NCBI GenBank assembly: GCA_026418195.1
Contig: JAOABU010000090.1
Coordinates: forward strand, 1 to 48,788
From: Spirochaetota bacterium
GTDB taxonomy: Bacteria; Spirochaetota; Spirochaetia; DTKZ01
Direction: 5' to 3'
DNA length: 48,788 bases
Part shown: piece after piece, positions 1 to 48,788 of the stretch
Numbering within the stretch: the first letter of the stretch is position 1
Layout of the letters: each line of letters opens with the position of its first letter
Made by a program: the position numbers and the translations under genes
Notes under the pieces: model-generated
Seen by the model: only the letters and a program-made list of their open reading frames with translations
What the model was told of the DNA's origin: nothing
Databases searched by the model: none

Positions 1-25
1 ATTCTACCCGTATCCGCTCCATCCC

Positions 26-2134
26 TTACTTCCCTATAGGTTTCTTGACCGTTTCCGGTTTTGGTGAATCCAGCAATAGACTTAAGTTGATCCGCCCCAT
101 CTTGTCCATTTCAATAAGTTTCACCATCACTTCCTGGTTGAGAGAGAGGACATCGTTCACAGAATTGATTCGTTTATTGTACATTTTGGAAATGTGACAA
201 AGCCCCTCTCTCCCCGGTAAAAATTCGATGAACGCACCGAAGTCTACGATACGACGGACGATGCCTTTGTATACTTTGCCTACTTCCGGCTCTTCCAGCA
301 TCTTCTCAATGGTCTCTCTCGCTTCTTCGCTTCCCTTTTTGGTCTTACTGTAAATCGTCACCATTCCATCGTTTTCAATATTGATAGTTACATCGAAACG
401 CTCCGAAAGGCTTTTGATGGTTTTACCCGCGGATCCAATCACTGCACCGATCTTCTCGGGATCGATTTTGAAGGTAATGATTCTAGGAGCATACTCAGAA
501 AGGGGGGCGGGTGCGCTGACCGTTTTCTTCATGATTTCTAGAATGTAGAGCCTTCCTTTTCGGGCTTGTTCAAGGGCTATACGCATGATATCCATACTAA
601 CCCCTGAAATCTTGATGTCCATCTGGAAGGCGGTAATTCCCTTCTCGGTACCTGCAACTTTGAAATCCATGTCTCCTAGATGGTCTTCTTCTCCTAGGAT
701 ATCACTCAATACAACCGTGGTATCCCCTTCCTTCACCAATCCCATGGCTATCCCTGCTACAGGCGCTTTTAGAGGTACCCCCGCATCCAGCAAAGATAAG
801 GTTCCTCCACACACTGTTGCCATGGAAGAAGAACCATTGGACTCTAGCACTTCGGATACTACGCGGATTGTATAGGGAAACACTTCCTTATCTGGGAGGA
901 CTGCATTGAGAGCCCTATACGCTAGATGCCCGTGCCCAATTTCCCGCCTCCCTGTGGCCAACCTTCCCGTTTCCCCTACGGAATAGGGAGGAAAGTTGTA
1001 GTGCAGGAGAAAATTCTCCCGTTTGTCCCCTTCGATATCGTCCATGATCTGCTCATCGAATACGGTTCCTAAGGTAGTTACCGCCAAGGCTTGGGTCTCT
1101 CCGCGGGTGAACAGGGCCGAGCCATGAGTGCGAGGAAGAACAGACACTTCGCACGTGATGGGCCGAATATCCTCTGGGCCCCTGCCATCCGTTCGGACCC
1201 TGCGTTCGATGATGGATTTTCGTACAACGCGGTACTCCAATTCCTCCATCAGAGCTTCAAACGCTTTTACATGGGTTTCGGGAATTGTGTCCTTGTACTT
1301 TTCGAAGGTTTCTTTGTGCACCTGTTTTACCGCTGCAGAACGGTTATGCTTCCCTTTTACGAAACATGCTTCTTCCATTTTGGGATAGGCATAATTCCAA
1401 ATTTCTTCCCGGTTTTCCAAAACAGGATCCGCCTCCGAACTGAGAGGAAGCTTTTCTTTTCCCGCCAAACTTCTTAACTGTAATTGCAAATCACACAGAC
1501 GAATAATACTTTCCTGCGCTTTATCTAATGCTGCAATGAGAAGGTCCTCCGATACCTCCCCTGCTCCCCCTTCCACCATGGTGATCCCTTCTTTTGTGCC
1601 TGCGACTACGATGTCTAGTTTGGCATTGTTAATCTGATCGTATGTTGGATTCACCACAAGGTCGTTCCCAACGGCACAAACCCGCACTGCCCCGATCGGT
1701 CCATCAAAGGGGATGTCGGAAATCACAACTGCAGCCGAAGAAGCAACGATGGCTAGCACGTCCGGGGGATTCACCTGATCCGCGGAAATGGTGGTAGGAA
1801 CGATTTGGATTTCCCGTTTGAATTTCTTACTGAACAGAGGCCGCATAGGTCGGTCAATCAAACGGGATACGAGGATCTCCTTGTCCCTAGGACGACCCTC
1901 CCGTTTTAGGAACCCGCCCGGAATTTTACCTGCAGCATAGTACTTTTCGTTATAGTCAACGGAAAGGGGAACGTAATCGAGTCCCTCTACATCCTTATCA
2001 GAACAGCATACGGTAGACAGAACCGCTGTTCCTCCATAGGTAGCGAACACGGCTCCATTGGCTTGCTTTGCCATCCTACCCGTTTCTAGGGTTAGGTCCG
2101 TATCTCCAATGCGTAATGAAACCTTTTGAATCAT
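26..2134 (-). CDS. pnp: Polyribonucleotide nucleotidyltransferase (PNPase)
   Basis: Phosphorolytic 3'-to-5' exoribonuclease that releases nucleoside diphosphates from RNA and takes part in mRNA decay. At 702 aa it has the usual full length: two RNase PH-like domains, the second carrying the acidic active-site stretch around DILGEEDHLGDMDFKVAG, then a KH domain (about 555-615, core IGAVIGSAGKTIKSL) and an S1 domain (about 620-690, VDFGAFIEFLPGREGLCHIS). The ATG is preceded by a purine-rich AAGGATGAT. It follows rpsO by 23 bases with no terminator, so it is the last gene visible in the rimP-nusA-infB operon. The rpsO-pnp order is the classical one in bacteria. The product normally works in the cytoplasm as a trimer. 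Identity is secure. Confidence 0.98.
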   Translation of the reverse strand: MIQKVSLRIGDTDLTLETGRMAKQANGAVFATYGGTAVLSTVCCSDKDVEGLDYVPLSVDYNEKYYAAGKIPGGFLKREGRPRDKEILVSRLIDRPMRPLFSKKFKREIQIVPTTISADQVNPPDVLAIVASSAAVVISDIPFDGPIGAVRVCAVGNDLVVNPTYDQINNAKLDIVVAGTKEGITMVEGGAGEVSEDLLIAALDKAQESIIRLCDLQLQLRSLAGKEKLPLSSEADPVLENREEIWNYAYPKMEEACFVKGKHNRSAAVKQVHKETFEKYKDTIPETHVKAFEALMEELEYRVVRKSIIERRVRTDGRGPEDIRPITCEVSVLPRTHGSALFTRGETQALAVTTLGTVFDEQIMDDIEGDKRENFLLHYNFPPYSVGETGRLATGRREIGHGHLAYRALNAVLPDKEVFPYTIRVVSEVLESNGSSSMATVCGGTLSLLDAGVPLKAPVAGIAMGLVKEGDTTVVLSDILGEEDHLGDMDFKVAGTEKGITAFQMDIKISGVSMDIMRIALEQARKGRLYILEIMKKTVSAPAPLSEYAPRIITFKIDPEKIGAVIGSAGKTIKSLSERFDVTINIENDGMVTIYSKTKKGSEEARETIEKMLEEPEVGKVYKGIVRRIVDFGAFIEFLPGREGLCHISKMYNKRINSVNDVLSLNQEVMVKLIEMDKMGRINLSLLLDSPKPETVKKPIGK

Positions 2135-2157
2135 TGATCATCCTTCTTTACTTGCTG

Positions 2158-2427
2158 TTATTTTCTTAGATTAAGTTTTTCGATGAGGGATCGGTATTTA
2201 TCCAGATCAGTCCTCTTCAAGTATTTAAGTAGCCTTCTTCTTTGCCCTACCATTTTCAACAAGCCTCGCCGGGAGGCATGGTCCTTTTTAAAGACCTTGA
2301 GATGTTCGGTTAATTTTTCGATGTTTCTTGTCAACAATGCAATCTGTACCTCTGTTCGACCCGTGTCCTTTTCGTTAGCCCCGAACTCTTTTACGATGGT
2401 AGCTACTTCTTCCCGACTTAAGGGCAT
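2158..2427 (-). CDS. rpsO: 30S ribosomal protein S15
   Basis: Primary 16S rRNA-binding protein of the small subunit platform. The 89 aa length is exactly standard. The conserved segments [22 protein letters not shown] and [21 protein letters not shown] are recognisable (the second is the rRNA-contacting helix pair). It lies 17 bases after ribF and 23 bases before pnp, so it is co-transcribed with both. I see no hairpin with a T-run between rpsO and pnp, though S15 autoregulation through its leader is common in other bacteria and cannot be judged here. Confidence 0.98.
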
Positions 2428-2444
2428 ACAATTCTCCTTCTGTA

Positions 2445-3215
2445 TTAAGTAAATGTTATGGCATCAACAGAGCCATTAGAATGCCAACTCAGGAACTTCT
2501 CGTCGATTTCCAGAATCCCTTTCTTTTTACCCCCTTGGAACCGATACTGCACAGAGAAGGTACCCCGTTTAGGAAGTACCTGAGGGACGACTTTTCGGTT
2601 AAGGAGGGATCTTCCTTCTTCCGTATACACAGGGAGATCGGTCAGATCCAATTCAAAGGGATGACCGAGCAGATCCATAGCAGTATACATGTCACCTTCC
2701 AAGATCGCGTTCCGTATACGGGTACTGCTAACGACTTCCCCCCCTCGGCGGACAGATGGAAGGATCTGTACCTTGATTCCCTTCGGTTCCAACAGTTCCT
2801 TCATTCTCCATGCACTGGTGTCCATGTTGTATCCACAGTGAAAATTTTCTCCAACTGCAATGAACCGAACTTCTAGGTTCCTCTGGACCAATGACAAGAA
2901 TTCCGTTCCTCTTAGTTTACCGAATTCCCAAGAAAAGTCAATTAGCACGGTTGTTCCCAATCCTAGGGCTCTCAATCCATCGATCTTCTGACGTTTTGTC
3001 ATAATATCACCCGGGTATTCCTGGGGATGGAGAACTCGTATGGGATGAGGATGAAAGGTGATCACCCAAGGGCACAAACCTGTTTGGGAACATATTTCCT
3101 GGATTAAGACCTGATGCCCTCGATGCAAACCGTCGAAAACACCAATACTAAGAGCTACAGGATCAGTAAAAACCTTATAGGATTTTAAAAAAGTATTCCA
3201 ATCTAAAACATTCAT
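2445..3215 (-). CDS. ribF: RibF-like FAD synthetase with degenerate riboflavin kinase half
   Basis: The N-terminal half is a clear FMN adenylyltransferase domain: [11 protein letters not shown] (HxGH nucleotidyl-transfer motif at about 31-34) and SSTRIR (the second signature, before the domain junction). It should convert FMN plus ATP to FAD. The protein is only 256 aa against about 305-320 for bifunctional RibF. After LLGHPF the expected riboflavin-kinase signature (RGRTxGFPTAN) is absent. About 75 residues follow ([20 protein letters not shown] and on) that do not show the kinase motifs. I therefore infer FAD synthetase activity without flavokinase activity, or a very diverged kinase. It overlaps truB by 4 bases, so translation is probably coupled. 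No frameshift is visible. Confidence 0.85.
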
Positions 3216-4093
3216 AGATCCTTCTGGGACACAACGAATCTATAGGAAAGGGTTCCCGCCTGATACTGGACTGCACCTAGAAGCTTTCCCTCCGGAGATG
3301 TGAGCACATAGGGACCCTCTTGAAACTGTACATTCTTCCAAAGAGAGGGATGTAATGGCTTACCCTGTAGGACCCCTGAGGAAGGAGCCACAGGTAACAC
3401 TCTACCCGGAAACAAGAGAGATAGAATCTCTACACCTTGGTATATGGTATCCTTCTTTCCTAGCTCTGAAGGTAGCACTGCATCTCTTAATTGGAGGGGA
3501 CCGATCCGAAGACGTATCAGGTCCTTTAGGTATGCAACTGAACCGCATTTTCTACCTAAATCTCTGGCCAGAGCTCGTATGTAAGTTCCCTTGCTGCACA
3601 CTACTCGCAAGGTAAGGAAAGGAGCTCGATAGTTCTCGATGTGAAGGGACTGAATTTTGATGTAGCGGGGAGGAAGATCTACCAATAGGCCTCTCCGGGC
3701 CATTCGATACGCTCGTTCCCCCGCCACATGGACAGCCGAATAGGCAGGGGGGGATTGTAGTATGACTCCTGTGAAAGAAGGAATCTGAGTTTTGATGTCT
3801 TCGAGGGTTGGAACAGGGCCATGCGCTACCACCACACCTTCAGGATCCAATGTATCCGTTTCCCGACCGAACTCAATCACTCCCTTGTATTCTTTTTCCA
3901 ACTCTTGGATTAAATCTGCTAGCTTAGTATAGGTTCCAACCACTGCAACCAATAGTCCGCTGGCAAATCGATCAAGAGTTCCTGTATGTCCAACTCGAAG
4001 GGTATGGAAATGCCTCTTCACGAATTGGAGTACTTCAAAGGAGGTAATGCCTTGTGGCTTGTGGAGAAGAAGGATGCCATCCAAAGAACTCAT
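3212..4093 (-). CDS. truB: tRNA pseudouridine(55) synthase TruB
   Basis: Makes pseudouridine 55 in the T-loop of tRNAs. The family motif VGHTGTLDRFASGLLV is present, with the catalytic Asp at about residue 41. The downstream motifs KGTYIRALARDLG and GAVAYL-like (GSVAYLKDLIRLRIG) also match. The 293 aa length is normal for the bacterial family. The start ATG overlaps the stop of rbfA by one base (TGATG), and its own end overlaps ribF, placing it in the middle of the translation operon. The order rbfA-truB-ribF-rpsO-pnp is widespread in bacteria. Confidence 0.97.
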   Translation of the reverse strand: MSSLDGILLLHKPQGITSFEVLQFVKRHFHTLRVGHTGTLDRFASGLLVAVVGTYTKLADLIQELEKEYKGVIEFGRETDTLDPEGVVVAHGPVPTLEDIKTQIPSFTGVILQSPPAYSAVHVAGERAYRMARRGLLVDLPPRYIKIQSLHIENYRAPFLTLRVVCSKGTYIRALARDLGRKCGSVAYLKDLIRLRIGPLQLRDAVLPSELGKKDTIYQGVEILSLLFPGRVLPVAPSSGVLQGKPLHPSLWKNVQFQEGPYVLTSPEGKLLGAVQYQAGTLSYRFVVSQKDL

Positions 4094-4440
4094 CAGGTTA
4101 ATGATTCCTTGATCTTTTGCAATACCCGGAACCCTTCATCGATGGAATGGTCTTCAATGAAGGAGAGTTTTGGTGTAGTCCGCAAACGAATCCTTTTTCC
4201 GAGACAACCCTGAATGAATCCCGCTGCATGGTTCAGTCCTAGCACAGCATCTGACAACTTGTCCGGCCCCTCTACAGAGGAGATGTACACTTTAGCATAG
4301 GAGAGATCCTTCGAAACTGTTACATGAGTAACGGTGACAAGAGTAGACACCCTTGGATCCTTGATTTCCTTCCTGGCAATCATGGCACTGATTTCGTTTC
4401 GGAGAAGATTTCCGACCCGTTGAAGGCGATGTGATTCCAT
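4093..4440 (-). CDS. rbfA: Ribosome-binding factor A
   Basis: 30S maturation factor with a single KH-like fold that acts on the 16S 5' helix late in assembly. The 115 aa protein shows the family pattern: N-terminal RVGNLLRNEISAMIARKEIKDPRV, then VTVTHVTVSKDLSYAKVYIS, and a C-terminal RLRTTPKLSFIEDHSIDEG (the conserved LxFxxDxSIexG block). Its ATG lies only one base from the infB stop and its end overlaps truB, so translation is coupled. Confidence 0.96.
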   Translation of the reverse strand: MESHRLQRVGNLLRNEISAMIARKEIKDPRVSTLVTVTHVTVSKDLSYAKVYISSVEGPDKLSDAVLGLNHAAGFIQGCLGKRIRLRTTPKLSFIEDHSIDEGFRVLQKIKESLT

Positions 4441-4441
4441 C

Positions 4442-7069
4442 CTACCCTTCCCCTAATTTTTTCGCATACTCTTTCACTTCGAAAACTTCCAATTGATCTC
4501 CTACCCGAATGTCCTGGTAGTTCTCTAAGGAAACACCACACTCAAACCCGGCCTCTACCTCGCGAACGTCTTCTTTGAATCGCTTCAATGAAGCGATCTT
4601 ACCGGTGTAAATCTCAATTCCTTCACGGATTACATGCACTTGGGCGTTCCTGCGAATCTTGCCAGAGACTACATAGCAACCTGCTACAGTTCCCACTTTG
4701 GGGACCTTGAAAACTTCCCGTACTTCCACCGTGCCCAGGGTTTCTTCTTTCAGTTCTGGCTTTAATAGACCTTCCATGGCAGCCCGAATATCATCTACTG
4801 CATCGTAGATGATGTTGTACTTCCGGATTTCCACTTTTTCCACCTCGGCCAACTGTTGAGCCTTTGGTGTAGGTCTTACATGGAATCCGATAATGATGGC
4901 ATTGGAAGCGCTTGCCAATCGAACATCCCCTTCGTTTATTGCCCCTGCAGAAGCATGGATCACGGAGAGACGGATTTCCGGTGTGCTCAATTTTTCCAAT
5001 GCGCCTTTAAGAGCTTCCACAGAACCATGTACATCCCCCTTGATGATCACTTTAAGTTCTTGGACTTCCCCTTCCTTGATGCTCTCATATAGGTTGTCCA
5101 ACGTGATTCTCTTCAGGTTCCGGGCTTCCTCCATCTTTTTTAGTTCCTGACGTTTATCACCAATCTGGCGGGCAATCTTTTCGTTCTCGGTTACCTGAAA
5201 GGGATCCCCCGCTTCGGGAATACCCGTAAACCCGAGCACCTCTACAGGCATGCTAGGAGTAGCTTCTTCTAGTTTTACTCCCCGATCGTTAAAGATAGCT
5301 CGTACCTTCCCAGGATAAATTCCAGCAACGAAGGTATCTCCAATCCTAAGGGTTCCTCTCTGTATAAGGATCGTAGCTACGATCCCTCGGCCATGGTCAA
5401 TTTTAGATTCAACTACTTTTCCCTCTGCTGGACAATTGTAGTTGGCTTTTAAATCCATCATTTCTGCTTGAAGAAGGATAGTCTCTAGTAAATCCTGAAT
5501 CCCGATTTTTTTCAAAGCCGAAACATTCACATAGAGAGTTTTCCCTCCCCATTCTTCCGGAATCAGGTCATACTCAGAGAGTTGTTTTTTCACTCGTTCG
5601 GGGTTTGCATCGGGCAGATCGATCTTGTTTATGGCCACGATGATGGGTACTTTAGCCTCTTTTGCGTGGTTTATCGCTTCCACGGTTTGCGGCATCACTC
5701 CATCATTTGCGGCTACTACCAGTACTACGATGTCCGTTATCTGAGCACCCCGTGCTCGCATCATGGAAAATGCTTCATGGCCAGGAGTGTCGAGGAAGGT
5801 GATCTTTTCATTTCCTACTTCTACCATGTAGGCACCAATGTGTTGAGTGATTCCTCCATACTCGCCTTCTGCCACATTGGAGGTTCGAATAGCATCGAGA
5901 AGTTTGGTCTTTCCATGATCTACGTGTCCCATGATGGTTACGATGGGGGGCCGTTTTTGTAGATCTTCTTCCCTGTCCTCTTTCGTATGGATCACGGTTT
6001 CGTCGTAAAGGGAAACGATGTTTACTTTGCAATCATACTCGGCCGCCAGAATCGCTGCTGTCTCTGCATCGATCTGTTGATTGATGGTAACCATCATACC
6101 CATGGACATCAGTTTGGCGATCAACTCAGAAGCCTTTAGGTTCATCTTTCGAGCCAGTTCTGAAACGGTGATCACCTCCATGATATCGATTGATTTTGGA
6201 ACTGGATTGGTTCGAGTAACTGTCTTTTTCTTGAGCTGAATCTCCTTTTCCTGGATTTTTTCGTGTTTTACAAACTCTTTCTTCTTTGCCTTGAATACCT
6301 TCTTGCTAGTTCCTTTGTTTTCTTCCGCAGGAACCACGGGAGGAGGGGCAACTGGTTTTACAGGAGGATTCACTGGCTTTCCACCTACAATTCCTGCCCG
6401 TCCTCCTGTTCGAGAATACCCAGAAGGTCTAGAACCTGGAGGAGTCCCAAATCGAGATGGACGCTCCCCTCCGCGGTCTCCATAGGAGGTAGCTCCTGCA
6501 CCTGGATACCCTCTTCCCTGGCCTCTGTAAGAGGTTCCATAGTCCTGGGGTGCCCGTTTTGTGGGGAAAGACTGAGGTTGTTTGGGAGAGGGGGATGGAG
6601 GAACCTGGGTAGGCTTGACAGGTGCTGATGGTTCAGGAGGGGCTACTTCTTGGTTGAGCTTGACATCCTGTTTCTGTTCTGCTACCGGAGTTTCGAGTCC
6701 CTGTTCAGGTGTAGGTTGTATGGGTGATTCAGTTTGTTTGAGTACCTGCGGTGGTGTTTCCGGAACTGGCTTCTCATCCTGAATCGGTTCCTTCCTTACC
6801 GTTTCGACAGCAGCAGTCCCTTGAGGACTGTCGGACTTTATAGGTTCAGGGTGCTCTACCTCCCCCGGTTTCGAAACAGAGACGAGTTCCGGAGACACTG
6901 GAGCGCTCGTCTCGGAAGGGCCAGCCTTCTTTACCACCACTTTTTTCTTGACCACCACTACTTTTTTCTTGGTCGTTTCCTGAGTCTGTGGTGGAGCAGG
7001 AGGCGGATCATCCTTCTTGTGTTTGATCAATGTAATTTTCGGTTTCTGTTTGTCCTGTTCTTCTGTCAT
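4442..7069 (-). CDS. infB: Translation initiation factor IF-2
   Basis: GTPase that brings initiator fMet-tRNA to the 30S subunit and promotes subunit joining. The 875 aa protein has a long low-complexity N-terminus (about 1-290, rich in Pro, Glu, Lys, Gly and Arg), then an IF2-N domain ([20 protein letters not shown]). The GTPase motifs are [12 protein letters not shown] (G1), DTPGHEAFS (G3) and NKIDLP (G4), followed by beta-barrel and IF2-C domains. The Gly/Tyr/Arg-rich stretch around 175-225 is disordered in appearance. It starts two bases after the nusA stop and ends one base before rbfA. Confidence 0.98.
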
Positions 7070-7071
7070 AC

Positions 7072-8553
7072 CTATTCTTGCTGTTCCTCTTCTTCAATCT
7101 CAAAACTTAACCCAACTCCACAGTTTGGACAAGCCGTCATGTCCAGTGTAATGGCAGCCCCACACTCTGGGCATTCGTACGTTTCTTCGCCTTCGGTAAT
7201 TTCTACTTTTGGTTTACTGGTTTCTGTGGGTGTAGGAGGTTCTTCCTGTACAATTTCGATGGTTTCAGCCAAAATACTCCGCAAGGTATGAATCTCCTCG
7301 CTGGAAAGACCCATTTTTAGAAGTTCTTCGTTACTAAGCTCGATCAGATCTTCGATCAGTTCAACCTTGTGGGATTTTAGTTTTTCCACAATGGAATCAG
7401 GAATATTGGGGAGTTCCGAGATGAAGGAGATCTCTTCTTCTTCCATGGGTTCCCCAATTTCACCAAAGAGGGCAGACACAGCCTTCTTTGTTTCCGCCGA
7501 GATATCCATTTCCGCAAATTGAGACTCAGTCTTCACATCGATGGTCCAATCTACCAGTCGATTGGCCAGTCGAACGTTCATTCCTTGCTTCCCAATGGCG
7601 AGGGATAGCTGGTTATCCGGAACCACTGCCAAAGCTTGCCGTTTCCCTTCGTCCAGAATGATCACCTGAGATACTTCGGCGGGAGACAAGGCATTTCGGA
7701 TGAACACTCGGGGATCGGTATCATACTTAAGGATGTCTACTTTTTCCCCTTCCAACTCCCGCACGATGGCCTGTATGCGCACTCCCTTCAAACCTACGCA
7801 GGCTCCCACAGGATCCACATCTTCCCGCGTAGAGTACACCGCAATCTTCGTTCGGTATCCAGGTTCTCGAACGATCTTATAGATTTCCACTGTCTTATCA
7901 TAGATCTCCGGAACTTCCAATTCGAAGATCCGTTTGACGAACTCTGTATGGGTACGGGAGAGAACGATCTGAAGTCCTCCAGGTGTTTTGTTCACCTCAT
8001 AGATAAGCGCTTTGATTCGATCGTTGGGTCGGTACGTCTCCCGAGGGGACTGGTATTTTTTCGGTAGAATTCCTTCTGTCTTTCCTAAATCTACGTAGAT
8101 GTTTCCGTTCCTTTCCCGCTGATAGTACCCAATGATCATTTCCCCCACTTTGTCCTTAAACTCAGAGTACAGGGTGTCCTTCTGTATCTCCCGTAACGTT
8201 TGACGTGCTTTTTGTTTGGCAGTTTGTACCGCTACTCGGTCGAACTCTTTCGGGCTAATTTCAATCAACAGTTCATCCCCAACCTCGCAATCTTCGGCTA
8301 GTTCCCTTGCCTCGGAGAGACCGATCTCTAACACAGGATCTTCCACTTCATCGTCCTTCACGATTCTCTTTTTTGCAAAAACAGTAACCTCAGACCCGTC
8401 TTCGCTAAATCGTACCACGGCGTTTTCCATGGTTCCAAACTTTTTCTTGTATGCAGCTAGCAAGAAATCCTCAATGGTTTTCAATACCAATTCTTCCGAA
8501 ATCCCTTTTTCTTGTACTAGCATGCGAATCGCATCGGCAAGATCAGACGCCAT
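7072..8553 (-). CDS. nusA: Transcription elongation/termination factor NusA with C-terminal zinc ribbon
   Basis: RNA polymerase-binding factor that modulates pausing, intrinsic termination and antitermination. Domain order: NusA N-terminal domain (from [19 protein letters not shown]), S1 (about 125-195), KH1/KH2 ([31 protein letters not shown]), and a helix-hairpin-helix-like segment ([15 protein letters not shown]). The last ~35 residues hold CPEC-x10-CPNC (Cys about 461, 464, 475, 478), a zinc ribbon not part of the usual NusA layout. I chose the ATG at 8553 because the conserved N-terminus begins there. An ATG at 8562 is nearer the AGGAGG and cannot be excluded. The start overlaps the end of rimP. 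Confidence 0.96.
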
Positions 8554-9010
8554 ATGAACCATGAACCTCCTCTGTATAATCAAGCTTTGCCTTCTTTATC
8601 TGTTCAAAGGGAATAGGAATGTCTCGTTCATCCTTTCGAAGATGGAGAAGATCCTCCTTAACCGAATCGATCACTCCTCCAACCCATTCCTTTTGTCCTT
8701 CCCTGAGGACTTTTACTCCTCTTCCGATGAAGGCCCGGAACTCACGAGGGCTTTTCAAGACCCTATCGATACCGGGCGAGGATACCTCTAGGTATACGTC
8801 CTGTGTTTCTAGTAAGAGCTGAATCCTAGGCCTAAGAATTTGCAGTACCTCTGCTGTGTCGTCAATATTGACTCCTCCCTGCTTCGTGATCACTACGTAT
8901 ACCCTTGGACCAGATTTTTGAATCACTGTTCGAATCTCTACAGCAAAGTAACCCATTCCTTCTAGAACGGGTTCCACATCTTCAAGTATCTGTCTATCGA
9001 GATCTTTCAT
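8543..9010 (-). CDS. rimP: Ribosome maturation factor RimP
   Basis: Small cytoplasmic protein needed for 30S subunit maturation. The 155 aa form starting MKDLDRQILEDVEPVLEGMG fits the family length. An upstream extension of the frame is unlikely because it would run through the terminator and promoter of the operon. A ribosome-binding stretch (TAGGAAAAGGG) lies just upstream of this ATG. Family features: GGVNIDDTAEVLQILRP and YLEVSSPGIDRVLKSPREF (the RimP signature). It is the first gene of the rimP-nusA-infB-rbfA-truB-ribF-rpsO-pnp operon, and its 3' end overlaps the start of nusA. Confidence 0.95.
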   Translation of the reverse strand: MKDLDRQILEDVEPVLEGMGYFAVEIRTVIQKSGPRVYVVITKQGGVNIDDTAEVLQILRPRIQLLLETQDVYLEVSSPGIDRVLKSPREFRAFIGRGVKVLREGQKEWVGGVIDSVKEDLLHLRKDERDIPIPFEQIKKAKLDYTEEVHGSYGV

Positions 9011-9033
9011 CCCTTTTCCTAAACCGCTAGATA

Positions 9034-9061
9034 TAAAAAAAGAGTCGACATGGCGACTCTT
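9034..9061 (-). terminator. Intrinsic terminator between comF and rimP (possible nusA-operon attenuator)
   Basis: Eight-base-pair stem AAGAGTCG/CGACTCTT with a six-base loop, followed on the minus strand by a run of about seven T. It sits downstream of the predicted rimP promoter and upstream of the rimP start. It can therefore end comF transcripts and also intercept new rimP-nusA transcripts. Confidence 0.85.
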
Positions 9062-9091
9062 CTTCCCAGATGCCCAAAACTGTCTAATTGA

Positions 9092-9120
9092 AACATACCA
9101 ATTGCAATAGAGAATGTCAA
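9092..9120 (-). promoter_or_regulatory. Sigma-70-type promoter of the rimP-nusA-infB operon
   Basis: Perfect -35 TTGACA (9115-9120), 17-base spacer, -10 TATGTT (9092-9097). It begins right after the comF stop. The predicted start near 9085 gives a leader of about 75 bases that contains the hairpin terminator. Confidence 0.8.
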
Positions 9121-9123
9121 TAT

Positions 9124-9843
9124 TCAATCCCGAGCAAGGGTTAGTCCGTATACCTCTTGTACTCCTTCTCCTTTCAACACCCCCGCACATTGGTGCAAGG
9201 TAGCACCCGTAGTGAATACATCGTCGAGAAGAACGATGGACAGAGGGAGTTTCCTTTCCTTACTTAAACGATGACGCAGTTCTGGTCTCACAAAAAAAGC
9301 TTTTTTTACATTTTCCTCTCTCTCCTGTTTACTCAGCAATTTTTGCTCTTTCGAGCCGGTAGACCGAGATAAGAGGGGAACAACCTCTATAGAACCGATC
9401 CTCGACAAGTGATGACAGATCTGTCCAATGGGATCGAAACCAGTCTTTTTCATCCGCTCAGGTCGTGGCGGTACTGGAACTAGAGGAATCCGGGGGAACT
9501 CTCGTTCCCACACTGGTAGAAGGAGTTCAGCAAAAAAAAGACTTAACCGTTCATACCCTTTGGACTTATACGACCGTATCAACTCCTTCATGTGAGTTCT
9601 GTATGGGAAGAGGGACACATTCCGTTTAAAGGAAAAACTCGTCTCCCGACATACAGTGCAGATCCCTAGCTCAGAAGTGAGTTCCATCGAACAAACCCTG
9701 CAAGTTTCTGTCCCATGGGTAAGGAAAAGAGCTTTGCATCCCCTACAGAGGGGGTAATCTCCCGTTCTCTCATCCCAATAGATCCACTCCCCACAGAGAA
9801 TACACCGTTCGGGACATAGGATATCGAGGATCGTACCATGCAT
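9124..9843 (-). CDS. comF: ComF family phosphoribosyltransferase-like protein
   Basis: The protein has an N-terminal zinc-finger-like region with Cys pairs (CPERCILCG, CRGC, CRVC, CTVC). A type I phosphoribosyltransferase fold follows, with the PRPP loop IVLLDDVFTTGATL near residue 210. The 239 aa length and KxxGFDxIGQI-like segment (KKTGFDPIGQICHHLS) fit ComF/GntX. In transformable bacteria ComF helps import single-stranded DNA; in many non-competent species its role is unclear. It starts 8 bases after mutS and ends the tamB-bamA-skp-mutS-comF group. No strong ribosome-binding site precedes the ATG, consistent with coupling to mutS. Confidence 0.9.
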   Translation of the reverse strand: MHGTILDILCPERCILCGEWIYWDERTGDYPLCRGCKALFLTHGTETCRVCSMELTSELGICTVCRETSFSFKRNVSLFPYRTHMKELIRSYKSKGYERLSLFFAELLLPVWEREFPRIPLVPVPPRPERMKKTGFDPIGQICHHLSRIGSIEVVPLLSRSTGSKEQKLLSKQEREENVKKAFFVRPELRHRLSKERKLPLSIVLLDDVFTTGATLHQCAGVLKGEGVQEVYGLTLARD

Positions 9844-9851
9844 ACAGGGTA

Positions 9852-12500
9852 TTACAGAAGAAAAGGAGTCATTGATTCAGCTTGTGAAGGAGGTTTCCTT
9901 TTTCCTAAAGAAGGCTTCTCTGTGGAAAGGCGTTTCTTCCATCGAGCAATGAAGTTCAAAGCATCCAAGGGAGTGCTGGTGTCCACGGGAAAAGCACGAA
10001 CCTCCCGTTCCAAGGTGGAAAGGAGAGACGAATCAGGGGATGAGAAAGTAAATGGGATTTGGTGAGGAGAGGGGGAAGGGGAGGAAACATCTTCGGGCTT
10101 AGTACCTAGATGGGAGAGAATTCCCTTTGCCCTATCCAGAATGCTTGAGGGTAATCCTGCTAACTTTGCCACATGAATTCCATAGGAATTACTGGAAGGG
10201 CCATCCTGCACCTTCTTGAGGAACACGATATCTCCACCTTCCTCCTGAATGGCCATGGAGAGATTCTTCATACGGGGATGATTCAAGGCCGTTAGTTCAT
10301 GGTAATGGGTGGCAAATAGAGTCTTTGCTTGGATACATTCTAACAGATACTCCATCACTGCCCAAGCAATTGCCAGCCCATCCTTCGTGCCTGTTCCCCG
10401 CCCTACCTCGTCCATAATGATAAGGCTTCTATCCGTTGCAGTTCGAAGGATAAAGGAGGTTTCGTTCATCTCTACGAGAAAAGTGGATTCGCCCCGGGCA
10501 AGATTGTCCTGGGCTCCAACGCGACAGAAAATCCGGTCCACTAACCCTATTCTAGCTTCCTGAGCTGGAACAAAACTTCCCATCTGGGCCATGATCATAA
10601 TTAAGGCATTTTGGCGGAGAAAGGTGGATTTTCCTGCCATATTGGGCCCGGTAATCAGGGCGAAACACTTCCCCTCTCCGTCCAGGGTGAGAGAGTTAGG
10701 AACGAACTCCCCGGGTGGAAGATACTGCTCCACCACGGGATGTCGACCATCTAGAATGTGCAGGTCCTTTGAATCCAATAGTTCCGGTTTGGTATATCCA
10801 TACAAAGTAGCTGCGTACGCCAAGGACTGGATTCCATCGATCTGAGCGACTGCCGCAGCGAGGGACTGTAAGTTCGGCAACTCCTCTTTAACCTGTTCAC
10901 GGAGCTTTAAAAATAGTTCCTTTTCCAAGGCATGGCTCTTTTCCTCCGCCTGCTCTAGTTGGGATTCCAATTCCATTAACCGTTCAGTGGTGTACCGTTC
11001 TCCACCCACAAGGGATTGTCGGCGGATGAAATGAGAAGGCACATGAGCAAGGTTCGATTTTGTCACTTCAAGAAAGTAGCCAATGATCTTGTTATACCGA
11101 ACCTTCAAGTTCTGTATTCCAGAGGTCTTCCGTTCAGATTCCAAGTACTCTTCTAGTACGGATTGGCTGTTCTTGCGTAGATCCCGATACCGATCCAATT
11201 CTGGATTGTACCCAGGTTTGATGAGATCTCCTTCAGTCAGCTGGATAGGAGGATTCTCCACCAATCCTCTCTCCAGAAGTTGAAGTAGGTTCTGTAAGGT
11301 ATGGATAGACTCGGGAATGAACCCCACTCGTTCCGGAGGGAATGGGATACGTTCCATCAGTTCCAACGCACGTTTTAAGGAAGATCGAATTCCTGCTAAA
11401 TCCTTGGGATGGGCTTTGTCTAGGGCAACCCGAGCGATGAGGCGTTCCAAGTCCAGAATTTCTCCCAGAATGGAGCGTAAGGACTGCAACAAAGCTTGTT
11501 CATGGTACAATTGATCTACCAGCGACTGTCGATCCAGGATTGCGTTCTTTTGTAAAAGGGGTTGAAGGATCCATTTTCGAAGCAGTCGTTTCCCCATCGC
11601 TGTTTTCGTGTGGTCCAGTACTTCCTTCAGGGTGTACCGTTCACTGCCGTCCTGCAGGTTTTGAACCAACTCGAGATTTCGAAGAGTAGCTTCATCTAAC
11701 AGGAGGTACTCTTGCTGGGAGTCCTTACGGAGAGTTCGGATATGGGGCAATAAGTTCTTTGCATTTTCCTCTAAATATTCGATCAGAATCCCTGCCACTA
11801 ACACTTCCGGGTCCTTTTCTGTGAATCCAAACCCTTTTAGTCCAAAAGTCCCGAAATGTCGACACAGTCGATCATGGGAATTTGTTTGGTTGAAACTCCA
11901 GTCGGGAAGAGCGTTGATCACTAACTGTCGATTGGCAAGGATTAGACGCTGGAGGTCTGGGTTGGTATTCAATAAGGATTCGGGAAGGATAATCTCTTTT
12001 AGTTCTAACCTTGCTAGTATTCCTTTAAGGGTATCGATCCCTCTTTCAGTAGGGATCCATGTGGCAACGAACTCTCCTGTAGAGAGGTCTACGTAGGATA
12101 GGGCAAACCCCTTCTGAACCTCTGCTAAGGAAGCCAGATAGTTGTTCATTCCCCGATCTAACAGTTCCTCATCGGTAACAGTCCCCGGAGTGATCACCTC
12201 TACGACGTCTCGGTCTGCTAACCCCTTTCCGGCCGGAGGCACATGCAGCTGTTCACAGATGGCGATCTTCTTACCCGCTTTCAGTAATCGGGCGATATAT
12301 CCTTGGGAAGCATGAAAGGGGATCCCACACATGGGGACTCCATTCCTCTGAGTCAACGTAAGACCTAAAAGGGAACTCACCTCCTTAGCATCCTGTTGAA
12401 ACATTTCATAGAAATCTCCCAGACGAAAGAACAGTATGGCATCTTTGTACTTGAGTTTGATGCGATGGTACTGCTCCATCATGGGAGTAGATTTGGACAT
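9852..12500 (-). CDS. mutS: DNA mismatch repair protein MutS
   Basis: Mismatch-recognition ATPase. From the start MSKSTPMMEQYHRIKLKYKD it is 882 aa, the normal MutS1 size. The mismatch-reading motif is FFRLGDFYEMF, where Phe stacks on the mispaired base and Glu follows. The ATPase has Walker A GPNMAGKSTFLRQ and the Walker B/signature segment IIMDEVGRGTGTKDG. A frame extension upstream would run into skp and is not used; the ATG follows the skp stop (TGAGAATG). The C-terminal ~60 residues are low complexity (SSPSPSPHQ). No mutL is in this window. Confidence 0.97.
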   Translation of the reverse strand: MSKSTPMMEQYHRIKLKYKDAILFFRLGDFYEMFQQDAKEVSSLLGLTLTQRNGVPMCGIPFHASQGYIARLLKAGKKIAICEQLHVPPAGKGLADRDVVEVITPGTVTDEELLDRGMNNYLASLAEVQKGFALSYVDLSTGEFVATWIPTERGIDTLKGILARLELKEIILPESLLNTNPDLQRLILANRQLVINALPDWSFNQTNSHDRLCRHFGTFGLKGFGFTEKDPEVLVAGILIEYLEENAKNLLPHIRTLRKDSQQEYLLLDEATLRNLELVQNLQDGSERYTLKEVLDHTKTAMGKRLLRKWILQPLLQKNAILDRQSLVDQLYHEQALLQSLRSILGEILDLERLIARVALDKAHPKDLAGIRSSLKRALELMERIPFPPERVGFIPESIHTLQNLLQLLERGLVENPPIQLTEGDLIKPGYNPELDRYRDLRKNSQSVLEEYLESERKTSGIQNLKVRYNKIIGYFLEVTKSNLAHVPSHFIRRQSLVGGERYTTERLMELESQLEQAEEKSHALEKELFLKLREQVKEELPNLQSLAAAVAQIDGIQSLAYAATLYGYTKPELLDSKDLHILDGRHPVVEQYLPPGEFVPNSLTLDGEGKCFALITGPNMAGKSTFLRQNALIMIMAQMGSFVPAQEARIGLVDRIFCRVGAQDNLARGESTFLVEMNETSFILRTATDRSLIIMDEVGRGTGTKDGLAIAWAVMEYLLECIQAKTLFATHYHELTALNHPRMKNLSMAIQEEGGDIVFLKKVQDGPSSNSYGIHVAKLAGLPSSILDRAKGILSHLGTKPEDVSSPSPSPHQIPFTFSSPDSSLLSTLEREVRAFPVDTSTPLDALNFIARWKKRLSTEKPSLGKRKPPSQAESMTPFLL

Positions 12501-12502
12501 TC

Positions 12503-13024
12503 TCAAGGTCTCTTCTGATTCTTTAATAGTCTCTGAATTACCAGTTCCGTTATATCTACCTGCTTGCTCCACCATACCAAGTTAGGATCACTACTCTTCA
12601 AAATGACACTGTACCCTTGATCTTCCGCAACGAAGGAAATGGCTTGTTGCAACTCATTGAGGAAGGAAGATGATTCGGTTAGTTTGTTCCTACGCTCCTG
12701 TAGTTGAGCGTTCTTAATTCTGTAGTACTCCCGGAGATAGTTGGTTTTACTGGTAATTTGTTCTTCCAATTGGAGGGATAAGGCTTTGTTCCCTATACGC
12801 TCTGCTTCCAATTGGCGCTCCTTCAGTTGGTTGATCTCTCCTGTAATGGCGTCTAGTTCCCCCTGCAAACGTTTTGTCATTTCTTCTAATTCTCGTACAG
12901 CTTGGGATTCCCGGTAAAATGCCATGGTAACTTTCCCGATGTCCACGATTCCTACTGTGGTTAGTTGTTGCCCCATTATCGCGAAAGGAAGGAGAAAGAA
13001 AAGCATGAAAACAATTTTTCGCAT
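12503..13024 (-). CDS. skp: OmpH/Skp family periplasmic chaperone
   Basis: Exported 173 aa protein: hydrophobic signal peptide MRKIVFMLFFLLPFAIMGQQ, then the OmpH opening (VGIVDIGKVTMAFYRES), then a long charged helical hairpin (about 40-125) typical of the Skp tentacles. Skp binds unfolded outer-membrane proteins on their way to the Bam complex. Its position directly after bamA supports that role. A GTAGGAGGTAGA ribosome-binding site lies just upstream. It matches the gene order recalled from treponemes (bamA, skp, mutS). Confidence 0.9.
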   Translation of the reverse strand: MRKIVFMLFFLLPFAIMGQQLTTVGIVDIGKVTMAFYRESQAVRELEEMTKRLQGELDAITGEINQLKERQLEAERIGNKALSLQLEEQITSKTNYLREYYRIKNAQLQERRNKLTESSSFLNELQQAISFVAEDQGYSVILKSSDPNLVWWSKQVDITELVIQRLLKNQKRP

Positions 13025-13039
13025 GGTTGGCTCTACCTC

Positions 13040-15652
13040 CTACTGATTAAAAATTTCATACCCAATGGAGAACACGAAATCTAAACCTAGGGTATCCCGG
13101 AACAAGGGTCCCGTCTGCATTTCAATATTCCCTGCATCATTGATACGGAACCGTTTGGCCATGTACAATCGAATAGGAAATTGAGGAATGGAGAACCGAA
13201 TCCCTGCACCATACCCAAACAGGAAATCTTGAATCTTAAAGTTGGTGAACTCCTCTGGAGTGTTCCATCTACCTACCATATCGAAGAAAATATCGAACCA
13301 AAGGATCCGTTCTGCCAGCGGCATCCTCAATTCTAACCAGTTGTCCCAAATTGTGCGCTTATCTAGTTCACGGGACCATCCTCGAGCTATGTACATCCCA
13401 TCGATCCAGAGTAAATCCGCTGTACCTGCAGTAAGCCGATCATATCCCGAAGGAACCCAGATCTGGGGCCAGATAAAGGAGAGTTGGGAATGAGCTCCCA
13501 AGACCAACTGGTAGCGCCAGGTGTCAGTGATGTTCACATTCAGAAGGGTAATGAAGTTCTCAATTTTGCTGTCTGTTCGGATGTAATGCTTTTCCCCCCG
13601 CAAGGGTCCTCCGACGAACTTGGCGGTCTGAATCAGGTAGTATCCGGAAGTAGGATTAAAATAAAAATCCCTCTTATCCAGGTATAGGGAAAGGGAAAGG
13701 GCGTTAGAGAATACCCATTCCCCCCGATTCTCTCTATCCGTGGAAAGGTATGGTCGGAACAGATCGGGATCGTAATTTAAGTACGTAAGAGTGGTTCGGA
13801 ACCCTGTTCCCGTGCCCAACGTCCCTAACGGGGTACGGAATCTGTATCCCGTGTTTAGGCCGATGGAAAAGTTGTAGATATCGTAGGTCATCTTATACTG
13901 ACTAGGTACGATCGCGGTAGTTCCTCCCGCATACTCGTAATCGGTAACCAAGTTATACTGTTTGATTTCATCCGCTGTAGGCTTCCTTCCAAAGGGTTTT
14001 CCGTTGGATTTATATACATATTCTCCTGTGAAAGGATCCGGAAAGGCGTCCACCCCCGGGTTACTTCCACTGAATATGGGGAAAAGAACATCCTGAGGAA
14101 TCCCTGAACTCTTGCTATGCTGAATGGTAAAATCTATACCCCCAGACCAACGTTTTCCTAAAAGCCATTTTTCCAAGAAGTTGAAGGAAAGGGTCTGAAT
14201 GATGGGGGATGCGGTTAGATCGATACTGAACACTTGGCCTCGTCCCAAGAAGTTCCGATCCGTCCAGCGCAGGTTTCCAGATATGGGAAACTCTGTGCTA
14301 CCTCCGAAGGCTAAACCGAACATGATTTCGGCCATGCTGGTCTCCTCCACGTTGATCACCAGATCCATCAATCCCTCGGCACTTCCCTGGGGGGTTTCCG
14401 GAACAACGGAGGAGAAATATTGAAGGTTATAGAGGTTCTGCAATCCTTCTACTACTTTCTTTTTACTGAATACATCCCCTACTTCCAGTGGAATTTCCCG
14501 ATACAAAACAAAATCCTTCGTTTTCTTGTTTCCCTTGATGATGATGTTCTCAATATGAGCCCGGTTTCGTTCCACGATATTGATTACGAAGGAAATCGTC
14601 TTCTTCTGTTCATCCCGAATCATCTCCCGGTTGATGGAGTTGAAGATGTACCCATTCTCGAAGTACAGGTCAGCGACCCGTTGGAAATCTTGCTCTACCC
14701 GTGTCATGTTCAATACACCACCCGGTTTCTGACGAACCAACTCATTCAACCGCTCTGTAGAGAAGATCTCGTTCCCTTTGAATGTAATTCCTCCGTAAGT
14801 ATACTGGTCCCCTTCGTTGATGTATAAGGTGATGTTCAGATAGGTACGATTCTCCTCTTCATCCCTCTCAATATCCCGGGTGACATTCACAACCTTCGCA
14901 TCCACAAATCCCCGTTCCCGATAGTACCGTTCAACAGCTTGCACATCCTGTTGGAATTTCTTTTCCTGGTATACTCCGCTATTGAAAAGGGACTGTTCCT
15001 TGCTCTCCATTGCCTTTTTCAGAGTGCTTTCCGAGTAAACCTTGTTCCCACTGAAACGGATGGAACGAATGGTAGTTTGACTTCCTTCGGTAATGGTAAA
15101 TACAACGATTCTTTTCTTGGGATTCTTTGGATCAGGTTCGATGCTGCCTGTGACCTTGGCATCGGGGAATCCCCGTTCCAGGTATAAGTTCAAAACCGCC
15201 TGTTCATCAACTTTCAATTTGGAGGTATTTACCATGTCTCCTGTCTTGATCAATACCGCATCGAGTAAATCCCCTGTCCGTACCTTTCGATTCCCCCGGA
15301 ACTGTATTTCACCCACTACAGGCCGTTCCTCTACCGTGAACTCGATGATCACCGTGTTTCGGTTGGGATCACCCGGCAGGGCATTAGGGGTAAGGATCTC
15401 GAAATAATCAAGAGCATAGAGTTTACTTTGTAAGTCCCAGAAAAGATCGTCGGAAAAATTCTTTCCTTTAAACGGTTCCACGATGCCTGCTAGTTCGTTC
15501 ATGGATACCGCAGACAACCCTTTAAACACGATATCTCGTATTGGTTTTCCCTGGAACCATTCTTTTCCCCCTGTTTGAGCCTGCAACAGGGAAGGGTAAC
15601 TTACACACAAACCTATCACTACAGCAATTATAAAAGAAGCGGATCGTTTCAT
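13040..15652 (-). CDS. bamA: Outer membrane protein assembly factor BamA
   Basis: Central component of the beta-barrel assembly machine in the outer membrane. The 870 aa protein has a signal peptide (about 1-26, ending SLLQAQ) and several POTRA domains through about residue 430. Recognisable POTRA segments include EFTVEERPVVGEIQFRGNRK, TEGSQTTIRSIRFSGNKVYS and NEGDQYTYGGITFKGNEIF. A C-terminal 16-strand-type barrel follows, with a long insert around FPISGNLRWTDRN and many aromatic-alternating strands. The protein ends in F-N-Q (GYEIFNQ), so the last strand lacks a terminal aromatic. It lies between tamB and skp, a natural outer-membrane biogenesis cluster. Confidence 0.95.
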   Translation of the reverse strand: MKRSASFIIAVVIGLCVSYPSLLQAQTGGKEWFQGKPIRDIVFKGLSAVSMNELAGIVEPFKGKNFSDDLFWDLQSKLYALDYFEILTPNALPGDPNRNTVIIEFTVEERPVVGEIQFRGNRKVRTGDLLDAVLIKTGDMVNTSKLKVDEQAVLNLYLERGFPDAKVTGSIEPDPKNPKKRIVVFTITEGSQTTIRSIRFSGNKVYSESTLKKAMESKEQSLFNSGVYQEKKFQQDVQAVERYYRERGFVDAKVVNVTRDIERDEEENRTYLNITLYINEGDQYTYGGITFKGNEIFSTERLNELVRQKPGGVLNMTRVEQDFQRVADLYFENGYIFNSINREMIRDEQKKTISFVINIVERNRAHIENIIIKGNKKTKDFVLYREIPLEVGDVFSKKKVVEGLQNLYNLQYFSSVVPETPQGSAEGLMDLVINVEETSMAEIMFGLAFGGSTEFPISGNLRWTDRNFLGRGQVFSIDLTASPIIQTLSFNFLEKWLLGKRWSGGIDFTIQHSKSSGIPQDVLFPIFSGSNPGVDAFPDPFTGEYVYKSNGKPFGRKPTADEIKQYNLVTDYEYAGGTTAIVPSQYKMTYDIYNFSIGLNTGYRFRTPLGTLGTGTGFRTTLTYLNYDPDLFRPYLSTDRENRGEWVFSNALSLSLYLDKRDFYFNPTSGYYLIQTAKFVGGPLRGEKHYIRTDSKIENFITLLNVNITDTWRYQLVLGAHSQLSFIWPQIWVPSGYDRLTAGTADLLWIDGMYIARGWSRELDKRTIWDNWLELRMPLAERILWFDIFFDMVGRWNTPEEFTNFKIQDFLFGYGAGIRFSIPQFPIRLYMAKRFRINDAGNIEMQTGPLFRDTLGLDFVFSIGYEIFNQ

Positions 15653-15661
15653 AGAAGCTCC

Positions 15662-18600
15662 TCAGTAGGAATATCTCCATCGAAAGGACAGGGTGTTGTC
15701 CCGGATGAACAGTTCTTCAGGATTTCTTGGTCTTAGGCTCCATTCCAACGTAAAGAATGGGGTTTTCCACTCAAACACTACCTCAGACTCGATACCAATA
15801 CCCCCAAACCTACGGATATTACTCGTTAACGGGTCTTCTGCCCGTAATTGGATCAGGTACTCCAAGAATAGATCGGAACCGAGGTATTTTCCCAGAAAAA
15901 CGCTACTTTTATCAAGATACCTTCCTAGGGAAGGAACCGTTTGATTGAGAAGTATGCTTTCCTGGGGAAGCAATACTTCCGTCAATACATTCTGGAAGAT
16001 CTGAGTTCGGACAGAAAACAGATCTAGGTTGAACCGATTCCGCATGTCTCGTTCGAAGGATCGAATGATTTCCGATTGCAAGAACAGATCTCCTGACAGT
16101 AGCAATGCGGAAGAAAGATTCACCGCCTCCTGGGTGCTATAGGTCAACAACTTCCCCCCTCCCCCTAAAAGGGTGAAGATTTCTAGCTGGGAAAGACTTG
16201 GTTCGGATTCAAATCGGGGGGAGAATTGGCTCAATCGCGTATTATCCGCTATTAGGTAAATTCGGACCAACCCATTCTGCGTATTTTCTCGAATCTCGGC
16301 CCGAGTGGATATCACTGGATCAAATTGGCTTCCTCGTTCGTTGAAAACGATTCTCCCTTCCCGTAAGTAGAAAACTCGATCAAAATAGTAAATTTGTCCT
16401 CCCCGAATCCCTATGTTTCCCCGAACCAGGAAGAATCCATCTTGGGTATTCAATTGAATCAGTAAACGTTGTCCTAACGCTGCATAGGTTCGGATGATGG
16501 GGAAATTTTCCGTAGGCCAAACGAACTCGACCAGTTTGCCCGTTTCAATCGATAAGTCCACAGAAAGCCGTAAATCCTGCGTTGAAGTAGTGGCTTGTTC
16601 TGTAAAGATTTCTCCCAAAGTAATCTTTGTGTTTGAAGCATTCACCTTTCCACTGATTCGAACCTCCTGGTCCTCCACATCGATTATCCCCCTTCCCCTG
16701 CCGATACCATCCACCAAAACCCCGTTAAAGTTGGCATCCAATCGAACTCCTCCAGTAGGGCCCGTATCAACCCAAATAGAAACGCTAGCTAATTCATACC
16801 GTTCCAGTTCAAAGGTGCCCCCTACCTGTACGGTTCCACCTTTGGTAGTCAGGGTAATTGGATTTAAAGTAACCGTCTTTTCCCGGAAAATTAGGTAGCC
16901 CTGGAAAGGCCCAAGGACTTCTGGCACGATGTCCAGACGAGCCTTTCCAGATTCTACGACGAGCTCTCCTGAAAAGGAAGGGTCTTGTAGAGAACCTTCT
17001 ATTGAAAGGGCTCCCCGAACAATCCCTTCATCGATACGGAACCCCCCAAAGTTCAAATACTGTTTGAAGGAGGAAAGAGAGAACAGGATATTCCTGAAAG
17101 AAGCTTTCACTTTTCCCTCTCCCTGAAACAAACCTACAGCTTCAAAAGTGATCGGGACAGGGGATCTCACCCGGAGTATAAAGGAACCTGTAGTATCTAT
17201 CTTTCCATCGATCGCATGATCCGGACCTCCGGAAAAAAGAACCTGTGTTCCCTCCTTCACAAGTTGGATATTCCATTCCCTATACTCTTTGGGTATTCCT
17301 TGATCAAGAACTGTGAAGGAACTCTCCCCTTTTTGAACAGGAAGGTACAACGATGGAAGCTCAAACAGGGTACCAGGAGCTGCAAAAGTGATCTTCCCTT
17401 CACTTCGACCCTGAAAAGGTTTTTTCCCTAGGGAGACGCTGGTCTTGACATCCCAATCCAAGGAACCTTTACCTGCATCTAGGTTCGCCTTTCCTTCTAG
17501 GGTCAAGAACTCATTGTATATAAGTTCAATTCGATGAGCATTCACTCGGGTTTCCGAAAGGGTTCCGGAAAAGGCGCCCCCAAACCTATGGACTTGGTAT
17601 CTTCCTTCCTCAATCCGCAGATCCACTGATACCTCTCTCTGATTGAGGATGTCCTGTCCCCTAACCCTTCCTTCCACCAGGCCCCCGATTCTCTCTTCCG
17701 GGAAAATTCGTATCAAGGGCATCTTCTGAACCTCTAGGTCCACAGACAGGGTTCCGTTTTGGTACGCTACTTGGATAGAATACGTTTCATGTTCCGCTTT
17801 TCCGTGCAGTATGGTTCTAAGCTGGGCTCGAGGAGCTTCCAAAGCGAACTCCAGCACACCACTTCCTTCCAACGTAGTGAAGGGATCCTGAATTAAGAGG
17901 GAGGTAAGAGTCCCCTGACCCGGTAGTAAAGTACCACTCATGTACAGTTCCATCGACCTCCCTACCCACTGGGGAGAGAGGGATAGGTGGACGTGTTTGA
18001 AATCTAGTACCCAAGATTGGGGAGATGAGTAGAAAAACTCCCATGTTCCGCTTATTTGTGTTTCCTTAAAATAGGGAATTACCAGGGGAAGGTTTTCAAC
18101 AGACATAGAACCGAATGCCCCAACATCTTTCCCCCAATGTAGTTCTAATTTTGAATGGTAAGAACCCGTGATACGTGCGTACCCGTGAGGATCTAGTAAA
18201 GTACTGAATCGATAGACCTCCCCAAACATCTCTAAGTTCGTGTCAAACTCCAGAACCCATGAATCCAACCGTTTCCCTCGAATCGAGGCCTGTCCGTTTT
18301 GATTATTCCAATGAAACTCTAGATGAGGAATCTGAAAAACTCCATCGGGATTGTGCCTGAAAGAACCCCGCACGAAGTGTTCTTGTTTTGCTTCCTCTTG
18401 TAAGGTAAAGTCTGGTGCGTCGATCTCCCATCCTGCAGCGGAGAATTGAAAGAAAACCTTCGCAGAAAGCATGAGGGGGGGAAGTCCTTTCAGGGTTTGT
18501 AGGATTTCCTGTCCTCCTAATTGATCTAACAGTAGATAGCTACTTTGAAGGGGGAAGTCCTGTAAGTTGATTCCTCCGAGTGCCTGCGTACGATCACTCT

Positions 18601-20005
18601 CTGGAAAAATCCCATACAGTTGGATCGGTTTGGAGGTAGGGGAAAGAGAGAAGGATGCCTCCAATCTCTGGAAACCGAACCTGGATTCCTTTGAAGGATA
18701 CAAGGCTGCCCGGTATTGATAAAACCCAGCCCTTCCCCAGGAAAGGAATGGCCCTTCAAACTGTATTCCTCCATCGATCCGAGTAACATGGATCGTGCCA
18801 TCAATGGGATAGGAAGTGGGATAGGTAACCTTCTCGAGGGTGATCTGTCCCTCTGGAATGAGGTCTGGGAACGGTATCGAGCCTTTAAAGATTACCGTGC
18901 CGTGTTTATTCTTGAGGTAGAGTTCTGAAAATCGAACCTCTTGCGCGTTTCCCTGGAAATCCAACTGCAGAAAGGTAGAAGTTTGTACAATACCCTGGGG
19001 TAGAATCCCCTGAAACACTCCCTCATAAAAAAGTTTTCTCGTTTCCAGGTTATAGGTTAGAATTCCTTTCCCAGAGAGTGTGGTATTCAACAAGCTATGT
19101 AACTCAGAAACCTGTAAGGGTTGTATCAGGGAGGAAGGGGTAAATGTTTCGCATAGCAATGTGGCAGAGATGGTTTTTTCGATATCGTCGTACAAAACCG
19201 ATAGATCAATGGGGTTTCGATCTTCCAATCGTTTGATAGATATTTTTTTATTCTCTGTAGAGACCTTGAAGGCTTGGCGTTCCAGAAGAAAAGAATCTAT
19301 CTTGGTCCGTTCAAACACGATGGTAGTATCTGTGACCCCTTGAAGATTCCGAAATCGTGAGGTGAGTTCCACCCTTGTCTGAAAATGATGGAATCCAACC
19401 CCTTCAATCCCTTGGTAGGTTAGATTTGTAGTTACCTGAAGAACCTGTGCCTCCCCTTCGTGGGAAAGGGAAAAAAAAAGGTCTCGAGCTGTTGCGGTGC
19501 CAAAAGACGAAACGAACTGAAGATGTACTCTTTTTCCTATTACTCTAGGGAATTTCGCTTTCCCCTGATCTGAAAAAGGAACCACAGAACTTCCTGTATT
19601 GGTAAATCTCTCCTGTATTCTGCTTAAAGACCTCTCATTCGTCTCGATATATGCATCCTCTAGTACGATTTCTTCGATACCTTCCCATACTTTCCCTGAT
19701 AGAAGGGTAAATAATCGATAACGAATCTTCAAAGATGAGACTCGAGCCGAAGAAAAAGGATCATTCCGATCCTGGATGCGAAAGTTCCTTATTTCCAGTG
19801 AACGAAGAAAGGAAGGAGAAATGGAGGTATATTCAAGATCTACTCCGAAAGATTCTTCCAATTGATGAAGGATACTCCCTTTTAGTTCCTCTACGTACCT
19901 CTTAATTGAACGATTCAAAGGCAGGATAGCGAATAAAGTGAGGGATAGAATGAGGATCCCACAAATGGATAAGATCTTTTCCTTCCTCCTTTGTACTGTT
20001 GCCAC
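15662..20005 (-). CDS. tamB: TamB/DUF490 family translocation and assembly module protein
   Basis: A 1447 aa AsmA/TamB-type protein. It has one N-terminal membrane anchor (ILSICGILILSLTLFAILP), a very long stretch of beta-rich repeats, and a C-terminal DUF490/TamB domain (about 1000-1447). That domain holds typical segments such as GGTVQVGGTFELERYELASV and VRGNIGIRGGQIYYFDRVF. Proteins of this type form a periplasm-spanning groove that carries phospholipids between membranes and act with BamA-family barrels. bamA follows after 9 bases. The start is a GTG preceded by GGAGGG at 10 bases. Base composition is like the neighbours. Confidence 0.9.
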   Translation of the reverse strand: MATVQRRKEKILSICGILILSLTLFAILPLNRSIKRYVEELKGSILHQLEESFGVDLEYTSISPSFLRSLEIRNFRIQDRNDPFSSARVSSLKIRYRLFTLLSGKVWEGIEEIVLEDAYIETNERSLSRIQERFTNTGSSVVPFSDQGKAKFPRVIGKRVHLQFVSSFGTATARDLFFSLSHEGEAQVLQVTTNLTYQGIEGVGFHHFQTRVELTSRFRNLQGVTDTTIVFERTKIDSFLLERQAFKVSTENKKISIKRLEDRNPIDLSVLYDDIEKTISATLLCETFTPSSLIQPLQVSELHSLLNTTLSGKGILTYNLETRKLFYEGVFQGILPQGIVQTSTFLQLDFQGNAQEVRFSELYLKNKHGTVIFKGSIPFPDLIPEGQITLEKVTYPTSYPIDGTIHVTRIDGGIQFEGPFLSWGRAGFYQYRAALYPSKESRFGFQRLEASFSLSPTSKPIQLYGIFPESDRTQALGGINLQDFPLQSSYLLLDQLGGQEILQTLKGLPPLMLSAKVFFQFSAAGWEIDAPDFTLQEEAKQEHFVRGSFRHNPDGVFQIPHLEFHWNNQNGQASIRGKRLDSWVLEFDTNLEMFGEVYRFSTLLDPHGYARITGSYHSKLELHWGKDVGAFGSMSVENLPLVIPYFKETQISGTWEFFYSSPQSWVLDFKHVHLSLSPQWVGRSMELYMSGTLLPGQGTLTSLLIQDPFTTLEGSGVLEFALEAPRAQLRTILHGKAEHETYSIQVAYQNGTLSVDLEVQKMPLIRIFPEERIGGLVEGRVRGQDILNQREVSVDLRIEEGRYQVHRFGGAFSGTLSETRVNAHRIELIYNEFLTLEGKANLDAGKGSLDWDVKTSVSLGKKPFQGRSEGKITFAAPGTLFELPSLYLPVQKGESSFTVLDQGIPKEYREWNIQLVKEGTQVLFSGGPDHAIDGKIDTTGSFILRVRSPVPITFEAVGLFQGEGKVKASFRNILFSLSSFKQYLNFGGFRIDEGIVRGALSIEGSLQDPSFSGELVVESGKARLDIVPEVLGPFQGYLIFREKTVTLNPITLTTKGGTVQVGGTFELERYELASVSIWVDTGPTGGVRLDANFNGVLVDGIGRGRGIIDVEDQEVRISGKVNASNTKITLGEIFTEQATTSTQDLRLSVDLSIETGKLVEFVWPTENFPIIRTYAALGQRLLIQLNTQDGFFLVRGNIGIRGGQIYYFDRVFYLREGRIVFNERGSQFDPVISTRAEIRENTQNGLVRIYLIADNTRLSQFSPRFESEPSLSQLEIFTLLGGGGKLLTYSTQEAVNLSSALLLSGDLFLQSEIIRSFERDMRNRFNLDLFSVRTQIFQNVLTEVLLPQESILLNQTVPSLGRYLDKSSVFLGKYLGSDLFLEYLIQLRAEDPLTSNIRRFGGIGIESEVVFEWKTPFFTLEWSLRPRNPEELFIRDNTLSFRWRYSY

Positions 20006-20043
20006 AGACTACTTACCCTCCATCCAGTTTCCCGATAAACTGT

Positions 20044-20052
20044 ACCATAACA
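20044..20052 (-). promoter_or_regulatory. Extended -10 promoter candidate for tamB
   Basis: TGTTATGGT (TGn plus TATGGT) on the minus strand, about 40 bases upstream of the tamB GTG, with no good -35. It overlaps the tmk start codon, so the two divergent genes share this short space. Confidence 0.4.
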
Positions 20053-20696
20053 TGGGAAGAATAGGAACTGGAAATCAAAGAAAGATCATCCTCGATCGAT
20101 TCATTGTCTTTGAAGGAATTGATGGAGCAGGGACAACTACCCAGATTAGGCTATTAGCAGAGAGGTGTAAGCGGGAAGGGATTCCTGTCCTCATAACTGG
20201 AGAACCTACGGAAAATTGTATCGGAAAAACGATCCGACAGATTCTGAAAGGGGAACACCAAGTGCATCCTAGTACCATGCCCTTCCTATTCGCGGCTGAT
20301 AGAAACGAACATCTCTACGGAGAAGGAGGAATTCTCTCCTCCCTTGAGAAGGGATTCTGGGTTTTATCTGACCGATACCTATTTTCCTCCCTAGCCTACC
20401 AAACCATCGAGAACGATTTCCGACAGGTTAGAGAACTGAACAGCAGGTTCCCTTTACCCAGGATCCTTTTTTACCTGGAAGTCCCTCCGGAAACAGGGAT
20501 CCATCGAATCCAAACGAGGGAAACAAGAGAAATTTACGAAGTGCTAGCTTTTCAGCAGCAAGTCCATCAACAGTATCGGAAGGTATTATCCACCTACCAG
20601 AAATCCGGGATGGAGATTCACATTTTCGATGGGACAGAACCGATGGAAACCATTCACGAAGAGATCTGGAACTTTTTAAAGAAATTCCGATACTAG
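20052..20696 (+). CDS. tmk: Thymidylate kinase with altered P-loop
   Basis: dTMP kinase of the dTTP pathway; 214 aa from the ATG used here. An upstream in-frame extension would run into the 5' end of tamB and shows no homology. Family landmarks: RFIVFEGIDGAGTTTQIRLL (P-loop), TGEPT, SDRYLFSSLAYQ (DR motif, dTMP binding) and a LID region RIQTRETREIYE. The residue that is normally the Walker A lysine (GxGK[ST]) is Thr here (GAGTTTQ), confirmed in the codons GGG ACA ACT ACC. The rest of the fold is intact, so this is a natural variant, not decay. The next gene starts 3 bases after its stop. Confidence 0.93.
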   Translation: MGRIGTGNQRKIILDRFIVFEGIDGAGTTTQIRLLAERCKREGIPVLITGEPTENCIGKTIRQILKGEHQVHPSTMPFLFAADRNEHLYGEGGILSSLEKGFWVLSDRYLFSSLAYQTIENDFRQVRELNSRFPLPRILFYLEVPPETGIHRIQTRETREIYEVLAFQQQVHQQYRKVLSTYQKSGMEIHIFDGTEPMETIHEEIWNFLKKFRY

Positions 20697-20699
20697 AGG

Positions 20700-21311
20700 A
20701 TGGTGAAACGGCTTACTTGGTGGATCCTTTCCCTAATCTTTCTACTGGGAAGCATACAGGAATCGTTTGGATACAAGATCCTCTATGCAGAACAGTTCTA
20801 TAAACTGTTCCATCAACACATGTATCAGTATCCGGAACGGATTGCGGAAAACCTCTCCTATCTCCAGAGTGCTCTGAAAGCGGATTTTGCCAACCCCCTC
20901 TATGCTCTCGCGAAAATCCCCGACAAACGTCATTGGGAACGGTATAGGTACCTCTTCAAGATGCATGTGAACTTGAAAATTATCGAACAGATCCTTCTAT
21001 GGGGCTCAAAATACCAGAAAATGGTAGCCTATTTCTACAATGCTCCCTGGTGGAGGCAGAATCTGGAAAGTTTGGATCAAGCAGAAGCCCTTTTCCGGTC
21101 AGCCCTTCCCTATTGGGAAGAAGCCAAAGCATGGTCGAAGAAAGCCATATCCTTATCCGTTCTCCATATGGAGGAGATCCAGGCTTGGGAGGATGAGAAT
21201 CACCGAATCGAGTCGGGGGATCTGAACTATGCAGCGTTGATTCAAGAACATCTTCAACGGGTGGAACGGGTACGAAAGGCTTTCAAGGAGATGGACGCCA
21301 CTACCTATTAA
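20700..21311 (+). CDS. Exported helical protein of unknown function, paired with tmk
   Basis: I do not recognise a named family. The 203 aa protein has a signal peptide (MVKRLTWWILSLIFLLGSIQESFG) and a mature part of about 180 residues. The mature part is predominantly helical by appearance, rich in Tyr, Trp, Gln, Glu and Lys, with no transmembrane segment and no Cys pairs. TPR-like spacing (ENLSYLQSALKADFANPLYAL; LDQAEALFRSALPYWEEA) suggests a helical-repeat scaffold in the periplasm. It begins 3 bases after tmk, so the two are one transcription unit. A GAGG lies directly against the ATG, and a GTG three bases later is an alternative start. Confidence 0.75.
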   Translation: MVKRLTWWILSLIFLLGSIQESFGYKILYAEQFYKLFHQHMYQYPERIAENLSYLQSALKADFANPLYALAKIPDKRHWERYRYLFKMHVNLKIIEQILLWGSKYQKMVAYFYNAPWWRQNLESLDQAEALFRSALPYWEEAKAWSKKAISLSVLHMEEIQAWEDENHRIESGDLNYAALIQEHLQRVERVRKAFKEMDATTY

Positions 21312-21321
21312 AGTCCAACGA

Positions 21322-21338
21322 ACAGGAGTTTTTCCTGT
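21322..21338. terminator. Short hairpin between two convergent genes
   Basis: Arms ACAGGA/TCCTGT with a five-base GTTTT loop, between the exported-protein gene and queA. It overlaps the queA stop and has no T-run after it. It may be a weak bidirectional terminator. Confidence 0.35.
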
Positions 21339-22360
21339 CAAAGGATCAGCATGGCATCCCCGTAGGAGAAGAACCGATACCGTTGTTGGATGGCATGTTG
21401 GTAGGCCTTTTTAATCAAAGAAGATCCTGCAAAGGCAGTTACCAGAACCAGGAGAGTGGATCCAGGGGTATGAAAGTTGGTAAAGAGGTGATCCACCATT
21501 CTGAAGGTGTATCCGGGAGTGATATACAATTCTGTGAAACCTGAACCTGCCTTTACTTCTCCTTCCTGATACGCAGATTCCAGTACTCGAACGGAGGTTG
21601 TGCCCACCGCTACAATATGTTTTTTCTCTTTTCGGGCTCTGTTAATCCTTTCTGCTGCCTCGGATGAAACCTCATACTCTTCTCGATGCATTTTATGATT
21701 TTCAATGTGTTCAGTTCGAATGGGTTCGAAGGTTCCTAACCCCACATGGAGGGTAACAAACACTCGTTCGATCCCTTTTGTCGCCAATGCTTCCAGAATG
21801 GGCTGGGTGAAATGGAGACCTGCGGTAGGAGCTGCCACCGAACCCGCGTGTTGGGCATAGATAGTTTGGTACCGCTCTTCATCGAATTGTTCCGCTGGAC
21901 GATGAATGTAAGGTGGGAGGGGTACCGACCCGTAAGTATCAAAGTATCCTTCCTCTAGAGGTTCTTCGAAACGCAAGTATAGGGTTGGTGAGGAGGCCGA
22001 ACACTCTACCGTTCCAACTCTAGACTCCGGGAAAAGAAAGGTTCTGCCTTCTTTCAATCTTCGAGCATTCGGGGTAAGTACTTCCCATCGTTTTTTATCC
22101 TCCGAGCGAATAAACAAAAACTCCCGTTCTTTCCCTGTATTTAAATCGATTCCATAGATGCGGGCCTTACGGACTTTGCTATTGTTAAAAACGAGGATGG
22201 AATCAGGGGGCAGAAATGAAGGCAACTCATGTAAGGTGCTGTCGATAAAATCCCCTCTGGATCGATCTACTACCAGCAATCGAGAAGCTCCCCGTTCTTC
22301 CACGGGATATTGGGCGATCAGTTCCTCTGGAAGATCAAAAAAGAATTCCCTGGTTTTCAT
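21338..22360 (-). CDS. queA: S-adenosylmethionine:tRNA ribosyltransferase-isomerase QueA
   Basis: Transfers and isomerises the ribosyl part of SAM onto preQ1-modified tRNA, giving epoxyqueuosine at position 34. The 340 aa length is typical. Motifs: [23 protein letters not shown] at the N-terminus, [21 protein letters not shown], and the C-terminal [16 protein letters not shown]. The start overlaps the end of ruvB by 26 bases, so it is the last gene of the yebC-ruvCAB-queA operon. queA next to ruvB is common in bacteria. Confidence 0.97.
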
Positions 22361-23354
22361 GGTCCGGTCGTTTGAATCCTAAGTGTTCATAGGCTAGTGG
22401 GGTAGCCATGCGTCCCCTAGGGGTCCGCTTCAGAAATCCTCGCTGGATCAAATAGGGTTCATAAAAGTCTTCCAACGTATCGATCCCTTCCCCCACTGAA
22501 ATGGCTAATGTTTCGGCCCCTACGGGGCCCCCTCCGTAGTGTTCAATGATAATCCGTAAGATTTCCCGGTCGTGACTCTCCAACCCAAAATGATCGATTT
22601 TAAGTCGTTCTAACCCTTCGGATACAACGGATAAAGTCACCACTCCGGAACCAAGAACCTGAGCAAAATCTCTCATCCGCCTTAGAAGGCGATTGGCAAT
22701 CCGTGGAGTCCCCCGAGAACACTGGGCAAGGAGTTCAGCAGCATCTGGATCGATTCGTATATGGAGAATATCGCTGGAGCGATGTATGATCTGCACCAGT
22801 TCTGACACGGAATAATAGTCAAAACGGATGGAAATCCCGAACCGAGAGTATAGCGGACCTGAGACCAGGCCCGCTTTCGTAGTGGCTCCTACCAGAGTAA
22901 AGGAAGGCAAAGGGATTCGGATGGAACGAGCAGAGGGTCCCTGTCCGATGACCCAATCGAGTTCATAGTCTTCCATAGCGGTATACAGCATTTCTTCCAA
23001 TGAAGGCTTCAAACGGTGAATTTCATCGATGAAGAAAACCGAACCCGGGGCAAGGGTGGTAAGAATTCCAGCTAGATCTTTCGGCTTTTCTAGGGCAGGG
23101 GCTGAGGTGACTTTGAACTCAGCTCCCATCTCAGATGCTACGATTCCAGCGAGGGTTGTTTTTCCCAATCCCGGTGGACCGCTTAGAAAAATATGATCGA
23201 TGGATTCCTTTCGTTCTCTGGCTGCCTGGATAAATACCGCAAGGTTGGACTTTATTTCCTGCTGGCCTTGAAACTCCTCAAGAGTCTTTGGCCGAAGAGA
23301 GGATTCCTTTTCATCCTCTTCCTGATCGAACGCGCTATCTGTCAATCGTTTCAT
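22335..23354 (-). CDS. ruvB: Holliday junction branch-migration helicase RuvB
   Basis: AAA+ motor that drives branch migration with RuvA. The 339 aa protein has Walker [13 protein letters not shown], Walker [18 protein letters not shown], sensor 1 [12 protein letters not shown] and an arginine-finger region (GPLYSRFGI). The C-terminal winged helix includes [11 protein letters not shown] and ends [15 protein letters not shown]. The ATG overlaps the ruvA stop by 4 bases. Confidence 0.98.
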
Positions 23355-23947
23355 CCGTATGTCCCACTCATCAGTACAATCGCCCTTCGAAACGCTTCTC
23401 TCTCAAGAGGTTCCCCACTCAGACCCTCGTCCCTACATTCCTTCAAGGCTCTTCGCAAAGCTTCGGTTGCCTTGGTAGGTTCGAATCCCATTTCCACCAA
23501 CGCAATTTGCAAGTCCTTTTCCTCCCGCGGGACGATTCCTTCTTCCAGGTTGATCTTTCCTTTCAACGAAAGAAGAACTTTCTGTGCCGTTTTCATCCCT
23601 AAACCAGGAATCTGAGTCAGGGCTTTCACATCCTCTGTTTCAAGGATCTTTAGAAAGGTTTGCACGGTAGTACCCGACAGGATCCGTAATGCCTGACGGG
23701 GGCCAACGCCATCGACCTTCAATAGGTCCAAGAACAAACGCCTTTCACCCTCTTCGAAGAACCCATAAAGTTTCAGAACATCTTCACGGTGATGGAGGTA
23801 GGTAAACAGTCGAACCTTGCTACCCAACTCGGGGAGGCTATTTAAGGTATTGAAGGAGACCTCTAGCTCATATTCGATGCCCTGGTTCTCTAGAAAGACC
23901 TTGGTAGCGGACTTGCCAGTTAGAACTCCTTGAATACTGTTATACAC
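23351..23947 (-). CDS. ruvA: Holliday junction DNA-binding protein RuvA
   Basis: Tetrameric junction-binding subunit of the RuvAB complex. 198 aa, with the OB domain (about 1-63, [20 protein letters not shown]), two helix-hairpin-helix motifs ([36 protein letters not shown]) and a C-terminal RuvB-binding domain (about 145-198, [20 protein letters not shown]). It overlaps ruvC by 8 bases and ruvB by 4. Confidence 0.97.
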
Positions 23948-24428
23948 GGCTCACTCCCCCACGGGTATTGGCATGACAGATGGCAGCTGCCAAAGCATCG
24001 GCTGCATGATCGGGTTTAGGTATCGTATCCAAACCCAGTAGGATCCGTACTAGTTCCTGTACCTGGTGTTTTTCTGCCTTTCCATGACCCACAATGGCCT
24101 GCTTGATCGCTTGAGGAGGATACGAACCTGTGGTCAAACCTGCCTGCGCCAACGCCAATAACGCTACTCCTCTTGCTTCAGCTACAGGGATCGCGCTGGT
24201 AGCATTCCTGGCAAAATAGAGAGTTTCCACTCCGGCTTCTTTTGGATGGTAAGTCCGAATAAGGGAGTGGATATGCTGGTAGATGGATACTAACCGTTCT
24301 CCCAAATCCATCGAAGCGGGAGTAGAAATGACTCCATGACAGACATGAATGTACCTTCCCCCTCGTTCCTCGATGATTCCGTATCCCGTTTCTGCCAACC
24401 CTGGGTCTAAACCAAGGATTCGATTCAT
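23940..24428 (-). CDS. ruvC: Crossover junction endodeoxyribonuclease RuvC
   Basis: Holliday junction resolvase. 162 aa with an RNase H-like fold. Acidic active-site residues are visible in [16 protein letters not shown] (Asp7), [11 protein letters not shown] (Glu) and the C-terminal [14 protein letters not shown]. The start overlaps the yebC stop by 4 bases. With ruvA and ruvB directly downstream, all three proteins of the resolvasome are made from one message. Confidence 0.97.
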
Positions 24429-25168
24429 TCTTCCATCGAGAAACCGTCAGGAATATCTAGGTTGGATGAAACATTCTGTACATCATCGTGGTCATCCAAC
24501 TGTTCGATCAGTTTGAGGGCTTTGGCAGTTTTCTCCTTATCAAGGGTAATGTAAGCTTCTGGAACTTTGGTGATTTCTGCTGAAGTTTCTTCGAACCCTT
24601 TTTTATGGAGAGCATCCAGCACTTTTTCGAAATCTTCTGGATCCGTTGTTACTTCAATGCTATCCTCGGTAGTTACTACGTCCTCTGCACCTGCATCGAT
24701 GGCTACTTCGAGGATCTGGTCCTCGGTATACTTCGACTTGTCAAAATTGATGATCCCCTTTCGTTTGAACAAGTAGGATACACAACCTGTCTCACCTAAA
24801 CTACCGCCCCCACGGTTCAAAATGTAGCGAAGATCCGCTGCTGTGCGGTTTTTATTATCGGTAAGAACATCAATTAAGATGGCAACACCACCCGGACCAT
24901 ACGCCTCGTACGTCATTTCTGTATACTCTACTCCCCCTAGCTCTCCTGTGCCCTTCTTGATAGCTCGGTCAATATTGTCCTTCGGCATATTGGCCGCTTT
25001 AGCTTTCAGGATCGCAGTCCTTAGTCTCGGGTTGGATTCCGGATCTCCACCTCCCAGTTTTGCCGCAATACTAATTTCCTTAATCAGCTTGGTAAAGATT
25101 TGCCCCCGTTTTGCATCCTGGGCGCTTTTTTTATGCTTGATGCTGGCCCATTTACTATGACCTGACAT
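24425..25168 (-). CDS. yebC: YebC/PmpR family regulatory protein
   Basis: The 247 aa protein matches the family throughout: [22 protein letters not shown] at the N-terminus, [31 protein letters not shown] and [22 protein letters not shown]. YebC proteins were long annotated as transcription regulators; some recent work links family members to relieving ribosome stalls. It opens the ruv operon, a very common arrangement. A GAGGAGAG ribosome-binding site precedes the ATG. Confidence 0.96.
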
Positions 25169-25200
25169 GTACTCTCCTCTAACGTCTTTCCGTTAAGAAA

Positions 25201-25230
25201 ACCATATCACAAGAAAAATCTAGGTGTCAA
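25201..25230 (-). promoter_or_regulatory. Promoter of the yebC-ruvCAB-queA operon
   Basis: -35 TTGACA (25225-25230), 18-base spacer, -10 TATGGT (25201-25206) with an extended TG one base upstream. It begins immediately after the hemW stop. The leader carries a small TAACG/CGTTA hairpin just before the ribosome-binding site. Confidence 0.8.
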
Positions 25231-26445
25231 TCAGACGGGCCATACACATCGGATTCGGTTTGGAAACCGATCGATTTCATCGAAAAGATCAATCAGTATT
25301 CGGTTCAACCACCATCTTCCCTCATTCGTGAGAGTCAAACGGGTTTTCTCCATCGTAAAATATCTTTTATACTTTTGAATCGTCTGCGGTATTACCTCCT
25401 CGACTATTTCACCGAACATGCGCAAGAAGGAATCCCTCTGAATCCCAAACACCGTTCGCAGCCCCATAAGGAACACTTCTTTTAAAAATACCTTGGGAGG
25501 GATTTCTTCCCAATTCCTTTGAATTTGCTCGTCTCGCTGTCCGCCATATTGTTCTAAATCAGAGGTTTCCGTAATGCGCAAGATTCTATTTCCTATTCCC
25601 GGCAAGGTTGAGACAGCTGAAGGACCGATCCCTAAGTAGGGACGCAGTTCCCAGTACCGCAGATTATGCTTACACTCCTCACCGGGAAACGCAAGGTTTG
25701 ATATTTCGTACTGTCGATACCCGAACTCCTTTGCCCGTCCGAGTAATGTTTTTCGTATTTTCTCCTCCTGAAAGGAGGAAAGGAGTTTCAGCTCTCCCTT
25801 CCGTATCCGCTCGCCATACCTCGTATTCTCTTCTGGGGTTAGGTAATACAGAGAAATATGATGCGGATGGTATCGAATTGCCACTTCCAGATCTATCAGC
25901 GCCTCCTTTACCGTACTTCCCGGTATCCCGTATAGGAGATCTATACTCAGTTTTCGATCCCACTGTTCTTGAACCAGATCTAACGCTTTTCGGTTAATTT
26001 CTGGGGAACTGTTCCGATGAAGCAGGGGGAAAAATGAAGGTTGAAAGGTTTGAATTCCTAAACTTAATCGATTAATGGGGAAGTCCCGTATCACCTGAAG
26101 GAACTCTAGCGAGAACGACTCGGGATTCGCCTCTATGGTATTTTCCGCTGGGATATTCGGTAGACTGGTAAAGATCCGTTCCAGAAACGATCGAAGAATG
26201 GTCGGAGGTACAACACTGGGGGTTCCCCCTCCTATGTAAAGAGTATCGATCAAAGGGGGGGTCAAAATGGAAAGACTTGAGTCCAGTGCCCGTACCTCTT
26301 CTTCTAATATTCGCACCATGAGAGGTTCCGCGATTCCTGATTGGGAAAAGAAGTCGCAATAATCACATTTGGACGTACAAAAGGGGATATGAAGATAGAT
26401 GGAAAGAGGAACCGCACAGGAGCTTAATGGAATACAGGTATTCAT
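25231..26445 (-). CDS. hemW: HemW-like radical SAM protein (heme chaperone / HemN family)
   Basis: Radical SAM protein with the cluster motif CTSKCDYCDF (CxxxCxxC) near the N-terminus in the HemW setting IYLHIPFC. Further family motifs are LYIGGGTPS, TIEANPES, NRLSLGIQTFQPSFFPLLHR and SIDLLYGIPG. The length is about 404 aa. HemW proteins bind heme and are usually misannotated as coproporphyrinogen III dehydrogenase. No other heme genes are nearby. I chose the ATG at 26445; a GTG at 26475 would overlap lepB and add ten residues. No strong ribosome-binding site is seen, so translation may be coupled to the signal peptidase gene. Confidence 0.9.
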   Translation of the reverse strand: MNTCIPLSSCAVPLSIYLHIPFCTSKCDYCDFFSQSGIAEPLMVRILEEEVRALDSSLSILTPPLIDTLYIGGGTPSVVPPTILRSFLERIFTSLPNIPAENTIEANPESFSLEFLQVIRDFPINRLSLGIQTFQPSFFPLLHRNSSPEINRKALDLVQEQWDRKLSIDLLYGIPGSTVKEALIDLEVAIRYHPHHISLYYLTPEENTRYGERIRKGELKLLSSFQEEKIRKTLLGRAKEFGYRQYEISNLAFPGEECKHNLRYWELRPYLGIGPSAVSTLPGIGNRILRITETSDLEQYGGQRDEQIQRNWEEIPPKVFLKEVFLMGLRTVFGIQRDSFLRMFGEIVEEVIPQTIQKYKRYFTMEKTRLTLTNEGRWWLNRILIDLFDEIDRFPNRIRCVWPV

Positions 26446-26455
26446 CAAATAGGCT

Positions 26456-27205
26456 TCAGTTTCTATTTCTAGCACTTGGAATTGGCCAATACACGAAGAG
26501 CACTTTGGAACGGATCTGTTCCCAGCGTATAGCTCCCCATACTCTTGAATCCAGGGCTACGGAACGATGATCGGATACAACAAAGTACTCATTCTCATGT
26601 AAGAAAATTTCTTCAGATTCCATCCGGTACAGTTCCTGTGGGAACTCTTCGGTTGAGGAGAAATCTCTTTGGATCGTATAAGGAGTATACGCAAGGGAAA
26701 ATTCGGAAACATAATCTGAAGCGCCCTTTGGTTTCACTAATAGTTCCAAGTTCCGTACTCGTATCGTATCACCTGGCAATCCTACTACCCGCTTGATCAC
26801 CTTCGATCGAACCCAATCGGTAGTCTTTCGAGTTTCCCAGGTGCGTTGAAAAGAGAAGAACCCTGCCATCCAGCGTATCGTCCTGCCCAACAAAGATTCC
26901 TCCTCTGCATACGGAGGAGTAAGCACCACTACGTCCCCTCTACGGAGTTGAGAAAACCCAGGAAGCCGTATATGGGTGAAAGGAATCGGTGCTCCGATGG
27001 GTAAAGGGGATGCTATAAGTTTATCCCCTGGTTTAAAAGCCGGCATCATGGTAATGGAATCGATCCGGTATGTTTGTACCAGGAACGTATGGACCGTTAC
27101 ATACCCTAAGAAAAAGAGCATTAGATACTTGATTCCTTTTCGTATCTTTGCAAGAACAGGATGGCGTTCGCGGTAAAATTTGTACTCAAACTTTCTCTTT
27201 TTCAT
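26456..27205 (-). CDS. lepB: Signal peptidase I paralogue with Thr at the nucleophile position
   Basis: A 249 aa S26-family protein with one N-terminal membrane segment (YLMLFFLGYVTVHTFLV). Box B, normally SGxSMxPT, reads DSITMMPAF, putting Thr52 where the catalytic Ser is expected. Box D (KVIKRVVGLPGDTI, Lys138) keeps the general-base lysine. Box E (SDHRSVALDSRVWG) is recognisable. It follows the canonical paralogue by 4 bases. Either a Thr-dependent peptidase, a specialised processing enzyme or an inactive partner is possible; the fold and lysine are well kept, arguing against decay. Confidence 0.85.
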   Translation of the reverse strand: MKKRKFEYKFYRERHPVLAKIRKGIKYLMLFFLGYVTVHTFLVQTYRIDSITMMPAFKPGDKLIASPLPIGAPIPFTHIRLPGFSQLRRGDVVVLTPPYAEEESLLGRTIRWMAGFFSFQRTWETRKTTDWVRSKVIKRVVGLPGDTIRVRNLELLVKPKGASDYVSEFSLAYTPYTIQRDFSSTEEFPQELYRMESEEIFLHENEYFVVSDHRSVALDSRVWGAIRWEQIRSKVLFVYWPIPSARNRN

Positions 27206-27209
27206 GGTC

Positions 27210-28187
27210 CTAATGAATTGGGCCCAACCGATTCAGCGGCCAATACCGGATCATCGCTTGTCCCAACACTTTATGAACCTTTATGGGTCCAAAATAGCGA
27301 CCATCCCGCGAATTGTCCCGATTATCTCCTAAAGGCAAAATATACCCTTCTGGAATGTAATATCCTACATCGTGGGTTCTCCAACGCATCCCGTACCGCC
27401 GAACGTGTGGGTTCATCCCATACAAGGTTCTCGTTCGAACTTCATCGAACGCAAAACCGTCCAAATATTCGGCTTGTTGAATTTGCTGGATCGCTTCTAC
27501 CCAAAGAGGATCCAGAGGGAGACGCATGTCTTGATGAGCGATCCCGATTCCTGCTAGTTTTAATTTCCGGTACAGATCGGGAGGGATCATCCGTTTTACA
27601 GGGTAGTAAACTTGGGAAAGTTTTTGGAACTCCCCTTCTGAGTACCAACGATCCTCTCCCGGAGGAAGGATCTCTAGATTCCCTTCTCTCAACCGAATTC
27701 GGTCCCCTCCCATCCCCACAGCACGCTTGATCAAGAAATGAGCCTTTGGTCTTCCTACTTCATCCTTATCTATATCTACGAAAGAGAGGGTTAGCATGTA
27801 GATCACTCTCTGCAGGATGTCGAAAACGGGCCCTCGAGAGAGATACGAGGGATTTTCGAAAATGATCACATCTCCCCGTTTGGGGGTCGCCAGGCTTGGA
27901 AGCTTGCCCCAACCAGGGAGTAGCTCAGGACCGAAGATCATCTTGTTCACAAAGATTCGATCATTGATCAAAAGGGTATCCATCATGGATCCGGAAGGGA
28001 TTTGATACGCTTGAATCAAGTATTGATTGATGAGTAAGACCATGAAAGCAGCCCAGAGAAACGCTTCTATCCAGTCTACTACCGGATGTTTCTTTGCCTG
28101 CGCTTCTTTTTTCTTTTGTATTCGTAGTTTTCGCCAGGACAAATACCACTCGGTAAAGGATAGAAGGCGCTGGAGGAATCGTTCCAT
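27210..28187 (-). CDS. lepB: Signal peptidase I
   Basis: Membrane-bound leader peptidase that cleaves Sec/Tat signal peptides. One hydrophobic anchor (WIEAFLWAAFMVLLINQYLI) is followed by box B PSGSMMDTLL with Ser67 as nucleophile, box D HFLIKRAVGMGGDRI with Lys154, and box E PLGDNRDNSRDGRYFG. At 325 aa it is longer than average, with insertions between boxes C/D and D/E. The ATG at 28187 is used; a TTG at 28205 would add six residues. Neither has a clear ribosome-binding site. It heads the lepB-lepB-hemW operon and is divergent from the PEGA/FGE-like gene. Confidence 0.93.
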   Translation of the reverse strand: MERFLQRLLSFTEWYLSWRKLRIQKKKEAQAKKHPVVDWIEAFLWAAFMVLLINQYLIQAYQIPSGSMMDTLLINDRIFVNKMIFGPELLPGWGKLPSLATPKRGDVIIFENPSYLSRGPVFDILQRVIYMLTLSFVDIDKDEVGRPKAHFLIKRAVGMGGDRIRLREGNLEILPPGEDRWYSEGEFQKLSQVYYPVKRMIPPDLYRKLKLAGIGIAHQDMRLPLDPLWVEAIQQIQQAEYLDGFAFDEVRTRTLYGMNPHVRRYGMRWRTHDVGYYIPEGYILPLGDNRDNSRDGRYFGPIKVHKVLGQAMIRYWPLNRLGPIH

Positions 28188-28217
28188 AGAATGGGAGGCT
28201 ATCAAAATTCACAAACA

Positions 28218-28246
28218 TTGACAATAGAGAAAGGGAATCCTATAAT
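28218..28246 (+). promoter_or_regulatory. Consensus sigma-70 promoter driving a leaderless gene
   Basis: Perfect TTGACA (28218-28223), 17-base spacer, perfect TATAAT (28241-28246). The coding ATG begins at 28255, eight bases after the -10, so the transcript should start at or within about two bases of the start codon. Confidence 0.88.
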
Positions 28247-28254
28247 GCACCCCC

Positions 28255-29838
28255 ATGCGGAAAGGGAAACCGAAGACTCCTCCCGAAGACAACCAGAGAG
28301 TAACATTGAAACCTATCTGGGGGATTCAACCCAAAACCTATATTGGCTTGATCTATGGAATCGGATTGGGATTAATTCTTTTCTTCCTTTTAATTTTTCC
28401 TGGCTTGTTTCATGGAGGATCCAAGGTAACGATTCATACAGTGCCGCAGGGAGCTTCCGTGTATGTAGATGGTGTTCGAATCGGAGTTTCCCCCCTAACT
28501 ACCTTCATAAAAGCAGGTTCCCACACTATACAGATACGGAAGACGGGGTTCCAACCTTATGCACAACCGATCGTGGTGGATAGACGAGTATTGGGAAGCC
28601 TCTTCTTTCCTAAAAAGGTGGAGATGCGGGTTCCTTTAACACTGGAATCGTCTGAAGCCCTTTTTTCCAGAGCGTATGATGACTTAGCCTCCTGGGTGCT
28701 GGCAGAAACTCCTACTCCGATCCGTCCGAATCCACCAGTCCTACGGAATCTTGCTTCGGATCTAACTCGTGTTGGTGAAGGTAGGAATAGGATATCGAGA
28801 GAGGTGTGGAATCGATTTTTCATTCAATGCCTTCCTCAGATCAATAGCGAGGGAGTGTTTTCAGATTTCTTGGCTGCCTTGTCCCTTGTTCAGTCCGATG
28901 GAACTGTTTTAACCCATCGATCCCTCCTAGAAATTCTCAGATTTTTTACCACCCTTTTGAATCAACAACCGAATGCCCTATACTGGTTCGAATCCATAGT
29001 ACCTTCTCAAGTTTCTAATACCATCAAAAACAATTCTGTCTTTTTAAAGCAACGAGAAGAGCTTTTTAAAGGAAAAAAAGAAAAATCACTTCCTCCTACA
29101 TTGCCTACGAAAAGACAACCGGTACTTCGAATCGGGCCAATGGAGTTCATTCCCATTCCGGAAGGTACGTTTTACATGGGCTGGGCATCAAAAGCAGAAT
29201 CTGTTTCACCGGATTCTTTCTTCATGCCTTATCAGGTACAGGTTTCACCTTTCTATCTTCTTGCGCATGAGGTAACAGAGGAGGAGTTTGCTAAGTTTCT
29301 TCAAGAAACTCCTATATGGGCTCCTGTTGCAAGGGAAACATTGAGGAAACAAGGATTAGTGGATGAGGGGTATCTATCCTCGTGGAAGGATTCATCCGAA
29401 CCACCCAATCCCTCCTATCCGGTGCGGGAGATCTCCTACTTCGCAGCAAAAGCGTACTGTGCATGGCTTCAAACAAAACACCCTACGTATCGTTTTGATC
29501 TTCCTACAGAGGCGGAATGGGAGTGGGCAGCTTCTCTGAATACAGAACAAGTGACCTATTCTTTCCCAACGGAACTCAAACCTGTACACCTCGGAGAGAG
29601 AGGTAGATGGGGACTGCGGTTTATGCTTGGGAATGTATGGGAATGGACTGATGACTGGTTTGCCCCTTTTCAGCACCTGTTTCCCGAAGTTTTTCTTCTA
29701 AGGGGTGTAGAGAAAATCGTGAAAGGGGGAAGTTATATTAACTCCCCTGATACGATCACTGTATCTACCCGAGGTTCCCAGCCTCCTTCTTGGTGTACTC
29801 CGTATTTGGGTTTCCGTATCAAAGCCCTTCCTAGGTAG
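28255..29838 (+). CDS. Membrane-anchored PEGA-domain protein with FGE-sulfatase-like C-terminal domain
   Basis: A 527 aa protein with one membrane segment near residues 31-52 (YGIGLGLILFFLLIFPGLF). A PEGA domain (about 56-108) follows, with VTIHTVPQGASVYVDGVRIG and AGSHTIQIRKTGFQPY. A variable helical region leads to an FGE-sulfatase/SUMF-type domain (about 300-527), with FIPIPEGTFYMG, VTEEEFAKFL, FDLPTEAEWEWAA, LGNVWEWTDDWF and VVKGGSYINS. True formylglycine-generating enzymes carry two catalytic Cys near the C-terminus; only a lone WCTPY Cys is seen, so this is a C-type-lectin-fold binding or scaffold domain, not an FGE. No ribosome-binding site is present and the promoter implies leaderless translation. 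smpB follows after 6 bases. Confidence 0.85.
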   Translation: MRKGKPKTPPEDNQRVTLKPIWGIQPKTYIGLIYGIGLGLILFFLLIFPGLFHGGSKVTIHTVPQGASVYVDGVRIGVSPLTTFIKAGSHTIQIRKTGFQPYAQPIVVDRRVLGSLFFPKKVEMRVPLTLESSEALFSRAYDDLASWVLAETPTPIRPNPPVLRNLASDLTRVGEGRNRISREVWNRFFIQCLPQINSEGVFSDFLAALSLVQSDGTVLTHRSLLEILRFFTTLLNQQPNALYWFESIVPSQVSNTIKNNSVFLKQREELFKGKKEKSLPPTLPTKRQPVLRIGPMEFIPIPEGTFYMGWASKAESVSPDSFFMPYQVQVSPFYLLAHEVTEEEFAKFLQETPIWAPVARETLRKQGLVDEGYLSSWKDSSEPPNPSYPVREISYFAAKAYCAWLQTKHPTYRFDLPTEAEWEWAASLNTEQVTYSFPTELKPVHLGERGRWGLRFMLGNVWEWTDDWFAPFQHLFPEVFLLRGVEKIVKGGSYINSPDTITVSTRGSQPPSWCTPYLGFRIKALPR

Positions 29839-29844
29839 GCCTGT

Positions 29845-30297
29845 ATGGAAACCATCAAAGTATTGGCAGAGAATAGAAAGGCCCGATTTCAGTATACCAT
29901 CGATGAATCCATTGAATGTGGTATCGCTCTTCAGGGCACTGAGGTGAAATCCATTAAAAAGGGAAATTTTTCCTTCTCCGATTCGTACGGAAGGATCAAG
30001 GATGGAGAGCTCTGGTTGATTGGTTTTCACGTCACTCCTTATGAACAAGGGAATATCCACAATCATATACCCGATCGGGAACGAAAACTGCTGGTCCATA
30101 AGCAGGAAATCAAACGATTAGCCCGTAAAGTAGAGGAAAAAGGATACACCCTCGTACCTCTCAAAGTGTACCTGAAGGATGGCAGGGTAAAACTGGAGAT
30201 GGGGGTATGTAAGGGGAAGAAACTTTCCGATAAACGGGAAGTAATCAAGGAACGGGATCTGCGACGGGAAACGGAACGGGAGTTTAAGGTACGATAG
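29845..30297 (+). CDS. smpB: SsrA-binding protein SmpB
   Basis: Partner of tmRNA in trans-translation: it binds the tRNA-like domain and places its tail in the empty mRNA channel of stalled ribosomes. The 150 aa protein has IKVLAENRKARFQYTIDESIECGIALQGTEVKSI, HVTPYEQGNIHNH and a basic C-terminal tail (LSDKREVIKERDLRRETERE). It follows the PEGA/FGE-like gene by 6 bases, and the tmRNA gene lies 83 bases downstream on the same strand. Confidence 0.97.
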   Translation: METIKVLAENRKARFQYTIDESIECGIALQGTEVKSIKKGNFSFSDSYGRIKDGELWLIGFHVTPYEQGNIHNHIPDRERKLLVHKQEIKRLARKVEEKGYTLVPLKVYLKDGRVKLEMGVCKGKKLSDKREVIKERDLRRETEREFKVR

Positions 30298-30332
30298 TGC
30301 CGCTCATCTTCATGCACAGGAATCGGTTGCGA

Positions 30333-30361
30333 TTGCCAAAAGGGATTTTTTTTGTTATGTT
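30333..30361 (+). promoter_or_regulatory. Promoter candidate for tmRNA
   Basis: -35 TTGCCA (30333-30338), 17-base spacer, -10 TATGTT (30356-30361) with an extended TG (TGTTATGTT). The predicted start near 30368 leaves a ~13-base 5' leader for RNase P to remove. Confidence 0.6.
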
Positions 30362-30380
30362 ACTAGTACGCTGTTATGAA

Positions 30381-30731
30381 GGGGGTGCACCGGTTTCGAC
30401 TAGGATGAAGGTGTGTCAAGTTGCAGGTGGAGGGCCGAACTCCTAAAAACGGCAACAAAAATAACTGCCAACGAAGCAGATTATCAACTAGCGGCAGCGT
30501 AAGCTTGCTGCTACGGGTTCCGGATACGCGGTCTTGAGGATCCGAGAACTTGTAAGAAACCAAGACTCTTCAACCATGGGGTCCGAACCATGGGAGAGAA
30601 CCTTATCGGACTAAGGACAGAAGCAAGCTTCCGGTTCGCTTAGCTCTGTTCGATACTCTAAGAACCGGATAAACCTGTAGAATACTTGACGTATCCATCC
30701 TAGGACGCGGGTTCGATTCCCGCCACCTCCA
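30381..30731 (+). ncRNA. ssrA: Transfer-messenger RNA (tmRNA)
   Basis: Rescues stalled ribosomes and tags their products. The 5' end GGGGGTGCACCGGTTTCGAC is the classic tmRNA start, and the 3' end GGTTCGATTCCCGCCACCTCC is the T-arm and acceptor. The ends pair as a 7-bp acceptor stem (GGGGGTG with CACCTCC, one G-U). CCA is not encoded. The tag frame begins at the GCC at 30467 and ends with TAA at 30502, reading ANEADYQLAAA. The gene lies just downstream of smpB, its protein partner, and converges with rnpB. Confidence 0.95.
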
Positions 30732-30763
30732 CAAGATCCTTCCAACACTACCATTCAACAAAG

Positions 30764-31096
30764 AAAAAGCAGGCCATAAGCCGGGTTCTGTATAAGACCG
30801 TCATCTATCTAGGAGTTCCGTTCTCGAAACCCTCTAGCAGTCTACCCGCGGATTGCGAGGGAGCACCTCTCCGCTTCTTGACTTTGCTCCTGGTAAGGTT
30901 TACCGTGCCTCCGATGTTGCCATCGAAGCGGTGGTCTCTTACACCACCTTTTCACCCTTGCCCGAGATTCCTCAGGCGGTTTGTTTTCTGTGGCACTTTC
31001 TATCACCCAAAAAGGGTGTCCGGGGATTACCCGGTACCATGCTCTACGGAGCCCGGACTTTCCTCCCCTTTCGGGGCGACGGTCTGGCCTGCCTAG
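30764..31096 (-). ncRNA. rnpB: RNase P RNA (bacterial type A)
   Basis: Catalytic RNA that makes tRNA 5' ends. On the minus strand the conserved 5' core GGAAAGTCCGGGCTCC (with GGCAGGCCAGACCGTCGCC before it) and the 3' core ACAGAACCCGGCTTATGGCC are clear. The ends pair as P1 (GCAGGCC with GGCCTGC) and are followed by a short U-run. The length of about 330 nt is usual for this RNA. The exact ends are estimates to within a few bases. Confidence 0.93.
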
Positions 31097-31101
31097 ATTC
31101 A

Positions 31102-31107
31102 AATATA
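31102..31107 (-). promoter_or_regulatory. -10 box candidate for rnpB
   Basis: TATATT on the minus strand, about seven bases from the predicted 5' end of RNase P RNA. The -35 is not clear. Confidence 0.45.
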
Positions 31108-31134
31108 CTAAACCTCAGAAAAGAAAAGTCGCTG

Positions 31135-32067
31135 CTATACGTCTTCTTCTGTCTCTTCGATTTCTTCCTCTTCCTCAACTTCCTCCTCTTCGAACTCTTC
31201 TTCTAGTTCTTCTTCCTCTTCCTCATCCTCAACTTCTTCCTCTTCGAACTCTTCTTCCAGTTCTTCTTCCTCTTCCTCCTGTTCTTCCTCTTCTGCTTCG
31301 ATATCATCGATATCAAAGATCGGTTCCCCAACGGTTTCTACCAAGTAAGGCTCTTCCCCTTCTTCTTCATAGAAAAGAATTCGACTGCAGTACGGACAGA
31401 ACAGGATGGACTTCCCACTTCGTACCTCATTCACGAACTGCATGGGAAGAATCATATGGCACCCTGAACATACTCCCCTTTTTAACGCAACGATTCCCAA
31501 TCCAGACTTGCTGCGAATGATTCTCTCGAACTTGAACAACATTTCCGGATCTAGTCCAGGGATGATCTCCTTCTCTTGCCCTTCCAATATTTTTAGTTGT
31601 TCCTGTCTTTTTTCAATTTCAGAACGTATTTTTTCCTGTTCCTGTCGGAGTTCCTCTTCCTGTTCCTTGATTAATGATTCTTCCCGTTCAAGAGCATGAA
31701 GCATTTCTTCCAGGATCTTCTCTTCCTTTTGAAGATCTCGTCGAAACTGAAGCTCTTTGTCTGCAGCATCCCGAATTTCCTTGTCCAACGCCTCGTATTC
31801 GCGTTGGGTCTTGATCAAGTCCATCTGAGATTCTAGTTTCTCTCGATTCTGTTCAGCTTCTAACATCCGTTCTCGAAGGTTTTTGATCCGCTGCTTGGTA
31901 GCTTCATACTGTTCATTCTTTTCGATGTAAGACTTCTTCAATCGAGCCACTACTTCCGTCTTAGTTGCTAATGCTTTGGGAATCTCTTGGATTTCCTTTT
32001 CCAGACTGTACTTTGCAGAAAGGATTTCCTGCAGAGTTCTAAGTTTATCGAATACTTCTTGAACCAT
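31135..32067 (-). CDS. Coiled-coil protein with C4 zinc ribbon and acidic repeat tail
   Basis: A 310 aa protein. Residues 1-170 are a long charged coiled coil. Then comes the family's C4-type zinc ribbon (GVCSGCHMILP ... ILFCPYCSRILFY, about 198-232) and a tail of about 60 residues that is almost entirely Glu. The coiled coil plus C4 ribbon is the widespread DUF164/CT398-type family, whose exact role is not settled; some members are tied to sigma factor or flagellar/secretion control. It directly follows rpoD with a 27-base gap, as recalled for treponemes. The tail contains a 54-bp tandem duplication at the DNA level. Confidence 0.85.
   Translation of the reverse strand: MVQEVFDKLRTLQEILSAKYSLEKEIQEIPKALATKTEVVARLKKSYIEKNEQYEATKQRIKNLRERMLEAEQNREKLESQMDLIKTQREYEALDKEIRDAADKELQFRRDLQKEEKILEEMLHALEREESLIKEQEEELRQEQEKIRSEIEKRQEQLKILEGQEKEIIPGLDPEMLFKFERIIRSKSGLGIVALKRGVCSGCHMILPMQFVNEVRSGKSILFCPYCSRILFYEEEGEEPYLVETVGEPIFDIDDIEAEEEEQEEEEEELEEEFEEEEVEDEEEEEELEEEFEEEEVEEEEEIEETEEDV
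31177..31284 (-). repeat. Two tandem 54-bp units encoding the acidic tail
   Basis: Units 31177-31230 and 31231-31284 are near identical, with a few T/C changes. Each encodes 18 residues with the core LEEEFEEEEVE. This is a multiple of three, so copy-number change keeps the reading frame. Confidence 0.85.
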
Positions 32068-32094
32068 TTTCCCCTCTTTTTCCGTAGTATAGAT

Positions 32095-33825
32095 TTAGTG
32101 GTCTAGGTAATCTTTCAACCTTCGACTTCGTTTTGGATGTCTGAGCCTGCGTAATGCTTTTGCTTCAATCTGACGAATCCGTTCACGAGTTACGTTAAAA
32201 TACAACCCAACCTCTTCCAGAGTCAAGGAATACCCGTCATCCAAGCCGAACCGCATTTTCAGAACTTCCTGTTCCCGGGGTGGAAGAGTTGATAGTACCT
32301 CTCGGAGTTGTTCCTGCAGAAGGGTAAAGGCTGTCTGGGTAGAAGGATTCTCCACATCCTTGTCTTCGATGAAATCACCGAGGAGAGAATCTTCCTCCTC
32401 TCCGATGGGAGTTTCCAATGAAATGGGTTCCCGCGCCACGTTTTTCACCGACTTTACTCGAGATACCGACCACCCCAACCGTTCCGCAATCTCTTCATCC
32501 GTAGGTTCCCTACCTAACACCTGCATGAGCTGTCTTGATTCTCGAACTACTTTGTTGATCTGTTCGATCATATGCACAGGAACCCGGATGGTTCGGGCTT
32601 GATCCGAAATGCTGCGGGTAATAGCCTGCCGTATCCACCACGTTGCATACGTAGAAAACTTATAGCCCTTACGGTATTCAAACTTTTCCACCGCTTTGAT
32701 CAACCCAATGTTTCCCTCTTGCACAAGATCGAAAAAGTGCAATCCTCGATTCGTATACTTCTTGGCGATACTAACCACTAACCGTAGGTTGGCCTTGATC
32801 AATCGATCCTTGGCCGTCTGCATCATCGTTTTCCCCCGTAGGATCTCTTTGGCCATTTTCAGGATCGTATTTGCAGGTTCCTCGAATTCCACCTCCAGAT
32901 TCTTTAATTTCTTTTCCGTCAGTTGGATCTGACGAATCTCCTCTTTGATCTGATCAGCAGACATTCCTAGTTCTTCTTCGATCTTCATTCTTTTTTCGGG
33001 CATCGTGAGTCCGCGGCCTAACGTCCGAAGATCCCTCACGTTGGAAACCTTCAAACGTTTTTCGATCTTTTCTTGGTCTTTTCGGTATTTCTTGATTTTC
33101 TTTGCTGCAACGATGAACTTCTCTGAAAATTGGAGTATCTCTTCCTGGTGAATATCCACTTTCTGGAGGTAGGTTTTTAGTAGTTCCCGTTTCCGTACTA
33201 ATTCTTCATCTTCCCAGATATTGCCACCATGGGCCAAGATTCGTTTCTTTAACTCGATGTAGCCCTTTAATTCCGGAAGGATTTCTCTCAAGGGTTCACG
33301 GTAACATTGGATTAGTCTTCTCCGTTCAGCTAAGTATTCACTGACTTCTTTTTTCGAGAGATTCATTTCCCTCGGATCCTTCTTCGAGAAGGCCCTCTGA
33401 GCCAACTGATAGAATTCGGGAATTAGCATGGAGGATTGTTTAATCACTTCCTTGATGATGTTTTCCCCTTCCTCCATCTGTTTGGATAACTCCACTTCCT
33501 GCTCAGCGGTTAAGAGGCTTTCCTTCCCAATTTCTCGAAGGTACAATCGAATGGGATCATCAATTACCGCTTCTTTGTCCTTGTAAACGAGTTTCTTTTT
33601 TTTGTTGTCGAGTTTTATGGGTTCTTCCAACTCTTCTAACGAAACGTCTTCTTCTTCCAAGTGGATATTATGCTCAGCTAGCAGGGCAATGACTTCATCC
33701 ATCTTTTCCGAGTTTACAATAGCATCAGGAAGGAAATCCTGCACTTCATCGTAACTGATTGTCTTTTTATGTTTTGCGTATTCTAATAACTTAATGACGG
33801 CAGGGTCTTTTTCCAGTTCACTCAT
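32095..33825 (-). CDS. rpoD: RNA polymerase primary sigma factor RpoD (sigma-70)
   Basis: Housekeeping sigma factor, 576 aa from the ATG of [14 protein letters not shown]. Region 1.1 is followed by [17 protein letters not shown] (1.2) and a long non-conserved insert. Regions 2.1-2.4 include [30 protein letters not shown] and [17 protein letters not shown]. Region 3 and region 4 follow ([37 protein letters not shown]). It follows dnaG with an 8-base overlap. The primase-sigma pair recalls the macromolecular-synthesis operon found in many bacteria. The sigma-70-like promoters elsewhere in the window fit this factor. Confidence 0.97.
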
Positions 33826-35593
33826 TCTCCACAACCCTCAACTTTTCCAGTTCTGCATCCAAGTACATTTTTTTTTCCAGCAACCGAGACAATTCTTCCG
33901 TTTGATTCGTTTTCTCGCATCTGTGGATGGCTTTCACTACCTGTTGTCGTTCTCGTTCCAAGTTCCGTCGTTTTAAAAACCTGACGCTATCGTATATTAA
34001 CCGTTCCTGATTCATCTTGAACTCTGAAGAAATAAGTTTACTTAATACAAAATCTTTCAATGCTGCATTGGAAATGCGTTGACAGACCTTATCAATGGAC
34101 CATTCCTCTTCTCGGTACAGCTCTTCCAAGGTGATATACAAGTCCCTTCCATAAGGATCTTCAAGGTCATCTAAGGTGATACGAGATCGGATGTCCTCGA
34201 AGTTCTTACGACTCTCCATCGCAAGGATCATCAGTACTAGTTCTGGAGTGCGTTGGATGGATTCCTGCTTCTGTTCCTCCCGATTCTCTTTCTGTGGAAC
34301 ATGGATCCATTTTTTTCTCTGTAAATCTTTCCGGATAGATTCTCGATCCAATTCGAGAAAATCTGCAATAGAGGCAATTGCAGCTTCTCGTCTTATTTCT
34401 GAACCCATACTCTCAATATACGGAAACAGATCCTCCACTTTCAACAGGTTTTTTAAGGGCGTTCCAGTATCCTTCTGTAACGAGGTTTTTTTCAATAAAA
34501 ACTCAAGTATAGGTATAGGATATTTTACAATCTTTTGCAACTCACCCGTTTGTCCATTCTGGATAAAATCTGCCGGATCCTTATAGGGGTACTCATCTGC
34601 TTGAACGGCAAAGGGCTCCAATTCTTGCTGCTCACAGAGGATGGCTGCCTTCCGAATAGCCTGTAGCCCTGCTTCATCCTGATCGAAGAAAAGGATAACC
34701 CGATCAGCGAATCTTTTCAAAAGACGAACTTGAGCAGCAGTAAGGGATGTGCCTAGAGGTGCAACCGCTATTTCAATTCCAGCCTGATGAAGGGCAATCA
34801 CATCCATGTACCCTTCCACTAACACCACGGTTCTAGTTTTTCGAATCTCTTCCCTTCCTTGATAGAACCCATAGAGGGATTCCCCCTTCTTGAATAGGGC
34901 TGACTCAGCAGAATTGAGGTACTTAGGGCCTTCCCCCGAAAGAATTCGTCCTCCAAAGGCCACCACATCCCCCTGGGAAGAATAGATGGGGAACATGATC
35001 CTATGGAAGAAAAAAGCTCGATCGGGGCTTCTAGGAGCAAAAAGTCCTGATTCCAATAATAACTCTCTGGAAAAATTCTTTTTTTCTAGGAATTTTTTCA
35101 GCCAGTACGGGTCTGCAGGTGCATATCCCAATTGAAACTTGGAAATAATTGAATCTTCGAGACCTCGTGCTCGCAAGTATTTTAATGCAGGGGTTCCCTG
35201 GGATGTTTGCATCAGGATGTAATGAAAACTGCCCGCTACTCGCTTCAAGAGGTGCAGAATAGCATCCTGTTTTTTCCCCTTTTCAAGACTCTTCTCATCG
35301 TAAGGATCCAAATGAATTCCCACTTTTTCCGCTAATCTATGTACCGCATCCGGAAACGTCAGATGTTCCACCTCCATAACGAATTGGAACAGGTTTCCTC
35401 CTTTACCACATCCAAAACAGTAAAATAAACGTTTATCAGGCTGTACGTAGAAGGAAGGGGTCTTCTCTTGGTGAAAAGGGCAGAGACCACGGTACCGATC
35501 TCCCATGCGCTGAAGGGTCGTGTACTGCCCTACCAGTTCGAGGAAATCGACTTTGGCCGTGATCTGCTGAATAATGGATTCAGGAATAGCCAT
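33818..35593 (-). CDS. dnaG: DNA primase DnaG
   Basis: Makes RNA primers at the replication fork. 591 aa with the CHC2 zinc finger ([11 protein letters not shown] ... YCFGCGKGG), the RNA polymerase basic region (VAFGGRIL), the Toprim domain ([17 protein letters not shown] and [13 protein letters not shown]) and a helicase-interaction C-terminus. Its 3' end overlaps the rpoD start by 8 bases, and mltG precedes it by 2 bases. Confidence 0.97.
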
Positions 35594-35595
35594 CT

Positions 35596-36633
35596 CTAGC
35601 TTCCCGGTTGTATCTTTTTCAGATACACAACCTTGGCTTGCATGTGTTCCTGTAGGGTTTTGGAAAAGTGATGCCGTCCACCTTCTGGGTCCTTCAGTAC
35701 AAAGTACCTATAGTCAGTTTCGGCAGGATAAAAAGCGGCTTTCAGAGCCGTCTCTCCGGGATTACAAATCGGCCCGGGGGGTAAGCCTGAATGCTTGTAG
35801 GTATTATAGGGGGAAGGCACCTCAAGATCTTCGTAGGTCAGCATGTCTGGATGAGGTTTGCCTAACTCTTCCGTGAGCACATACTCCACTGTAGCGCAGG
35901 AACCAAGGGGCATACGGATTTTCAATCGATTGTAAAATACCGATGAAATCATAGGTGCTTCCTCAGGGTCTCGGTATTCTCGTTCAATGATGGAGGCAAG
36001 AATCACCTTGTCCAGTAGTTCTTTCCCTGTTGGTAAGGGCTTCTCCTGGACGATGGTAGCGAGTCTCTGAAAAAACGTTTCCACCATCCTTTCAATCACC
36101 CGGATGGCAGGATAGTCTTTGGGAAAATAATAGGTTTCGGGAAATAGGTATCCTTCCACACTCGAGGTTGGTATTCCATATTTCTTCAATATCTCTTCCT
36201 GTTTAGAGGCAGAAAGAAACTCCGATACCGATACGATTCCCTTAGACTCCAAAAGACGGCCAATTCTAGAGATCGTCCATCCTTCAGGAATGGTTACGCG
36301 ATACAAAGCCTGAACACCCTTGACCAATAGATCATGGACAAAAAGAGTGCTCTTTCCCTTGGGAATTCGGTAATGACCTACCCTGTACTGCTTTTCGGTG
36401 CCCTTCCATCGGCTGAGCCAGATAAGGAAATCTGCGGACCGGATCAACCCCTTCTGTTCCAGTCGGTCCGCTATGGTAGAAACACTTTCCCCCTTTAAGA
36501 TGGAAAACTCTTCCTCTCCTTCCCCATTCGTAGAAACAGGGGAGTTGAGGTATCCGGCTAGAGCAGTCAGTCCCACCACCCCACCCCCTAGAATTGCAAG
36601 AAGAATGGTAATTATTTTTACGGTCTTCTTCAT
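35596..36633 (-). CDS. mltG: Endolytic murein transglycosylase MltG
   Basis: Inner-membrane lytic transglycosylase (YceG) thought to cut nascent glycan strands and set their length. 345 aa: an N-terminal membrane anchor (IITILLAILGGGVVGLTALA), a LysM-like segment and the YceG catalytic domain. That domain has SVEGYLFPETYYFP, VILASIIEREYRDPEEAPMISSVFYNRL (catalytic Glu in the IERE stretch) and SPYNTYKHSGLPPGPICNPG. It sits between the OmpA/FlgD-repeat protein and dnaG with 2-4 base gaps. Confidence 0.95.
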   Translation of the reverse strand: MKKTVKIITILLAILGGGVVGLTALAGYLNSPVSTNGEGEEEFSILKGESVSTIADRLEQKGLIRSADFLIWLSRWKGTEKQYRVGHYRIPKGKSTLFVHDLLVKGVQALYRVTIPEGWTISRIGRLLESKGIVSVSEFLSASKQEEILKKYGIPTSSVEGYLFPETYYFPKDYPAIRVIERMVETFFQRLATIVQEKPLPTGKELLDKVILASIIEREYRDPEEAPMISSVFYNRLKIRMPLGSCATVEYVLTEELGKPHPDMLTYEDLEVPSPYNTYKHSGLPPGPICNPGETALKAAFYPAETDYRYFVLKDPEGGRHHFSKTLQEHMQAKVVYLKKIQPGS

Positions 36634-36637
36634 GTGT

Positions 36638-39600
36638 CTATCGTATCAGGATGAACTCTACCCTGCGGTTTTTCCAGCTGTTCTCCAGATCGCTGGAGGG
36701 GAATAGCATTTCTTTCCCTCCCTTTCCTTCTACATCGATCCGTCGGGCTCCTAACCCGCGTTGGATTAGAATCCTTCGAACCGCCTCTGCCCGTGCTAGA
36801 GACAGGGGTTGCAGTTCTTCGATTTCCTCCCTCATCGTTCCGGTTATATTGTTGGCGTGCCCTTCAATACGGATCTGATAGTTGCTGTATTTCGTCAGCA
36901 CTTCTACCAGTCGATCTAGAACTGCGGCATTCTTTCGACCCTGTTCCGATTGATCAAGAATCACCACAGGACTATTGGGAGCAAAGGTGATGCTGGAGAT
37001 CTTTATCTTAAACCGATCCCCATCCCGAATCACTAGAATGTCCACGGGAATGATGCCTCGGGCATCCTGGGCATTCCCATACATGTCTATGGCTCGGTAC
37101 ACATACTTGTAGTCTTCCGCGGAAATCACTAGTTCCCCCTTGTCAGAATACCCATCCCAGATAATCCGAGAAGGTGGATTCCCCGTTCCTTTGAAAGAAC
37201 GGAACAGGACATCGTTCCTGTCATAGATAAGGAAGGACCAGGATTCAATAGGACTCAAATCCTCAGTGGTTAGATGGATATTTAACTCATCCGCTATTCC
37301 ATCATTGTCAGGTGAGAAGGGTATAGGATCCAGCCTCACTCGAAGAACGGGTCCGGATACATCTAGGAGGAATGGAGTCGAACGAGCTACCGGTTTATTC
37401 CCTTTTCGATACGTAGCCTCGAATCGAGCTGTATACGTGCCTTCCACGATCCTTCCATCGTCGCCTCTACCATTCCATTGCACACGGAAAGGAGAAGAAA
37501 TCTCTACCCCCTTGTAAGATTTTCTTACCGTATTCGTCTGGTCCACCAATGACAAGCTCCACTGCTCAATTCCATCCACAATATTGAGAAAGACTGTTAT
37601 TTCTATCGTATCCTTTACTCCATCCCCGTTTGGGGAGAAGCCAGGGGCATTCACGGTAACGAAAGCGGAAACTCTGCGGGTATCGATCTGTATGATGGGG
37701 ATCATCCCCTGGCCCCTGTTCCCTGCTGCATCTTCCGCTCGAACAGTGTACCGATACATACCGTCGGCAACAAGGTTTCCCGATTGATCTTTTCCATCCC
37801 AAACAAAGGAAGCAGCTTTGCCGTTCCAGGTAAAGGTACGCACTGGAACTCCTAAACTGTTCTCGACAGTCCCTATCCACTGGGATTCGATCGAAGAGTC
37901 CTGTACGATCGGTAGGGTGTCCTTTTCTCCGTCTCCATCAGGAGAGAACAGAGTGTACGGGGTAGATAGGGTGACCCTCGGTGGTTCCGTATCCACTAGG
38001 ATGGAACCGATTCGGGATACTCCCCTATTTCCATTCTCATATAACACCACAAGTTCTGCAGAATATTCTCCATCCGGAACTCTATTTCCCCGTTCGTCTA
38101 ACCCATCCCAGATGTACTCGGAATCCACTCGACCTCTACCCCGGTAGGTACGAATAGCGGTTCCCTTACTATCCTTAACGGAAAGAGAGTACTGCTCTAT
38201 CCCCGTGTTCACTAAAACCGTTGGCCGGAAACGAACCACATCCTTTACACCATCTCCGTTCGGTGAGAAAGCTGAAAGATCTGAGCTTAGGATCACGGGG
38301 GTTTCTTCGGTATTGATGTTAAATTCGATCCGATTAGAAAGCCCTTGATTTCCTGCCCTATCTTCGCTTTCCAGTTGGAAGGTATACTTTCCATCTTTCG
38401 ATAGGGTTCCACTGTCGTTCACTCCATTCCAACTGATACGTTCGGGTGGTTTGCCCATCCATCGATAGGTTTTTATGGTTCTTCCTTCGGAATCCCGAAT
38501 AAAACCGATCCACTGATCCTCGGTAGAAGTATCTAGGAAGAATTCGATTTCATCTTTACTTCCGTCTCCATTCGGAGAAAATACCGCAAGGTTAGAACGG
38601 ATCCGAGCACTTGGAGGAGTGAGGTCAACCGTAAAAGGTGGTGAGACGGCCTCAGGTTTATTCCCGTTTCGATATAGTACCTTAAGTTTTGCTGTGTAGG
38701 TTCCCTCGGGAAGGATAGTTCCTCCCTCCATTCGTCCATCGAACTCGATGGGTAGAGGAGCATTGCGGGTGCCCGTATACCTCCTCATCGTTTTTCCCTG
38801 ATCATCCAACACTGTTAACTCCCAAAATTCAATCCCTGCGGTAATAGGAATCAGAGGCGTCAACAGAATGGTATCTCCTTTCCCATCCCCATTGGGAGAA
38901 AAGGTAGACGTATTGATCAAGAGAGAAATGGGGGTAGCTTCCGTATTGATGAAGATATTGTCGAACCCTGCTTCTGTGCTGTTTCCTGCCCGATCAGTGC
39001 TTCGAATACGATACGCATAGATACCATCGGGAAGAAGATTCCCCTGATCATCCTTCCCATCCCATGTAAAGGTTGGAGGCGCCATGTTCCGCCATTCAAA
39101 GGTTCGTACTACCTTACCTGCAGCATCGAGAATCTCGCCCTTCCATTCCTCTTCCACAGAACCAGTTTGCACAATTTGAAGGGTGTCTTTACTGCCATCG
39201 TCATTGGGAGAAAACTCTAACTCCGATCCCCTCGGTATTCGAATGTCCACCTTGGGGGGAGTTGCATCAATCACCACAGTATACCAGGGTGATTGGGACA
39301 GATTCCCATTATCATCCTTTGCTTCAATTCGGAATCGATAGGTACCATCGGGCAATTTCCTACCTCCCGTTCCCGTACCATCCCAGCGGAACACTTCGGG
39401 TATATCGATTCCGGTCTTTACATAGAGAAGTCGATCTACCACTCCTCTAAAGTCCTGATTCTCTGGTCTTTTCTCCTTGTTTTCAATGACCCGAACCGTA
39501 ATTCCCCCCTCGTTCTGTACGATGAACCGGTACTCCATCACATACCGTTCATCCGTGATTTTTAATGGGAACTCTAAGACATCATTCTTGCCATCCAGGT

Positions 39601-40645
39601 TAGGAGAAAGGTACACCGTTGTGGGGTACTGGACTTCGATTTTAGGTGGATTGGTATCCACTACACCCAACTGCACGTTCAGGCCACCCCCAATAGCCCA
39701 AATCCCAGAATGGAGAGGCGCTGCCGAGGTGCTAACCCGGATATCGCTCCGGTTCCACCCTCGTTCCTCCAGAACCTGTTGTTTCAGATCTGTCCGGAAC
39801 AAGAAGGAAATTCCGAAGGAAGGTATGAGACTCCTAGCTGCTAAAGAATCCCGCACTTGTTGCGCTAGGTCTAGGGACATTCCCGTTCGCAAGGAAAACC
39901 GTTCCGCAACCTGTAGATCGGCTCCTAAAGAAAATCGGATGTTTTGAAAAGCAGGGAAAGAAAGGCTACCATCAAGACCAAGCTTTACAGGAGTTGTGTT
40001 TGATCCGTAAGCGGTGAAAGATGCGCCAATGAGGGGAGTAAAGGGGGAAGGGAATCCTGTTCGGCCCTCTACCGGTGCATACCATTTCCCGATATTCAGC
40101 AGAGAAACACCCCACTGGAAATCCTTCAGGCCGTAAAAGTCTATAGGAGTATGGATAAATCCTACATCCAGCCCCAGTCCCATATCGAAGGAGTCTTTTG
40201 ATCCTAGGGTGGTGTGGATTCCAGCCCCTACAGCCAAGTTGGAGAACAGTTCCTTTGCCACGGACCCCTGAAGAGTCCATAGGAACCCTAAGTCCACATC
40301 ATTCAGAGAACTGTACAAAAGGGATGAGGTAGCGGAAAATACCCCATACCGAGTAGGGAGGATTCCCCCCAGATTCAGCATATGTCCCTTCCATCCGTCT
40401 TGGGATGGATCGGCGATTCCCACGTAGTTTAAATCTAGAGTGTTCCGTTGCTGAGATGAAGATGCAGCAGGGTTGATTCTACTAGAGTAAGGGATTTCCT
40501 GAGACTTAAAGTTAGGACCGCCAGAAAGGAAGAAGGGGGACAAGAGCTGATAGAACTCTTCTCCTCCGTTTGGGGGAGTATAATCGGCATACATGGTAAA
40601 AATTCGAAACAACCCCACAATTAGTAAACTTAGATTCTTACGCAT
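36638..40645 (-). CDS. Large outer-membrane protein: N-terminal barrel, eight FlgD-like Ig repeats, C-terminal OmpA domain
   Basis: A 1335 aa protein. After a short signal region, residues up to about 330 look like an outer-membrane barrel of the PorV/UPF0164 kind. The middle has about eight repeats of ~100 residues, most opening with the loop FSPNGDGxKD (variants SPNLDGKND, SPNDDGSKD, SPDGDGEKD, SPDNDGIAD) and ending in a WDGxDxxGxxxPDGxY strand, as in FlgD Ig-like domains. The end is an OmpA-type peptidoglycan-binding domain (IRIEGHANNITG ... SLARAEAVRRILIQRGL ... NRRVEFILI). This suggests a protein tethering outer membrane to peptidoglycan. The ATG at 40645 is used (AGGAAGGG at 8 bases); a GTG is three bases upstream. 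It is coupled to the small gene before it. Confidence 0.87.
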   Translation of the reverse strand: MRKNLSLLIVGLFRIFTMYADYTPPNGGEEFYQLLSPFFLSGGPNFKSQEIPYSSRINPAASSSQQRNTLDLNYVGIADPSQDGWKGHMLNLGGILPTRYGVFSATSSLLYSSLNDVDLGFLWTLQGSVAKELFSNLAVGAGIHTTLGSKDSFDMGLGLDVGFIHTPIDFYGLKDFQWGVSLLNIGKWYAPVEGRTGFPSPFTPLIGASFTAYGSNTTPVKLGLDGSLSFPAFQNIRFSLGADLQVAERFSLRTGMSLDLAQQVRDSLAARSLIPSFGISFLFRTDLKQQVLEERGWNRSDIRVSTSAAPLHSGIWAIGGGLNVQLGVVDTNPPKIEVQYPTTVYLSPNLDGKNDVLEFPLKITDERYVMEYRFIVQNEGGITVRVIENKEKRPENQDFRGVVDRLLYVKTGIDIPEVFRWDGTGTGGRKLPDGTYRFRIEAKDDNGNLSQSPWYTVVIDATPPKVDIRIPRGSELEFSPNDDGSKDTLQIVQTGSVEEEWKGEILDAAGKVVRTFEWRNMAPPTFTWDGKDDQGNLLPDGIYAYRIRSTDRAGNSTEAGFDNIFINTEATPISLLINTSTFSPNGDGKGDTILLTPLIPITAGIEFWELTVLDDQGKTMRRYTGTRNAPLPIEFDGRMEGGTILPEGTYTAKLKVLYRNGNKPEAVSPPFTVDLTPPSARIRSNLAVFSPNGDGSKDEIEFFLDTSTEDQWIGFIRDSEGRTIKTYRWMGKPPERISWNGVNDSGTLSKDGKYTFQLESEDRAGNQGLSNRIEFNINTEETPVILSSDLSAFSPNGDGVKDVVRFRPTVLVNTGIEQYSLSVKDSKGTAIRTYRGRGRVDSEYIWDGLDERGNRVPDGEYSAELVVLYENGNRGVSRIGSILVDTEPPRVTLSTPYTLFSPDGDGEKDTLPIVQDSSIESQWIGTVENSLGVPVRTFTWNGKAASFVWDGKDQSGNLVADGMYRYTVRAEDAAGNRGQGMIPIIQIDTRRVSAFVTVNAPGFSPNGDGVKDTIEITVFLNIVDGIEQWSLSLVDQTNTVRKSYKGVEISSPFRVQWNGRGDDGRIVEGTYTARFEATYRKGNKPVARSTPFLLDVSGPVLRVRLDPIPFSPDNDGIADELNIHLTTEDLSPIESWSFLIYDRNDVLFRSFKGTGNPPSRIIWDGYSDKGELVISAEDYKYVYRAIDMYGNAQDARGIIPVDILVIRDGDRFKIKISSITFAPNSPVVILDQSEQGRKNAAVLDRLVEVLTKYSNYQIRIEGHANNITGTMREEIEELQPLSLARAEAVRRILIQRGLGARRIDVEGKGGKEMLFPSSDLENSWKNRRVEFILIR

Positions 40646-40824
40646 CACTGTTTCCCTTCCTGTAAGAATGTCTCCACCTCATCGATGGTGTACCGATGGA
40701 AAACAATCTGTTCTACCTTCCGTAACAGAGGAATCATGGAAAGAGTCAATTCTTCTTCCTTCTTTTTTAGGAATACAAAGAGACCTTTCAGTTCATCCTC
40801 TGTCAACTCTAACTCAAATTTCAA
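40645..40824 (-). CDS. Small charged protein of unknown function, coupled on both sides
   Basis: A 59-residue helical, Lys/Glu-rich protein beginning LKFELELTEDELKGLFVFLKK and ending ETFLQEGKQ. I do not recognise a family. The chosen TTG start has GAGGG at 8 bases; an upstream TTG at 40845 would give 66 residues. It overlaps the end of the metallo-beta-lactamase-fold gene. Its stop (TGA) lies inside the GTGATG start of the OmpA-domain gene. Such tight coupling suggests it is truly translated. No signal peptide or Cys is seen. Confidence 0.6.
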   Translation of the reverse strand: MKFELELTEDELKGLFVFLKKKEEELTLSMIPLLRKVEQIVFHRYTIDEVETFLQEGKQ

Positions 40825-41755
40825 TCTCTTGACCCTCTTCGGCAAGAAAAATTTCTAAACCCGTTTTCCCTAAATGACGGTAATACCAACGAGCGGATTG
40901 GAGATTGTTATAGATCTTTTTATCCTCGTAGAGGGGTTCGTGATGGAACAGGTAGAGCCGTTTAATGTTCCATTCTGCGGCAAAGTCTACTGCCAAGCTG
41001 AACGATGAATGTCCCCAGTTGTATTTTTCTACTGCTTCTCCTAAGGTATACTGAGAATCTAAAATGAGTGCATCGGCTTTCGCGAAAAACTCGGTATTTT
41101 CTTGGTTCTTTTCAAAATCTTTCTGGGTAAGTTCCGAATCCGTTGCGTAAATCACGCGACTTTTTCCATCTGTGACAAGGTACGAGTAACAGCCACCGGG
41201 ATGATTCATCTGTTTCCAGTAGACTGCTCCCCCATCGAAAGAAACCGGCGGAGATTCCAATTGATGGAACATAAGCTTGGACCGGGCGTACGCTAATGGC
41301 ACAGGGAAATAGGGTGGATTCATTTGGCCTTCCAGGATAGATTTCAACTCCTTCACCGGACTGTAAAAATCTATCCTACATTCTGGATCGAACAGGGGTG
41401 AGAAAAAGGGGATCCCTTGGAGATGATCCCAATGAAAGTGAGAGAAGAAGAGATGGAACCGTTTTATTTTAGGATCCCGAATACGTAGATTGTTGCCCAA
41501 TTCTCGCAAACCTGAGCCTCCATCCAGAATGATCGTATAGGAAGGATGGATGGAAACCTCGATACAGGAAGTGTTGCCTCCTGCAGTACCAAATAACCAG
41601 TTAGGTAATTGAGCGAGGAATCGTTCCCTGCTTTCTGCCGATACTAAATCGTCTGGTTTTACCCGTTGTAACACCGTAGCAATTTTACTGCGTACTGCAT
41701 TAGGGGTTAAGGGTGTGGGAATCGATCCTCTTACCCCCCAGAATTTTACCTTCAC
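40814..41755 (-). CDS. Metallo-beta-lactamase-fold hydrolase
   Basis: A 313 aa protein starting at a GTG (KVKFWGVRGSIPTP). The usual MBL residues are present: HFHWDHLQG (HxHxDH motif), then a central His in NHPGGCYSYL, ATDSE (metal-bridging Asp) and a late FHHEP. The opening FWGVRGSxPTP is typical of the RNase Z-like/cyclic phosphodiesterase-type group of bacterial MBL proteins. The substrate is unknown. The start codon overlaps the YkgJ-type stop (GTGA), and GGGGGAGG lies close upstream. A longer frame reading upstream has no family support. Confidence 0.85.
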   Translation of the reverse strand: MKVKFWGVRGSIPTPLTPNAVRSKIATVLQRVKPDDLVSAESRERFLAQLPNWLFGTAGGNTSCIEVSIHPSYTIILDGGSGLRELGNNLRIRDPKIKRFHLFFSHFHWDHLQGIPFFSPLFDPECRIDFYSPVKELKSILEGQMNPPYFPVPLAYARSKLMFHQLESPPVSFDGGAVYWKQMNHPGGCYSYLVTDGKSRVIYATDSELTQKDFEKNQENTEFFAKADALILDSQYTLGEAVEKYNWGHSSFSLAVDFAAEWNIKRLYLFHHEPLYEDKKIYNNLQSARWYYRHLGKTGLEIFLAEEGQEIEI

Positions 41756-42213
41756 CTTCCTCCCCCTTTCCCGTGGAAAACACGAATATACGGAGTTTGT
41801 GCACGGAGCCGAATCCATTCCTCGATTTCTTCTGGGGAGTGTAATGATCCTACACCTACTCCCGGACACGATGTCTTTAGAGATTCCCAATGGTCTTCCG
41901 AAATCAAGAAAGATTCCCAAAATGGATAACTTTTACATTGGATGGGTCTATGTTCATAAATTGAACATCCCCCATGCTTCCAGAATACACAATCGTAGTC
42001 TTGTGTTTCCTTCAAGCTTAGATAGAGGAAACCATTTACAGGTACCCATCGGCAGTAGGCGTTTAAAAATTGATCCCGCGTCGTTCCTGTAGCTTGAATC
42101 AAACGAGAAAGATCGGATTCAGTGAGAAACACGTACCCTGGATCGATCCTACAGCATCTGGAACAGCGTTGACATTCAAATTGTAATCCTTTCCTATAAA
42201 AAGGAGTATCCAT
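41752..42213 (-). CDS. YkgJ-family cysteine cluster protein
   Basis: A 153 aa protein of the UPF0153/YkgJ family: CQRCSRCCRIDPGYVFLTESD at the N-terminus, then GGCSIYEHRPIQCKSYPFW, together giving the Cys cluster thought to bind Zn or Fe-S. The function is not established. It is the first gene of the group that runs to rpoD, and its stop overlaps the next start. Confidence 0.85.
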   Translation of the reverse strand: MDTPFYRKGLQFECQRCSRCCRIDPGYVFLTESDLSRLIQATGTTRDQFLNAYCRWVPVNGFLYLSLKETQDYDCVFWKHGGCSIYEHRPIQCKSYPFWESFLISEDHWESLKTSCPGVGVGSLHSPEEIEEWIRLRAQTPYIRVFHGKGGGR

Positions 42214-42229
42214 AATTCTGTATGGTTAT

Positions 42230-42238
42230 ATCATATCA
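42230..42238 (-). promoter_or_regulatory. Extended -10 promoter candidate for the YkgJ-MBL-ompA-mltG-dnaG-rpoD group
   Basis: TGATATGAT (TGn plus TATGAT) on the minus strand, about 17 bases upstream of the gene, with no good -35. The predicted leader is only about 10 bases. Confidence 0.4.
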
Positions 42239-42265
42239 CAGGATTTTACTTCCATACGTGTAATA

Positions 42266-42300
42266 AAAAAGGGTTGCCCTTTCTATAGGCAACCCTTTTT
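42266..42300. terminator. Strong bidirectional intrinsic terminator
   Basis: Stem GGGTTGCC/GGCAACCC extended by an A-run on one side and a T-run on the other, 9-base loop. On the minus strand it ends the tRNA-Tyr transcript, separating it from the YkgJ-type operon. Confidence 0.9.
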
Positions 42301-42302
42301 GT

Positions 42303-42384
42303 TGGGGAGAGTAGGATTCGAACCTACGAAGGCTGAGCCAACAGATTTACAGTCTGCCCCCTTTGACCACTCGGGAATCTCCCC
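42303..42384 (-). tRNA. tRNA-Tyr (GTA anticodon)
   Basis: Acceptor stem GGGGAGA/TCTCCCC, an anticodon arm reading GACTGTAAATCTG, a long class II variable arm and a GTAGGTTCGAATCCTAC T-arm. Discriminator A; CCA is not encoded. It follows tRNA-Thr by about 60 bases on the same strand and is ended by the strong hairpin at 42266-42300. Confidence 0.95.
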
Positions 42385-42444
42385 AAAACCTTCTGTACAA
42401 TACAAAGTATCAAACTTTCCGTCAAGGTAGTTGGATCGTCAGAT

Positions 42445-42518
42445 AGCCATCTGTCGGATTCGAACCGACGACCCCGAGATTACAAGTCACGTGCTCTGGC
42501 CAACTGAGCTAAGATGGC
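42445..42518 (-). tRNA. tRNA-Thr (TGT anticodon)
   Basis: Acceptor stem GCCATCT/AGATGGC, D-arm AGCTCAGTTGG, anticodon arm GACTTGTAATCTC and T-arm GTCGGTTCGAATCCGAC. Discriminator T; CCA is not encoded. It marks the last core gene before the AT-rich accessory region. Confidence 0.95.
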
Positions 42519-42528
42519 ATTTCCTTAC

Positions 42529-42537
42529 AATATAACA
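42529..42537 (-). promoter_or_regulatory. Extended -10 promoter candidate for tRNA-Thr/tRNA-Tyr
   Basis: TGTTATATT (TGn plus TATATT) on the minus strand, about ten bases upstream of the mature tRNA-Thr end. No clear -35. Confidence 0.5.
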
Positions 42538-42555
42538 AGTTATATCTTACATTAT

Positions 42556-42596
42556 CTCCAGTATTCTGGATTAAATATCTCCAAAAAATACTGGAG
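42556..42596. repeat. Perfect 10-bp inverted repeat
   Basis: Arms CTCCAGTATT (42556-42565) and AATACTGGAG (42587-42596) with a 21-base A/T-rich spacer, followed on the plus strand by TTTTCT. It may be an operator, the end of a lost element, or a terminator of a plus-strand transcript. Confidence 0.6.
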
Positions 42597-43639
42597 TTTT
42601 CTGTGTGAATCTTAAATTATCAAAAGGTTTCTCCTTTGTCAACGATGCTTTGGTAACAAATCGAGTAACAAGGAAGGGGAAAAATCCTTCAGGATACCTT
42701 TCCATTTTCACAGCACTGGAATGATGGCACCATTTCCATTAGACAATCAAAGACTTAGGAAATCCAAAAAGGATCCGACGTGTCTACCCAAAAGATGAAG
42801 CTTTAGAAAAAGATACCCTTTAAATGATATAGTAAAACCTCTACAGGGGTATTGGAGTTTTAAGGAAGAACGGAAGAAAAGTACGATTCGGTTTTATTAC
42901 TTCTTCAATGGAATAAAAGGCTAAAGGGCCTATTTTATAGCATATTTGTTAGATTTAAATACTCTCCCTTAACCCTTTGGGTTCTGAAAACTTGTTAGAT
43001 TCGACCGAACAATATTTTCATTTAAGACTCATCTCGATATGGGAAGTTGAAGAGGAGTTTTTTTACCATGAATCTCTACAGAGAATGGGATAAGTGTTGC
43101 ATACTTACTCCTGATCCAGGAAACCTGACTGTGCGTCTATCTTCTTTAGCCTGTTGAGTAAACTAGTCACGAAAACAAATTGCAACAAACCGAGCCCATG
43201 GTCTACCAACTTACCTGATACCTATTTTGATGTATCCCTTTAATTCAGAGATCTTATAATAACGCCGAGGGGTTTTTACCCTTTTCCTGTTCAATTTACG
43301 GTTTAAGATTTTTGTGATTCAATGTTAACACCTAGGTGAAGGCCCGAGTGATAGCTCAGATCTTTCATTTCTTCCTGGGTAAACTTCTCGTGAATCTAAA
43401 ATTGTTTGTTGTTTACGTTATTACTGATGATTCTATCCTAGTCCGTTGCTCTGAGAACGTTGGAACGTGTGATTATCGCGCGGCAGAAGAATCTATCAGT
43501 AAGATGTACCTATCTGAGGTAACTAGGCATTGGAATAAGATCAAGGGTAGAAAAAGGTCGTAGCTTCGAGACAAGGGAAAATTAGTAAGGAAATCTGTTA
43601 CGAGGCTTTTGATGCCTGCACGTTAACCTAATATTTACG
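42597..43639. other. Long AT-rich stretch without a supportable gene
   Basis: About 1 kb. Several short open frames exist, but none shows a good ribosome-binding site with a recognisable product. One 75-codon plus-strand frame (43336-43563) and a 30-codon frame starting at 43073 (MNLYREWDKCCILTPDPGNL) read like pieces of real proteins but stop quickly. I read the stretch as decayed coding DNA. Confidence 0.5.
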
Positions 43640-43691
43640 TTCACAAAATTGTGAAAAAACTATTGACAGTACCATTAACTGTTTTAAAGTA
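43640..43691 (+). promoter_or_regulatory. Promoter with palindromic operator candidates for the first Mrr-type gene
   Basis: Palindrome TTCACAA-AA-TTGTGAA (43640-43655), then -35 TTGACA (43663-43668) and a weak -10 TAAAGT (43685-43690) at 16 bases. A second inverted repeat ACAGT/ACTGT falls inside the promoter spacer. This layout is typical of a repressed promoter. Confidence 0.55.
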
Positions 43692-43744
43692 TAAGAAAAA
43701 TGGGTTAGAACACGCAGGCAACTTTTTCAACGGGAGGCACAGAT

Positions 43745-44737
43745 ATGACAATTTGGGTTTTTAATAAACCGGCAGATGAAGCTGTTGAATATGTTTTTGA
43801 ATCATTAAAGAAAGGATATTCAAGGTTTGGTTGGAGTTACACCGAAAAGGCTGATTTAAACTTCCTTAAGAATAAACAATGGAATGAGATGGATGAAGAT
43901 GAAATTGACTGTTGGAGTAAGGCTAATTTTCTCTTACAGATAGAAAAAGATGATTGGATTGTTCATATCAATGTTCCTGAATGGGGTTATTGTACAGCAG
44001 TAAAAGTCTTGGATGGTTATTCATTTGATAACTACCCGAATGAGTTGGGTGATTTTAAGCATAGGATTAAAATTGATCCAAAATCTATTATTATTTTTAA
44101 TCGAGATGATAATAAAATACTACCTAGTATTAGAAGAAGATTAAAACTTCAAGGAAGTCATTGGAGAATATTTCAAGAAGACGATTTCTTAAAATCATTA
44201 GAGAACTTAAAAGCGTATAAAGTAAAAGTGGAAGAAAAGGAATCATCACATCTCTATGATTTTAAAAATGAATTATCTGATAAATTAAGTAATATCACTG
44301 AATTAATTCAGAAGCATCACCCTGGTAATGCATTAGAAAAATTGATAGCCAATGTATTTAGAAAAATACCCTCTGTTGAAGAGGTTATTGAAAATAATTT
44401 GGGATGGAAAAGTGATCATGGGGCAGATTTAATTGTTAAGTACAAATATGGATTACCAATTTCAAATCTTGAAAAAGAAGGAGTATTAGTCGTTCAAGTA
44501 AAATCGAATGAAGGGTTGCAGTATGATTTAAATGCGGTATATCAGCTTCAAAAAGCTATTGAAGTGCTCAAAGCAGATATGGGAATGATAGTAACTACAG
44601 CAGAAAAAACTGATGAAATTGAAAAAGAAATAGATGAAATAAGTAAAAAATTGGATAAACCTATATGTTTACTAGCTGGGAAAGATGTTGCCTCTTTTAT
44701 TTTAAAGTATGGGAATGATTTAATTTTTGATTTATGA
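43745..44737 (+). CDS. PUA/EVE-like domain plus Mrr-type PD-(D/E)xK nuclease (paralogue 1)
   Basis: A 330 aa protein. Residues about 15-150 form a compact domain (FESLKKGYSRFGWSY; DDWIVHINVPEWGYCTAVKVL; DFKHRIKIDP; RRRLKLQGSHWRIF) resembling PUA/EVE-type modified-base readers. A linker follows. The C-terminal nuclease (about 195-320) has a helix with a conserved Glu (LEKLIANVFRKIPSVEEV), then DHGADLIV and VLVVQVKSNEG, the D...QxK active site of the Mrr family. Such proteins cut modified or foreign DNA (type IV-like). GGGAGG precedes the ATG by 7 bases. AT-richer than the core and likely acquired. A paralogue lies 1.1 kb downstream. The N-terminal function is inferred. Confidence 0.8.
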   Translation: MTIWVFNKPADEAVEYVFESLKKGYSRFGWSYTEKADLNFLKNKQWNEMDEDEIDCWSKANFLLQIEKDDWIVHINVPEWGYCTAVKVLDGYSFDNYPNELGDFKHRIKIDPKSIIIFNRDDNKILPSIRRRLKLQGSHWRIFQEDDFLKSLENLKAYKVKVEEKESSHLYDFKNELSDKLSNITELIQKHHPGNALEKLIANVFRKIPSVEEVIENNLGWKSDHGADLIVKYKYGLPISNLEKEGVLVVQVKSNEGLQYDLNAVYQLQKAIEVLKADMGMIVTTAEKTDEIEKEIDEISKKLDKPICLLAGKDVASFILKYGNDLIFDL

Positions 44738-45370
44738 TTGAATGCAAACTGTGGTCTAACAATAGTGTATATACCTAATATTAGGGTTGCTACTCTTCGT
44801 GAAAAACTTCACTTACACTGGAAGTGATTAGCCACTGCCCTCCTGTAACAAATCCTTTGCAGAGGAGGGCGAAATGAGCTCATTGTCTGGACCTCTGTTC
44901 TTATAAGTGATAAAGACTTCGGGAAGTTTCAAAGAGTCGGAGAATCCCCTACCACTCTTTGCAACTCGAGCACTGCTACATATATTCATGATTTTATCCA
45001 TTCTAAGCATACCGCTTTTACCTTTCTTCTAGAATTCGTCAAGTAGTTTGAGTGTTTCTTCAAGACCACTCATTTTCCATGGGCATAGCACACGCTATTG
45101 GTATCACTTTTTACTACTGGAACCATGAGGAGGGGCAGAGACCAAAGGTATGAGAAAAATATGTCATAAATACAAGCATCTACCGAAAATACCTTTTATT
45201 TCGGTCATCGCAATTACCTTCGGAAGGTTGGGACTTTAGGCCTACTGGTAGAGAATTAGTAACTCACCCTTATAAATCTCTATCTGGTTCAACGAAGCCC
45301 CTATTTCTTAAAGGGAAAACTACATAGCCTCTATTTCTCTGTAAGTATTGCTGCGAGTTTCTGTTGGGCA
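44738..45370. other. Gene-poor spacer with a possible decayed small gene
   Basis: About 630 bases with no intact gene I can support. On the minus strand a frame from the ATG at 45073 reads MSGLEETLKLLDEF, meets TAG at 45029-45031, and continues for about 67 residues to 44828 with protein-like composition (SGRGFSDSLKLPEVFITYKN). This may be a small gene broken by one stop. There is also an 8-bp hairpin, GCCCTCCT/AGGAGGGC (44837-44870). Confidence 0.45.
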
Positions 45371-45613
45371 CCCCCCCGAAATACAACCTTCACCCTCTAC
45401 CGTTTCTTCTACTTTCTTTACAATCAATCAGTTAAATGGTAGAGGCTACGTAGAGTGTAAAGCCTTCCAAAGTTTACCTCTGCCAGGGTTTCTACCATTT
45501 TTACTTGTTCTCTCCTCTTCATTTCGCATCTATCCTCTTAGCGGGAAGGATCCCCCCTACTCTACACATGGCGGCAGGGTGCAGATGAATCGAAAAGTTG
45601 TGCCCCTTTTTAC
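45371..45613. repeat. Accessory repeat, copy 1
   Basis: About 243 bases, collinear with copy 2 at 48545-48788. It has an inverted repeat CCTCTACCGTTT/AAATGGTAGAGG (45394-45405 and 45434-45445; the one mismatch is a G-U pair in RNA). The last 79 bases are identical to copy 2. They contain a terminator-like hairpin GGGTGCA/TGTGCCC (with two wobbles) followed by CTTTTT on the plus strand. Confidence 0.85.
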
Positions 45614-45775
45614 CCAGTTACCCTGAAGGATGATCCACAGCGAATCTTAGGAGAGGGATCTCCTCTGAACGATATGTCGAACCGCTACGTTGTTGGTAAT
45701 ACCCCCTAGAAATTGTGGGACATTTTTTACATAACTTCCGTATTTTTTTTCATAAGAGATAATAGGCATGAAAAA

Positions 45776-45803
45776 TTGACAGGTTGAACAAATTGAATAT
45801 ACT
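45776..45803 (+). promoter_or_regulatory. Promoter of the second Mrr-type gene
   Basis: -35 TTGACA (45776-45781), 16-base spacer, -10 TATACT (45798-45803). The predicted start is near 45810, giving a ~50-base leader. Confidence 0.75.
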
Positions 45804-45812
45804 AGGATGACA

Positions 45813-45839
45813 TAATGTATTGAGTAGTCATTTACATTA
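45813..45839 (+). promoter_or_regulatory. Inverted repeat in the leader of the second Mrr-type gene
   Basis: Arms TAATGTA and TACATTA with a 13-base spacer, lying at and just after the predicted transcription start. An overlapping alternative pair ATGAC/GTCAT exists. It may be an operator or a leader hairpin. Confidence 0.45.
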
Positions 45840-45860
45840 CACCTCTGGGAGGAAGCTGTT

Positions 45861-46856
45861 ATGAGCAATCAAGATTATACAATTTATGCAATTAAAGCGG
45901 CGGAAGATCCCCATTCTAAACTTTTATTGTTTGAATCTTTACAAAAAGGAGAAGGTAGATTCGGGTGGAGTTACATTCCCGAAGCGGATATGCATGAGTT
46001 GCAGAAGCGAGTGAAGAATGAGGGTTGGGATAGCCTAAGTGAAGATGAACAAAATTGTTATCATGAGTTCTTGTTAGAAATTAAACAAGGGGACTACGTA
46101 ATTTACATAAACGTACCTATATGGGGGCAGTGTTCGGTCGCGAAAGTGATAGGACCCTATGAATGGAGATATGATGAGGAAGATTTTAATCATCGTTTTA
46201 AGGTAGATCCCTCTTCTGTCTTTACATTCGATAGAAACGAAGCAATGATTCATCCCTATCTGCGTGCAAGGTTAAAGTTGCGGGGTCGTTATTGGCGAAT
46301 CTACGCAAAAAAGGAGTTTCAGGAACTCTTGCAAGCTTATCAAGCAGGACTACTGAGAGGTGTCCCACGAAGTCTAGAATACAATTTAATGTTTCTTGAA
46401 AAAAATTTAGAACCTGTATTGCAAACTGTCACGGAAGGAATCTATAAAACCCATCCAAACTTCGAATTGGAAGAACTGATAGCTACGGTGTTTAAAAAAG
46501 TACCAGGTGTAAAGGAAGTGGAACGGAAAAGTGGTCGAGGGGATAAAGGGGCAGATATTATCATTAGATTCGAATCGGGTTTACCGATTTTAGGATTATT
46601 GGAACAAAAAACCTGTATAATCCAGGTGAAATCGTACACGGGAGAACAGTGGGATACTCGAGCGGTGGATGACATCAAACGAGCCTTTCAACAGTATCCA
46701 GAAGCAGAATATGGAATCATCGTTTCCACTGGTTTACCAACAAAAACATTGGAAGAAGAGATCGAGAAGCTGATAGAAGAAACGGGGAAGACGGTTAGCT
46801 TACTCATAGGAAATGACTTAGCAAAGTTTTTCTTAAAATACGGGTTAGATTTCTGA
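45861..46856 (+). CDS. PUA/EVE-like domain plus Mrr-type PD-(D/E)xK nuclease (paralogue 2)
   Basis: A 331 aa protein with the same architecture as the gene at 43745. The shared blocks are FESLQKGEGRFGWSYIPEAD, the GDYVIYINVPIWGQCSVAKVI strand region, DFNHRFKVDP and RARLKLRGRYWRIY. The nuclease domain has LEELIATVFKKVPGVKEV (conserved Glu), DKGADIII, CIIQVKSYTGEQW (QxK) and a C-terminal SLLIGNDLAKFFLKYG. The two paralogues are clearly related but strongly diverged and differ in base composition (the first is more AT-rich). They therefore probably did not arise by a recent local duplication. GGGAGG lies 8 bases before the ATG. Confidence 0.82.
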   Translation: MSNQDYTIYAIKAAEDPHSKLLLFESLQKGEGRFGWSYIPEADMHELQKRVKNEGWDSLSEDEQNCYHEFLLEIKQGDYVIYINVPIWGQCSVAKVIGPYEWRYDEEDFNHRFKVDPSSVFTFDRNEAMIHPYLRARLKLRGRYWRIYAKKEFQELLQAYQAGLLRGVPRSLEYNLMFLEKNLEPVLQTVTEGIYKTHPNFELEELIATVFKKVPGVKEVERKSGRGDKGADIIIRFESGLPILGLLEQKTCIIQVKSYTGEQWDTRAVDDIKRAFQQYPEAEYGIIVSTGLPTKTLEEEIEKLIEETGKTVSLLIGNDLAKFFLKYGLDF

Positions 46857-46949
46857 TAAAAAAGAACTTTTCCAGAGGGCTGTACCATATTTATGCTTTT
46901 ATAGGGAAACTGTTTATAGGAATCAAACAACCTTTTTGAATCAAGATAT

Positions 46950-47417
46950 TAACCGACGTTTTTCCTGCCCCGAACTTCAGTTTCAGCGTCTGAGGTGAAT
47001 CCCGCTGTTACACTATAACAAATATACCTAACCTTTATCTGCTCCTGATGGAAATATCCATGAAATGTGATAACCCATCCTTTTAAAAGGCCATCCACAA
47101 GATCCCGAACATCGGAAGGGTTCATATTGATTAATTGACTTTGACTTTCTGCCTAATCTGCTTCTTCAGCTTCTTCAAGAGTGGCACTCGGGATAGGTGA
47201 ACTTTCGTTGCGTAGAACTTCGCAACCATCATCATTCCCTTGAAAACTGAACAATTTGCTCAAGCCGTCTAACGCTTGGGCGCTGCGGATAATCGCTTTT
47301 CTCAAATGTCGTCAATTCTATTTCTTTTGAAAGTAAATAAAGGACTTTGCTTGCTGGTAACCCATATGGATATCTCATAAGAATTTTAAAAAGTGTCACC
47401 AAGGATTCGATTGGCAA
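46950..47417 (-). pseudogene. Decayed Mrr-family restriction endonuclease
   Basis: Minus-strand fragments in different frames match one family. Frame 1 (47417-47232) starts MPIESLVTLFKILMRYPYGL and resembles the Mrr-type N-terminal winged helix (PSVRRLEQIVQF). Frame 2 (from about 47191) gives PSATLEEAEEAD, a TAG at 47153-47155, then INMNPSDVRDLVDGLLKG. Frame 3 (from 47078) gives MGYHISWIFPSGADKG and stops at 47028. The order EEAEE-MNP-DLV-LLK-MGYHxSW-PxGxDxG is that of Mrr-type endonucleases as I recall it. Two frame changes, an in-frame stop and a missing middle show it is dead. The distal end is uncertain. Confidence 0.65.
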
Positions 47418-47695
47418 CTCTCAGATGAAAACGGAAAACTCTTCAGTTTACGTACCTCGTAGGGTTGAATCGTGTCAGGTCCGTTCCTTCACTACATGCC
47501 TTACGAACTTACTCTACTTCTTGTCGTAGGACTCCATGATCTTCTGATTATTAGGGTAATTTTTCTATCCATCAATTGCAATTTTGGTTCAATCTATCTT
47601 TTATCGGAATATGTTAACGTACCTAAGGATATGATCTGACGCGAGTGATAAAGCTATTTTAAACCCCTAAATTGTATACACAAGGAAAAAATAAA
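47418..47695. other. AT-rich spacer, nothing recognised
   Basis: About 280 bases upstream of the decayed Mrr-type gene. I see no intact gene, RNA gene or clear repeat in it. It may include the former promoter of the pseudogene. Confidence 0.5.
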
Positions 47696-47763
47696 AGAGC
47701 TTAACGCCCATCAAGCCGTCGCCGAGCCTCAGGGCTCCAAGCCGCACGGAGGACGCAAGCTCT
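47696..47763. other. GC-rich nested hairpin element
   Basis: A GC-rich island in AT-rich DNA. Nested pairings: AGAGCTT/AAGCTCT (47696-47702 with 47757-47763), CCGT/ACGG (47716-47719 with 47746-47749), GAGCC/GGCTC (47724-47728 with 47733-47737, TCAG loop). The left half (TTAACGCCCATCAAGCCG) resembles the left half of integron attC sites, but the matching GTT of the right half is absent. It could be an RNA or a mobile-element end. Confidence 0.6.
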
Positions 47764-47897
47764 GATTAAAAGTACTTCATAAAAATAGATTCTGTCAACG
47801 ATAAATCATGGCAGTGTAGTTTTCAAAGAAAAAAAACGTCATCAGCTCACATGTCTACAATCAACATCTAAATCCACATAAGTCGGCTGTCTGCCCC

Positions 47898-48320
47898 GTG
47901 GAGGGGTTAAAGAAACCCAAGAGGAACTCTGTTCGGCCGGTACCCGCTCCGCAGGTAGTGATCGAGGCTTTGCAGGAGTGCATGCGGACCTGTCCTTGGG
48001 AAAGCTCCTTCCTCCTCTGGAACTACCGCACTCCAGATCGTCCCGTGGGACGGGATACCCTACAGAGGGGATTCATCACCCTGCTGCACCGGATCGGAAT
48101 CTCAGAACAGGAACGAGTGGAACGGAACCTCACCTTTCATAGCTTGAGGCATACCTATGTGAGTCTTTCCCGGTCCGCAGGCATTCCCGGCTTCATTATC
48201 CAGCGGATTGTAGGGCACAAGAGCCTGGAGATGACCGAGGGGTACACCCATGCCACCCTAGTGGATTTCCAGCACGCCAAGCTTCGGATGGAAGAAGCGT
48301 TTACCCGTGCCGAAGGTTGA
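47898..48320 (+). pseudogene. C-terminal stub of a tyrosine recombinase/integrase
   Basis: The 140 codons carry the second half of the catalytic domain: NLTFHSLRHTYVSLSRSAGI (HxLRH), IIQRIVGHKSLEMTEGYTH (GH and the nucleophile Tyr). The N-terminal DNA-binding part and the first catalytic Arg are missing. The frame simply continues upstream into unrelated sequence without a start or ribosome-binding site. It is phage/XerCD-like; it does not show the extra segment of integron integrases. It reads as a remnant of the element that built this region. GC and codon use are more core-like than its surroundings. Confidence 0.8.
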
Positions 48321-48544
48321 TGGCTTCTGCAGAACATAACTTTGTTCGCAAGGGAACCAGAGAAACGAATCCTTGTCATTCCGCTTTCTCCTAGAACTTA
48401 TCAATAGTTCCGGATTCCTCCCTCAGGACCTATATACCCAACCGACAGGAATCTAATCATTGGGGTACCGGAGTCCTTTCACTCCAGTTGGGAATAGCCA
48501 AAACCCTGACTTCCATTACCTACCGCTTTGAAGGGATTTTCAAT
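48321..48544. other. Spacer between recombinase stub and repeat copy 2
   Basis: About 220 bases. Only a small GGAGT/ACTCC hairpin stands out; no gene is supported. Confidence 0.4.
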
Positions 48545-48788
48545 ACCCCCTGAAACACAGTATCTACCCTCTACCATTTCTTCTAATTTCTTTACGAACA
48601 ATCAGTTAAATGGTAGAGGTTAGGTAGAGTGTAAAGCCTTCCAAAGTCTACCTTGTCCAAGCTTTTCTACCATTTTTCCTTATTCTTACTTCTTCATTTA
48701 ACATCTAGTCTCTTAGCGGGAAGGATCCCCCCTACTCTACACATGGCGGCAGGGTGCAGATGAATCGAAAAGTTGTGCCCCTTTTTAC
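48545..48788. repeat. Accessory repeat, copy 2 (runs off the window)
   Basis: Second copy of the element at 45371. The inverted repeat CCTCTACCATTT/AAATGGTAGAGG (48568-48579 and 48608-48619) is perfect here. A second pairing GGTAGA/TCTACC with AAAGC/GCTTT follows. The last 79 bases are identical to copy 1 and the identity reaches the window edge. Confidence 0.85.

What the first reader, a model, noticed from the sequence alone, without database searches (positions are those of the whole stretch)
43640..46856. Two diverged single-gene nucleases with a base-reader-like domain, each with its own regulated promoter
Both proteins join a PUA/EVE-like N-terminal domain to an Mrr-type nuclease (Glu helix, D, QxK). 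They are on the same strand, each with its own TTGACA promoter, palindromes at or near the start site, and a GGGAGG ribosome-binding site. The strong divergence and different base composition suggest that the locus has collected related nucleases more than once, as expected for a defence hotspot. No methyltransferase is nearby, so a type IV-like, modification-dependent mode is the natural inference. The pairing of two such genes next to repeats and a recombinase stub is the best candidate here for an undescribed system.
Basis: partly seen in the sequence, partly recalled or inferred. Interest (0 to 1): 0.7.

Follow-up and report, generated by a model that had tools for sequence, protein, structure and literature searches.

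The report
Two acquired base-reader–nuclease defence genes
Two distantly related single-gene enzymes sit in a piece of foreign DNA inserted beside a tRNA gene; each joins a domain shaped like known readers of chemically modified bases to a DNA-cutting domain, so they are probably defences that cut modified phage DNA, belonging to a widespread, little described branch of an already suspected kind.

Summary
Genes 43745-44737 and 45861-46856 encode 330 and 331 aa proteins, 41% identical. Both have a C-terminal Mrr_cat nuclease whose catalytic residues are invariant in 25 homologues. The whole model best matches the modification-dependent enzymes MspJI and AspBHI. The two genes fall in different family branches (AU test against sisterhood p=2e-9) and differ in GC, so they were acquired separately. 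The insert starts at a tRNA-Thr gene where relatives have an empty site; a 9-bp direct repeat flanks it. The family is rare but scattered over at least nine phyla, often among defence genes, and its N-domain is also fused to an AAA ATPase and to ankyrin repeats. Profiles link it end to end with PADLOC candidate PDC-S02, and EVE/YTH-nuclease fusions are published: a new variant of a known kind, not a new system. The pairing recurs in none of 28 other loci. Promoter palindromes are near chance. The base recognised is unknown; the host has no 5mC methylase but two N6/N4 methylases.

The parts
42445..42518 (-). tRNA-Thr(TGT) at which the acquired segment is inserted; tRNA-Tyr at 42301-42385 is next to it
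   Evidence: ARAGORN; synteny with relatives ends at 42524
42516..42524 (.). GGCATTTCC at the left border, repeated directly at the right border on another contig (L092 2634-2642, reverse strand)
   Evidence: seen directly in the sequence
42525..48788 (.). left part of the inserted segment, cut off by the contig end inside a repeat; gene-poor
   Evidence: relatives G001 and G002 have tRNA-Thr directly followed by a methionine aminopeptidase gene; own copy of that gene is on contig C110
43640..43655 (.). inverted repeat TTCACAA-2-TTGTGAA upstream of gene 1's promoter; at chance level
43663..43690 (+). promoter-like site TTGACA-16-TAAAGT for gene 1
   Evidence: consensus match only
43745..44737 (+). 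gene 1: YTH/EVE-like domain plus Mrr nuclease, 330 aa
43745..44221 (+). gene 1 N-terminal reader-like domain
   Evidence: homologous to the modelled domain of gene 2 (alignment A5)
44312..44698 (+). gene 1 Mrr_cat nuclease domain (approximate)
   Evidence: Pfam PF04471 1.2e-7
45372..45613 (.). repeat copy 1, non-coding, hairpin-containing
45746..45839 (.). two inverted repeats flanking gene 2's promoter
   Evidence: 0.026 of shuffles have as many
45776..45803 (+). promoter-like site TTGACA-16-TATACT for gene 2
   Evidence: consensus match only
45861..46856 (+). gene 2: YTH/EVE-like domain plus Mrr nuclease, 331 aa
45861..46355 (+). gene 2 N-terminal YTH/EVE-like domain (residues 1-165)
   Evidence: AF2 pLDDT 95.7; Foldseek to YTH and EVE structures
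46461..46829 (+). gene 2 Mrr_cat nuclease; catalytic E204, D232 (GAD), Q255-x-K257
   Evidence: Pfam 1.1e-10; invariant in 25 homologues
47898..48320 (+). C-terminal remnant of a tyrosine recombinase
   Evidence: PF00589 2e-11, profile positions 62-169 of 172 only; GC 0.57
48546..48788 (.). repeat copy 2, in which the contig ends

Best explanation
Both genes encode stand-alone modification-dependent (type IV-like) restriction endonucleases. The N-terminal YTH/EVE-like PUA-superfamily domain scans DNA and flips out a modified base into a pocket. The C-terminal Mrr-type PD-(D/E)XK domain, probably as a dimer or tetramer, then cuts nearby, with no NTPase and no partner methyltransferase. They were gained separately by horizontal transfer into a tRNA-Thr insertion site and probably read different modifications or contexts. 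Shown: domain folds by prediction and fold comparison, active-site conservation, two lineages, insertion at an otherwise empty site. Inferred: binding of a modified base, nuclease activity, antiphage function, different specificities.
For: N-domain model pLDDT 95.7: the best 48 PDB matches are all YTH (m6A readers; YTHDF2 4wqn E 1.2e-3, prob 1.00; YTHDC2 bound to m6A DNA, 9szp) or EVE (Atu2648 1zce; Rpa0253 2gbs; EVE-HNH enzyme VcaM4I 6yex) structures (that Atu2648 and Rpa0253 are EVE proteins is from my own knowledge). Whole model (pLDDT 93.8) best matches MspJI (3.8e-7) and AspBHI (6.1e-7), then YTHDC1. E204, D228, G230-A231-D232, Q255, K257 invariant in 25. Profile homology to PDC-S02 and McrB-type N-domains: prob 95.9 for the N-domain, 99.1 whole, control 0.1. 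N-domain also fused to AAA_21 ATPase and ankyrin repeats. Neighbours elsewhere: pPIWI-RE, ApeA-HEPN, LmuB, SLFN-g3/GIY-YIG, IetA-like AAA with WYL, PDDEXK_4. Near-identical copies in Planctomycetota, Myxococcota and Bacillota show transfer. The host assembly has no C5-cytosine methylase.
Against: Foldseek E-values for the N-domain are only about 1e-3 with TM 0.32-0.56, so the subtype (YTH, EVE or other) is not settled. No Pfam EVE or YTH hit. No pocket was mapped. Several homologues lie among housekeeping genes (L024, L025, L029, L030). No phage or plasmid carries an intact copy; the one plasmid hit is frame-broken.
Confidence: 0.7

Rival explanations
1. RNA-directed: the YTH-like domain reads modified RNA (for example m6A in phage or host transcripts, or modified tRNA), and the nuclease part acts on nucleic acid near it, giving an abortive response.
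For: Most of the fold matches are RNA-binding YTH domains; RNA-targeting roles have been proposed for YTH-like domains in CoCoNuTs (PMC11090510).
Against: Mrr_cat with intact E-D-QxK is a DNA nuclease family in the characterised cases known to me; the whole-protein match is to DNA enzymes MspJI and AspBHI; PUA-type readers of bacterial nucleases described in PMC7897488 act on DNA.
Confidence: 0.12
2. Stress- or damage-linked nuclease of the host rather than phage restriction (for example cutting the chromosome under stress, as E. coli Mrr does under pressure).
For: In Chryseobacterium (L026) the gene lies between UmuD-like and UmuC-like genes; E. coli Mrr triggers SOS (PMC12707154).
Against: Patchy, horizontally moved distribution (3 of 393 genomes of the phylum) and defence-gene neighbours fit defence better; only one such SOS context seen.
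Confidence: 0.1
3. Decayed passengers: remnants of a degraded island without present function.
For: The inserted segment is gene-poor and holds a truncated recombinase.
Against: Both ORFs are full length, each with promoter-like and ribosome-binding sequences and every conserved residue.
Confidence: 0.06

Closest known systems
PADLOC candidate PDC-S02 and the related COG4127-type Mrr proteins (EVE/YTH-like N-domain + Mrr_cat)
   Same: Similar length, same order of domains, end-to-end profile alignment (prob 99.1, 296 columns); N-domains homologous; predicted restriction endonuclease.
   Different: Only about 16% identity; PDC-S02 models hit chiefly the nuclease half of the window's proteins; this branch has its own motifs (RFGWSY ... 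GD[WY]VVHINVPxWGxC ... RLKLxGRxWRIY). That COG4127 equals PDC-S02 is my inference.
MspJI / AspBHI family
   Same: Reader at the N-terminus, Mrr-type nuclease at the C-terminus, stand-alone gene; best whole-fold match.
   Different: Their N-domain is SRA-like; here the N-domain alone finds YTH and EVE structures, no SRA in the top 50.
EVE-HNH enzymes such as VcaM4I
   Same: PUA-superfamily reader fused to a nuclease; VcaM4I appears among the N-domain matches and flips 5mC/5hmC (PMC7897488).
   Different: HNH nuclease instead of Mrr.
YTH/EVE-McrB and other EVE/YTH-PD(D/E)XK proteins (Bell et al. 2020)
   Same: EVE/YTH-like domain as specificity module for restriction; fusions to PD(D/E)XK nucleases were listed there (PMC7641849).
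   Different: No GTPase or McrC partner; whether this exact branch was in their set could not be checked.
E. coli Mrr
   Same: Mrr_cat domain.
   Different: Winged-helix N-domain there (PMC12707154); no such match here.

Membership tests
Mrr_cat nucleases (PF04471) | Profile match above curated cut-off | tested here: met
   32.3 and 42 bits against a cut-off of 21; 25 of 25 homologues match at E <= 0.1
Mrr_cat nucleases (PF04471) | Intact E, D, QxK active site | tested here: met
   E204, D232, Q255, K257 in 25 of 25
Mrr_cat nucleases (PF04471) | Cuts DNA | not testable with these tools
   needs an assay
PUA superfamily (EVE/YTH) readers | Fold | tested here: met
   Foldseek ranks 1-48 are all YTH or EVE structures, prob up to 1.00; TM-scores moderate
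PUA superfamily (EVE/YTH) readers | Match to Pfam EVE or YTH profile | tested here: not met
   no hit at E <= 1 for P0001 and P0002; none among 25 members at 0.1
PUA superfamily (EVE/YTH) readers | Aromatic pocket for a flipped modified base | tested here: inconclusive
   conserved W36, W/Y88, Y100, F123, W145 and invariant N84, P86, G89, not mapped to a pocket
PDC-S02 (PADLOC candidate) | Co-linear homology of both domains | tested here: met
   hhalign prob 99.1 whole, 95.9 N-domain, control 0.1
PDC-S02 (PADLOC candidate) | Full-length hit to the PADLOC models | tested here: inconclusive
   best hits cover only the nuclease half; PDLC04806 spans 68-325 of P0002 but at E 0.018
MspJI family | SRA-like N-domain | tested here: not met
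   N-domain search lists YTH/EVE, no SRA in the top 50
Type IV (modification-dependent) restriction | No cognate methyltransferase in the locus | tested here: met
   none in the part of the acquired segment held here; no C5 methylase in the assembly
Type IV (modification-dependent) restriction | Cleavage depends on base modification | not testable with these tools
   needs biochemistry or phage challenge

The most novel reading that the evidence does not exclude
A distinct YTH-like reader module of bacteria, absent from Pfam, that sits in front of different effectors (Mrr nuclease, OLD/AAA_21-type ATPase, ankyrin repeats), recognises a modification not read by known enzymes, and is here stacked twice in one island to widen the range of modified phages that are cut.
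Probability: 0.25. Interest if true: 0.6.

Novelty: new variant of a known kind. Interest (0 to 1): 0.42.

Why it matters
It gives an unannotated reader domain a fold, a function class and a set of 25 aligned homologues, and makes its base specificity directly testable with one-gene constructs. If it reads an unusual base it would be a useful tool for mapping modified DNA. It also shows a tRNA-Thr site at which one bacterium gained two separate branches of one nuclease family.

Tried and rejected
Local duplication: rejected (AU p 2.3e-9). Integron cassette array: no attC-like pair stood out from the rest of the window, the genome's integron-integrase-like hits are below the cut-off, and the window's stub matched only Phage_integrase. 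RNA element in the segment: Rfam found only the two tRNAs above threshold. Other gene remnants in the gene-poor stretches: of the frames scanned, only the recombinase matched Pfam. Conserved two-gene pairing: none in 28 loci. Single-sequence searches were uninformative: the search for related loci with P0002 alone found nothing in genomes or viral contigs, and PDB sequence searches gave only chance hits. Regulation by palindromes: near chance.

Full report
What is there. The window is the whole of contig C36 of a 3.13 Mb draft genome. At its right end lie two ORFs on the + strand, 43745-44737 and 45861-46856. Their products are 330 and 331 aa and 41% identical over 316 aa. Both match Mrr_cat (PF04471) at the C-terminus above the curated cut-off. 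The N-terminal 165 residues match no Pfam or NCBIfam family.

Family. A pattern scan with an alignment of four members found 26 further loci in genomes of Planctomycetota, Myxococcota, Bacillota, Pseudomonadota, Bacteroidota, Fibrobacterota, Synergistota, Nitrospirota and Acidobacteriota. The family is rare: 3 of 393 genomes of the host's phylum have a match. No phage or viral contig carries it, and the one plasmid hit is frame-broken. In 25 aligned proteins E204, D228, G230, A231, D232, Q255 and K257 of the nuclease are invariant. In the N-domain D78, N84, P86, G89, Y100, D108, F123 and R125 are invariant, and position 88 is always W or Y.

Two lineages. In a maximum-likelihood tree the second gene lies in a 100/100-supported clade with proteins from Planctomycetota, Myxococcota, Bacillota and Pseudomonadota; the first gene lies outside it. 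A tree forced to unite the two window genes is rejected (p-AU 2.3e-9). GC is 0.30 and 0.40 for the genes against 0.47 for the rest of the contig. They were therefore acquired separately, not duplicated in place. The near-identity of three proteins from three phyla (L012, L013, L014) points to recent transfer within the family.

Insertion. Synteny with two genomes of the same genus (G001, G002) ends at window position 42524, six bases beyond the tRNA-Thr gene. There the relatives continue with a methionine aminopeptidase gene (gene named by eye from its sequence). The window genome's own copy of that gene is near the end of contig C110, with its own border at L092 position 2642. The nine bases GGCATTTCC stand in direct orientation at both borders and once in the empty sites. 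So at least 6.3 kb here and 1.7 kb on C110 are inserted between the tRNA and the aminopeptidase gene; the middle is missing from the assembly. The part held here contains the two nucleases, a truncated tyrosine recombinase (47898-48320) and two copies of a roughly 240 bp repeat found nowhere else in the assembly. A more distant relative (G004) has a different insert between the neighbouring tRNA-Tyr and tRNA-Thr, so the site is a hotspot.

Fold. AlphaFold2 with the family alignment gave pLDDT 93.8 for the whole protein and 95.7 for the N-domain alone. Foldseek against the PDB: the whole protein matches MspJI (3.8e-7) and AspBHI (6.1e-7), both modification-dependent enzymes with a reader domain followed by an Mrr-like nuclease, and then, among others, YTHDC1. 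The N-domain alone matches YTH domains (YTHDF2, YTHDF1, YTHDC1, YTHDC2, Mrb1, Mmi1, CPSF30) and EVE proteins (Atu2648, Rpa0253, VcaM4I), and nothing else until rank 49. The best E-values are about 1e-3 and TM-scores 0.32-0.56, so the superfamily is clear while the subtype is open.

Relation to known proteins. PADLOC models of candidate PDC-S02 hit 21 of 25 members, and in the window's own proteins the hit covers chiefly the nuclease half. Proteins of that type were collected from plasmids and McrB-type proteins from genomes, and their N-domains were compared with this family's by profile: probability 95.9 for the N-domain and 99.1 end to end, against 0.1 for an unrelated control. The N-domain is thus a far diverged version of the EVE/YTH-like specificity domain used in those proteins. 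A 2005 survey noted that the N-domain of COG4127 Mrr-related proteins had no recognisable fold and also occurs with other partners (PMC1189080). Bell et al. 2020 reported EVE- and YTH-like domains fused to PD(D/E)XK nucleases as predicted type IV enzymes (PMC7641849). The kind is therefore known as a prediction; this branch, its distribution and its fusions are what is added.

Modularity and context. In one Bacteroidales genome the N-domain is followed by an AAA_21/OLD-like ATPase (L035), in a Synergistales genome by ankyrin repeats (L037). Neighbours of the nuclease elsewhere include pPIWI-RE, ApeA-HEPN, a Lamassu LmuB, a SLFN-g3/GIY-YIG protein with a MazG-like gene, IetA-like AAA with WYL regulators, PDDEXK_4 and HsdR-like genes. 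Other copies stand alone among housekeeping genes. No other locus has two copies.

Mechanism. The best reading is a stand-alone modification-dependent endonuclease: the PUA-type domain flips a modified base, the Mrr domain cuts near it. Fold, active site and history are shown; base binding, cutting and antiphage effect are inferred. The host assembly has no C5-cytosine methylase but two N6/N4 methylases. This fits a cytosine modification or a phage hypermodification better than generic m6A, but it is weak evidence.

Promoters. The two best sigma-70-like sites of the region lie about 55 nt before the two starts, each followed by GGGAGG. The palindromes are at chance for gene 1 and marginal for gene 2; regulation is not shown.

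Verdict. The claim of an undescribed two-gene system is not supported: these are two independent single-gene enzymes of a known predicted kind, in a diverged and little described branch.

Noticed in passing
L035 8007-9680; L037 898-2379: The same N-terminal reader-like domain is fused to an AAA_21/OLD-like ATPase (PADLOC HEC-02A 5e-66) and to ankyrin repeats, so it is a mobile module.
   Followed up: partly
L015 5731-10058 and L016 4549-8996: In two gammaproteobacterial genomes the nuclease lies with a double-AAA ATPase (34% identical to each other, IetA-like) and a WYL-domain regulator, in different gene order: a possible three-gene module.
   Followed up: partly
L026 7506-10278: In Chryseobacterium the nuclease sits between UmuD-like and UmuC-like genes, which might put it under SOS control.
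   Followed up: no
L014 4829-8981: In Pelotomaculum the nuclease follows a Lamassu LmuB-like gene that appears split by a frameshift.
   Followed up: no
L083 2946-8024: In a relative (G004) the space between tRNA-Tyr and tRNA-Thr holds, by eye, a DUF72-like gene, a Y-family polymerase and a DnaE-like polymerase: another insert at the same hotspot.
   Followed up: no
L092 2643-4327: The other end of the insert, on contig C110, carries an FAH-like fragment and an amidohydrolase-like gene (by eye), so the insert is not only defence.
   Followed up: no
window 45372-45613 and 48546-48788: Two copies of a roughly 240 bp non-coding repeat with 25-nt hairpin arms; the contig ends inside the second copy. 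Nature unknown.
   Followed up: partly
window 47230-47420, - strand: A short frame without Pfam match looks like a remnant of a real protein; nearby TCTAACGCTTGGGC resembles one end of an integron attC site without a partner.
   Followed up: partly
G000:C126:309-758 (L077, L075): A broken tyrosine recombinase with partial match to integron integrases at a contig end.
   Followed up: no
L008 9801-10893: A frame-broken copy of the nuclease on a conjugative Bradyrhizobium plasmid between IS elements and a relaxase gene.
   Followed up: yes
L007 246-2430: A distant Mrr relative (26%) directly follows a PDDEXK_4 nuclease gene in another genome of the class.
   Followed up: no
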